In this document: in pieces, positions 1 through 41,015 of the stretch
How positions within the stretch are numbered: position 1 is the first letter of the stretch
How the letters are laid out: each line of letters starts with the position of its first letter
Assembly: GCA_944385125.1 (NCBI GenBank)
Contig: CALWVZ010000013.1
Coordinates: 1-41,015 of the forward strand
Length of the DNA: 41,015 nt
From: an uncultured Oscillospiraceae bacterium
GTDB taxonomy: Bacteria > Bacillota > Clostridia > Oscillospirales > Oscillospiraceae
Reading direction: 5' to 3'
The notes under the pieces: model-generated
The model's database searches: none
Told to the model about the DNA's origin: nothing
What the model saw: the letters and a program-made list of their open reading frames with translations, nothing else
Program-made: the position numbers and the translations under genes

Positions 1-104
1 CCTTAGCACATGCCAGCCCTATTCGCTACTTTTTTTATTTTTTCTTTCTGTCACATATCATTGTAATACCTACAGCTCAAATCCCTCTTCTGTAATATAC
101 CCTC

Positions 105-133
105 TTGTTTAATAATGGAAATACTGGTATAAT
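105..133 (+). promoter_or_regulatory. Promoter of the first beta-helix lipoprotein
   Basis: TTGTTT (105-110), a 17-base spacer and TATAAT (128-133), with TG one base upstream of the -10 box (extended -10). The predicted transcript starts near 140 and leaves a leader of about 128 bases before the gene. Bases 1-104 show nothing else I can support. Confidence 0.7.
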
Positions 134-173
134 TTTTTTTTACAATTCGGCAGTGACCGGGTTCGAACATAAG

Positions 174-243
174 CCGGGAGAATGTCTCCCGGGGCGATGC
201 TGCCCTGGGAATACTCATACATATCCCGGCGGCTGGAGTCCAG
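174..243 (+). promoter_or_regulatory. Structured 5' leader of the lipoprotein gene
   Basis: The leader has a perfect 8-bp stem, CCGGGAGA (174-181) with TCTCCCGG (185-192), closed by a 3-base loop. It is followed by GGGC/GCCC (192-195/202-205) and CTG/CAG (233-243) pairings. I do not recognise a known riboswitch class. The paralog at 6291-8537 has only a short leader, so this structure is not shared. Confidence 0.4.
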
Positions 244-267
244 TCGGAATAAAGGAGGATGTCACTT

Positions 268-2544
268 GTGAAAAAGCTAAAGCAAGGCCTATGCCTGCTG
301 CTGTCAGCAGGCCTGGTCCTCAGCCTGCTGACAGGCTGTCAGAGCTCCGCCCAGGCCGAGCCCACACAGTCGCCCCAGGAGACCACCGCCCAGGAGCCGC
401 TCCCGGCAGAGAGCGCCGCTCCTGCGGAGGAGCAGCGGGAGACGACGGAGGCCCGGGAGCTGGGCATCATACCGGAGGGCTGGGAGGAGGACCTGTCCGC
501 CCAGGCCGATTTTGCCGGTTTTGACGAAGGGGTCACCGCCCTGATAAAGCTGTGGGACGAAGCTGCCCTGGAGACCTGGCAGGCAAACGTGGACAGCTCC
601 GCCTTTCCACAGCGGGGCATGAACCGGGACGACGGCCTGGTGCTGCTGATGCTTGCCGCCGAGGCCCTGGGCTGCAACGTCTACAACGCCCGGGACTACT
701 CCTTCTGCACCGAATACCTGGTGGACTATGACGCCATGTACGGGCAGCTGTCCTGGGACTACCCCTACTGCGACACCACCCGTGAGCTGCCCGTGTATTT
801 TGACAGCCTGGGCGGAGACCTGGACCCCATCGGCAACGTGTGCGACTGCGGCATTTTCTGGATGCAGCGGCGCATGGACATAAATCACCGGCTACATTTC
901 CTGGACTGCGACGAAAACCTGGACTTCCACCTGGATCAGCCCCTGAGCCGAGAGGCCGCCCTGGCGGCCCTGGTACGGCTGTACGACTCTGAAATGCTGG
1001 ACTATGACCCCCTGGCCACGGAGCTGCGCCGGCCCACCGAGGAGGACGAAGCCCTCTTTGCCCAGGTGGATGAGCTCCGGGAGAGCATACTGAACAATAC
1101 CGACGAGCTCCCCTGCCAGGGTACGGCCTACTATGTCTCCAACCAGGGCAGTGACGACAACGACGGGCTCAGCCCGGAGACCGCCTGGGCCAGCCTGGAG
1201 CGAGTGAACTCCGCTTAGCTCCAGCGGGGCGACGGGGTGTACTTCCAGCGGGGCGACCTCTGGCGTGGGCAGCTCTGGGCTCAAGAGGGTGTCATCTACT
1301 CCGCCTACGGCCAGGGCGAAAAGCCGAAAATCTATGCCTCCCCCGAAAACGGCGCAGACCCGGACAAGTGGTACCTGCTGGAGGGTACCGACAACATCTG
1401 GGTCTACCACATGGACATGATGGACTGCGGCGTCATCGTCTTTGACGAGGGGGCCGAATATGGGCTGAAGCTCTCGCCCAACTACATGGACGGCTATCTC
1501 TCCACCACAAACGAGTGCCAGGCCTTCGACGTGAAAACGGAGCTGACGGAGGACCTGATGTTCTTCTCCCAGGCGGACAGCCTCCTCTACGACGGTGCCC
1601 CCTTCCGCTACACCGTCATGGACAACTGCGACAGGGGCGAATACCCTGAGGAAGTCACCGGCAAGCTGTACCTGCGCTGCGACGAGGGCAACCCCGGTGA
1701 GGTCTTCGGCAGCATCGAGTTTGCCGTGCGGCAGAACCTGGTGCTCCCCGCCGCCGACGCCGTGTTCCGCAATCTCTGCCTGAAATACACCGGCGCCCAC
1801 GGCATCTACGGCGACAGTATGGGCTACGATGTGTCCTGCTGCGAGATAGGCTGGATAGGCGGCTCAATCCAGTATTACCGCTATGACGACGGCGCTCCCG
1901 TGCGCTTCGGAAACGGCGTAGAGTGCGACGGCAGCTATGAGCACTACTCCGTCACCGACTGCTATATCTACCAATGCTACGACGCAGGCGTCTCCAATCA
2001 GGACCCGGCGGAGGACCCCCAGGTCTCCGGCAGTGAGGCCACAGACTACCGGGACGTCATCCAGCGGAACATCAGCTATACCGGGAACCTCTTTGAATAC
2101 AACGACATGCCCATCGAGATATTCTTCACCCTGGAGGACGACGCGGGCTACGGGCGGCACCGCATGGAAAACGTGCTGATAGAGGGCAACTATTTCCTCT
2201 ACACCGGCTACGGTTGGGCCAGCAGCCAGGACGGCAAGGCCCGGTACAGCGCCGCCTATCAGGGCTACGGCAGCCCCAATGCGGCGGAGAACTTCCGCAT
2301 AGTGAACAATGTGTTCTACCTCAGCACCGGGGCCCTTATAAACACCTCCACCCGGGAGGAGTGGCAGCCGGAGCTGGAGGGCAACACCTATGTGCAGAAC
2401 GAGGGCGGCACCCTGGCAGTGTGGATGGGGGACAACGGCTATCCCACAAACTACTCCTTCCATTACAGCGACAGCCGGGACACCGTGACAGATGTCATAC
2501 AGAACGTACTGGGGGACGAGACCGGCGCCGCCTGGAAAAATTAA
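268..2544 (+). pseudogene. Right-handed beta-helix lipoprotein, interrupted by an in-frame TAG
   Basis: A surface lipoprotein with signal peptide and lipobox LLTGC (Cys24), a Thr/Glu/Pro-rich linker, an alpha-helical region, and a C-terminal segment beginning with GTAYYVSNQG that is typical of right-handed parallel beta-helix (pectate-lyase-fold) proteins. The start is GTG 268, because the upstream ATG 259 lies inside the AAAGGAGG ribosome site. Codon 317 (1216-1218) is TAG. The same frame then continues for 441 codons to 2544 with full similarity to the intact 748-residue paralog at 6291-8537, which has Glu at this point (NNAELQPGD versus NSA*LQRGD). One base (GAG to TAG) explains the break. 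The lesion could be recent, a sequencing error or readthrough. Likely role is binding or cleaving an extracellular polysaccharide, inferred from the fold only. Confidence 0.8.
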
Positions 2545-2568
2545 AGACTGAAGAGGCTCATTATTACC

Positions 2569-2603
2569 AAGAGGCCGGCACTTTCCAGAAGTGTCGGCCT
2601 CTT
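2569..2603. terminator. Bidirectional terminator between convergent genes
   Basis: A 15-bp inverted repeat (2569-2583 with 2589-2603, one mismatch) and a 5-base loop lie between the plus-strand lipoprotein and the end of the minus-strand operon. T-rich bases follow on the plus strand, and the ends carry AAG/CTT that would give U residues on both strands. Confidence 0.75.
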
Positions 2604-2632
2604 GTTTATACATGCGGCTTCTGTCCTGCCGC

Positions 2633-3094
2633 TCAGCTTTTGCCGGCGGCTGCTTTTAAGACGAACTCCTGGGCGGGGCAGCCGAACTCCTCCAGCAGCC
2701 GGCCCTCCGAAAAGCCCAGGCTTCTGTAAAAGGCCCGGGCGGCCTGCCCCTTGGGGTCGCCCTCCCGATAGGTGATAAGGCTGATATCTCTGTCCGCATC
2801 CATATTGGGCAGCATATGCTCCAGCATTTTCCGGGCGATGTGCCGCCGCCTGAAATCCGGGTCCACCGCCAGAAAGCACAACTCGCTCCGCTCCCGGGAA
2901 AACAGCAGTATGCCAGCCATGCACCCCGCCTCCGCTGCACATATGGCGGAAGCCTTTTCCATGAAGCGAAGCACCTCAGCCCTGTGCTCCTCCATTGCCC
3001 GGGCAGTCTCCAGTCCGGGAAAAACATCCCTGACTTTTTCCACCAGAGACATCCAGGCCTCAATATCCTGTGCCTTTGCCAGTCTTATTTCCAT
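2633..3094 (-). CDS. GNAT-family N-acetyltransferase
   Basis: About 153 residues, the usual length of a single GNAT domain. It begins MEIRLAKAQDIEAW, has the acetyl-CoA-binding segment VDPDFRRRHIARKML (the R/Q-x-x-G/A loop) and ends with an ARAFYRSLGF motif typical of the family. The substrate is unknown. ATG 3094 is preferred over GTG 3106 because GGGGTG lies 9 bases before it. It is the last gene of the six-gene minus-strand operon and its start region overlaps the end of the DUF3795 gene. The terminator at 2569-2603 closes the unit. Confidence 0.85.
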   Translation of the reverse strand: MEIRLAKAQDIEAWMSLVEKVRDVFPGLETARAMEEHRAEVLRFMEKASAICAAEAGCMAGILLFSRERSELCFLAVDPDFRRRHIARKMLEHMLPNMDADRDISLITYREGDPKGQAARAFYRSLGFSEGRLLEEFGCPAQEFVLKAAAGKS

Positions 3095-3659
3095 GGTCCA
3101 GCTCACCCCTTTTCCTTCCCTTATTCAGCTTCAGGCTTAGGCCCCGGCGCTCCGCCGCCTTTTGCAGCAGCTCCGCCGCGGCCCCCGCCCGCTCCTTGAC
3201 GGGCTGTTCCGCCAGCTCCTGGCGGCTTTCCAGTGAGGTCATCACGGAGCGCAGCTCTTCCAAATGCAGGAGATACGCTGCCGTGGTGAAAAGGCTCTTG
3301 CGGCGGCCGTCGTTGTAGTCCTTCAAAAGCGCTTCAAGGATGGAGCGCTTTTCCTCCGTCTCGGCCAGATAGGCCTCCAGCCCCAGCTCTCGGGCCCGGG
3401 CAAGGTCCTGCTTCCGGCGGCTGTGGGGGACAAAGGAATCCGCCTCGTCAAAGCCGTCGTAGCGGGGGCAGGGATATTCCGGGCAATCCAGGCAGAACTG
3501 CAGCCCGCCCTGCTCCAAAGAGCAGCGGGCCAGGGCACAGCTCTGGTTCCCCTCACCGCCGCCGCAGCCGGGGCAGTAGCCCCCCAGCTCCATTGGGCAG
3601 AGGGCACAGTTCAGCCCGCACAATGAGAAACGCAGTTCCTCCCGTATAAAGCCTTTCAT
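3060..3659 (-). CDS. DUF3795-type cysteine-rich protein
   Basis: About 199 residues. The N-terminal third is rich in cysteines in paired arrangements (SLCGLNCALCP, CPGCGGG, FCLDCPEYPCP), which suggests zinc or an iron-sulfur cluster. The remainder is helical with many charged residues. This matches the DUF3795 pattern common in anaerobic Firmicutes; the function is not known. ATG 3659 has GGGGGG upstream at good spacing and is chosen over GTG 3665. The 3' end overlaps the start of the GNAT gene, which implies translational coupling. Confidence 0.75.
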   Translation of the reverse strand: MKGFIREELRFSLCGLNCALCPMELGGYCPGCGGGEGNQSCALARCSLEQGGLQFCLDCPEYPCPRYDGFDEADSFVPHSRRKQDLARARELGLEAYLAETEEKRSILEALLKDYNDGRRKSLFTTAAYLLHLEELRSVMTSLESRQELAEQPVKERAGAAAELLQKAAERRGLSLKLNKGRKRGELDHGNKTGKGTGY

Positions 3660-3674
3660 GTCCACTCACCCCCC

Positions 3675-4103
3675 TTAAAACCACAACGCCCGCTCTTCCC
3701 GAAACACCGGGCTCTCACCCTGGGCATAGGGATCATAGCGGTTTTCGTTACAGCCGAATTCCTGCAAAAAGCATATCTGTCCCGCCTCGTTCCAGCGCAC
3801 CAGGGAGAGGCCGTCAAAGCTCTGGATCGTGCCGTCCGTCATGGCACAGCGGAAGGCCCACTCCACAACGGTCTGCTCCTCCTTGTGGAAAAACTGCCGT
3901 ATATCCCAGCGCTCCACCCTTCCCCGGCTGTTCCACTCGTTGAACCACAGTTTTATCTTATCGACGCCGTGATACTCCGGCCCCCAGCTCTCGATATATA
4001 CAGCATCGCCGGCAAAGAGTTCTCCGATGCCGCCGTCCTTCCTGTCCAGCCACATGGTAAACCAGCGGCGCAGCTTGTTTTCTCTATGCACATATATATT
4101 CAT
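3675..4103 (-). CDS. NTF2-like (SnoaL-type) protein
   Basis: 142 residues with the length and pattern of a nuclear transport factor 2-like cone fold: an N-terminal helix (NKLRRWFTMWLDRKD), then LFAGDAVYIESWGPEYHG followed by alternating strands. Such proteins are small ligand-binding or isomerase-like domains, and many SnoaL-like members have no known role. AGGAGG lies 5 bases before ATG 4103. It sits 21 bases after the GyrI-like gene and 15 before the DUF3795 gene, in the same operon. Confidence 0.75.
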   Translation of the reverse strand: MNIYVHRENKLRRWFTMWLDRKDGGIGELFAGDAVYIESWGPEYHGVDKIKLWFNEWNSRGRVERWDIRQFFHKEEQTVVEWAFRCAMTDGTIQSFDGLSLVRWNEAGQICFLQEFGCNENRYDPYAQGESPVFREERALWF

Positions 4104-4124
4104 ATAAACCTCCTGACAGGCAGC

Positions 4125-4769
4125 TCATATGCCGGATTTCTTTATCGGCTGCCGGATTACGGTCTTCAGCCGCTCCGGCTTGCAGCGGCGCACATCGCTG
4201 AGATATATCTCGTGGTGGAACCGGCCCTCCCCGAAGTCCGCCTCATAACCCATGGCCCCGGCGTACTCCTCCATGGCGGCCACGGTGGCAGGCTCCTCAT
4301 CATAAGGGCCTATGTGCATACACTGGACGCACAGTCCTTCCTCCCAAGGGAAAAACTCCACCGGGGAAAAGTCCTGCTGCTTTTTCTCCGTGGCCTCAGC
4401 TATGGCCCAGTGGAAGACCTCTTTTGTCACAAACTCCGGCAGGCGGATGAGGGATATCCACTGAAAATCCTCCTTGCGCCTGTAGTCCACGCCCCGGACG
4501 CCCTCCTGCCACCACAGGCCCTCCAGGGGCGGCACCACATAGTCGAAGTAGCCCTCCGGCTTGTGCTCGCCCAGCTTACTCATTTTTATTGTAAAGGCCA
4601 GGGCATATAGCAAACCCAGGGCCTGCCTGTAGGCTCCGCCCTCCTCGTTGGGGTCGCCCCGGCCCCGCACCGCCAGAAAATTCATGGCGGGCACCGTGAC
4701 GATGCCCGGCTTCTTGGGCGGCAGATAGAATTCCTTATATTCCTTTTTATAGTCGAAGGCCACTGTCAT
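4125..4769 (-). CDS. GyrI-like small-molecule-binding domain protein
   Basis: 214 residues resembling stand-alone GyrI-like proteins: FDYKKEYKEFY at the start, then VPAMNFLAVRGRGDPNEE, and later LCVQCMHIGPYDEEPAT, a hallmark stretch of the family. These domains bind small amphipathic molecules and are often paired with transcription regulators. ATG 4769 overlaps the stop of the TfoX-N gene (ATGA), but it is only 2 bases from GGGAGG. GTG 4763, 8 bases from GGAGG, may be the true start. The pairing with a WYL regulator suggests a ligand-response operon (inference). Confidence 0.8.
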   Translation of the reverse strand: MTVAFDYKKEYKEFYLPPKKPGIVTVPAMNFLAVRGRGDPNEEGGAYRQALGLLYALAFTIKMSKLGEHKPEGYFDYVVPPLEGLWWQEGVRGVDYRRKEDFQWISLIRLPEFVTKEVFHWAIAEATEKKQQDFSPVEFFPWEEGLCVQCMHIGPYDEEPATVAAMEEYAGAMGYEADFGEGRFHHEIYLSDVRRCKPERLKTVIRQPIKKSGI

Positions 4770-5089
4770 TTCCTCCCTTTCTTCTTTGGCCGGCTCTCCA
4801 GAGCCAGGCAGGTGAGGCGGACAAGGGCGGTCATGGTGTCCCGGTCGTCCACGTCCTCCACCAGGATATAGTCCCTGGCCCCCTCATAGGGCGGGGCCTT
4901 GGGCAGCCGGGGGAAGGCCGCCTCTCCCTCCGACGTGGGCTTTATAAAAAGCCGGTCGTCACAAATGACGGCAAAGAACAGCCCGTCGCAGTAGAGGCCA
5001 TATTCCCCGAACATTTTCCGGCTGCGGATGCTCCCGGCTTCCCCCAGCTGCTCGGCCACATAGTCTACAAAATTCTGATGAGACGCCAT
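4766..5089 (-). CDS. TfoX/Sxy N-terminal domain protein
   Basis: 107 residues forming a single TfoX-N domain. It includes SRKMFGEYGLYCDGLFFAVICDDRLFIKP, where the M-F-G-x-x-G-L-Y pattern is diagnostic. It lacks the C-terminal domain of true Sxy/TfoX competence regulators, so a role in competence should not be assumed. A longer frame runs upstream, but ATG 5089 is one base beyond the stop of the WYL gene (TGACATG), the tight spacing expected in an operon. Confidence 0.85.
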   Translation of the reverse strand: MASHQNFVDYVAEQLGEAGSIRSRKMFGEYGLYCDGLFFAVICDDRLFIKPTSEGEAAFPRLPKAPPYEGARDYILVEDVDDRDTMTALVRLTCLALESRPKKKGRK

Positions 5090-5090
5090 G

Positions 5091-6002
5091 TCAGTCCCTC
5101 CCTTTATATCGCTCCGCCAGGGCTTTGCCCAGAGTTTCCAGCTGTCGGCGCAGTTCTTCCGGCTCCAGCAGCTCCGCCTTGTCTCCAAAGGTCAGGACCC
5201 AGCTGAGCACACTGTCGGCGTCGGGAAAACCGCCGGTAAAACGCAGCCGCCCGTCCGGCTCCTCCGCAAAGCTGTCCGCACCGTATTCCTCCACCAGACG
5301 CCAGCGGCAGGCCGGGTCAAAGAGGACTTTCACCTGATATTTGGCCGGGAAAACCCGCTCCGGCTCCAGGTCCGGCAGAGGCGCTGTCCGTGGCTCAAAG
5401 GCTTCTCCTAAGCCAAGCTCCGCCATGCGGTTTAGCTTGAACAGGCGAAAAGCCTCCCGGCTCCGGCACCAGCCCCATACATACCAGGCAGACCAGTGAA
5501 AGACCAAATAATAGGGTTCCACGCTGCGCACGCTCTCTCCGCTGGGAGAGAAGTAGGCAAAGCTTATGCTGTGGTTCCTCTCTATGGCGCTTTGAATAAG
5601 CTCTATCTTCGGTGGCAGGCTGGTCTTGTACCAGGAGGACAGGTCGATGAGCATATGGGCGCCGCCGGGCATCAGGGTGCCTGACCCGGCGGACAGCTTC
5701 TCCATCAGCCGGGCATAGCGCCCCGTGCCGCTGACGCTGTCCAGGCTCCGCAGCCCCGCCAGTATGGCTTGCATCTCCGGGGCGGTGAGCAGAGTCCTGT
5801 CCACCCGGTAGCCCTCCATGATGGATATTCCGCCTCCCGCACCCTGGGCGGTGGAGACAGGTATGCCCGCCCGGCAAAGGGCTTCAATATCCCTTTGTAT
5901 GGTGCGGCGGGACACCTCAAAGTGTTCCGCCAGCTCCGGGGCGGTGACTTTGTCCCGCTGGAGCAGGACGGAAAGGATGCCTATGAGCCTGTCCGTTTTC
6001 AT
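5091..6002 (-). CDS. HTH and WYL domain transcription regulator (YafY/DeoR-like)
   Basis: About 303 residues. The N-terminal winged helix reads RLIGILSVLLQ, then VTAPELAEHFEVSRRTIQRD, the classic HTH_11 pattern, followed by a WYL ligand-binding domain with SAWYVWGWCR in place of the W-Y-L triad and a C-terminal WCX-like extension. The open frame extends to 6143, but the promoter (-10 at 6031-6036) lies inside that extension, so ATG 6002 is the start. It heads the operon and probably regulates it. An inverted repeat over the -35 box is a candidate site for autoregulation. Confidence 0.88.
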   Translation of the reverse strand: MKTDRLIGILSVLLQRDKVTAPELAEHFEVSRRTIQRDIEALCRAGIPVSTAQGAGGGISIMEGYRVDRTLLTAPEMQAILAGLRSLDSVSGTGRYARLMEKLSAGSGTLMPGGAHMLIDLSSWYKTSLPPKIELIQSAIERNHSISFAYFSPSGESVRSVEPYYLVFHWSAWYVWGWCRSREAFRLFKLNRMAELGLGEAFEPRTAPLPDLEPERVFPAKYQVKVLFDPACRWRLVEEYGADSFAEEPDGRLRFTGGFPDADSVLSWVLTFGDKAELLEPEELRRQLETLGKALAERYKGRD

Positions 6003-6030
6003 TGTGCCCACCGCCTTTCCCTTTTTCTGC

Positions 6031-6065
6031 ATTATACCACAGGAACACGACAGCTGTCTGTCATG
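6031..6065 (-). promoter_or_regulatory. Promoter and candidate operator of the WYL operon
   Basis: On the minus strand: CAGACA (6055-6060), an 18-base spacer and TATAAT (6031-6036). Over the -35 box lies an inverted repeat, CACGACAG-CTGT-CTGTCATG (plus strand, 6046-6065; 7 of 8 positions pair). It contains the perfect palindrome GACAGCTGTC (6049-6058). The promoter call is solid; the operator role is inferred from position. Confidence 0.6.
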
Positions 6066-6170
6066 TTTATATGGAATTTCAGAATACAAAACAGGGCTCC
6101 CGGGCATTACGTTTTCTCCTGTCAAACAAGCATAGTTAAACAAGGGCAGCAGTGGCGCGGGAGGAGCAGC

Positions 6171-6205
6171 AAAACAGCGGCTGCCTTATGGGCTGCCGCC
6201 GTTTT
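6171..6205 (-). terminator. Probable terminator of the intact beta-helix lipoprotein gene
   Basis: An imperfect stem (AAAAC.GCGGC.GCC on one arm, two mismatches) with a 4-base loop ends in GTTTTG on the minus strand. It sits about 85 bases after the stop at 6291. A second small stem (GCGGCT/AGCCGC, 6225-6242) lies between. The rest of 6066-6290 shows no gene. Confidence 0.5.
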
Positions 6206-6290
6206 GGAGCTTATGGAATTTGCAGCGGCTCAGCGCAGCCGCCTCTATGAAATAGTGGGCGGCTGCTTTACTGCTGATTTTGCTTTCGGC

Positions 6291-8537
6291 TCACCAGTCC
6301 AGATCGTCCCAGCCCTCCGTATACAGCAGGGTGACGCTTCCGGCAGAGTCCTCCAGGACATCCAGGACTTCCTCCCCCTCGCTGAATCTTCCGGTCACAT
6401 CCCCGGAAGCGCTGATGACCACCGGCACGGAGGCCTGCTGGAGATACAGGTTGCCCTCAAAGTCCAGCAGATACTCCGAGGAGTAGGTGTCTATCTGGAT
6501 AAGGGGCGTGCGGGACATGAAGAACACATTGTCCCTCACGGCGCAGCCCTTCTGCATGTTTGGCCCGCCCACGTCGGCGAAGGCCGGGGCGTCACCATTA
6601 TCCAGCCAGCCGTTCATGCCGGTGAAGAGGATATAGTTGTCCTCAAACACCACGTTGCGGAACATATGGTTGGGATTGGGCTCCTGGTCCCAGTTGAAAT
6701 ACAATGCCCCGGAGCCGCAGTGGTAGAGCAGGTTCCCGGAGACGATGATGTTCTCGCAGTTCATCTCCGCTCCCGCCTTCTGCTCCGTGAATATCTCTAC
6801 GCCGACCCCGGCATGGTGCATTTCGTGGATATAGTTATTTACGAAGCTGGTGCCGCTGGAGCAGCTGGTCAGCGTGTCGGCCAGGCGCTGTATGCCCCTG
6901 TTGCTGGCCGTGTCTGTCTCCAGGGCATAAGAGGCCACCATTCCCCCCACCCAGGCTATCTCGCAGTTTTGTACCGTCACATCCAGGCCGCTGTTCACTA
7001 TCACCGCATTGCCGTAGCCGATAAACAGATTATCCAGCACCACTCCCGATGCGGGGTCGTCAAACAAGCCCACATGGGTAAGGAACTCTATCTCCTCATA
7101 CAGCTCCCCGGGGTTGCCCTCGTCGCAGCGGAAGTACAGCGGCCCTGAGGAATCCGCCAGTCCCCCCTCTGCGTTCCAGCCGAAGAGATGCACCGGCAGG
7201 GAGTCCGGCAGCTTGCTGTCCGCCTGGTTGAAGAAGGTCATGTCCTCCGACAGCTGCTGCTCCACCACGAAAGGCTCCTGCCCCAGCAGCTCCTCGTTGC
7301 TGATGCTGTCGCTTATACCGCCGCTGACCGCATCTCCCGGGAAATCCAAATACTCGCTGCCGTTCCAAAAGCCCAGCACCTTCCGGGCGTAATCCTCACC
7401 GTTGAGGACCAGGGCCCCGCAGTCCTGCATGTCCCTGTAATACACCCATATCTTTTCCCCGTTCTCACCTTCCCACCAGAGCTGCCACTTGTCCACTCCG
7501 CTGCCGTTTTCCGGGGAGGAAATGATGCGGGGCTTGGCCCCCTGGCCGTAGGCCGAATAGGTCACGCCGGTCTGGGCATACACCGGCACGGTGCGCCAGG
7601 TGTCCCTCCGGCGGAAGAACACCGCATCTCCGGGCTGGAGTTCGGCATTGTTCACCCGCTCTATGCTCTGCCAGGGAGTCTCAGGGCTGAGGCCGTCATT
7701 TCCATCATCCCCCTGGTTGGAAACATAGTAGGCGGTGCCGGTATATTCCACTAATGTCTCGCTGTTTAATATCTCCTCCCGGCGCTGACCGGCCTGGACC
7801 AGCAGCTGCCTGGCATAGCTCACCGTCTCCTCCGTCTCCATTATGGCCGCTGCCGGGCCGGAGCAGCTCTCATACAGCCGCAGCACCGCCAGGGCGGCGT
7901 CCCCGTACTCCAAGGGGCTGTCAAAGCACATGTCCGTCCCCTCCGGCTCCATCAGGGGCTTGCCGCTCACCAGGGAGAAGCGGCTTATCACAAAGGCCTC
8001 GCAGGAGTTCATGTAATTGCACGCATGGCCCATCTCCACAAAGGAGGGGCAGGGGTCCTCCCAATTGATGCCGTAGATCTCGAAGAGAGTAAAACCCCCA
8101 CGGATAGGCTGGTTAAAAGGGTCGCCCTCCACCAAACCCAGGGGGTCCGCCTGGGTACCGTAGGTAAATACTGCGCAATCCATCAGCTCCGCAGCATACA
8201 GCAGCATGATGGCCCCGTAGTCCCTGTAGATGGCTTCGTCGGTGGCCGGCGCCGTCATCTCGTCCCAGCTGCTCACCAACGACGGGTCGTAAAGCTCCAG
8301 CATGCCATGGAGCAGCTGGGCCATATCCTTCTCACTCACCGGGTCATCGGCGGGCCTGTCCTGGGCAAAGCCGTACCAGACCGCCCGGAGGCTTTCATCC
8401 TCCGGCGCAGCTTCCCCGGTCTCTCCAGTCTCGGTTCTTGCCGGGGCGCTTTCGCTCACATCTCCGCTGCAGCCGGAAAGTGGTCCGGCAATAAGTGCAA
8501 GGCACAGCAGCAGGCAGAAAATTTTTCTTATCCTCAC
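6291..8537 (-). CDS. Right-handed beta-helix surface lipoprotein (intact paralog)
   Basis: 748 residues with GTG start and AGGGA upstream. The signal peptide ends in lipobox PLSGC (Cys23), followed by a Glu/Thr/Ala-rich linker. Residues ~50-270 are helical. From GTAYYVSNQG on it is a right-handed parallel beta-helix module with repeated short turns such as NCEIAW, NNYIHE, NLLYHC and NVFFM. This architecture is common in surface proteins that bind or cut polysaccharides. No catalytic residues can be assigned. It is clearly homologous over the whole length to the interrupted gene at 268-2544, which faces it from the other side of the WYL operon. Confidence 0.88.
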   Translation of the reverse strand: MRIRKIFCLLLCLALIAGPLSGCSGDVSESAPARTETGETGEAAPEDESLRAVWYGFAQDRPADDPVSEKDMAQLLHGMLELYDPSLVSSWDEMTAPATDEAIYRDYGAIMLLYAAELMDCAVFTYGTQADPLGLVEGDPFNQPIRGGFTLFEIYGINWEDPCPSFVEMGHACNYMNSCEAFVISRFSLVSGKPLMEPEGTDMCFDSPLEYGDAALAVLRLYESCSGPAAAIMETEETVSYARQLLVQAGQRREEILNSETLVEYTGTAYYVSNQGDDGNDGLSPETPWQSIERVNNAELQPGDAVFFRRRDTWRTVPVYAQTGVTYSAYGQGAKPRIISSPENGSGVDKWQLWWEGENGEKIWVYYRDMQDCGALVLNGEDYARKVLGFWNGSEYLDFPGDAVSGGISDSISNEELLGQEPFVVEQQLSEDMTFFNQADSKLPDSLPVHLFGWNAEGGLADSSGPLYFRCDEGNPGELYEEIEFLTHVGLFDDPASGVVLDNLFIGYGNAVIVNSGLDVTVQNCEIAWVGGMVASYALETDTASNRGIQRLADTLTSCSSGTSFVNNYIHEMHHAGVGVEIFTEQKAGAEMNCENIIVSGNLLYHCGSGALYFNWDQEPNPNHMFRNVVFEDNYILFTGMNGWLDNGDAPAFADVGGPNMQKGCAVRDNVFFMSRTPLIQIDTYSSEYLLDFEGNLYLQQASVPVVISASGDVTGRFSEGEEVLDVLEDSAGSVTLLYTEGWDDLDW

Positions 8538-8586
8538 AATAACACTTCCCTTGAATCTAAAGCATTTCCGTATAATCGACAGAAAA

Positions 8587-8615
8587 AGTATAGCAGACTA
8601 GCTTCCGTGCCGCAA
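8587..8615 (-). promoter_or_regulatory. Promoter of the intact beta-helix lipoprotein
   Basis: On the minus strand: TTGCGG (8610-8615), 17-base spacer, TATACT (8587-8592). The predicted start near 8580 gives a leader of about 43 bases to GTG 8537. Confidence 0.65.
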
Positions 8616-8623
8616 GCGTGTTT

Positions 8624-8824
8624 TTATTGCCCAGCATAGCCCAGGATATCGTTTAAGTGTTCTCCCATTTCGCAAAATATCGGCTGTTTTGTTTGCAGCT
8701 GCTGTTTTAATATGCCGCCTGCTCCTGCTCCCGCTCTTCCGGCAGTGCTTCTTGCTCCAGAAAATGTATAGCTTATCTCTATGTGCCTGTCTGCAAATAT
8801 CCGCATCTGGAATATGGTCTCCAC
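8624..8824 (-). CDS. Possible small protein of 66 residues
   Basis: A short frame with GTG start and GGGAG 7 bases upstream. It follows a well-formed promoter at 8899-8927. It uses ATA for isoleucine, as the rest of the window does. I recognise no family, signal peptide or membrane segment. The ribosome site lies in a perfect hairpin (CTCCCT-4-AGGGAG, 8831-8846), so translation may be restrained. The transcript could instead be a non-coding RNA or a leader for the lipoprotein gene downstream. Confidence 0.3.
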   Translation of the reverse strand: METIFQMRIFADRHIEISYTFSGARSTAGRAGAGAGGILKQQLQTKQPIFCEMGEHLNDILGYAGQ

Positions 8825-8898
8825 AACATTCTCCCTGTCCAGGGAGCAGAGCTATTAGCCGCTTGCTTCTCAGTTTCCACGTTTTCCTTCCAGGCTAT

Positions 8899-8927
8899 AT
8901 TATACCTGTTCTGACTGTATGCTGCAA
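8899..8927 (-). promoter_or_regulatory. Strong predicted promoter in an otherwise empty region
   Basis: On the minus strand: TTGCAG (8922-8927), exactly 17 bases, TATAAT (8899-8904). It reads towards the small frame at 8624-8824 and the lipoprotein. Apart from this unit, 8616-9040 holds no gene I can support. Confidence 0.6.
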
Positions 8928-9050
8928 GTAACTGATTTATATATTTGCAAAGCTATTTGCATGGCGGCTCTTTTCCTGGTACCGAATCATCAGTTCCCTA
9001 TAATATCCGCCCCTTGCTTGTCATAGGATGTACACAAAGGAGTGATGCGC

Positions 9051-9821
9051 TTGTTGGACTTGAAAGGCTTTACCAAAAGACACAGAGGCGCCCTTTCGGG
9101 CATAGGCATGATATTGGCGGTGGTGCTGATTTTCTGGACAGTGAACAACCCCGCCCTGGTGGGGGCCTCCGCCTCCTCCCGCCAGCTGCCGGTCTACTCC
9201 GTGCAGCGGGATGAAAAGGTGGTGGCCATCTCCTTCGACGCCGCCTGGGGGAATGAGGACACCCAGACGCTGATCGACATACTGAACAAATACCAGATCA
9301 ACGCCACCTTCTTTGTGGTGGGAGATTGGGTGGACAAATACCCGGAGTCGGTAAAAGCCCTGGCGGACAACGGCAACGAGGTAATGAACCATTCCTCCAC
9401 CCATGCCCATTTCTCCCAGCTAAGCAGCGAGGAAATTGTGGCGGATATTACCGCCTGCAATGAAAAGATCGCCGCCGTCACCGGGGTCACACCTACTCTC
9501 TTCCGCTGTCCTTACGGAGAATATGACGATCATGTCATAAGCTCCGTCACATCAATGGGCATGACGGCAGTCCAGTGGGATGTGGACAGTCTTGACTGGA
9601 AGGGCATATCCGCCCAGGAGATCCAGGGCCGGGTGCTGGATAAAGTGCAGCCCGGCAGTATAGTCCTCTTCCACAATGCGGCCGACAACACCCCGGAGGC
9701 CCTGCCGGGAATAATCGAGTCCCTCATAGCCGACGGCTACAAGATCGTTCCCATATCCCAAATACTTCTCAGCGGCAAAACCATGATAGACAACACCGGC
9801 CGCCAGTGCCCTGTCAAATAA
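9051..9821 (+). CDS. Polysaccharide deacetylase, PdaB-like (CE4/NodB fold)
   Basis: About 256 residues: an N-terminal membrane anchor (GIGMILAVVLIFWTV), then a NodB domain. Motif 1 is SFDAAWG, the variant typical of sporulation deacetylases of the PdaB type. Motif 2 is HSSTH (metal-binding His), motif 3 RCPYGEYD, motif 4 DVDSLDW and motif 5 VLFHN. It probably removes acetyl groups from peptidoglycan at the outer face of the membrane during sporulation (family knowledge). GTG 9042 and ATG 9045 overlap or crowd the AAAGGAG site (9036-9042), so TTG 9051, 8 bases beyond it, is the likeliest start. Confidence 0.87.
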   Translation: MLDLKGFTKRHRGALSGIGMILAVVLIFWTVNNPALVGASASSRQLPVYSVQRDEKVVAISFDAAWGNEDTQTLIDILNKYQINATFFVVGDWVDKYPESVKALADNGNEVMNHSSTHAHFSQLSSEEIVADITACNEKIAAVTGVTPTLFRCPYGEYDDHVISSVTSMGMTAVQWDVDSLDWKGISAQEIQGRVLDKVQPGSIVLFHNAADNTPEALPGIIESLIADGYKIVPISQILLSGKTMIDNTGRQCPVK

Positions 9822-9825
9822 GCCC

Positions 9826-9869
9826 AAAACCCCGGGCAGCAAGGTCTACCCCCTGCTGCCTGGGGTTTT
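9826..9869 (+). terminator. Terminator of the PdaB-like gene
   Basis: A 16-bp stem with one mismatch (AAAACCCC.GGCAGCA with TGCTGCC.GGGGTTTT) that ends in TTTT, 5 bases after the stop codon. Confidence 0.85.
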
Positions 9870-9881
9870 CTGCGCTTTCAG

Positions 9882-9912
9882 CCTTGTGCGCCCTTGTGCC
9901 TTGTGATATAGT
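9882..9912 (+). promoter_or_regulatory. Promoter of the DUF3784 gene, with three CCTTGTG repeats
   Basis: TTGTGC (9884-9889), 17 bases, TATAGT (9907-9912). The heptamer CCTTGTG occurs three times in a row at 9882, 9892 and 9899, covering the -35 box and spacer. The repeats could be regulator sites or simple sequence. Confidence 0.55.
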
Positions 9913-9952
9913 AAATATGCAAATCACAGCCTGAAAAGGGAGGATTTCCATC

Positions 9953-10291
9953 ATGTTAGGAGTAATTATTCTGCTTGTAATGGCTGTTGTTTTTCTAATA
10001 ATGTCCGTCTTTCTTCTCGGGGGCAAAGGCGCCTGGCTCATTGCCGGATACAACACCGCCTCCCGGGAAGAGCGGGACAAGTACGATGAGAAGAAGCTGT
10101 GCCGGGCCACAGGCTTGGTATGCCTCCTCTGCGCATTGCTGATGTGCGTGCTCGCCTGGCTGGGCTATCGGGTGGAGACCGGGGTAATCACCGAGGAGCA
10201 AATGCTGCCTTACGCCCTGGCTTCCTCTGCCGTCATTCTGCTTGCCGTGGTGGCGGCGGTGATATATTCCAACACCAAGGCAAAAAAATGA
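9953..10291 (+). CDS. DUF3784-type small membrane protein
   Basis: 112 residues with three membrane helices: residues 1-22, ~52-71 and ~87-106. Between the first two is the segment GKGAWLIAGYNTASREERDKYDE, which is the signature of DUF3784 proteins. The function is unknown. GGGAGG precedes ATG 9953. It is a single-gene unit with its own promoter and a terminator at 10341-10391. Confidence 0.85.
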   Translation: MLGVIILLVMAVVFLIMSVFLLGGKGAWLIAGYNTASREERDKYDEKKLCRATGLVCLLCALLMCVLAWLGYRVETGVITEEQMLPYALASSAVILLAVVAAVIYSNTKAKK

Positions 10292-10340
10292 TACTCGAGC
10301 CCCTGCTTATAAGTTTACATAATCTTGCAACATAGACGTA

Positions 10341-10391
10341 AAAACTCCCCGGTGACGGGCCGCAGGCCCCTTTCTCCGGGGAGCTTGTTTT
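10341..10391. terminator. Terminator between convergent DUF3784 and cysteine desulfidase genes
   Basis: AAAACTCCCCGG pairs with CCGGGGAG (10345-10352/10376-10383) around an inner GGGCC/GGCCC stem. GCTTGTTTTG follows on the plus strand and AAAA at the other side gives a U-run on the minus strand. Confidence 0.75.
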
Positions 10392-10438
10392 GTTGCTTTG
10401 TCGCACAAGCACCGCCCTGCCGGGCAGCTAGCTGAGCT

Positions 10439-11725
10439 TCACTGCTCCTTGTTGGAGCTGGAGACCATTATGTCCAGGATCTTCTTGTCAGTTTCGGACA
10501 TTGCCTCCCTGGCTATCTCCGCTACGGCGTCGATGGTATCGTCGGCAGAAGACTGCAGGAAACCGTCGCCTCCGTTGAAGCTCTGGCCGTTTTTGTACAT
10601 CTCATAACCCATGATACCTGCGCCGACAGAGTTTGCCACTTTGGCTGCGCAGGAGGGCTTTGCACCGTCACAGAACATGCCGGACAGCACCGCCAGGTCG
10701 TTTACTATGGTCTGGCGCACAGCCTCCAGGCTGCCGCCGTCCAGATAGGCCACGGCGCAGCCTGCCCCCACGCCGGCCGTCACGGCTGTGCAATAGGCGG
10801 ACAGACGGCCAATGTCCTTTTTCAGGTACACTGCCATAAGGTTAGCCAGAGCCAGAGCACGATATATCTGGTCACGGCTGCTGCCCAGACGCTCGGCGTA
10901 TTCCAGCACGGGCATGGTAACGGTGAGTCCCTGATTGCCGCTGCCGCCCACTATGACCACCGGCTTTTCACAGCCGCTCATCCTGGCGTCGGAACCGGCG
11001 GCAGCCCGGGCCATGGCCCGGGTCTTGGTATCGCTGGCATTTTTCAGCAGGATGCGGCCTATCTGGGCTCCCCAGGGCTTTTCCAGGCCCTCCCGGGAGA
11101 TGGCGCTGTTGCAGTTTATCTGGCTGTCCAGCACTCCGCTGATATCCTCTATCTCCACGGTGTTAATAAAGTCCCACATGCCCTCCAGGCTCATGAGGCT
11201 GTGGTCTGAGTCAAAACTTGAGCGCAGCTCAGCTTCCTTCTGAAACAGGACTTCTCCGTCCTTTTCCAGCAGAACGATATTTGTGTGATAGTCGCTGATA
11301 ACGGCTTTGCTGCTGTGGCCCTCTCCCTCCAGGATGACCTCGATATAGAGCGCACTGTCTCCCTCTTTGCGTTCAATGGCGATCTCATGCTGGTCTATAT
11401 ACTTTTGGATATCGGGTATTTCCTCCGGCCGGGTCTCGGCAATGACGCTCATCTGAAGTTCCGCCTTGCCCGCCACGATGCCGGCAGCGGCAGCGGCCTT
11501 AAGGCCCTTGAGGCCGCCGGTATTGGGTACCACAACGCTTTTGACATTTTTGATGATATTTCCGCTGACATAGAGCTGGCAGCGCTCCGGGAAGCAGCCC
11601 AGCTCCTCCCTGGCTTTTGCCGCAGCGTAGGCAACAGCCACCGGCTCGGTGCAGCCCATTGCCGGCAGCAGTTCCTCATTGAGGATGGATACATAGTTTT
11701 TGTATTCCTTATCGCTTCTTTTCAT
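10439..11725 (-). CDS. cyuA: L-cysteine desulfidase (UPF0597/CyuA family)
   Basis: 428 residues, the normal family length. It shows the conserved MGCTEPVAVAYA segment (Cys25), GGSGNQGLTVTMPV, AGVGAGCAVAYLDGG and GMFCDGAKPSCAAK; cysteines in these segments are thought to hold an iron-sulfur cluster. The family breaks L-cysteine into pyruvate, ammonia and sulfide in the cytoplasm. AGGAGG lies before ATG 11725. The gene follows the ACT-domain regulator by 27 bases and is almost surely co-transcribed. A serine or other amino acid substrate cannot be excluded from sequence. Confidence 0.85.
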   Translation of the reverse strand: MKRSDKEYKNYVSILNEELLPAMGCTEPVAVAYAAAKAREELGCFPERCQLYVSGNIIKNVKSVVVPNTGGLKGLKAAAAAGIVAGKAELQMSVIAETRPEEIPDIQKYIDQHEIAIERKEGDSALYIEVILEGEGHSSKAVISDYHTNIVLLEKDGEVLFQKEAELRSSFDSDHSLMSLEGMWDFINTVEIEDISGVLDSQINCNSAISREGLEKPWGAQIGRILLKNASDTKTRAMARAAAGSDARMSGCEKPVVIVGGSGNQGLTVTMPVLEYAERLGSSRDQIYRALALANLMAVYLKKDIGRLSAYCTAVTAGVGAGCAVAYLDGGSLEAVRQTIVNDLAVLSGMFCDGAKPSCAAKVANSVGAGIMGYEMYKNGQSFNGGDGFLQSSADDTIDAVAEIAREAMSETDKKILDIMVSSSNKEQ

Positions 11726-11752
11726 TCTACTCCTCCTTATACCATGGGGAGG

Positions 11753-12190
11753 TCACTCAACGGCCACCAGCCGGGCCTGCTCAACGCCGGAAGTGCTCTC
11801 TATCTTTTTCAGCAATTCGGTGAGACTTGTGGCCATGCTGCTTATATCCAAAGACATGGTAACGCTGGCCTTGCCCCGGATGGGCAGGCTCTGGGTTATG
11901 GTCAGGACGCTGCATCCCACTTGGGAAATGGTAGTAAGCAGAGCGCTGAGCACTCCCTGTTCGTGGGTCAGCATCATGGACAGCACCGCCTTTCTGCCTC
12001 CTGCAATGTCCGTAGGCTCCAGGATGTAGTCCTTATATTTGTAATATGTGCTGCGGGAGATACCCACCTGTTTGACTGCCTGACTGACCTCACGCACTTT
12101 CCCGTCCTCCAGGAGCCTGCGGGCCTGAAGCACTTTTTCATAGTATTCCGGCAAAATACTTTTATGGATTATCAGATAATTATCCAGCAT
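11753..12190 (-). CDS. UPF0735 ACT-domain protein with helix-turn-helix
   Basis: 145 residues. The N-terminal half contains a helix-turn-helix-like stretch, VSQAVKQVGISRSTYYKYKD. The C-terminal half is an ACT domain (MMLTHEQGVLSALLTTISQVG). This is the PheB/UPF0735 arrangement. ACT domains bind amino acids, so the protein may sense an amino acid and control this operon, which also holds cysteine desulfidase (inference). GGGGGAG precedes ATG 12190. Its promoter region carries a perfect palindrome. Confidence 0.88.
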   Translation of the reverse strand: MLDNYLIIHKSILPEYYEKVLQARRLLEDGKVREVSQAVKQVGISRSTYYKYKDYILEPTDIAGGRKAVLSMMLTHEQGVLSALLTTISQVGCSVLTITQSLPIRGKASVTMSLDISSMATSLTELLKKIESTSGVEQARLVAVE

Positions 12191-12225
12191 TGCTGGGCTC
12201 CCCCTGTTTGATATTTTATAAATAT

Positions 12226-12264
12226 ATGATAATCCGTCCGTTGGAAAAATACAAGTGTATTTTT
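12226..12264 (-). promoter_or_regulatory. Promoter and palindromic operator of the ACT/desulfidase operon
   Basis: On the minus strand: TTGTAT (12249-12254), 17 bases, TATCAT (12226-12231). A perfect inverted repeat, AAAAATACA-AG-TGTATTTTT (12245-12264), covers the -35 box. A protein bound there would compete with RNA polymerase. The regulator is unknown; the ACT/HTH protein encoded next door is the obvious candidate. Confidence 0.6.
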
Positions 12265-12331
12265 GTGAACGATATTATTTTGACAAATTGTGCATAAGTG
12301 TAAAAATTTTCCCTTTTAGCAGCAAAATTGC

Positions 12332-12360
12332 GTGACAATGTGCACATAATGTGCTATGCT
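12332..12360 (+). promoter_or_regulatory. Promoter of the large iron-sulfur flavoprotein
   Basis: GTGACA (12332-12337), 17 bases, TATGCT (12355-12360). The spacer contains the perfect palindrome ATGTGCACAT (12338-12347). A second possible -35, TTGACA at 12280-12285, has no well-spaced -10. The divergent interval 12191-12409 holds only these control elements. Confidence 0.6.
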
Positions 12361-12409
12361 TTCTTTGGTATAAGCACGTGACATGCAATTTAAATAAAGG
12401 GGGAACACT

Positions 12410-15139
12410 ATGGTTACCAATAAAGAAAATTTATTTAAGCTCGGGAAAAAAATCACAGACAGAATACCCCAGCAGCTGGGGATCACAAAGATAACGGAGG
12501 ATGACCCTGAATACTGGGGCATGGTAAACGTGCTCACCGACGAGATGGTGGAAGTGGCCCTGAAGATGAAAAAGCGGGTTCCCATGTCTCTGGAGGAGCT
12601 GGCCAAGGCCACGGGCAAGGATAAAGACCGCCTGAGGGAAGTGCTCCATGAAATGGCGGTGGTAGGTCTGATTGAGTTCCATTGGGGCGAAAAGGGTCTG
12701 CCCATGACCGACGAGAACAAACGCTATGTACTGTGCATGTATGTCCCCGGCTCTGCGGAGATGCTGCTGATGCACAAGACCATCCCGGAAACAAATCCTG
12801 AAGTCAACCGCTTTTTTGAGCGTATGTCCTTTCTTCCTTTGGAGCACGTCACCCCCATGGTGCCTCCAGGCGGCGCCGGCATAGGCATGCACGTCATCCC
12901 TGTGGAGAAGGCCATACCCGCCCAGTCCCAGTCCCTGGACATCGAGCGCCTGTCCCACTGGCTGGATAAGTACGAGGGGCACCTGGGCGTGGGCGTATGC
13001 TCCTGCCGCCGCAGCGAAACTTTGCAGGGCCGGGGCTCCGGCGACGTGCCCGACGAATGGTGCATAGGCGTGGGCGAATTTGCCGATTACTGCGTGCAGA
13101 CCGGCAAGGGCAGGTATGCCACCAAGGAGGAGGTCCTGGACCTGCTGAAGCGGGCCGAGGACCTGGGCTATGTGCACCAGATAACCAATATCGACGGGGA
13201 GAACAAGATCTTCGGCATATGCAACTGTCCCACCGGCGTGTGCTATGCTCTTCGCACCTCCCAGTATTTCAACACCCCCAACCTGTCCCGCAGCGCCTAT
13301 GTGGCCCATGTGGACACTGAAAACTGCGTGGCCTGCGGCAAGTGCGTGGAGGTCTGCCCTGCAGGCGCCGCCAAGCTGGGCCAGAAGCTGTGCACCAAGA
13401 ACGGCCCCGTCCAGTACCCCAAACATGAGCTGCCGGACGCTGTGAAATGGGGGCCGGAGAAGTGGAGTCCCAATTACAAGGAAGATAACGAGATAAACTG
13501 CTATGATACCGGCACCGCTCCCTGCAAGACCGCCTGTCCTGCCCACATAGCCGTTCAGGGCTATATCAAGATGGCTGCCCAGGGCAGATATATGGACGCT
13601 CTGAAACTCATCAAGCAGGACAACCCCTTCCCCGCTGTTTGCGGCAGCATATGCAACCGCCGCTGCGAGGAAGAGTGTACCCGGGGCGATGTGGACCGGG
13701 CCGTGGCAATCGACGAGATAAAGAAATTCATAGCCGAGCAGGAGCTTAAAGAAGAAAATCGCTACATACCGCCTGTAAAGAACTTCCGTCCAACCCTGGA
13801 AAAATTCCCGGAGAAGATAGCCGTGATCGGCGCAGGCCCCGCAGGCATGAGCTGCGCCTATTACCTGGCCATGATGGGCTACGAGAACGTCACCGTCTTC
13901 GACCGCAACGCCGTCCCCGGCGGTATGCTCACCCTGGGCATTCCCTCCTTCCGTCTGGAGAAGGACGTAGTCAACGCCGAGATAGAGGTGCTGCGTCAGA
14001 TGGGCGTGAAGTTCCAGTGCGGCGTGGACGTGGGTAAGGACGTGAGCCTTGAGCAGCTGAGAGAGCAGGGCTATAAGGCTTTCTACCTGGCCATAGGCGC
14101 CCAGAAGTCCGCTCCCATCGGCGTCCCCGGCGAGGAGCTGGAGGGCGTTCTGGGCGGCGTGGATTTCCTGCGCCGGGTGAACCTGGGCGAGAAGCCGGAG
14201 ATAGGCGAAAAATGCGCCGTCATCGGCGGCGGCAATGTGGCCATGGACGTGTGCCGTACCGCCCTGCGCCTGGGAGCCAAGGACACCTATGTGCTCTACC
14301 GCCGCAGCCAGAGCGAGATGCCCGCCGACGAGGAAGAACTGGCCGAGGCCATGGAGGAGGGCGTCCAGTTCCGCTTCCTCACCAATATCACCGAGATAAT
14401 CGGCAGCGAAGGCAAGGTCAGCGCCGTGAAGGCAGAGCTTATGGAGCTGGGCGAAGCCGGCCCCGACGGCCGCCGCAAGCCCGTTGGCACAGGCAAATTT
14501 GAAACTATCGCCGTGGACAGCGTCATCGGAGCCGTGGGCCAGGTAATAGACCTGGGCGGCATAGCCCCTGAGGCCATGAGCTTCACCAAGAAGGGCACCG
14601 TCATCGTGGATGAGGTCACCGCCCAGACCGGCCAGAAGGATATCTTTGCCGGCGGCGACTTTGTCACCGGGCCCAGATTCGCTATAGACGCTATAGCGGC
14701 GGGCCGTGTGGGAGCCGAGTCCATCCACCGCTTTGTGCAGCCCGGCCAGGACCTGCGCATCCACCGCAACCTGAGGAAATTTGTCCAGTTGGACAAGTCC
14801 CAGGCCCTTATACCCATCGGCTTTGACAATGCCCCCCGTCAGGTCCCGGCTCACGACAAGGCCAAGGCCAAGAGCTTCCGCAACGACCGGGTCACCTTCA
14901 CCGAGGAACAGGTAAAGAAAGAGGCCGCCCGCTGCCTGGGCTGCGGGGCCACCGTGGTGGACGAGAACAAGTGCATCGGCTGCGGATTGTGCACCACCAA
15001 GTGCGAGTTCGACGCCATACATCTCCGCCGCGACCTGCCGGATTGCAGCAAGATGTACAGGGCCGAGGACAAGCTGAAGGCCATCCTCCCCTACGCAGCA
15101 AAGCGTGAAGTGCGCATACTGAAAAACAAGAATAAATAA
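12410..15139 (+). CDS. Multidomain iron-sulfur FAD/NAD(P) oxidoreductase
   Basis: 909 residues with AAGGGGG before ATG. In order: a winged-helix-like segment (~58-92, LEELAKATGKDKDRLREVL); a cysteine-rich domain (Cys197, 199, 218, 228, 271, 273, 278); a ferredoxin site (CVACGKCVEVCP, Cys306/309/312/316); a GltD/DPD-type domain (Cys372, 376, 411, 415, 419, 423); an FAD site GAGPAG (474-479); an NAD(P) site GGGNVAMD near 605; and a C-terminal cluster (CIGCGLCTTKC, Cys855/858/861/865). It resembles the glutamate synthase small subunit fused to ferredoxins. It presumably moves electrons between NAD(P)H and an iron-sulfur partner; the substrate is unknown. No glutamate synthase large subunit is nearby. 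Confidence 0.85.
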   Translation: MVTNKENLFKLGKKITDRIPQQLGITKITEDDPEYWGMVNVLTDEMVEVALKMKKRVPMSLEELAKATGKDKDRLREVLHEMAVVGLIEFHWGEKGLPMTDENKRYVLCMYVPGSAEMLLMHKTIPETNPEVNRFFERMSFLPLEHVTPMVPPGGAGIGMHVIPVEKAIPAQSQSLDIERLSHWLDKYEGHLGVGVCSCRRSETLQGRGSGDVPDEWCIGVGEFADYCVQTGKGRYATKEEVLDLLKRAEDLGYVHQITNIDGENKIFGICNCPTGVCYALRTSQYFNTPNLSRSAYVAHVDTENCVACGKCVEVCPAGAAKLGQKLCTKNGPVQYPKHELPDAVKWGPEKWSPNYKEDNEINCYDTGTAPCKTACPAHIAVQGYIKMAAQGRYMDALKLIKQDNPFPAVCGSICNRRCEEECTRGDVDRAVAIDEIKKFIAEQELKEENRYIPPVKNFRPTLEKFPEKIAVIGAGPAGMSCAYYLAMMGYENVTVFDRNAVPGGMLTLGIPSFRLEKDVVNAEIEVLRQMGVKFQCGVDVGKDVSLEQLREQGYKAFYLAIGAQKSAPIGVPGEELEGVLGGVDFLRRVNLGEKPEIGEKCAVIGGGNVAMDVCRTALRLGAKDTYVLYRRSQSEMPADEEELAEAMEEGVQFRFLTNITEIIGSEGKVSAVKAELMELGEAGPDGRRKPVGTGKFETIAVDSVIGAVGQVIDLGGIAPEAMSFTKKGTVIVDEVTAQTGQKDIFAGGDFVTGPRFAIDAIAAGRVGAESIHRFVQPGQDLRIHRNLRKFVQLDKSQALIPIGFDNAPRQVPAHDKAKAKSFRNDRVTFTEEQVKKEAARCLGCGATVVDENKCIGCGLCTTKCEFDAIHLRRDLPDCSKMYRAEDKLKAILPYAAKREVRILKNKNK

Positions 15140-15182
15140 AACAGCCCTTATACAGGCTTGTTCATTTCTCCGTTAAAGCTAA

Positions 15183-15213
15183 AAACCTCCCGTACCATTG
15201 GCACGGGAGGTTT
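15183..15213. terminator. Bidirectional terminator between flavoprotein and TlpA genes
   Basis: AAACCTCCCGT (15183-15193) pairs perfectly with ACGGGAGGTTT (15203-15213) around a 9-base loop. The genes converge here. Confidence 0.8.
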
Positions 15214-15228
15214 AACTTATGGAGCGTT

Positions 15229-15879
15229 TTACTCTTCGCTATATATCATATCTATGCCGGTCTGGAGAGTCTCGGCGTCTATGGCCCCGGTAGCTTTGGC
15301 CACGGCGGAGCCGTCGGCTCCGATGAAATAAGTGCTGGGCAGGGAGTAGACGCTGTAGGTTATGGCGGCATCCATGTCCGTGTCAAAGAGCACCGGGAAG
15401 CTATAGCCTTTTTCGGCTATGAAAGCGGAAGCGGTGTCCAGCGTCTCCCGGGAGCCGTCGGTCATGTTCACCATAAGAAACTGCACATTCTGCCCCAGCT
15501 TCTCGTAGGCCTCATTGAAGTCTGGCATCTCGCTCTGGCAGGGACCGCACCAGCTGGCCCAGAAGTTTAGAACGATGGGCTTGCCGAAATAGTCGGAGAG
15601 CTTCACCGCATTGCCTTCAGCGTCATATACCGTAAAGTCCGGAGCCTGCACGCTCTCCTCTGCATCGTCCGAGTCCTCTTCTTCCCCGCTCTCCTCTGTA
15701 GCTGCGTCGGGCTGGGGAGACGGCGAGACTCCGGCTGCCGGGACCTGGTCCCCGCCCTGGACCTGAAGCTGTTGAGGGCTGTAGCCTGAGCTGAGCCGCC
15801 CGTATAGGAAGCCCGCTCCGCCGATTAGCAGGACCAGGACCAATATTATGATGGGCAATATACGTTTATCTTTGTTCAT
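15229..15879 (-). CDS. TlpA/ResA-like membrane-anchored thioredoxin
   Basis: 216 residues: an N-terminal membrane anchor (residues 7-27), an acidic linker (~60-78), then a TlpA/AhpC-type thioredoxin domain (79-216) with the active site WCGPC (Cys111, Cys114) and the cis-proline loop LPSTYF. It should act outside the membrane, reducing disulfides with electrons passed by CcdA. AAGGAGG precedes ATG. It lies 11 bases after ccdA, at the end of the DUF6132-ccdA-tlpA operon. Confidence 0.9.
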   Translation of the reverse strand: MNKDKRILPIIILVLVLLIGGAGFLYGRLSSGYSPQQLQVQGGDQVPAAGVSPSPQPDAATEESGEEEDSDDAEESVQAPDFTVYDAEGNAVKLSDYFGKPIVLNFWASWCGPCQSEMPDFNEAYEKLGQNVQFLMVNMTDGSRETLDTASAFIAEKGYSFPVLFDTDMDAAITYSVYSLPSTYFIGADGSAVAKATGAIDAETLQTGIDMIYSEE

Positions 15880-15890
15880 GGCGTCCTCCT

Positions 15891-16553
15891 TCAGCTCAGC
15901 AGAGCCAGCATACGGCCCAGGGTCCCGGTGGCCATCATTATGCCGATGAGCACCAGCAGGCAGCCGCAGACTATGTTTATTACTTTATAGTTGCGCTTTA
16001 TCCAGTCGAAAGCAGATTTAAGGTAGTCGATAAGCAGGGCGCTGAGCACAAAGGGTATGCCCAGTCCCAGGGAATAGGCCAGCAGCATCAGGGTGCCGGT
16101 GAGAGCCTGGCCCTGCTGGGAGGCCAGCATCAGCGCCGAGCCCAGGAAGGCCCCAACGCAGGGGGTCCAGCTGATGGAGAACACCAGGCCAAAAACCAGA
16201 GCCGGGAAAAAACCCATGTTCTCCGTTTTCAGCTGACGGCCGCCGCCGTGGAAAAGGTTCAGCCTGATCACGCCCAGAAAGCTCAGGCCGAAGAAGATCA
16301 CCACCAGGCCCGAGACTATGTTCACCGCCGTCTGGTGGTTTTTCAGAAAACTGCCCACGGTGCCGGCCAAGGCCCCCAGAGCCATAAAGGTTATAGTGAA
16401 GCCTGCCACAAAACCCAGAGCCGCTCTCAGTGTCTTAAGGTGGCTGCGCTCCCCGCCTCCGGCAAAATAGGAGACGTATATGGGCAGCATAGGCAGCAGG
16501 CAGGGTGATATGAAGGTTATGATGCCTTCAAGGAAAGATATCAGGTATTGCAC
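15891..16553 (-). CDS. ccdA: CcdA-type thiol-electron transporter
   Basis: 220 residues with six hydrophobic helices. The two redox cysteines are in SPCLLPM (Cys18) and WTPCVGA (Cys132), the CcdA/DsbD-beta pattern. It carries electrons from cytoplasmic thioredoxin to an outer thioredoxin-like protein, here probably the TlpA-like product of the next gene. GTG 16553 has GGAG 8 bases upstream and overlaps the end of the DUF6132 gene by 13 bases. No cytochrome c genes are near, so general disulfide reduction is the better guess for its role. Confidence 0.9.
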   Translation of the reverse strand: MQYLISFLEGIITFISPCLLPMLPIYVSYFAGGGERSHLKTLRAALGFVAGFTITFMALGALAGTVGSFLKNHQTAVNIVSGLVVIFFGLSFLGVIRLNLFHGGGRQLKTENMGFFPALVFGLVFSISWTPCVGAFLGSALMLASQQGQALTGTLMLLAYSLGLGIPFVLSALLIDYLKSAFDWIKRNYKVINIVCGCLLVLIGIMMATGTLGRMLALLS

Positions 16554-16747
16554 TCTTTATTCTCCTTTTCGGTAATGGCAGCCACCAGAGCGCCTATCAC
16601 CGCCACATATATCATAGAACGCCAGGGGCTGGAGGTGATGGCGCAGCTGCCGTCGCAGCCGAAGAAATAGTAATAGATATAACCCAGCGCCGCTCCTCCC
16701 AGAACAAAGAGGGCCGTGCGCAGTATCTTCCTGTATTTTTCTTTCAT
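16541..16747 (-). CDS. DUF6132-type small membrane protein
   Basis: 68 residues. Two membrane helices flank the conserved segment FFGCDGSCAITSSPWRS, whose two cysteines and SSPW motif typify the DUF6132 family, often found next to thioredoxin and CcdA genes. The longer frame to 16807 crosses the promoter, so ATG 16747, with AGGAG 8 bases upstream, is the start. It is the first gene of the thiol-redox operon. A role in membrane thiol exchange is inferred from context alone. Confidence 0.8.
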   Translation of the reverse strand: MKEKYRKILRTALFVLGGAALGYIYYYFFGCDGSCAITSSPWRSMIYVAVIGALVAAITEKENKECNT

Positions 16748-16805
16748 GCAGCTTCTCCTTTCCGCCTGAGGGTTCAGGCCTGCATATTTCTGTATTACTG
16801 CCCTC

Positions 16806-16834
16806 ATTATACCCCTTTGGGTTTATCCTGTCGG
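16806..16834 (-). promoter_or_regulatory. Promoter of the DUF6132-ccdA-tlpA operon
   Basis: On the minus strand: CCGACA (16829-16834), 17 bases, TATAAT (16806-16811). The predicted start is near 16799. A GTGA-N5-TCAC site is centred at 16840, that is at -41. Confidence 0.7.
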
Positions 16835-16846
16835 TGACCATATCAC
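16834..16846. promoter_or_regulatory. Candidate Crp/Fnr-type operator, copy 1
   Basis: GTGA-CCATA-TCAC lies between the divergent promoters of the redox operon and the Crp/Fnr gene. It is centred at -41 for the former and about -46 for the latter. The same motif occurs before trxA. Confidence 0.55.
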
Positions 16847-16850
16847 TCAG

Positions 16851-16879
16851 TTGACATCGGGATAAAAGACCTATATACT
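16851..16879 (+). promoter_or_regulatory. Promoter of the Crp/Fnr regulator gene
   Basis: Perfect TTGACA (16851-16856), 17 bases, TATACT (16874-16879). Confidence 0.8.
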
Positions 16880-16903
16880 TGACTGAGCAAAGGAGGGTAA
16901 TGT

Positions 16904-17563
16904 ATGGAGCTGAGAGATTTTTTCCCCATGTGGGACAAGCTGGAGCCAGGCCTGAGGCAGGCACTGGAGAGATCCGCCGGACAGCGCAGCGTAAAAAAAG
17001 CTGAGATCATACACAGCGGGGACATGGACTGTACCGGGCTGTACCTGGTAGTATCCGGCCAGCTTCGGGCCTATATCCTGTCGGAGGAGGGCCGGGAGAT
17101 AAGCATATACCGCCTTTTCCCCCGGGACGTCTGTCTCTTCTCCGCCTCCTGCATCATGCGCAGCATCCAGTTCCAGGTTACCATCCAGGCGGAGAAAGAC
17201 TCCCTGCTGTATGTGATCCCGGCGGAAACATACAAAGGGCTGATGGAACAGTCCGCCCCTCTGGCAAACTACACCAATGAGATAATGGCCAGCCGCTTTT
17301 CTGAGGTGATGTGGCTCATAGAGCAGGTCATGTGGAAAAGCTTTGACAAGCGCCTGGCGGCTTTCCTGCTGGAGGAATCAGCCCTGGAGGGCAGCCCGGT
17401 TTTGAAGACCACCCACGAACTAATAGCAAATCACCTGGGCAGCGCCCGGGAGGTGGTAACAAGAATGCTCCGCTATTTCCAGAGCGAGGGCATGGTGAAG
17501 CTGAGCCGTGGCTCCATAGAGCTCACCGATGCCCGGGCCCTGGAGGAGCTTCGGGACGGCTGA
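16904..17563 (+). CDS. Crp/Fnr-family transcription regulator
   Basis: 219 residues: cyclic-nucleotide-binding-type barrel (~10-120), dimer helix (~122-148) and C-terminal winged helix. The recognition helix GSAREVVTRML has Arg182, Glu183 and Arg187 at the positions that in E. coli CRP (R180, E181, R185) read TGTGA. It lacks the N-terminal cysteine cluster of FNR but has Cys43, Cys77 and Cys83, which could sense thiol state (inference). AAAGGAGG precedes ATG. It is divergent from the ccdA operon and convergent with trxA, and the GTGA-N5-TCAC sites before both suggest it activates them. Confidence 0.88.
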   Translation: MELRDFFPMWDKLEPGLRQALERSAGQRSVKKAEIIHSGDMDCTGLYLVVSGQLRAYILSEEGREISIYRLFPRDVCLFSASCIMRSIQFQVTIQAEKDSLLYVIPAETYKGLMEQSAPLANYTNEIMASRFSEVMWLIEQVMWKSFDKRLAAFLLEESALEGSPVLKTTHELIANHLGSAREVVTRMLRYFQSEGMVKLSRGSIELTDARALEELRDG

Positions 17564-17582
17564 GTTTGATGCTTGATATAAA

Positions 17583-17624
17583 GAGCACCCGCTGCAATAT
17601 CTGTTTTTGCAGCGGGTGTCTTTT
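17583..17624. terminator. Bidirectional terminator between crp-like gene and trxA
   Basis: CACCCGCTGC (17586-17595) pairs with GCAGCGGGTG (17609-17618). TCTTTT follows on the plus strand, and AAAGAG gives a U-rich tail on the minus strand. Confidence 0.85.
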
Positions 17625-17633
17625 ACAGTCTGC

Positions 17634-17939
17634 TTACAGCATTGCCAGTATCTGGCTTTTGGGTCTTGCGCCCATAGACTGGTTTACTATCTTCCCGTCT
17701 TTAAAGACGATCAGGGTGGGTATGCTCATGATTCCGAACTGCCTTGCCAGCTCCGGCTGCTCATCCACATTCACCTTGCAAACCTTTATGTCGCTGCGCT
17801 CCTCAGCGATCTCATCAAGCACGGGAGCTATCATCCGGCAGGGGCCGCACCAGCTGGCCCAGAAGTCCAGCAGCACCGGCTTGGAACTGTTTACGACCTC
17901 TTCCTGAAAACTGTTCTTATCTACATGGATAACAGACAT
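17634..17939 (-). CDS. trxA: Thioredoxin
   Basis: 101 residues, a classical cytoplasmic thioredoxin: FWASWCGPCRMIAP (Cys31, Cys34), the cis-proline loop MSIPTLIVF and a C-terminal helix. It reduces protein disulfides and can pass electrons to CcdA. AGGAGG precedes ATG. It is a single-gene unit with a TATAAT box but no good -35 element; a GTGA-N5-TCAC site lies where the -35 would be. No thioredoxin reductase is present in the window. Confidence 0.93.
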   Translation of the reverse strand: MSVIHVDKNSFQEEVVNSSKPVLLDFWASWCGPCRMIAPVLDEIAEERSDIKVCKVNVDEQPELARQFGIMSIPTLIVFKDGKIVNQSMGARPKSQILAML

Positions 17940-17974
17940 TTTTTCGTCCTCCTGTCTCTTTGTTTTGTAGCTTT

Positions 17975-18023
17975 ATTATACCCACAGTATCCGCCCTTAT
18001 CAGTGATAATGTCACATAAGGGC
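17975..18023 (-). promoter_or_regulatory. trxA promoter with Crp/Fnr-type operator, copy 2
   Basis: TATAAT on the minus strand at 17975-17980 gives a start near 17968. No acceptable -35 exists. Instead GTGA-CATTA-TCAC (minus strand, 18003-18015) is centred at -41, the class II activator position. It is enclosed by an 8-bp inverted repeat, GCCCTTAT/ATAAGGGC (17993-18000/18016-18023). Confidence 0.6.
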
Positions 18024-18033
18024 TCTTTTTAAT

Positions 18034-20949
18034 TTACTCGGTCCTAAGGGCCTCAACAGGGTCCTTCTTGGCGGCAAGGCCTGAGGGGATCAGTCCGGCG
18101 ATAAAGGTGAGGAACACGCTTATAAGCACCAGCACTCCTCCTCCCATCGGTGGGAGGGTGGAATTGATGGCATTGATGCCCGTCAGATCATGGATTATAA
18201 CATTGATGGGGATATTCAGCAGCAGGGTCGCCCCGATGCCTATTACGCCGGCGGTAAGGCCTATGATAAAGGTCTCGGCATTAAAGACTCTGGATATATC
18301 CCGTTTGGAAGCGCCGATGGCCCTGAGTATGCCTATCTCCTTGGTGCGCTCAAGGACGCTTATATAGGTGATGATACCTATCATTATTGAAGAGACCACC
18401 AGGGATATGGCCACAAAAGCCATTAGTACATAGCTGATAACATTGATGATAGTGGTAATGGAGCTCATGAGCAGGGCCACCACATCGGTGTATTCTATCT
18501 GGTCTTCCTCTTCCACCTGATTGTTGTAATCCTCTATTGCATCGGAAATTCCGTCCTTGTCCTCGAAGGTAGCTGCATAAAGATTGATAGTGCTGGGGCT
18601 GTCCAGGTCCACATAGCCCAGTTTTTTCAGGCTGTCCTCATAGCTGCCGGTGGAATATACAGGGGGCATTGCGTGGTCATATAGCCATACATAGTCATCT
18701 TCCTCCAGGCTGAGCATGGAGAAGTCTCTGGCCAGCTGGCTGTCGGAAAGATAACTGTACATTCTCTCCATCTGAGCGCCGTACTGCTCTTCTATCTGCT
18801 GGGCCATCATTTGCTCCATGTACTCAAAGAGAGTGTCGTCGTCCATGTCCTCCAGCATTGAGGCATAGCTGGGATAATAGTCCAGGATCATATCTTCCAG
18901 GTCCGCCCTGGTGGTATCCTCCATCTGCTCGTCGATAAGGTCCTGGACGTAGTCCTCTTCGGGGATGCTCATGTACTTCACATAGAGCTCCGCAAGCTGT
19001 TCATCGTCGGCAGCTTCAATATAGTCCATAGCTGCCTGGGCTTTGCGGCTGTCGGTGAGTGCCTCGTCCTCTTTGTCCAGGAAAGGCAGGTCGTTGAAAA
19101 CATCTGTTTTGGGATCAGCCAACTGCCTCTTTACCATATCTTTCTCAGCAGCCTGTTCCACCACATATTCCACCAGCTCGTGGGTGTAGCCAATGGAGCC
19201 TGTCATCATGGCGGACATAGCGTCGGCATTCTGGCGGATGATGCCCACGATCTTTATCTCCAGGCCGTTATTGAACAGCGTCCTGAGACCCAGGTCCTCC
19301 TCGGCCAGGTCAACATATTCCTCCTTGTCCTCATCCCACTTGTATTGGTCTGCGGGGTAGATATAGCGGAAGGAACGGCTGCATATGTCCTCATAGCTCC
19401 AGCTCTCCACTTCACTGGTCAGGTTCTCCTGGTCCATGAAGGCCTGCATATCGTCGGCCAAGGTGCTGTTGGATTTAAGCCCCAGGGCATAGAGCACCAG
19501 GTCTGAGACTTCATTGTTCTTGTCCACCACCAGCACCACCTCGTCGTACTTCTCCGGCCACTTGCCGTAGAGCACATCGTACTGGCTCTTAACCATGGGA
19601 TTGACGCTTTCGCCGTTTTCACCGGGGAGCATTTCCTGCCACACGTCCATGACCGAGTACATCTGACCGAAGGTGGAGAAATAGGAGCTGTAATCCCCGC
19701 CGAAGGTCTCGCTCATAGCGGTCTCCATCAGAGTCACCACATCGGTCTTTACTATATTGTCGTCCACATCCTTGGCATATATATTCATGTCCAGGTCGTA
19801 GGAATACTGTACGGTACTCACATAAGGAGATATGCCGTTGTCCGCACTCTCCAGATATTCCTTAAAAGCCCGGAGGTTATTGGTCTGGGTCTCGGCGGAG
19901 ACCATGGAGTTCATCATGTCGTACATGACGGTGCTGGAATAGACGGCGTCCTTGTCATGCTGGTTTTCCGCCGCCTGGGCCTGCACGCCCATCAGGGAAG
20001 TCATCATACTGGTCATGTCCATGCTCTCAGCCTGGATGGTGATTGGGTAGCTGGCAAGGGTATCCTTCTGTACCTTGTCGATATAGATCTGGATGCCGTT
20101 GGACAGGGACATGATGAGGGCTATGCCTATGATGCCGATGCTGCCGGCAAAGGCCGTAAGGACGGTCCTGGCCTTTTTTGTCATCAGGTTATTGGTGGAA
20201 AGGGCCAGGGCGGTGATAAAGCTCATGGATGTCTTCTTGCCCAGGCTGCCTTCCCGCTCCTGCCCCTTGGAATCATAGGGAGCGCTGTCATCCACAATGA
20301 GGCCGTCCTTGAGCTTAATGATGCGGCTGGCATAGGCGTTGGCCAGTTCCGGGTTGTGGGTGACCATGATCACCAATTTGTCCTTGGATATCTCCTTGAG
20401 TATGTCCATTATCTGCACCGAGGTCTCGGAGTCCAGGGCGCCGGTGGGCTCGTCAGCCATGAGAATGTCCGGGTCGTTCACCAGGGCACGGGCAATGGCC
20501 ACCCGCTGCATCTGGCCGCCGGACATCTGGTTGGGCTTCTTGTTCAGCTGGTCGCCCAGGCCAACCTTTTCCAGGGCCGCCTTGGCCTTGGCTCTGCGCT
20601 CGGAGGGGCCCACGCCGGAAAGGGTAAGGGCCAGCTCCACGTTTGAAAGCACGTTCTGATGAGGAATGAGGTTATAGGACTGGAAAACGAAGCCTATGGA
20701 ATGGTTGCGGTAAGTGTCCCAGTCCCCATCGCTGAAGTTCTTTGTGGAGCGTCCGTTGATTATAAGGTCGCCGGAGCTGTACTGGTCCAGGCCGCCTATG
20801 ATGTTCAGCAGCGTGGTCTTTCCGCAGCCGGAGTGGCCCAGTATGGCCACAAACTCGCTCTCACGGAACTCCAGGTCTATGCCTTTCAGGGCATGGACGA
20901 CGGAATCTCCAACTATATAGTCCTTTTTGATCCCCTTGAGTTTAAGCAT
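18034..20949 (-). CDS. Fused ABC transporter ATPase and FtsX/MacB-type permease
   Basis: 971 residues. The ATPase (1-220) has Walker [10 protein letters not shown] (38-46), signature SGGQMQR (143-149), Walker B ILMADEP (162-168) and the switch His198. A linker leads to the first membrane helix (~264-284). An extracytoplasmic part of about 540 residues, very acidic and mostly helical, follows. The C-terminus is an FtsX domain with three helices (~830-965) and the coupling segment [20 protein letters not shown]. Such type VII ABC proteins act as mechanotransmitters or lipid/peptide exporters. The substrate is unknown. AGGGG precedes ATG. Confidence 0.9.
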
Positions 20950-20976
20950 TTTTTCCCCTTCTATGCTAAGTATTTA

Positions 20977-21005
20977 TTGACATACAGATAAATCTGCGCT
21001 AGAAT
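20977..21005 (+). promoter_or_regulatory. Promoter of tRNA-Arg
   Basis: TTGACA (20977-20982), 17 bases, TAGAAT (21000-21005). The start would be about 11 bases before the mature tRNA. Confidence 0.8.
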
Positions 21006-21022
21006 AATCAAGCTATTGATTT

Positions 21023-21099
21023 GCTTCCGTAGCTCAGCAGGATAGAGCATCCGCCTCCTAAGCGGAAGGTCGCGCGTTCGAATCGCGCCGGGAGTGCCA
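21023..21099 (+). tRNA. tRNA-Arg (anticodon CCT)
   Basis: A 77-base cloverleaf. Acceptor GCTTCCG pairs with CGGGAGT (G-U at the first pair and one internal). The anticodon stem is TCCGC/GCGGA with loop CTCCTAA, giving anticodon CCT for AGG codons. The T-arm holds GTTCGAATC, the discriminator is G, and the CCA end is encoded. Confidence 0.95.
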
Positions 21100-21122
21100 A
21101 GCGGAGCCGCCGTGCTCTGAGG

Positions 21123-21151
21123 GGACATCGGCTTTTGCCGGTGTCCTTTTT
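21123..21151 (+). terminator. Terminator of tRNA-Arg
   Basis: GGACATCGGC (21123-21132) pairs with GCCGGTGTCC (21137-21146) around TTTT, followed by TTTTT. Confidence 0.9.
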
Positions 21152-21288
21152 GTTTATCTCTCATGCCGGGACAGCAGAAACTTCCTTGTATTTTACCACA
21201 GATACCGGCCTTTGTCTTGCCTTAGTTCAAATTTTAATCAACAGTTCACAATTGGTTTTTTTCAGGAAAATTCAGATAGGAGGCCAAC

Positions 21289-22434
21289 ATGAACAAGAAG
21301 AAAAAACTCTCCAATATTCTCTCCTCCTGCCTTGCCCTGCTCATCTGTGCGGCAGTGGGCTTTCTCTGCGGCTATGCAATAATGGACTATGCGGACAAGC
21401 TTGCCGCCGGCGGAGTATTCAAAAATCTTCTGGTGCTTCTTTCCGGGCTCTTGCTCCTGGCTCTGGCTTACGGGATACAGGTCATCATCCATGAGGCGGG
21501 ACACCTGCTCTTCGGCCTCATCTCCGGCTATGAATTCGTATCCTTCCGCATAGGCAGCTTTCTGCTGATCAGGGGCTCCGACGGCAAGCTGAGCATGAAA
21601 CGCTACTATCTTGCAGGCACCGCCGGCCAGTGCCTTATGAGTCCCCCGGATTTTGAGGAAGACGGCTACCTGCCCGTAGGGCTTTACAATATGGGGGGCG
21701 TTTTGCTCAACGCCATAAGCGCCATGTTCTTCTTCTGGGCTTATTATCTCAGCGGTAAGACCGTGATACTCCCCATGCTCTTTCTCTGTCTGGGCATACT
21801 GGGACTCAGTCAGGCCCTTATCAACGCCCTGCCTCTGGAGCTGGGCGGCGTACCTACCGACGGCCGCAACGCCCTGTCCCTGGGCAGAGACGAGAGAGCC
21901 CTGAGGGCCTTCTGGATACAGCTTAAAATAAATCAGTGCAGCAGCCAAGGTATGAGGTATAAGGACATGCCTGAGGATTGGTTCAGCCTCTCCGGCGACG
22001 AGAGCAGCTCCGGGCCCCTCAACGCCGCCCTGGCCGTGTTCCGGGCCAACCGCCTTCTGGATATGCAGCTTACGGACCAGACAGAGAAGCTCATCGACCG
22101 TCTTCTGGAGGAGGGAGACCTTCCCGGCTTTTATCAAAGGCTGCTCATGGTGGACAGCTTTTATCTCCAGGCTCTGAAAGGCCAGGTCAGTCAGCCGGAC
22201 AAAGCCATGGAAAAGTTTATGAAGGCAATGAAAAATTATCCCTCCGTCCTGCGCAGCCGCAGCGCCCAGGCCCTGGCTGCCGGAGACGGCAGCAAAGCCC
22301 GTGAGCTGAAGCAGCGCCTTGAAGCGCTTCGTCAGACTTATCCCTTCCCCGGCGAGCTGGAGTCGGAGCTGGAGCTGACAGCGCTGGCGGAGAAGACCCT
22401 CGCCGCCGGGTCCCGGGTCGGGGCGGAGCTTTAA
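21289..22434 (+). CDS. M50-like (site-2-protease type) membrane metalloprotease
   Basis: 381 residues. Membrane helices lie at ~8-30 and ~45-67, followed at once by zinc motif HEAGH (68-72), then helices at ~130-178 and the second motif NALPLELGGVPTDGRN (179-194), where Asp191 fits the third metal ligand of M50 proteases. From ~200 on is a soluble helical region that looks like TPR-type repeats. Likely an intramembrane protease; the substrate is unknown. AGGAGG precedes ATG 21289. It is a single-gene unit, with a terminator at 22479-22507. Confidence 0.8.
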   Translation: MNKKKKLSNILSSCLALLICAAVGFLCGYAIMDYADKLAAGGVFKNLLVLLSGLLLLALAYGIQVIIHEAGHLLFGLISGYEFVSFRIGSFLLIRGSDGKLSMKRYYLAGTAGQCLMSPPDFEEDGYLPVGLYNMGGVLLNAISAMFFFWAYYLSGKTVILPMLFLCLGILGLSQALINALPLELGGVPTDGRNALSLGRDERALRAFWIQLKINQCSSQGMRYKDMPEDWFSLSGDESSSGPLNAALAVFRANRLLDMQLTDQTEKLIDRLLEEGDLPGFYQRLLMVDSFYLQALKGQVSQPDKAMEKFMKAMKNYPSVLRSRSAQALAAGDGSKARELKQRLEALRQTYPFPGELESELELTALAEKTLAAGSRVGAEL

Positions 22435-22478
22435 AGCCGGCCCCGCCCGAATTCAGCGCCTGTCACGCATACATATCT

Positions 22479-22507
22479 AAAGCCGGTACTGTTTTGGTAC
22501 CGGCTTT
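22479..22507 (+). terminator. Terminator of the M50-like protease gene
   Basis: AAAGCCGGTAC (22479-22489) pairs perfectly with GTACCGGCTTT (22497-22507) around a short loop. Confidence 0.8.
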
Positions 22508-22578
22508 GGTTTAAATAATTTAGTTTACATAAATTTATTAATTTGCAGTTACGTCAATTTTTTGGAAAATATTTTGCA

Positions 22579-22607
22579 TTGCTCCCGGGAAATACTTTGT
22601 GTACAAT
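22579..22607 (+). promoter_or_regulatory. Promoter of the small membrane protein
   Basis: TTGCTC (22579-22584), 17 bases, TACAAT (22602-22607). Confidence 0.6.
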
Positions 22608-22627
22608 CGAAGGCGAGGTGATGCCCG

Positions 22628-22876
22628 GTGAAATTTAGGGCAATAATCGTCAGGATGTTGGGAATGTGTCCCCTTGCCTGGTACATATTCAAGCGCAGCC
22701 TTCAGCTGTCCGCTTTTCTGATGCTCTGCGCCTTTGCCCTGCTGGTGGAGTGGGGCGGCAGCATAATGGTCAGGTATGAGCTGTATCATACCGCCCTTTC
22801 TCTTATGGAGACCACCCAGGCCATTTTACTTATCGGGGTCATAGCCTCGGTGTGCATAGAGGACTTTCACAGCTGA
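22628..22876 (+). CDS. Small two-helix membrane protein
   Basis: 82 residues, GTG start with GAGGTGAT 6 bases upstream. Two hydrophobic segments (residues ~26-48 and ~58-76) are separated by a short loop with charged residues. I do not recognise a family. Its own promoter and ribosome site make it likely to be real. The stop overlaps the end of the convergent rnmV gene by 10 bases. Confidence 0.65.
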   Translation: MKFRAIIVRMLGMCPLAWYIFKRSLQLSAFLMLCAFALLVEWGGSIMVRYELYHTALSLMETTQAILLIGVIASVCIEDFHS

Positions 22877-23445
22877 AGGGACATGAACTCATCCCGGCTC
22901 ATCATGGCGTTGAGCACATCCAGCAGTCCCTGGGCGCTGAGCCGCTCCGGCAGCTCCAGCTTTTTCAGCAGCTCCCTGCGCAGGGCGGCGCTGTTTTCCC
23001 CGCCGCTTAGGCCTTTTTTGTATAGGTCCGCCTTTGTTATCTCAGGGCGGAACTCGGTCCCCGGGCTCTCAAAGCTGGCCCCTGCCCTTCTCAAGGCCTC
23101 CAGGATGACCTGGGGAGACATGCCTTCCACCCCCAGCTTTCCCTCCCGGGAGGGGGCGGATTTGCGCCGTTCCTTGCCGAAGACATCGGGGATATAGGCC
23201 TGCTTTATAAGCTCCGGGGCTATGAAGCCCTTCAAATGATTTCTTATCATGAAGCCGGCCCCGTCGGAATCGGTCATGATTATGAGCCCCCGGCTTTCCG
23301 CCAGCTTTTTCAGCAGACTGCGTTTCTGGCTGTCGTTAAAGATGCGAAAGCCCCCTGTCTCTATTATCACTGCGTCCACCACCTGGCTGAGGGTGTTCTT
23401 GTCATAACGTCCCTCCACCACGATGACCTCTTTAATTCTCTCCAT
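22867..23445 (-). CDS. rnmV: Ribonuclease M5 (5S rRNA maturation)
   Basis: 192 residues. A Toprim domain opens the protein: EVIVVEGRYDKNTL (catalytic Glu) and TDSDGAG (metal-binding Asp pair). It is followed by the family segment RRKSAPSREGKLGVEG. RNase M5 cuts 5S rRNA precursors in the cytoplasm of Firmicutes. Its start overlaps the end of holA by 14 bases and AGGAG precedes ATG. It is the third gene of the comEC-holA-rnmV operon. Confidence 0.9.
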   Translation of the reverse strand: MERIKEVIVVEGRYDKNTLSQVVDAVIIETGGFRIFNDSQKRSLLKKLAESRGLIIMTDSDGAGFMIRNHLKGFIAPELIKQAYIPDVFGKERRKSAPSREGKLGVEGMSPQVILEALRRAGASFESPGTEFRPEITKADLYKKGLSGGENSAALRRELLKKLELPERLSAQGLLDVLNAMMSRDEFMSLQL

Positions 23446-24487
23446 TGGTCTCTCCTGCCGCTATACGCAGCACCGCCTCTTTCAGCAGTTCCCGCTCATT
23501 TTGGGAACTGCTTTTCATTTTATAGTCGGTCTCTGCACAGAGCTCCACGGCTTTTACAAGCTGAGGCAGACTAAAGCCCCGGGCCGCATTTATCAGCTTT
23601 TTTGCCGCATAGTCGGATTTGATGCCGCAGTCCTCCATCAGGTACTTTGCTCCCAGGCCTTTGTCCGCAGCCAGGCGGGCGGCATACAGTCTCCTCATCT
23701 GCATACCCAGCATGGCCAGCATTGCTATAGGTTCATTGTCCTTATCCGACAGCAGCTCCGCCAGCACAGACAGGGCGCTGTTGTATTTCTTCTGGGCGAT
23801 GAATTCCGTCATATCAAATATCACTGCTTCAGGGACATGGTTTGCAACAGCCTCCACATCGGCCACACTGACCTTGTCCCCTTTGGCATAGGCGGCAACC
23901 TTTTCGATCTCCGGGATAAGACCGCTCATGAGCTCTCCGCTGATAAATATGAGCCGCTGGGCGGCATCCAGCTCTATGCTCTTCCCAGCTGCGGCAAAGC
24001 GCCGCACCAGCCAGGCTGTGAGCTGTCCCTGGGATTGTTTGGTAAATTTAAGCTCTTTTACATTCTGGCGCAGAGCCTTCACACTTTTGACTCTACCGTC
24101 AAGCTCATAATCGGCTCCAAGCACAAAGGCGATCACGCAATAGTCCGGCACATCTCCGAGCAATTTCTCCAGATTCTCGCTGTCCTTCAGCCTGTTTATA
24201 TCCATGTCTCTGAGCTCGATGAAACTGCGCTCCGTCATGAAAGGCAGAGCGTCCATGGCCCGGCGGAGCTTGTCCATATCCAGCTCCGGCCCATCCATCC
24301 TGTGGTAGCTGAAGCTATCCTCTCCCTCGGGCAGACATATCTTCTTCAGCTCCGCCAGATATTGCTCCCTGAGATAGTCTTCCGGCCCCCAGAGCAGGTA
24401 GCTTCTCTCCGGCCCCAGCTGCTTCAGCTCCCGGACAGCAGCGGAATAATTAAGTTTTTCATCATTTTTCCCGTATTTTTTGGCCAA
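23432..24487 (-). CDS. holA: DNA polymerase III delta subunit
   Basis: 351 residues, typical for HolA: YLLWGPEDYLREQYLAELK near the N-terminus in place of a working P-loop, then SELMSGLIPEIEKVAAYA-like and IAMLAMLGMQMRRLYAARL segments characteristic of bacterial delta. It opens the sliding clamp within the clamp loader at the replication fork. Translation starts at TTG 24487 with GGGAG upstream. The gene lies 14 bases after comEC, an order widely conserved in Firmicutes. Confidence 0.9.
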   Translation of the reverse strand: MAKKYGKNDEKLNYSAAVRELKQLGPERSYLLWGPEDYLREQYLAELKKICLPEGEDSFSYHRMDGPELDMDKLRRAMDALPFMTERSFIELRDMDINRLKDSENLEKLLGDVPDYCVIAFVLGADYELDGRVKSVKALRQNVKELKFTKQSQGQLTAWLVRRFAAAGKSIELDAAQRLIFISGELMSGLIPEIEKVAAYAKGDKVSVADVEAVANHVPEAVIFDMTEFIAQKKYNSALSVLAELLSDKDNEPIAMLAMLGMQMRRLYAARLAADKGLGAKYLMEDCGIKSDYAAKKLINAARGFSLPQLVKAVELCAETDYKMKSSSQNERELLKEAVLRIAAGETNGEN

Positions 24488-24501
24488 TTTATTTTCTCCC
24501 G

Positions 24502-26757
24502 TTATTCGGATATACGCATTTCCACAGTACCGTCCAAGTCCGTTCTGTACACATTATACCCGCAAAGCTCCAGGCGTTCAAGTGTTTCCTCCGCCGGACA
24601 GTCCTGATAGTTGAAACCAAGGCTCAACACTGCGCTCTCTGCTCCCAGAGCGTCCAGGAAGCTTTTGCTGCATGAATTTGAGCTGCCGTGGCTCCCTGAG
24701 ACCAGCAGCTGGATATCTCTCTTGCGGCAAACCAGCTCCAGCCGCTCCTCTTCCTCCCCGGTCTCGCAGGTCACCAGCGCTCCGTAGCCGTCCAGATCCA
24801 CCAGTACCGACAGCCTGCGCCCGTGGGTGTCAGCCTGTCCGACCAGCAGCTCCAGCCCCATTTTCCCCAGGCTTATATTAGTGTCCGAGTCGATATACTC
24901 CGGCTTTATCCCTTTTTCTTCAGCCGCCTCAAGTACTTCCTTCATGGTGTTTTGGCCCACCCTAATCCTTGGAAGAATTAGTCGTTCCACTTCCACCATC
25001 TCCAGCAGCATAGGAACCCCTCCCGCATATTCCTCACTGAGCTCCGGGAGGATCAGCGCATCCACCTTTTGTCTGCCCCGGCTGATGAGATACTGTCCCG
25101 CCAGCTCCCCGGCATCATCCAGACGGTACAGGCCGCCGCAGCCTATAAGCACCGTGCTGTCCTCTCCCAGGGCCGCTGTGCACAGGCCCTGGCCCACGTC
25201 TATCGCCGCTATGGTGTCCCTGCCTTTATTGTAGTCATAGTTTACATAACACATTATCGTTATTAAACTCAACAGGCTGAGGCTGCCCGGCAGAGCAATG
25301 CGCAGCCAGAACTTTCTTTTAAAGTGGGCGCAGATTACAAACAGCCCATAGCAGCCCAAAAGCCAACCCAGCAACATTCGGTTTTCCAGGTATAGCACGG
25401 CCACCGGCAGCTTTGATATCATGGCGGCCACCAAGAAGACGTACCGGGCCAGCCAGGCGCAAAGCCAGGCCGTGAGCTTGCCCAGCCATGGCAGAAGAGA
25501 TAGGGCGCAGGCCGTCCAGCCCAGGCAGAAGCATAGTGAAACGGCCCATAGTGCGGCTATATTGCTGAGTATAGCCAGCACGGGAATGTATCCAAAATGT
25601 ATAGCAGTGAGGGGCGTTGTGAAAACCATCACTCCAAGAGAACTGGCGGCATTGGCTGCGGCGTAAGTCCCGGCCCGGCTCTGGGATAGCCTGGGGAATT
25701 TCTCCGCAATGAAGCGGTATATCCTGCCGGAGAAGCAGAATATCCCCGCCACAGCGGCGAAGGACAGCTGCAGGCTTATACTGGTGGCCGAAAATGGGTT
25801 CTCCAGCAATATCAAAGCCAGGGCCAGACTCAAGGATGTAGGCGGGTCGTTTTCCCGGCGCAGCAGCGGGGCCGTCAGCTGAAGGCTCTGCATAAAGCCG
25901 GCACGCACCGCCGAGGGGCTGGCCCCGGTGAGCAGCACGAAAAGCCATACAAGCATCAGACAGAGCAGAGAACATCTTTTGCCTGAGCCCAGCAGCAGGC
26001 GCAGCAGCCCCACAAGGAAGGCCACATGCATCCCCGACACCGCAACTATATGCATAAAGCTGGCTCTGGTGAGAGCCAGGTGCAGGCCCTTATCCTTATA
26101 GAGCAGGCTCTTGTCACCCAGGAGCAGCGCCTGCATGAAGTGGGAAGTGTCCTCCGGGAATATCTCCTCTATACGCTGGACCAGGCTGCGGTTGAGCTTC
26201 AGGATAGGGTAGCAGCTCCCCTGCCCCTCTTCCAACTTTATCCCGCTCTGTGCGCTGATTTTAAGGTAAATGCCCTGGCTGTAATAGTGGTCGTAGCTTT
26301 CGCCGTATACCGTGTCCGCCCTTCTTACGGAGCCGGTAAAGCTTATGCGCTGACCCGGCAGCAGCTCTTTGCAGCTCATGTCATTGTCATAAACTATGGC
26401 CCTCAGCCCGGGCAGTTCATCCCCCAGGAGCTTTACCTCCAGGCGGCAGTAGTCTTCATACACGGTGGGATAATCGGTCAGTTCGGCATAGATCTCGTGG
26501 CTCTCCCCGTTAAAATCCAGGGTCTTCCCTACCGTACTGTCATAATTCACTTGAAAAGCCAGTATGCCCAGGGTAAAGGACATAAGAGCGATAGCCGCCG
26601 GGCGCAGCCATCTTCTTCCGGGCAGGAGCAGCAGGGCTCCCAGAAAGGCGGAAACTATAGCGGCATTGCTGAGCAGATCTGGAGGGAGAACATAGTTTGC
26701 AGCAAATATGGCGGCGGAAAAGCCTCCGGCCGCTACGGTCAGCTTTCTTGTGCCCAT
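24502..26757 (-). CDS. comEC: ComEC/Rec2 DNA-uptake channel protein
   Basis: 751 residues: N-terminal membrane helices, an OB-like DUF4131 region (~60-180), the competence core (~200-480) with LLLGDKSLL and HIVAVSGMHVAFLVGLLRL, and a C-terminal metallo-beta-lactamase-like domain (~520-751). It should form the inner-membrane channel for single-stranded DNA. The C-terminal domain is odd: DVGQGD is DVGQGL, and the HxDxDH metal motif is replaced by PELSEEYAGG, so nuclease activity is unlikely. GGAGG precedes ATG. It is first in the comEC-holA-rnmV operon. Confidence 0.9.
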   Translation of the reverse strand: MGTRKLTVAAGGFSAAIFAANYVLPPDLLSNAAIVSAFLGALLLLPGRRWLRPAAIALMSFTLGILAFQVNYDSTVGKTLDFNGESHEIYAELTDYPTVYEDYCRLEVKLLGDELPGLRAIVYDNDMSCKELLPGQRISFTGSVRRADTVYGESYDHYYSQGIYLKISAQSGIKLEEGQGSCYPILKLNRSLVQRIEEIFPEDTSHFMQALLLGDKSLLYKDKGLHLALTRASFMHIVAVSGMHVAFLVGLLRLLLGSGKRCSLLCLMLVWLFVLLTGASPSAVRAGFMQSLQLTAPLLRRENDPPTSLSLALALILLENPFSATSISLQLSFAAVAGIFCFSGRIYRFIAEKFPRLSQSRAGTYAAANAASSLGVMVFTTPLTAIHFGYIPVLAILSNIAALWAVSLCFCLGWTACALSLLPWLGKLTAWLCAWLARYVFLVAAMISKLPVAVLYLENRMLLGWLLGCYGLFVICAHFKRKFWLRIALPGSLSLLSLITIMCYVNYDYNKGRDTIAAIDVGQGLCTAALGEDSTVLIGCGGLYRLDDAGELAGQYLISRGRQKVDALILPELSEEYAGGVPMLLEMVEVERLILPRIRVGQNTMKEVLEAAEEKGIKPEYIDSDTNISLGKMGLELLVGQADTHGRRLSVLVDLDGYGALVTCETGEEEERLELVCRKRDIQLLVSGSHGSSNSCSKSFLDALGAESAVLSLGFNYQDCPAEETLERLELCGYNVYRTDLDGTVEMRISE

Positions 26758-26848
26758 TGTGCGCCTCCTTCCATTATGTCGGATATTTTTCCTCTGTCTT
26801 TACAGCCGGCTCTTTGCGCTCGCTTTAAATCGTTAAATTAGGAGGGGC

Positions 26849-26883
26849 AAAAAACCGCAGGGGTGAGCCTGTCCCCCCTGCGG
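26849..26883 (-). terminator. Terminator of the alaS-hinT operon
   Basis: On the minus strand CCGCAGGGG (26875-26883) pairs with CCCCTGCGG (26855-26863), followed by TTTTTT (26849-26854). Confidence 0.88.
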
Positions 26884-26891
26884 AAATACTT

Positions 26892-27239
26892 TTATACCAT
26901 CTTGTCGGCCATCTTTACACCGCCGAGGATGTGGAAATGCAGATGCATTACGGTCTGGCCGCCGTCCTCGCCGCAGTTGCTGATGACCCGGTAGCCCTTG
27001 TCCAGGCCCTCGGCCTTGGCTATCTTTGCCACGGCTTCCAGGCATTTGGCGGCATAGAGGGAGTTGCCCTCGTCCACCTGGGCCACGGAAGCGATATGCT
27101 CCTTGGGCACCACCAGAATGTGGACAGGCGCCTGGGGATTGATGTCCCGGAAGGCATAGACGTACTCGTCCTCATAGACCTTGCTGCTGGGTATTTCCCC
27201 GGCAATTATTTTGCAGAACAGACAATCCTGATCTCTCAT
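26892..27239 (-). CDS. HIT-family nucleotide hydrolase (HinT-like)
   Basis: 115 residues. The histidine triad HLHFHILGG is at 99-107 (His99, 101, 103), with an N-terminal CLFC pair (Cys6, Cys9) that may bind zinc, and family segments DINPQAPVHILVVPKEHI. HinT proteins hydrolyse adenosine phosphoramidates, including aminoacyl-AMP released by tRNA synthetases. That fits the position 15 bases after alaS. AGGAGG precedes ATG. Confidence 0.92.
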   Translation of the reverse strand: MRDQDCLFCKIIAGEIPSSKVYEDEYVYAFRDINPQAPVHILVVPKEHIASVAQVDEGNSLYAAKCLEAVAKIAKAEGLDKGYRVISNCGEDGGQTVMHLHFHILGGVKMADKMV

Positions 27240-27254
27240 GTTCTTACCTCCTGA

Positions 27255-29891
27255 TCATATTTTTTCCTTGACAAAGCTCTCCACAGCGGCCAGAGCCTCG
27301 TCCAGCTTGCTCAGATCGTTGCCGCCGCCCATGGCGGAATCCGGCCTGCCGCCGCCCTTGCCTCCGGCAATTGCGGTGATATTCTTAATAATATCTCCGG
27401 CTTTCAGGCCCTTGGCCACGGCCTCCTTGCCGCAGACGCACTGGAAACTTATCTTATCTCCGTTCACGGCGGCGATAACCGCCACCACGGAGCCGTCCTT
27501 GTCTCTCAGCAGGTCGCCCATCTGGCGCAGGGTGTTTGCGTCGCAGCAGCCCTGCTTACAGGTGACCACATGCACGCCGCCGATATCCGCCGCCTTCTTC
27601 AGAAGTTCCTCGGCGCCGCCGGCAGACTCCTTTGCCTTGTATTGCTCGATGAGACGCTTTGCCTCTTTCAGCTCGTTGGCCTGCTGCTCCAGCTTCTGGA
27701 GTACATCGCCGCTGCCGGTCTTCAGCAGAGCGGCAATGGCGGAGAGTTCATCCAGGCTGCTGTGCATATCCTCCAGGGTGCGCTCTCCTGTGCTGGCCTC
27801 AATGCGCCGCACGCCGGAGGCCACGGAGCCCTCGGAGATTATGTGGAAGGCGCCGGCCTTGGCGGTATTGTTCAGGTGAGTGCCGCCGCAGAGCTCCACA
27901 CTGTAGCCGCCCATGTCCACCACCCGGACAGCTTCGCCGTATTTCTCGCCGAACAGGGCGGTGGCTCCGCTGTTTCTGGCTTCCTCCAGGCTCATTTCCT
28001 TGACGCTGATATCGTAGCCATGGAGTATGGCTCCATTCACCAGATGCTCCACCTCCTGGAGCTGCTGTGCAGTGACTGCGGAGAAATGGGTGAAGTCAAA
28101 GCGGAGGAAGTCCGGCTCAACCAGAGAGCCAGCCTGGTGCACATGGTCGCCCAGGACCTTTCTCAGGGCGCTGTGGAGCAGGTGGGTGGCGCTGTGGGCC
28201 CGGCCTATGGCCTCCCGGCGCTGCCGGTCATAAATGACCTCCACTTCATCACCCAGCTTCACACAGCCGGACTTTACGGCGCCGTAGTGCATGAACTTGC
28301 CGCCCTTGTTCTTCTGGACATTGTTCACCTCAAAAACGAAGTCCCCGGCGCCGATGCTGCCCTGGTCGGCCACCTGGCCGCCCATCTCGGCGTACATTAC
28401 GGTCTTATCCAGCACCAGGATGGCCTCGGCCCCCTGGGACACAGCCTCCCGGGCCTCTCCCTCGGCAACTATCGCCAGGACCTTGGCCTTGCAGCTGTCA
28501 TTATCATAACCTACAAACTCCGTATCTGCAATACCTTTGCCGAATTCTATACCTGCCCAGCCCAGGTCGCCCAGGGCCTCTCTGGCCTTGCGGGCGCGGA
28601 CACGCTGCTCCTCCATCAGCTTGCGGAAAGCTGCCTCGTCCACCTTCATGGCCTCGTCGGCGCACATCTCTATGGTCAGGTCTATAGGGAAGCCGTAGGT
28701 GTCGTATAGCTTGAAGGCGTCGGCCCCGGAGAACACGGTCTCGCCCTTGGCCTTGTGCTCGGCCATCAGCTCCTCAAAGATGTGCATGCCGGCGTCTATG
28801 GTGCGGGCAAAGTTCTCCTCCTCGGTCTTGATGACCTTGGTGATGTAGCTCTGCTTCTCCCGCAGCTCCGGGTACTGGCACTCGTTCTCGTGGACCACGG
28901 TATCTATGACTTGGTAGAGGAAGGGCTCGTCGACCCCCAGGAGCTTGCCGTGACGGGCAGCCCGGCGCAGCAGGCGGCGCAGCACGTAGCCCCGGCTCTC
29001 GTTGGATGGCAGTACCCCGTCGCATATCATGAAGGTGGCGGAGCGGATATGGTCGGTGATGACCCGCAGGGACACATCCATTTTCTCGCTCTTGCCGTAG
29101 TAGGCGTGGGTGAGCTGGCTGACCTTGTTGGTAATATTCATGACGGTGTCCACGTCAAAGAGGGAGTTGACCCCCTGGCACACCACGGCCAGACGCTCCA
29201 GGCCCATGCCGGTGTCTATATTCTTCTGCTTGAGCTCGGTGTAGTGGCCCTCGCCGTCGTTATCAAACTGGGAGAAGACGTTATTCCACACCTCCATGTA
29301 GCGGTCGCAGTCGCAGCCCACGGTGCAGTCCGGCTTGCCGCAGCCGTACTCCTCGCCCCGGTCATAATAGATCTCGGAGCAGGGGCCGCAGGGGCCTGCT
29401 CCATGCTCCCAGAAGTTGTCTTCTTTACCGAAGCGGTAAATGCGCTCGGCAGGAATGCCCACGTCCTTGTTCCATATCTCAAAGGCCTCGTCGTCATCCA
29501 CATAGATGGAGGGGTAGAGCCGGTCCGGGTCTATGCCCACCCACTTGGGAGAGGTGAGGAACTCCCAGCTCCACTCTATGGCCTCCTTCTTGAAATAGTC
29601 CCCAAAGGAGAAGTTGCCCAGCATCTCAAAGTAGGTGCCGTGGCGGGCGGTCTTGCCGATGTTCTCAATATCCCCGGTGCGTATGCACTTCTGGCAGGTG
29701 CAGACCCTGTGGCAGGGGGGCTCCTGCTCGCCCTTGAAATAGGGTTTCATGGGGGCCATGCCGGAATTTATCAGCAGCAGGCTGGCGTCATTCTGAGGTA
29801 TAAGGGAGAAGCTGGGCAGACGCAGATGGCCCTTGCTCTCAAAGAAGCTGAGGAACATCTCCCGCAGCTGATTCAGACCGAATTTTTCCAT
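27255..29891 (-). CDS. alaS: Alanyl-tRNA synthetase
   Basis: 878 residues, normal length. The class II core is at the N-terminus (RLPSFSLIPQNDASLLLINSGMAPMKPYF; FEMLGNFSFGDYF), the tRNA-binding middle follows, then the editing domain with HSATHLLHSALRK and CGGTHLNNT, and a C-terminal DHHA1 region. It charges tRNA-Ala. The frame extends upstream to 30017, but the T-box leader lies there, so ATG 29891 with GGAGG 9 bases upstream is the start. It is co-transcribed with hinT. Confidence 0.95.
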   Translation of the reverse strand: MEKFGLNQLREMFLSFFESKGHLRLPSFSLIPQNDASLLLINSGMAPMKPYFKGEQEPPCHRVCTCQKCIRTGDIENIGKTARHGTYFEMLGNFSFGDYFKKEAIEWSWEFLTSPKWVGIDPDRLYPSIYVDDDEAFEIWNKDVGIPAERIYRFGKEDNFWEHGAGPCGPCSEIYYDRGEEYGCGKPDCTVGCDCDRYMEVWNNVFSQFDNDGEGHYTELKQKNIDTGMGLERLAVVCQGVNSLFDVDTVMNITNKVSQLTHAYYGKSEKMDVSLRVITDHIRSATFMICDGVLPSNESRGYVLRRLLRRAARHGKLLGVDEPFLYQVIDTVVHENECQYPELREKQSYITKVIKTEEENFARTIDAGMHIFEELMAEHKAKGETVFSGADAFKLYDTYGFPIDLTIEMCADEAMKVDEAAFRKLMEEQRVRARKAREALGDLGWAGIEFGKGIADTEFVGYDNDSCKAKVLAIVAEGEAREAVSQGAEAILVLDKTVMYAEMGGQVADQGSIGAGDFVFEVNNVQKNKGGKFMHYGAVKSGCVKLGDEVEVIYDRQRREAIGRAHSATHLLHSALRKVLGDHVHQAGSLVEPDFLRFDFTHFSAVTAQQLQEVEHLVNGAILHGYDISVKEMSLEEARNSGATALFGEKYGEAVRVVDMGGYSVELCGGTHLNNTAKAGAFHIISEGSVASGVRRIEASTGERTLEDMHSSLDELSAIAALLKTGSGDVLQKLEQQANELKEAKRLIEQYKAKESAGGAEELLKKAADIGGVHVVTCKQGCCDANTLRQMGDLLRDKDGSVVAVIAAVNGDKISFQCVCGKEAVAKGLKAGDIIKNITAIAGGKGGGRPDSAMGGGNDLSKLDEALAAVESFVKEKI

Positions 29892-29934
29892 TTCTCTTTT
29901 CCTCCATAATAAAACTGAATTTACCCCGGGCGGG

Positions 29935-30160
29935 AAAAAAATAAACCTCCGCCCCGGACAGGGGCGAAGGTATGTTCGCGGTACCACCCTGATTTGCCGC
30001 AATGCGGCATCTCTCATGCCTTTAACGCAGACTTACGCCCCGGTCATCCCGGAGAGGCTCGGAAGTGGCTGCCGGTTTAGGGACACAGGGCCTTTCAGCA
30101 GGCGACCCCTCTCTGTAGTGCTCCATGCTCCGGCTGGTTTCGTCACAGCCAAAATTTACT
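29935..30160 (-). promoter_or_regulatory. T-box riboswitch of alaS (alanine)
   Basis: On the minus strand the leader holds the T-box consensus AGGGTGGTACCGCG (29977-29990). It is followed by a terminator (CCTTCGCCCC with GGGGCGGAGG, then a T-run, 29935-29970). Upstream is a long Stem I. A plausible specifier codon GCC (Ala, 30067-30069) is followed by the usual A-rich context before GAGCC. Uncharged tRNA-Ala would stabilise the antiterminator and allow alaS-hinT transcription. TGGT in the box matches an ACCA tRNA end. Confidence 0.92.
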
Positions 30161-30166
30161 TTTGTA

Positions 30167-30194
30167 ATTTTATCACAAGAACAGGGATTGTCAA
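30167..30194 (-). promoter_or_regulatory. Promoter of the alaS T-box leader
   Basis: On the minus strand: TTGACA (30189-30194), 16 bases, TAAAAT (30167-30172). It lies immediately before the U32 peptidase stop codon region. Confidence 0.7.
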
Positions 30195-30198
30195 GTCT

Positions 30199-31443
30199 TT
30201 ACCTGCATTTTCTCACTATGGACAGGCGGGGTGCATAGCAGGGCAAAGTCATATGTATCTCCATCATGGGGTGTCGAGTATCCTCTATCTCCTCCCCTTC
30301 GGCATTATACATGTGCTCTGCTTTGAACTTCACCGGCCTTATATCCGCTCCGATGAGCTCCAGCTCGTCTCCCTTATAGAACTTGTTGCGCTGGGTGAGC
30401 ACCGCCCTACCCGCTTCGTCGCAGCTCTCCACCACGGCGGCCACATCCGCCCGGCTTGAATAGCTGGCCTTGGAGTAGTGCTGTCCCGGATAGCCGTAGT
30501 AAAAGCCGGTGCAGTAGGGCCGGTGGCTCAGCTTCTCCGTCTCCTCCACCCAGAGCCTGTCCAGCTCCTCCCCCTTCACAGCAGCGTCGATCGCATGGCG
30601 GTAGGCATTGGTGACTATGGCGGCATAATAGGCGGACTTCATCCGGCCCTCTATTTTAAAGCTGCTTATCCCCGCATCAATCAGCTCCGGCAAATGCTCT
30701 ATCATGCACATGTCCCGGGAATTCATGATGTACGTACCCTCTTCGTCTTCCCCTATGGGGAAATACTCCCCGGGCCGGGTCTCCTCCATGAGACTGTATT
30801 TCCAGCGGCAGGGCTGGGCGCACTCGCCCCGGTTGGCGTCCCTGCCGGTGAGGTAGTTGGACAGCAGGCAGCGGCCGGAAAAGGATACGCACATTGCCCC
30901 GTGGACAAAGGCTTCCAGCCTCAGCTCTTTGGGGGTATTGGCCCTTATCTTACGTATATCCTCCATGGGAGTCTCCCTGGCCAGGACCACCGTGTCCGCC
31001 CCCATATCGAACAGGGCGCAGGCGGTAGCGCTGTTTATCACCCCCAGCTGAGTGCTCACGTGGAGTTTTGCGTGGGGAGCGTGTCTCTTGGCCAGCTCCG
31101 TCACTCCCAGGTCGGCAATGATGAGCCCGTCCACTTCCAGGCTGTCCAGCCATTCCAGATAGCCCGGCAGCTCCTTCAGCTCATCCTCCCGCGGCAGAGT
31201 GTTGCAGGTAACGTAGACACGGCGGCTCAGGCCGTGGCATAAAGCCACGGCCCTTTCCATTTGTTCTCCATCAAAGTTTCCGGCAGAGGCCCTCATGCCG
31301 AATTTGCTGCCGGCCAGATACACTGCGTCGGCGCCATAGCAGAGAGCCATCTCCAGCCGCTCCATGTCCCCTGCCGGGGACAGGAGCTCCAAATCATTAC
31401 GAGTAATCCTGAGTTGCGACAAAGTTATTGAACTCCGTTTCAT
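30199..31443 (-). CDS. U32-family protein, TrhP-like tRNA hydroxylation factor
   Basis: About 414 residues. It begins ELLSPAGDMERLEMALCYGADAVYLAG, the U32 N-terminal signature, and holds the cysteine cluster segment MCVSFSGRCLLSNYL with RGECAQPCRWKY, which binds an iron-sulfur cluster in the family. Bacillus TrhP proteins of this type help make 5-hydroxyuridine in tRNA. The mltG-U32 order is the same as in Bacillus (yrrL to yrrO region). The start is unsure: ATG 31443 overlaps mltG by 47 bases, and TTG 31392, just after the mltG stop, is an alternative. Confidence 0.85.
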   Translation of the reverse strand: MKRSSITLSQLRITRNDLELLSPAGDMERLEMALCYGADAVYLAGSKFGMRASAGNFDGEQMERAVALCHGLSRRVYVTCNTLPREDELKELPGYLEWLDSLEVDGLIIADLGVTELAKRHAPHAKLHVSTQLGVINSATACALFDMGADTVVLARETPMEDIRKIRANTPKELRLEAFVHGAMCVSFSGRCLLSNYLTGRDANRGECAQPCRWKYSLMEETRPGEYFPIGEDEEGTYIMNSRDMCMIEHLPELIDAGISSFKIEGRMKSAYYAAIVTNAYRHAIDAAVKGEELDRLWVEETEKLSHRPYCTGFYYGYPGQHYSKASYSSRADVAAVVESCDEAGRAVLTQRNKFYKGDELELIGADIRPVKFKAEHMYNAEGEEIEDTRHPMMEIHMTLPCYAPRLSIVRKCR

Positions 31444-32764
31444 TGGTAAAGAATCTGTGTTCCCCGGTAGCGGTATCCAGGGCATAGTAGTAATAGCCGG
31501 TGCTCTCCGGGTTCAGGGCCGCAGTGATGGAGGCCATGCCCGGGCTGCATATAGGCGTGGGGGGCAATCCGGTGCGGATACGGGTGTTATAGGGGCTGTC
31601 GGTTTGGAGCATCTCGGCGGTAGGCGCACCTTCATGGTCCGGGTATTCGTAGAGGACGGAAGCGTCGATGCCCAGCTGCATACCGGCATAGATACGGTTA
31701 TAGATAACGGAAGCGATAAGGGCCCGCTCGCTGTCGTTGGCGGCCTCTTTCTCTATAAGGGAGGCCACGTTCACCACTTCCCGCATAGACATGTTCATGT
31801 CGGAAGCCTGCTTGAGCATATCGGCAGTCTGCTTATAGTAGAAGGTCTCCAGCATCTTATTTATTGCGCTGGACGCCTGCATACCCACATAGAACTCGTA
31901 GGTATCCGGGAAAAGGAAGCCTTCCAGACGGGAGGCGTCGCCCTCCTCGATACCCTCCAGGAAGCTGTAATTGAACTTGTCATTGGCGGCAGACTCCATC
32001 AGCTGGTCGTAAGAGCAGACATTCATCTCCTCCAGGCGCTGGAATATCTGGCGCATGGTAAAGCCCTCGGGCAGGGTCACGTCCACGGTGACGGTGGAGG
32101 CAGAGCCGGCCCGCATATTCTGGATAAGAGCCCGATAGTCAAAGCTGGACTTCAGCTCGTACTCTCCGGGGCTGACTTTCTCGCTGGCAGTAGATATCTT
32201 GCAGAAGATATTAAAGAGCCACTTGTATTCTATGAGTCCGGCCTCTTTCAGAGCATCGGTGACATAGTCCATGTCCGCCTTGGTGACTCTCTCGGTGCCG
32301 GTCTTGTTGCCCTCCTCGTCGTAAGTGTCCACTGTCTCGGAAGTGAAAATAGACATGGGCAGGGTTACAACGGCAGTGAACTCGTCCTTGTTCAGGGCCA
32401 GCATATCGCTGGCAGCCATCCAGGCCAGACAGGCCAACACTACGCTGACGCAGGCGATAAATACGAAGTACATTATGCCGCCCATGCAGCCGGAGTGATA
32501 TTCATGGCTCTGACGCACCGGGTGGTAGTCCCGCTCCGACTCCTCGTCCCCGGTGTAGTTGCTGGGGCCCTGATCGGAGTCGTCGGTGAGGAGCTTGTCC
32601 ATGGCCTTCACCGGGGAGCGCAGCTCCTTCAGAGCCTCTTTCTTGCTCCGTTTCTTTTTGCCCTTAGTCTCTTCCGCTTCCTTCTTTTCAGGCTGTTCGC
32701 TGCTGTTTATAGCCTCGTCGTGGATACGGAAAATTTCATTTATCTTGTCGATATCGCCTGGCAT
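31397..32764 (-). CDS. mltG: Endolytic murein transglycosylase MltG
   Basis: 455 residues from ATG 32764, which has GGAG 6 bases upstream (better than ATG 32776). A long charged cytoplasmic N-terminus (~1-90) precedes one membrane helix (~97-122). A LysM-like part (LPEGFTMRQIFQRL) and the catalytic YceG/MltG domain follow, with VASLIEKEAANDSERALIA containing the catalytic Glu, and LYEYPDHEG-to-SPYNTR segments. It cuts nascent glycan strands to end their growth. It is upstream of the U32 gene. Confidence 0.92.
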   Translation of the reverse strand: MPGDIDKINEIFRIHDEAINSSEQPEKKEAEETKGKKKRSKKEALKELRSPVKAMDKLLTDDSDQGPSNYTGDEESERDYHPVRQSHEYHSGCMGGIMYFVFIACVSVVLACLAWMAASDMLALNKDEFTAVVTLPMSIFTSETVDTYDEEGNKTGTERVTKADMDYVTDALKEAGLIEYKWLFNIFCKISTASEKVSPGEYELKSSFDYRALIQNMRAGSASTVTVDVTLPEGFTMRQIFQRLEEMNVCSYDQLMESAANDKFNYSFLEGIEEGDASRLEGFLFPDTYEFYVGMQASSAINKMLETFYYKQTADMLKQASDMNMSMREVVNVASLIEKEAANDSERALIASVIYNRIYAGMQLGIDASVLYEYPDHEGAPTAEMLQTDSPYNTRIRTGLPPTPICSPGMASITAALNPESTGYYYYALDTATGEHRFFTNETEFNNFVATQDYS

Positions 32765-33015
32765 AGTGTTCTCCATTCTGCCGCCTGAATATGATACGGA
32801 GCCTTCCCTGCGGCGGGGAAAGGTCTTTGATAATTTCTCGGTTTTATTCCTGCCCTAAGCCGTTTAAGTAGCACCTGGGCGAAAAGCTGCATATTATGGC
32901 ACGAGCGCTGGGGTCATTCCCCTGCCGCACTTACACAGTTTCCGGGATATCCCGCCGCCGTCCGTGCACCCCGGCGGGCAAGATCAATAACATGGCACGG
33001 AGAAAGGGTTCAAAT

Positions 33016-33150
33016 ATGTTCTGCAACAACAATTGTAACAGCTCTGTCTGGCTCATCATCCTTATAATCATCCTCTTCGGCTGCGGCTGCGGCAACAATT
33101 GCGGCTGTGACAGCGGCTGCGGCAACAGCAACTGCGGCTGCGGCTGCTGA
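33016..33150 (+). CDS. Cysteine-rich 44-residue membrane-anchored mini-protein
   Basis: 44 residues with 10 cysteines. MFCNNNCNSS is followed by one hydrophobic helix (VWLIILIIILFG) and a Gly/Asn/Cys tail made of CGC and CGNNC units. It resembles the short high-cysteine proteins of clostridia sometimes named chorion-class HCB proteins, possibly spore-surface or metal-binding; this is inference. AAAGGG lies 7 bases before ATG 33016, and a terminator follows directly. The frame is open upstream to 32896, but without a ribosome site. The interval 32765-33015 shows no other gene. Confidence 0.65.
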   Translation: MFCNNNCNSSVWLIILIIILFGCGCGNNCGCDSGCGNSNCGCGC

Positions 33151-33161
33151 GCATTTTCCCT

Positions 33162-33191
33162 GGAGCATCGAAAGATGCTCCTTTTTATTTT
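33162..33191 (+). terminator. Terminator of the cysteine-rich mini-protein gene
   Basis: GGAGCATC (33162-33169), GAAA tetraloop, GATGCTCC (33174-33181), then TTTTTATTTTTT. Confidence 0.92.
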
Positions 33192-33192
33192 T

Positions 33193-33870
33193 TCAGTCCA
33201 GCCCCAATTCCTTGAGGATAATGTTGAATATCTCCAGGTTCTTCTCGTCCACGTCCCGCTCCAGGCCGTCCTTGAGATAGTCTATCTTTACCCAGCCGTA
33301 GTAATCCGCCGCTTTTCTGGCGGTCTCCAGGCAGCGGCGGAGATACTCCGCATCCTGCTCATGGATGTCTGCGCTGGTGTTGGTCTTCTCCTGGCGCCGG
33401 GCCATGCGGCCCAGGGAAGTCTCCACATCCACGTCCAGATATATCACCAGGTCCGGCCTGGGCAGGCCCATCTTTACATATTCAAGGTCATAGAGCCACT
33501 GGAAGAAATCCGGCAGCTCCTGCTCCGGCAGTTTTGAGCCCTGGTGGACGGCGTTGGAGGTGGTATAACGGTCGGACAGGATGAGCCCCCCGCCCTCGTA
33601 CACCTTGCCCCAGTCCTCCCTGTAGGAGGCAAAGCGGTCCACCGCATAGAAGGTGGAGGCCGCATAGGGGTTCACGTCCCCCGGGTGGCTGCCGAACTGG
33701 CCGGACAGGTACATGCGTATAAGGGCGCTGCTGTCCTTATCGTATCTTGGGAACACAATGTGATTATAGTCTATATTTCGCTTTTCCATTCTGGCGCAAA
33801 GACGGCGGTACTGGGCGGATTTACCGCTGCCGTCTATGCCTTCCAGCACTATCAGTTTACCCTTGCTCAC
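33193..33870 (-). CDS. tmk: Thymidylate kinase family protein
   Basis: About 225 residues. P-loop GIDGSGKSAQ at the N-terminus, then the DR motif ILSDRYTTSNAVHQGSKL and the lid region RRQEKTNTSADIHEQD. The family phosphorylates dTMP to dTDP. It differs from the standard Tmk in that the lid is longer and that RFASYREDW follows the P-loop region, so it may be a divergent copy. GTG 33870 with GAGGAG upstream is preferred; GTG 33891 would overlap the sirtuin stop. It is co-transcribed with the sirtuin gene. Confidence 0.82.
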   Translation of the reverse strand: MSKGKLIVLEGIDGSGKSAQYRRLCARMEKRNIDYNHIVFPRYDKDSSALIRMYLSGQFGSHPGDVNPYAASTFYAVDRFASYREDWGKVYEGGGLILSDRYTTSNAVHQGSKLPEQELPDFFQWLYDLEYVKMGLPRPDLVIYLDVDVETSLGRMARRQEKTNTSADIHEQDAEYLRRCLETARKAADYYGWVKIDYLKDGLERDVDEKNLEIFNIILKELGLD

Positions 33871-33887
33871 TTTATCTCCTCGGCCGG

Positions 33888-34604
33888 TCACGCCCTGCTG
33901 AAGACCTCGCCTATTTTCTCATGGATGATGAGGTCGGCATAGCTGTCATAGGGCGTCTCGCTGAGATTTATCAGCACCAGCTTTTTTCCTCTGTAGTAGT
34001 TTATAAGTCCCGCCGCAGGATATACGTTCAGGGAGGTGCCCCCGATTATAAGTATATCTGCATTGCGGATGTAGGCTATGGCGCTGCGGAGGATGTCGTC
34101 GTCCAGGGGCTCCTCATAGAGCACGATGTCCGGGCGGATGATTCCGCCGCAGCTGCATCTGGGCACACCCTGGCCCTTGTTCATCTCCTCTGCCGGATAG
34201 GGCCTGCGGCAGCGGGAACAATAGGCTCTGAGTATGCTGCCATGGAGCTCCAGAACATTCTTGCTGCCTGCAGCCTGGTGCAGCCCGTCGATATTCTGGG
34301 TTATCACCGCCTTCAGCTTGCCCTCCTGCTCCAGCTGTGCCAGACGCAGATGCGCCCGGTTTGGCTTTACACCTTCTACCACCAGCTTCTCACGATGGAA
34401 ACGGTAGTACTCCGCAGGGTCTCTCTCAAAAAAGCTGTGGCTCAATATGGTCTCCGGCGGGTATTTCCACTTCTGGTTATAAATGCCGTCCACGCTGCGA
34501 AAGTCGGGAATGCCGCTCTCGGTGCTCACCCCGGCGCCGCCGAAAAACACGATGTTGTCGCTGGCTGCTATCATTTCCCTTAGCCGGGCTATCTTGTCTT
34601 CCAT
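33888..34604 (-). CDS. cobB: NAD-dependent protein deacylase (sirtuin)
   Basis: About 238 residues. NAD-binding GAGVSTESGIPDFRS, catalytic QNIDGLHQAAG and ELHGS (active-site His), and a zinc site formed by CSRC and CSC. It removes acyl groups from lysines using NAD in the cytoplasm. ATG 34604, with AAAGGCGG 8 bases upstream, is chosen over GTG 34613. It precedes tmk with almost no gap. Confidence 0.92.
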   Translation of the reverse strand: MEDKIARLREMIAASDNIVFFGGAGVSTESGIPDFRSVDGIYNQKWKYPPETILSHSFFERDPAEYYRFHREKLVVEGVKPNRAHLRLAQLEQEGKLKAVITQNIDGLHQAAGSKNVLELHGSILRAYCSRCRRPYPAEEMNKGQGVPRCSCGGIIRPDIVLYEEPLDDDILRSAIAYIRNADILIIGGTSLNVYPAAGLINYYRGKKLVLINLSETPYDSYADLIIHEKIGEVFSRA

Positions 34605-34640
34605 CCATGTCACCGCCTTTTAAAGCATATCAGCTTTTGT

Positions 34641-34669
34641 ATTATATACGAACAATGTGAACATTTCAA
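34641..34669 (-). promoter_or_regulatory. Promoter of the sirtuin-tmk operon
   Basis: On the minus strand: TTGAAA (34664-34669), 17 bases, TATAAT (34641-34646). Confidence 0.75.
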
Positions 34670-34673
34670 TTAT

Positions 34674-35786
34674 TTAGAGATATTCCGGCAAGACTTTTGC
34701 CGCAAGCTCGGCCAGCTCACTGCGGCAGCAGCGCCTTAGCTCCTCCATGTCCCGGCCCTCCGGGCCGCAGGCATAGTAGGCGCCGATGCCCTCCTTGAGG
34801 CACAGCTCCGCCCCCTTGCCCAGGCAGCCCGCCAGGGCGATGCAGTTAACGCCCTTGGCCCTGGCCCGGCGGGCGACGCCCACCGGCACCTTCCCGGCGG
34901 TGCTCTGGCCGTCCAGTCTGCCCTCACCGGTTATCACCAGTTCCGCCGTGTCCAGCAGCTCATCAAAGCCCACGCTGTCCAAAAGCAGCTCTATGCCCGG
35001 CGTCAGTTCCCCGTTAAGGAAGGCCAGCACCCCGGCGCCAAGGCCTCCGGCGGCTCCCGCTCCCGGCACCTCCGCCACGTCCCGGCCCAGCTCCCGCTTT
35101 ATCACCCGGGCAAAGTGGGCCATTGCCTGGTCGTGGGGCAGTATCTGTTCCGGCCCCAGTCCCTTCTGGGGGCCGAAGACGGCGGCGGCTCCCCGCTCTC
35201 CGCACAGGGGATTGTCCACATCACAGGCAGCCCGGACACTGATACCCGGCAAGGTCTCCGGCGGGACTATTTTCTCTACTCTCCCCAGATTTTCCGCCAA
35301 AGGCTTGACTTTGTCACCTGCGGCATCAAGAAATCTGTAGCCCAAAGCCGCCGCCATGCCTATGCCGCAGTCGTTGGTTGCGCTGCCCCCCAGGCCCAGC
35401 AGCAGCTTTCCGCAGCCCAGGGAGGCGATGTGCTCTATAAGCTCCCCCACCCCATAGGTGGTGGCGGTGAGCGGCTCCAGCTCCCCGCTCATCAGGGGCA
35501 GTCCTGCGCAGGCGGCCATCTCCATGACGGCGCTGCCGTCAGGCAGGATGCCAAACTCGGCCTCCACGCTTGCCCCCTTTGGCCCGGTAACGCCGAGACT
35601 TCGGCGCTCCCCGCCTATGAGGGAGATATAGGAGGCGCACATGCCCTCGCCACCGTCGGACATGGGGATACACAGTATCTCCGTTTCCGGGCAAAGCTTT
35701 CTCACTTCCCCGGCGATTATATCGCAGACCTGCCTTGCCTCCAGGGTACCCTTGAAGGAGTCCGGCGCTATAATTATTCTTTTCAT
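34674..35786 (-). CDS. Glycerate kinase (GarK/GlxK family)
   Basis: 370 residues. Family motifs APDSFKGTL, MSDGGEGM, LGLGGSATNDCGIGMAAALG and ITGEGRLDGQSTAGK. It makes phosphoglycerate from D-glycerate and ATP. A short Shine-Dalgarno (AGGGA) sits close to ATG. It follows the cyclodeaminase-like gene, but a hairpin at 35807-35838 lies between, so it may have reduced or separate expression. Confidence 0.92.
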   Translation of the reverse strand: MKRIIIAPDSFKGTLEARQVCDIIAGEVRKLCPETEILCIPMSDGGEGMCASYISLIGGERRSLGVTGPKGASVEAEFGILPDGSAVMEMAACAGLPLMSGELEPLTATTYGVGELIEHIASLGCGKLLLGLGGSATNDCGIGMAAALGYRFLDAAGDKVKPLAENLGRVEKIVPPETLPGISVRAACDVDNPLCGERGAAAVFGPQKGLGPEQILPHDQAMAHFARVIKRELGRDVAEVPGAGAAGGLGAGVLAFLNGELTPGIELLLDSVGFDELLDTAELVITGEGRLDGQSTAGKVPVGVARRARAKGVNCIALAGCLGKGAELCLKEGIGAYYACGPEGRDMEELRRCCRSELAELAAKVLPEYL

Positions 35787-35803
35787 ATTCCCTCACAATT
35801 CCG

Positions 35804-35838
35804 CAAAAGGCAGGCAGATTTTTCCATCCGCCTGCCTT
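35804..35838 (-). terminator. Terminator or attenuating hairpin before glycerate kinase
   Basis: AAGGCAGGC pairs with GCCTGCCTT (35807-35815/35830-35838), extended by a GA/TC pair. On the minus strand it ends in CCTTTTGC, a short U-run. Confidence 0.6.
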
Positions 35839-35843
35839 GATTT

Positions 35844-36455
35844 TCAGCTTCTGCCCTCAAAGAATGTACGTATCTCTTTTGCCCGGCCCTCCAGCTGCTC
35901 CATGAGCAGCTCATTTTCCCGGCGGGTCACAAAGCGGTAGGTCTCGTCGCTGCAATAGGAGGCCATGTCCAGGATGAAGTCCCGGGCGCTGGCGGCGGCC
36001 GCCAGGGCCAGCTCCGTGCTCTCCGCCAAATAGTGGGCGGCCTCCTTTGGGCACAGGGGGCAGAGCTCTTGGCTCAGTTCCAGGAGCTTTCCCATCATGT
36101 TCACAATCTCGGCGGGGATGGCGGAGGCGGGCTGCCGGGCCGCCTCTATGGCCCTGGGCTCCCCCTCCTTCAAAGCCCGGTTCAGCGGCCCCCGGCTCTT
36201 CACATCCTCGTCGATAAGATGGACCATATAGCTGCGCAGTATCTCGCCGTTGCGGAGGATATAGTCCAAGCTCTCGTTCCCTTCCTGCTTTCTCGCAGTT
36301 ATTGCCGCTGCCCGGCACAGGAGGGCCGCTGCAAGGGAAGCCGTTATGGCGGAGCCGCTGCCGGTCTCCAGGCGGCTGTCCGGGTCGGCCAGGGCCTGGC
36401 TCAGCTCCTCTGCCGTCTTTTTCTTGAAAACCTCAACAAGTATCTTTTCCGCCAT
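35844..36455 (-). CDS. Cyclodeaminase/cyclohydrolase family protein (FchA-like)
   Basis: 203 residues, mostly helical, with ETGSGSAITASLAAALLCRAAAI, matching the glycine-rich signature of the formiminotransferase-cyclodeaminase family (usually PGGGSVAA). Such proteins convert formimino-tetrahydrofolate or methenyl-tetrahydrofolate. The glycine signature is altered here, so the exact reaction is uncertain. GGAGG precedes ATG. It lies 15 bases after prfC. Confidence 0.82.
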   Translation of the reverse strand: MAEKILVEVFKKKTAEELSQALADPDSRLETGSGSAITASLAAALLCRAAAITARKQEGNESLDYILRNGEILRSYMVHLIDEDVKSRGPLNRALKEGEPRAIEAARQPASAIPAEIVNMMGKLLELSQELCPLCPKEAAHYLAESTELALAAAASARDFILDMASYCSDETYRFVTRRENELLMEQLEGRAKEIRTFFEGRS

Positions 36456-36470
36456 TTCAAGCCTCCTTAT

Positions 36471-38063
36471 TTAATCCCGGTTGAACTCTCTCAGCACAAG
36501 TCCCTCGTTCTTCTGCAGGGCCCAGTTTATGCACCACTCGGAGGTGAAGAGCAGCAGGTCGTTGCCCTTGAAGTCCTGTACCCACTTGGTGTCGCTGGTG
36601 AGGTTAAGTTCGTTTATCTTCACGTTCTCGCTGTCCACCCAGCGCACCAGCTCATAGGGCATGGCCCGGCGGCGCACGTCCACGCCGTACTCCGTCTTCA
36701 GCCGGTACTCCAGCACCTCGAACTGCAGCACGCCCACAACGCCAACGATGACCTCTTCCACGCCGGTAAAGGGTTCGTGGAAGATCTGGATGGCGCCCTC
36801 CTGGGCAATCTGGGTAATGCCCTTTTCAAACTGCTTGCGCTTCATGGTGTCTATGCGTTCCACGGCGGCAAAGTGCTCCGGGGCAAAGGTGGGTATGCCC
36901 TCAAAGCAGACATGCTGGCCCTTTTCGCATATGGTGTCCCCTATGGAGAAGATGCCCGGGTCAAACACGCCGATGATATCCCCGGCATAGGCCTCGTCTA
37001 TGATGGTACGGTCCTGGGCCATGAGCTGCTGGGGCTGGGCCAGGCGCAGGGCCTTGCCCCCCTGGACATGGTAATATTCCTTGTCCCGCTCAAAGCGGCC
37101 GGAGCAGATGCGCATGAAGGCTATCCTGTCCCGGTGGGCCTTGTTCATATTGGCCTGTATCTTGAACACGAAGGCTGAGAAATTGGGCTCGGTGGGCTCT
37201 ACTATATCATCCCCGGAGATCCGTGCCAGGGGCGGCATGGTCATCTTCAGGAAGCTCTCCAGGAAGGGCTCCACGCCGAAGTTATTGAGAGCCGAGCCGA
37301 AGAACACCGGGCTGAGCTTGCCCTTGCGCACCTCGTTGATGTCAAAGTCATAGCCCGCTCCGTCCAGCAGTTCAATGTCGTCGGAGAGGGTCTGGCGCAG
37401 GCGTGGGCCGATGAGCTCATCCAGCTTCTCCGTCTCGTCCAGGGTACACTCTATGGCCTTGATGCGGCTCTGGCCCCGGTGAAATTCGTTGAAGGCCAGT
37501 ATCTCCTTCTTCTCCCGGTCATATACGCCCTTGAAGTCCTGGCCGCAGCCTATGGGCCAGTTCATGGGATAGGTGCCGATGCCGAACTCGTTTTCCAGCT
37601 GCTCCATCAAATCATAGGGGCTGCGGGCCTCCCGGTCCAGCTTGTTGATAAAGGTAAAGATGGGGATATGGCGCATGGCGCATATCTTGAATAGTTTCCT
37701 GGTCTGGGGCTCTATGCCCTTGGCGGCATCTATGACCATCACCGCCGAGTCTGCCGCCATAAGGGTGCGGTAGGTATCCTCGGAGAAGTCCTGGTGTCCC
37801 GGGGTGTCCAGGATGTTGATGCAGTAGCCCTCGTACTCAAACTGCATGACGGAGGAGGTTATGGAAATACCTCTCTGCTTTTCCAGCTCCATCCAGTCGG
37901 AGACCGCATGGCGGGCGGTGGCCTTGCCCTTTACGGAGCCGGCCAGCTGTATGGCCCCGCCGTAGAGCAGCAGCTTTTCCGTCAGGGTGGTCTTACCGGC
38001 GTCCGGGTGGGATATGATGGCGAAGGTCCTCCGCCGCTCTATCTCTTTTACTAAATCTGGCAT
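36471..38063 (-). CDS. prfC: Peptide chain release factor 3
   Basis: 530 residues, normal for RF3. GTPase motifs SHPDAGKTTLTEKLL (G1), RGISITSS (G2), DTPGHQDFSEDTYRTL (G3) and NKLDRE (G4), then EF-G-like domains. It releases RF1/RF2 from the ribosome after termination. AAGGAAG precedes ATG. It heads a unit with the cyclodeaminase-like gene. Confidence 0.95.
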   Translation of the reverse strand: MPDLVKEIERRRTFAIISHPDAGKTTLTEKLLLYGGAIQLAGSVKGKATARHAVSDWMELEKQRGISITSSVMQFEYEGYCINILDTPGHQDFSEDTYRTLMAADSAVMVIDAAKGIEPQTRKLFKICAMRHIPIFTFINKLDREARSPYDLMEQLENEFGIGTYPMNWPIGCGQDFKGVYDREKKEILAFNEFHRGQSRIKAIECTLDETEKLDELIGPRLRQTLSDDIELLDGAGYDFDINEVRKGKLSPVFFGSALNNFGVEPFLESFLKMTMPPLARISGDDIVEPTEPNFSAFVFKIQANMNKAHRDRIAFMRICSGRFERDKEYYHVQGGKALRLAQPQQLMAQDRTIIDEAYAGDIIGVFDPGIFSIGDTICEKGQHVCFEGIPTFAPEHFAAVERIDTMKRKQFEKGITQIAQEGAIQIFHEPFTGVEEVIVGVVGVLQFEVLEYRLKTEYGVDVRRRAMPYELVRWVDSENVKINELNLTSDTKWVQDFKGNDLLLFTSEWCINWALQKNEGLVLREFNRD

Positions 38064-38095
38064 AATCTTCTTCCTTCAAATAATCTAACCGTGAT

Positions 38096-38124
38096 ATTAT
38101 AAATGTTAGATGCCGAAAAGTAAA
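38096..38124 (-). promoter_or_regulatory. Promoter of prfC
   Basis: On the minus strand: TTTACT (38119-38124), 17 bases, TATAAT (38096-38101). The -35 box overlaps the last codons of the upstream FliB-like gene. Confidence 0.55.
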
Positions 38125-39005
38125 GGGCTTATTGCCTGGGTTATCCGCCCTATATTCTCGTCGGAATACTCTATCTCCGAGGAGTAGAGACGCACAAGCT
38201 CCGAAAGCTCGCCCCCGCTCCGCTCCAGGGCGGAGATGAGGCCCAGGCTCAGGATACAAAATTGCAGCATCAGCGCCGCCTCCCGGCGGTTTTCGGCGGA
38301 GGCAAAGTGCCGGTAGATAAAATATTGCAGCAGCCGGGTGTGGGACATGTCTCCGGGCAGCTCTCCGTTCAGGGGTTTAAGGCTCTTCAGAGCCGCTGTC
38401 CACGCCTCGTCCAGACGCTCCAGGCCCAGGTAAAAGTCCCGCCAGTATGCCATGTCAAAATCCAGCTTCGGCATACCCATAAGAGTGCAGCAGCTCTCCA
38501 GCCGCTTTTCCATAGGCAGCTCAGTCCCGGCCAGGATGTCCAGGAGCTGCCGGCGCAGGGCAATGAGCTCCGGCTCTTCCTCCTCCGCTTCACCCTCCAG
38601 GGTATAAATCAGCTCCAGGGGCTTCTCCCCCGTAAGCAGCAGCCTTGCCGCCTCCTCACAGCAGAGGCCCAGGCCCGCCTCCTGCCGCTGGGGGAAATCG
38701 TTATAAAACCTGGGGTGCTCCCGGCAGATATCGCAGAGCACATCCTCTCCCCAGGCCAGGATAAGGCGGCACAGGCCCTTATTATTGAGAAAAGGACAGC
38801 GGCCGTCGGCAGTCATTTTAAAATGGGGCTCCGGCAAAAGGCAGAGCTTTTCTCTCAGCTCCTCCCCCAAAGGACCGGGCAGCTCATTATATAGCCGGGC
38901 CGTGTCCTGGTCCACATCTATCTCCCAGCCCAGGCAGCAGCTGTGGCGGCAGGCGGAGGCCAGGCATTGAAACTCCGAGTAGAAATCCGGCTCTACATAC
39001 AGCAT
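38106..39005 (-). CDS. FliB-type lysine-N-methylase
   Basis: About 299 residues with the cysteine pattern of the family: FQCLASACRHSCCLGWEID, then CPFLNNKGLCRLI and LCDICREHPRFYN, likely holding an iron-sulfur cluster. FliB methylates flagellin lysines in Salmonella. No flagellar gene is present here, so the substrate may be another protein. ATG 39005 with GGTGAT upstream is preferred over ATG 39023. Confidence 0.85.
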   Translation of the reverse strand: MLYVEPDFYSEFQCLASACRHSCCLGWEIDVDQDTARLYNELPGPLGEELREKLCLLPEPHFKMTADGRCPFLNNKGLCRLILAWGEDVLCDICREHPRFYNDFPQRQEAGLGLCCEEAARLLLTGEKPLELIYTLEGEAEEEEPELIALRRQLLDILAGTELPMEKRLESCCTLMGMPKLDFDMAYWRDFYLGLERLDEAWTAALKSLKPLNGELPGDMSHTRLLQYFIYRHFASAENRREAALMLQFCILSLGLISALERSGGELSELVRLYSSEIEYSDENIGRITQAISPLLFGI

Positions 39006-39021
39006 TATTATCACCGGGGAC

Positions 39022-39051
39022 ATTTTACTATATAAGTCCCCGGCTTTTCAA
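39022..39051 (-). promoter_or_regulatory. Promoter of the FliB-like gene
   Basis: On the minus strand: TTGAAA (39046-39051), 18 bases, TAAAAT (39022-39027). Confidence 0.55.
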
Positions 39052-39090
39052 GGCGGGGACAAATTTATTCCCGGGAAATTTCCGTCTATT

Positions 39091-39116
39091 TGAAACCTTC
39101 CGCCCCGTTTTCGGTA
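39091..39116 (+). promoter_or_regulatory. Possible ECF-type promoter of the sigma factor gene
   Basis: TGAAAC (39091-39096), 15 bases, CGGTA (39112-39116), close to the TGAAAC/CGTA pattern of ECF sigma factors such as SigW. An ordinary promoter (TTGAAA with TATATT) would need an unusual 19-base spacer. Confidence 0.45.
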
Positions 39117-39160
39117 TATTATAGGCGAGGGACCTCAACAAGAGAAAGCAGGTGAAAGCC

Positions 39161-39709
39161 GTGGATGAAGGAAAGATACTGAGAAGACTGAAGGCCGGGG
39201 ACGAGGCGGCCCTGGGCTGGTTCATTGAGCGCTACACCGGCTATGTGAGCGGCATAGTCTACAGCCTTATCGGTCAGGCCATGGGCCAGGCAGATATCGA
39301 GGAGGTTACGGCAGATGTTTTCCTGGCCCTGTGGGAGGGCCGGGAGAAAGTCCGGCCCGGAAAGGTCCGCCCCTGGCTCAGCGCTGTGGCCCGGCATACG
39401 GCCCTGAACCGGCTCAGGCAGCAGAATATAGAGCTGCCCTTTGAGGAGGACATTTTGGCAACAGACGTTCCCGGCCCGGAGACAGCGTACACCGAGAAGG
39501 AACTGGCTCAGATAGTCCGCCGGGCGGTGGACAGCCTGCCCTACCCGGAGCGGGAGATCTTCCTCCGCCACTATTACTACGGGCAAAAGCTGAAGGACAT
39601 TTCCCGGCAGCTGGGCATCAACGAGTCCACGGTAAAGACCAAGCTGCGCCGGGGCCGGGAGGTCCTGGGACGCAGCTTGCAGGAGGGAGGCGTCATTGAT
39701 GGAATATAA
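39161..39709 (+). CDS. ECF-type RNA polymerase sigma factor
   Basis: About 182 residues. Region 2 (ADIEEVTADVFLALWEGRE, VRPWLSAVARHTALNRLR) and region 4 (LPYPEREIFLRHYYYGQKLKDIS, then INESTVKTKLRRGREVL) are clear. It directs RNA polymerase to its own promoter class. GTG 39161, 6 bases after AGGTG, is preferred over GTG 39152. It overlaps the next gene, a membrane protein with anti-sigma topology, by 11 bases. Confidence 0.92.
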   Translation: MDEGKILRRLKAGDEAALGWFIERYTGYVSGIVYSLIGQAMGQADIEEVTADVFLALWEGREKVRPGKVRPWLSAVARHTALNRLRQQNIELPFEEDILATDVPGPETAYTEKELAQIVRRAVDSLPYPEREIFLRHYYYGQKLKDISRQLGINESTVKTKLRRGREVLGRSLQEGGVIDGI

Positions 39710-40763
39710 GATAAGCGAACTCTTGGAGCTCATTGAGGAGGATACAGTCCGCCTTGAGCGCCGGAACGATGTCTCCCCCCAAAAGATAAAGGAGGCGGTA
39801 ATGAACAAGATACACAGCGAAAATAAAGCTTCCAGTACGCCCAGGCGCTGGGGACGCACGCTGCTGATAGCGGCCATAATATCCCTTTTCTTTGCCGTAT
39901 CCGCCTTTGCCATAGGCTACAGCATAAACCGGCAGCGGCAGCAGGAGTTGAGGGAGAAATACCACGTTGACCAGACTGAAACCGACAGCTACGTGGAATA
40001 TCCCCTGCCGGAGGACGGAGATGAAGTCATGGGCGACGGCGTGGAGGATATCAGGGTAACTCCCCTGTCCGCCGTCAGTTACGCCAATACCGTTGACATT
40101 TATTTCAATATCTCCCCCATTGATTTCAGGTATGTGATCCCCGACGAGGAGTGCATAGAGCTATCCCACGACGGTGAGCACTGGGTATACGCCGAGCCGG
40201 TATACAGTGACCTTGCTCCCAGCGGGATAAGCTACGCAGATATCACCCAAGAGCATGTCCTTTACGATGCCCAGACCAGGACGGCCACCATGCACTGCTA
40301 TATCCATCCATCTCGGTTTTGGGAAAGCGGCGACGCAGAGCTCACGGTAAGGCTCTTCCCCGACGATGTGCTCATTGGCCGCTTCACTGTGGAAGCGCCG
40401 GAGCTGGAGAAAAGGCTGTGCCTGTTTGACAGGCCCCTGGAGTTTTCCCCGGAGGGCTATGATGAGTCCAGCCGGGTGCTGGGCATAGAACTCAGCGCCA
40501 CAGGCGTCTGGTTCCTGGTGGAGATGGAGGATTTCAGTCTGATGGACAGGGATGAAAATACGGCCTGGATCAGGGCCGCCGACCAGGTCACAAGAGGCAC
40601 GCTGCACATGGCCGACGGTTCAGACTTTTCCGCCCCCGGCTGCAACTCCATCCAGAAATATGAAAACGGCATAGCCTATTTCTATTGCAGCTGGCAGGAC
40701 ACTATCGACATCCACGCCGTTACGGCCATTACCATAGGCGACACCACCCTTCAGCTGAACTGA
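39699..40763 (+). CDS. Membrane protein, probable anti-sigma factor
   Basis: 354 residues: a cytoplasmic helical N-terminus (1-53, MEYKISELLELIEED), one membrane helix (54-76) and an outer domain of about 275 residues of mainly beta character. This is the topology of the DUF4179-like anti-sigma factors that pair with ECF sigma factors. It should hold the sigma factor at the membrane until an outer signal is sensed. ATG 39699 has GGAGG 8 bases upstream and overlaps the sigma gene, so the two are coupled. Confidence 0.78.
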   Translation: MEYKISELLELIEEDTVRLERRNDVSPQKIKEAVMNKIHSENKASSTPRRWGRTLLIAAIISLFFAVSAFAIGYSINRQRQQELREKYHVDQTETDSYVEYPLPEDGDEVMGDGVEDIRVTPLSAVSYANTVDIYFNISPIDFRYVIPDEECIELSHDGEHWVYAEPVYSDLAPSGISYADITQEHVLYDAQTRTATMHCYIHPSRFWESGDAELTVRLFPDDVLIGRFTVEAPELEKRLCLFDRPLEFSPEGYDESSRVLGIELSATGVWFLVEMEDFSLMDRDENTAWIRAADQVTRGTLHMADGSDFSAPGCNSIQKYENGIAYFYCSWQDTIDIHAVTAITIGDTTLQLN

Positions 40764-40777
40764 ACATCCAGGGCATA

Positions 40778-40817
40778 AAAAGACACATCCTGAGGATAAA
40801 TGCAGGATGTGTCTTTT
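40778..40817. terminator. Bidirectional terminator
   Basis: A perfect 14-bp stem, AAAAGACACATCCT (40778-40791) with AGGATGTGTCTTTT (40804-40817), between the anti-sigma gene and the convergent transporter gene. Confidence 0.9.
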
Positions 40818-40860
40818 GCAATTATGTCAACCTAATTATGTTGACTTTAGCTTTCCTGTC

Positions 40861-41015
40861 TCAGGTCTTCTCCGGCCTATGGCCCTTGAAGAAGGGCAGC
40901 TTCACCTCGCTGAAGACCACGGCCAGGAAGATGAGCGCAAAGCCCAGGAGCATCTTCCCCGTCACCACTTCCCCATAAAACAGCACGGAGGTGAGCACGC
41001 CAAAAACGCTCTCCA
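40861..41015 (-). CDS. EamA/DMT-family transporter, C-terminal end (partial)
   Basis: The last 50 codons of a minus-strand gene that runs off the right edge. The translation reads ESVFGVLTSVLFYGE, then GKMLLGFALIFLAVVFSE and a charged tail ending RPEKT. This is the final membrane helix pair of EamA-type drug/metabolite transporters. The substrate cannot be told. Confidence 0.75.
   Translation of the reverse strand, partial: ESVFGVLTSVLFYGEVVTGKMLLGFALIFLAVVFSEVKLPFFKGHRPEKT

Follow-up and report, generated by a model that had tools for sequence, protein, structure and literature searches.

A Crp/Fnr-family regulator, an odd-centred operator and a candidate thiol and oxygen-defence regulon in Clostridia

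Does a Crp/Fnr-family regulator control the thiol redox operons that lie on either side of its own gene, and if so, by which operator, in how many genomes and in response to what signal? The question is raised by a contig of an uncultured Oscillospiraceae bacterium, of which the whole stretch analysed, 41,015 nucleotides, is called the window here. In it the regulator gene is flanked by DUF6132-ccdA-tlpA and, at its other end, by trxA, both encoded on the minus strand. We hold with considerable confidence that a Crp/Fnr activator reads the word GTGAYNNNRTCAC at class II promoters of thiol and oxygen-defence genes, probably upon an oxidative or thiol-stress trigger. The operator, the promoter geometry, the conservation, the linkage and the target list come directly from computation. 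What had been noticed on this DNA is confirmed and far exceeds chance expectation, and the original prediction was essentially right.

Operators and promoters of the locus

The features on which the argument depends are the following:

16904..17563, plus strand: Crp/Fnr-family regulator gene, 219 aa (PF00027 and PF13545; orthologs)
16541..16747, minus strand: DUF6132 protein (PF19628)
15891..16553, minus strand: CcdA (DsbD_TM; PF02683)
15229..15879, minus strand: TlpA/ResA-like thioredoxin-fold protein (PF00578; NF002854 below cut-off)
17634..17939, minus strand: thioredoxin TrxA (TIGR01068 above cut-off)
16834..16846, no strand assigned: operator GTGA-N5-TCAC, centred at -41 of the predicted DUF6132-ccdA-tlpA promoter
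18003..18015, no strand assigned: operator GTGA-N5-TCAC, centred at -41 of the predicted trxA promoter
16829..16834, minus strand: -35 hexamer CCGACA of the ccdA operon promoter (promoter scan)
16806..16811, minus strand: -10 TATAAT of the ccdA operon promoter (promoter scan)
17998..18003, minus strand: -35 hexamer CTGATA of trxA (promoter scan)
17975..17980, minus strand: -10 TATAAT of trxA (promoter scan)
16851..16856, plus strand: -35 TTGACA of the regulator's own promoter
16874..16879, plus strand: -10 TATACT of the regulator's own promoter

Both operators were found where the original prediction had placed them, at 16834-16846 and 18003-18015, and both are centred at -41, as it had also proposed, when the start is taken 7 nt after TATAAT. 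The promoter scan reads CCGACA-17-TATAAT before the ccdA operon, CTGATA-17-TATAAT before trxA and TTGACA-17-TATACT before the regulator, and at either target promoter the operator and the -35 hexamer share one base, the C that ends the one and begins the other. The earlier claim that trxA lacks a -35 box did not stand, since CTGATA, a weak hexamer with 4 of 6 bases, is present and abuts the operator. The first base behind TCAC is T or C, not R, in both window promoters.

The exact word occurs three times in the window, against a shuffle mean of 0.44, and a count of three was reached in 2 of 100 shuffles. The third copy, at 3233-3245, was rejected as a target, as it lies inside an ORF, carries G at position 5 and falls outside its own genome's composite sites (see below); we take it as a chance occurrence. 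Autoregulation as the main role of the site at 16834 is not favoured, the window -10 at 22 nt being on the divergent side. In the loci L050, L068, L117, L120 and L132 too, the bases that follow TCAC indicate the divergent gene and not the regulator as the target, with L248 as the exception.

Two other features adjoin these genes. A 909-aa protein encoded at 12410-15139 (plus strand), next to the tlpA end of the ccdA operon, combines an ArsR-like HTH segment, 4Fe-4S domains and a GltD/YgfK-type pyridine-nucleotide-disulfide oxidoreductase. Directly 3' of the regulator gene, at 17586-17624 (plus strand), a hairpin with a T tail reads by eye as a likely terminator; it is absent from the output of the terminator scan, which has a loop limit of 8.

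The geometry of the two promoters recurs in relatives. Alignment of 73 trxA promoters, restricted to the exact word and to matches of at least 48% identity, gives the consensus WnnGTGAYNWNRTCAC-RGAA-TATAAT at a fixed distance. Because these promoters were selected on the exact word, its eight bases are invariant by construction and the other positions are the informative ones: A/T stands at -3 in all 73, Y follows GTGA in 71 and R precedes TCAC in 69, while the four letters behind TCAC are R in 68, G in 71, A in 66 and A in 58. The -10 box begins 22 nt after TCAC in 59 of the 73 and 21 nt after it in 9, and 7 nt after the -10 an A, likely the transcription start, is found in 64. Among 54 trxA promoters linked to the regulator, the best -10 lies at an offset of 21-22 in 53, when 200 letter shuffles gave a mean of 2.0 and a maximum of 6. 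RGAA is what survives of a -35 hexamer whose spacer measures 17 bp.

At class II promoters CRP places its downstream half-site at -38 to -35. The operator centre near -41 of the predicted start, the weak -35 and the fixed distance to the -10 are all found here, and the layout is, as judged from the sequence, that of predicted class II activation. The regulator dimer would read the odd-centred palindrome with the promoter-side TCAC at -38 to -35, its last base serving also as the first of the degraded -35 hexamer, so that RNA polymerase would need the bound regulator. That the sites are instead a repressor operator, or that the trxA site is the stem of a transcription terminator, we regard as very unlikely. 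The trxA word does lie inside CCCTTAT...ATAAGGG and is followed by a T run on the plus strand; however, the 29-nt hairpin is weak (-6.8 kcal/mol in the window, a median of -4.9, and -8 or lower in only 8 of 54) and thus not a general property of these sites, and the terminator scan reports none at the trxA site, for which reasons the hairpin reading was rejected. As to a repressor, the fixed distance to the -10 together with the degraded -35 is what would be expected of activation.

Conservation of the operator and identity of its reader

The conservation in relatives that the original prediction had named as its check was seen: the exact N5 word precedes 54 of the 58 different trxA genes that share a locus with the regulator, and none of the 27 thioredoxin loci taken from genomes that lack it (Fisher 3e-18, related sequences being treated as independent). 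With spacers of 2-9 scanned, spacer 3 occurred before one of the 58 and spacer 6 before none. These 58 genes were sampled for nearness to the regulator, and the set excludes thioredoxin matches below 50% identity, partial genes, those with less than 120 bp upstream and duplicates. The 27 non-carrier loci, each represented by its best match and drawn from the 18 of 20 genomes that had a locus, held no spacer form at all; for the 15 of them at 45% identity or more, the absence of the word was also established by eye (0 of 15). Upstream of the regulator genes themselves (at least 53% identity), the exact N5 word lies within 250 bp in 17 of 65 regions, against 0.1 in shuffles, and spacers 3, 4, 6, 7 and 8 occur 1, 1, 0, 0 and 0 times, loci with less than 100 bp upstream or with matches starting after residue 60 being excluded. 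In the two closest relatives the two operators are kept, as are the -10 boxes of both targets and the promoter of the regulator itself.

A further question is whether the Crp/Fnr gene is the reader of these sites or a mere neighbour of them. We consider it unlikely that the operator and regulon are real and another regulator reads them. The binding by the window regulator is inferred, its own genome holds a second Crp/Fnr-like gene, 23% identical to it, and N5 words exceed the control in non-carrier genomes too. Against this stand the contrast of 0 of 27 with 54 of 58 just described, the R-E-x3-R helix of the regulator, which fits GTGA half-sites, and the presence of the site upstream of the regulator genes. 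The regulator very probably binds the N5 sites and activates from them. To the notion that the trxA word serves no function and was passed on as part of the regulator-trxA block we give almost no credence: the trxA sample was chosen by regulator linkage, which speaks for that notion, but unlinked sites stand before other redox genes, the N5 spacing persists in families throughout the class, and in the locus L172 the spacer bases differ while GTGA and TCAC are kept.

In 30 genomes with only the class of regulators that is 40-48% identical, trxA carries N5 in 19; of the 11 without it, two have N6. These natural N6 operators, GTGACTTTGGTCAC and GTGACCGTAGTCAC, precede trxA in L300 and L303, from two genomes (G256 and G212) whose only regulator is of this more distant class. 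Within the family, 121 of 300 genomes hold a relative of the regulator at E 1e-15 or better. In the class-level draw (the class taken as Clostridia), the protein was present in 32 of 196 genomes at 1e-60; 28 loci outside the family, a set from which the family members L394 and L396 are excluded, show N5 in 12, N6 in 2 and spacers 3, 4, 7 and 8 in none, and among 13 trxA genes outside the family N5 precedes 6 and N6 one, 7 being without N5.

The regulator was absent from all five other members of the genus that were drawn, and their best thioredoxin loci are without the operator. Because congeners lack the gene and the host assembly, a draft of 86 contigs, is 76% complete, the regulator contig could be horizontally acquired or mis-binned; patchy gain or loss could also explain the distribution.

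Extent of the candidate regulon

The bare word is weak evidence, because the 2.0-Mb own genome holds 12 copies and its reversed control 5. Over 60 genomes bare GTGAYNNNRTCAC was rejected as a definer of the regulon, since carriers and non-carriers alike exceed the reversed control (by hand count, a mean of 7.3 in 36 carriers versus 6.6 in 14 non-carriers). Requiring a -10 beside the word separates the two better. Such composite sites, defined as the word with TANNNT 21-23 nt behind it, number by hand sums 191 against 33 in the control for 60 carriers, and 32 against 12 for 20 non-carriers. A stricter pattern, in which GTGAYNNNRTCAC is followed by RG[A/T], fits none of the 32 non-carrier composite sites (by eye) and was found in 15 of 16 regulator-bearing genomes versus 1 of 14 class genomes without a regulator match at 1e-60. 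Because TCAC is followed by T or C at the two window sites, the stricter pattern detects neither of them, and it finds only one site in the own genome; the complete carrier genome G078 has zero composite sites.

The own genome has three composite sites against none in its control, namely the two window operators and that site, C66:5207-5247, and each precedes a thiol or sulfur redox operon. C66:5207-5247 lies before a rhodanese gene (PF00581), and the frame that follows this gene, judged by its sequence alone, is similar to L044's CoA-disulfide reductase (TIGR03385 below cut-off). The two operons of the original prediction are joined by this third promoter and by the oxygen-defence targets in relatives, so that the candidate regulon is larger than had been proposed. 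In its own genome the regulator would turn on thioredoxin, the DUF6132-CcdA-TlpA operon and the rhodanese/CoA-disulfide-reductase-like operon.

In relatives the targets are largely redox genes. For each of 224 different sites in the loci examined, the gene that follows was taken by a simple first-ORF rule that makes single cases less sure; families were assigned from one or two representatives each, and the proportions are biased because most loci were chosen for nearness to the regulator or for trxA. With this in view, thioredoxin was the first gene in 105 cases, thioredoxin reductase or a Trx-TrxB fusion in 16, a short-chain dehydrogenase in 11, rhodanese in 10, rubredoxin/rubrerythrin in 10, DUF6132 in 8, the regulator in 7, a pyruvoyl-tetrahydropterin-synthase-like gene in 4, CoA-disulfide reductase in 3 and CcdA in 2. 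Seen once or twice each were desulfoferrodoxin, ferritin, flavodiiron protein, MsrAB, a ferredoxin-thioredoxin reductase chain and a ZIP transporter, and further single cases have no family assigned. A separate scan places the site directly before 5 of 29 DUF6132/ccdA genes, an undercount in view of L171, which has the site, and of the 8 DUF6132 and 2 CcdA first genes just given; L115 and L127 have a thioredoxin-type gene with the site ahead of their DUF6132/ccdA genes. The regulator of relatives would also turn on thioredoxin reductase and, in some of them, rubrerythrin, desulfoferrodoxin, ferritin, flavodiiron protein or MsrAB, genes of which some genomes show trxB or one of the others behind the site.

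Two observations on individual target genes may be added. The second commonest first gene (30 of 224) encodes a small two-cluster ferredoxin of 67-70 aa, as in L047, L048, L054, L064, L106 and L107, with one representative scanned. In L391 (G193:C65:7300-9900) two desulfoferrodoxin-like genes, one of them domain-scanned, stand in tandem, each preceded by an N5 operator and a -10 of its own.

The regulator protein, its signal and its known relatives

The protein combines a cNMP-binding-type barrel (PF00027, E 3.6e-12) with a C-terminal Crp-type HTH (PF13545, E 6.6e-16), the make-up of the Crp/Fnr family. Its recognition helix (residues 182-194 in the structure model, mean pLDDT 87) reads R182-E183-V-V-T-R187, as had been predicted, and among 158 distinct relatives (partial, interrupted and duplicate proteins excluded) R182 and E183 are kept in all and R187 in 156. 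The same set keeps C43 in 158, C77 in 156 and C83 in 158, the three cysteines already named by the prediction, and no other conserved cysteine was found in it; in the model C43 precedes a strand, C77 precedes a short helix and C83 lies inside that helix. The nearest solved structure is that of EUBREC_1222 (PDB 3dv8; Eubacterium rectale, putative crp/fnr-family transcriptional regulator), a full-length ortholog, 65% identical, with the same three cysteines and the same R-E-x3-R helix, to which the model superposes only loosely (TM 0.58, rmsd 14.6). The structure was deposited without function and had no literature match among open-licence papers, and to our knowledge no function, operator or regulon is known for proteins of this kind. 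The regulator and EUBREC_1222/3dv8 belong to one Crp/Fnr subfamily, whose sensor domain has CLFSASC as its hallmark.

Comparison with better-known members places it apart. E. coli CRP at class II promoters shares the GTGA/TCAC half-sites and the R-E-x3-R helix, with a spacer of 6 instead of 5. Six bases between GA and TC are usual, not strictly defining, for Crp/Fnr operators, and here spacer 5 occurs in 54 of 58 and spacer 6 in none. The cassette that binds the cAMP phosphate, which characterises cAMP-CRP, was not found, the aligned region reading RDVCLFSASC. FNR, of the same family and fold, has N-terminal cysteines for a [4Fe-4S] cluster, oxygen-linked regulation and the word TTGAT-N4-ATCAA; no FNR-type N-terminal cysteine set was found here, only C43, C77 and C83 being conserved. 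CooA is among the better-scoring solved structures and its sensor loop aligns with C77-C83, yet L78 and S80 stand at what we take to be the places of its Cys/His heme ligands. PerR, a Fur-family repressor, is a functional analogue with no kinship to the regulator. In anaerobes PerR is predicted to control rubrerythrin (PMC545781). The available text of the same source also describes HcpR of Desulfovibrio and clostridia, likewise a Crp/Fnr regulator of anaerobes with Arg180, whose operator is TTGTGA-N6-TCACAA and whose core target is hcp/frdX, one listed site preceding an arylsulfatase-thioredoxin-thioredoxin-reductase operon; it gives the CooA operator as TGTCGGCnnGCCGACA, with a spacing of 6 versus 5 in the window. 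R182, E183 and R187 agree with its Arg180 rule for TGTGA recognition and thus fit GTGA half-sites (PMC545781). HcpR of P. gingivalis (9day) is only 21-23% identical to the window regulator, the operator here is N5, and hcp was not found among the target families scanned, a subset of the clusters.

What the regulator senses is most likely oxidative or thiol stress, which it may read via C43, C77 and C83. It is a real possibility, somewhat short of probable, that the regulon is the same and the signal another, namely O2, NO, polysulfide or a metabolite, sensed by a pocket in which a ligand, heme or an iron-sulfur cluster is bound and the cysteines act as ligands. The alignment of the C77-C83 loop with the CooA sensor loop is consistent with this, three conserved cysteines could hold a cluster, and rhodanese and CoA-disulfide reductase as targets would suit sulfane sulfur; however, S80 stands at the CooA place with no heme-ligand histidine, and the target list fits simple thiol stress equally. 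Under oxidative or thiol stress the activator would bring polymerase to the -35-poor promoters of genes for thiol repair and oxygen removal.

No paper on the regulator or its operator was found in open-licence full texts, an absence only weakly shown because the family name is hard to search. In C. difficile, trx genes are induced by O2 and a common, still uncharacterised regulator has been supposed (PMC10880999); the words crp and fnr have 0 occurrences in the available main text of that paper. Little is known of oxygen sensing and thiol repair in strictly anaerobic gut Clostridia, and what was found here has, from sequence comparison, the look of a regulon for oxygen and thiol stress whose activator, of the Crp/Fnr family, occurs across the class. 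It may be, though we hold it somewhat less likely than not, that this is a master oxygen/thiol-stress activator of anaerobic Clostridia, with a Crp/Fnr fold and independent of FNR, which senses oxidation through three pocket cysteines (by a cluster, heme or a disulfide) and grips an odd-centred operator. As that operator is one base shorter than the CRP/FNR word, the dimer would have to hold DNA in a different half-site register, and the 5-base spacer poses a well-defined question about the geometry of Crp/Fnr dimers. In many genera the regulon can be recognised from a single operator that the eye can pick out, which together with the deposited crystal structure of an ortholog makes the matter directly testable.
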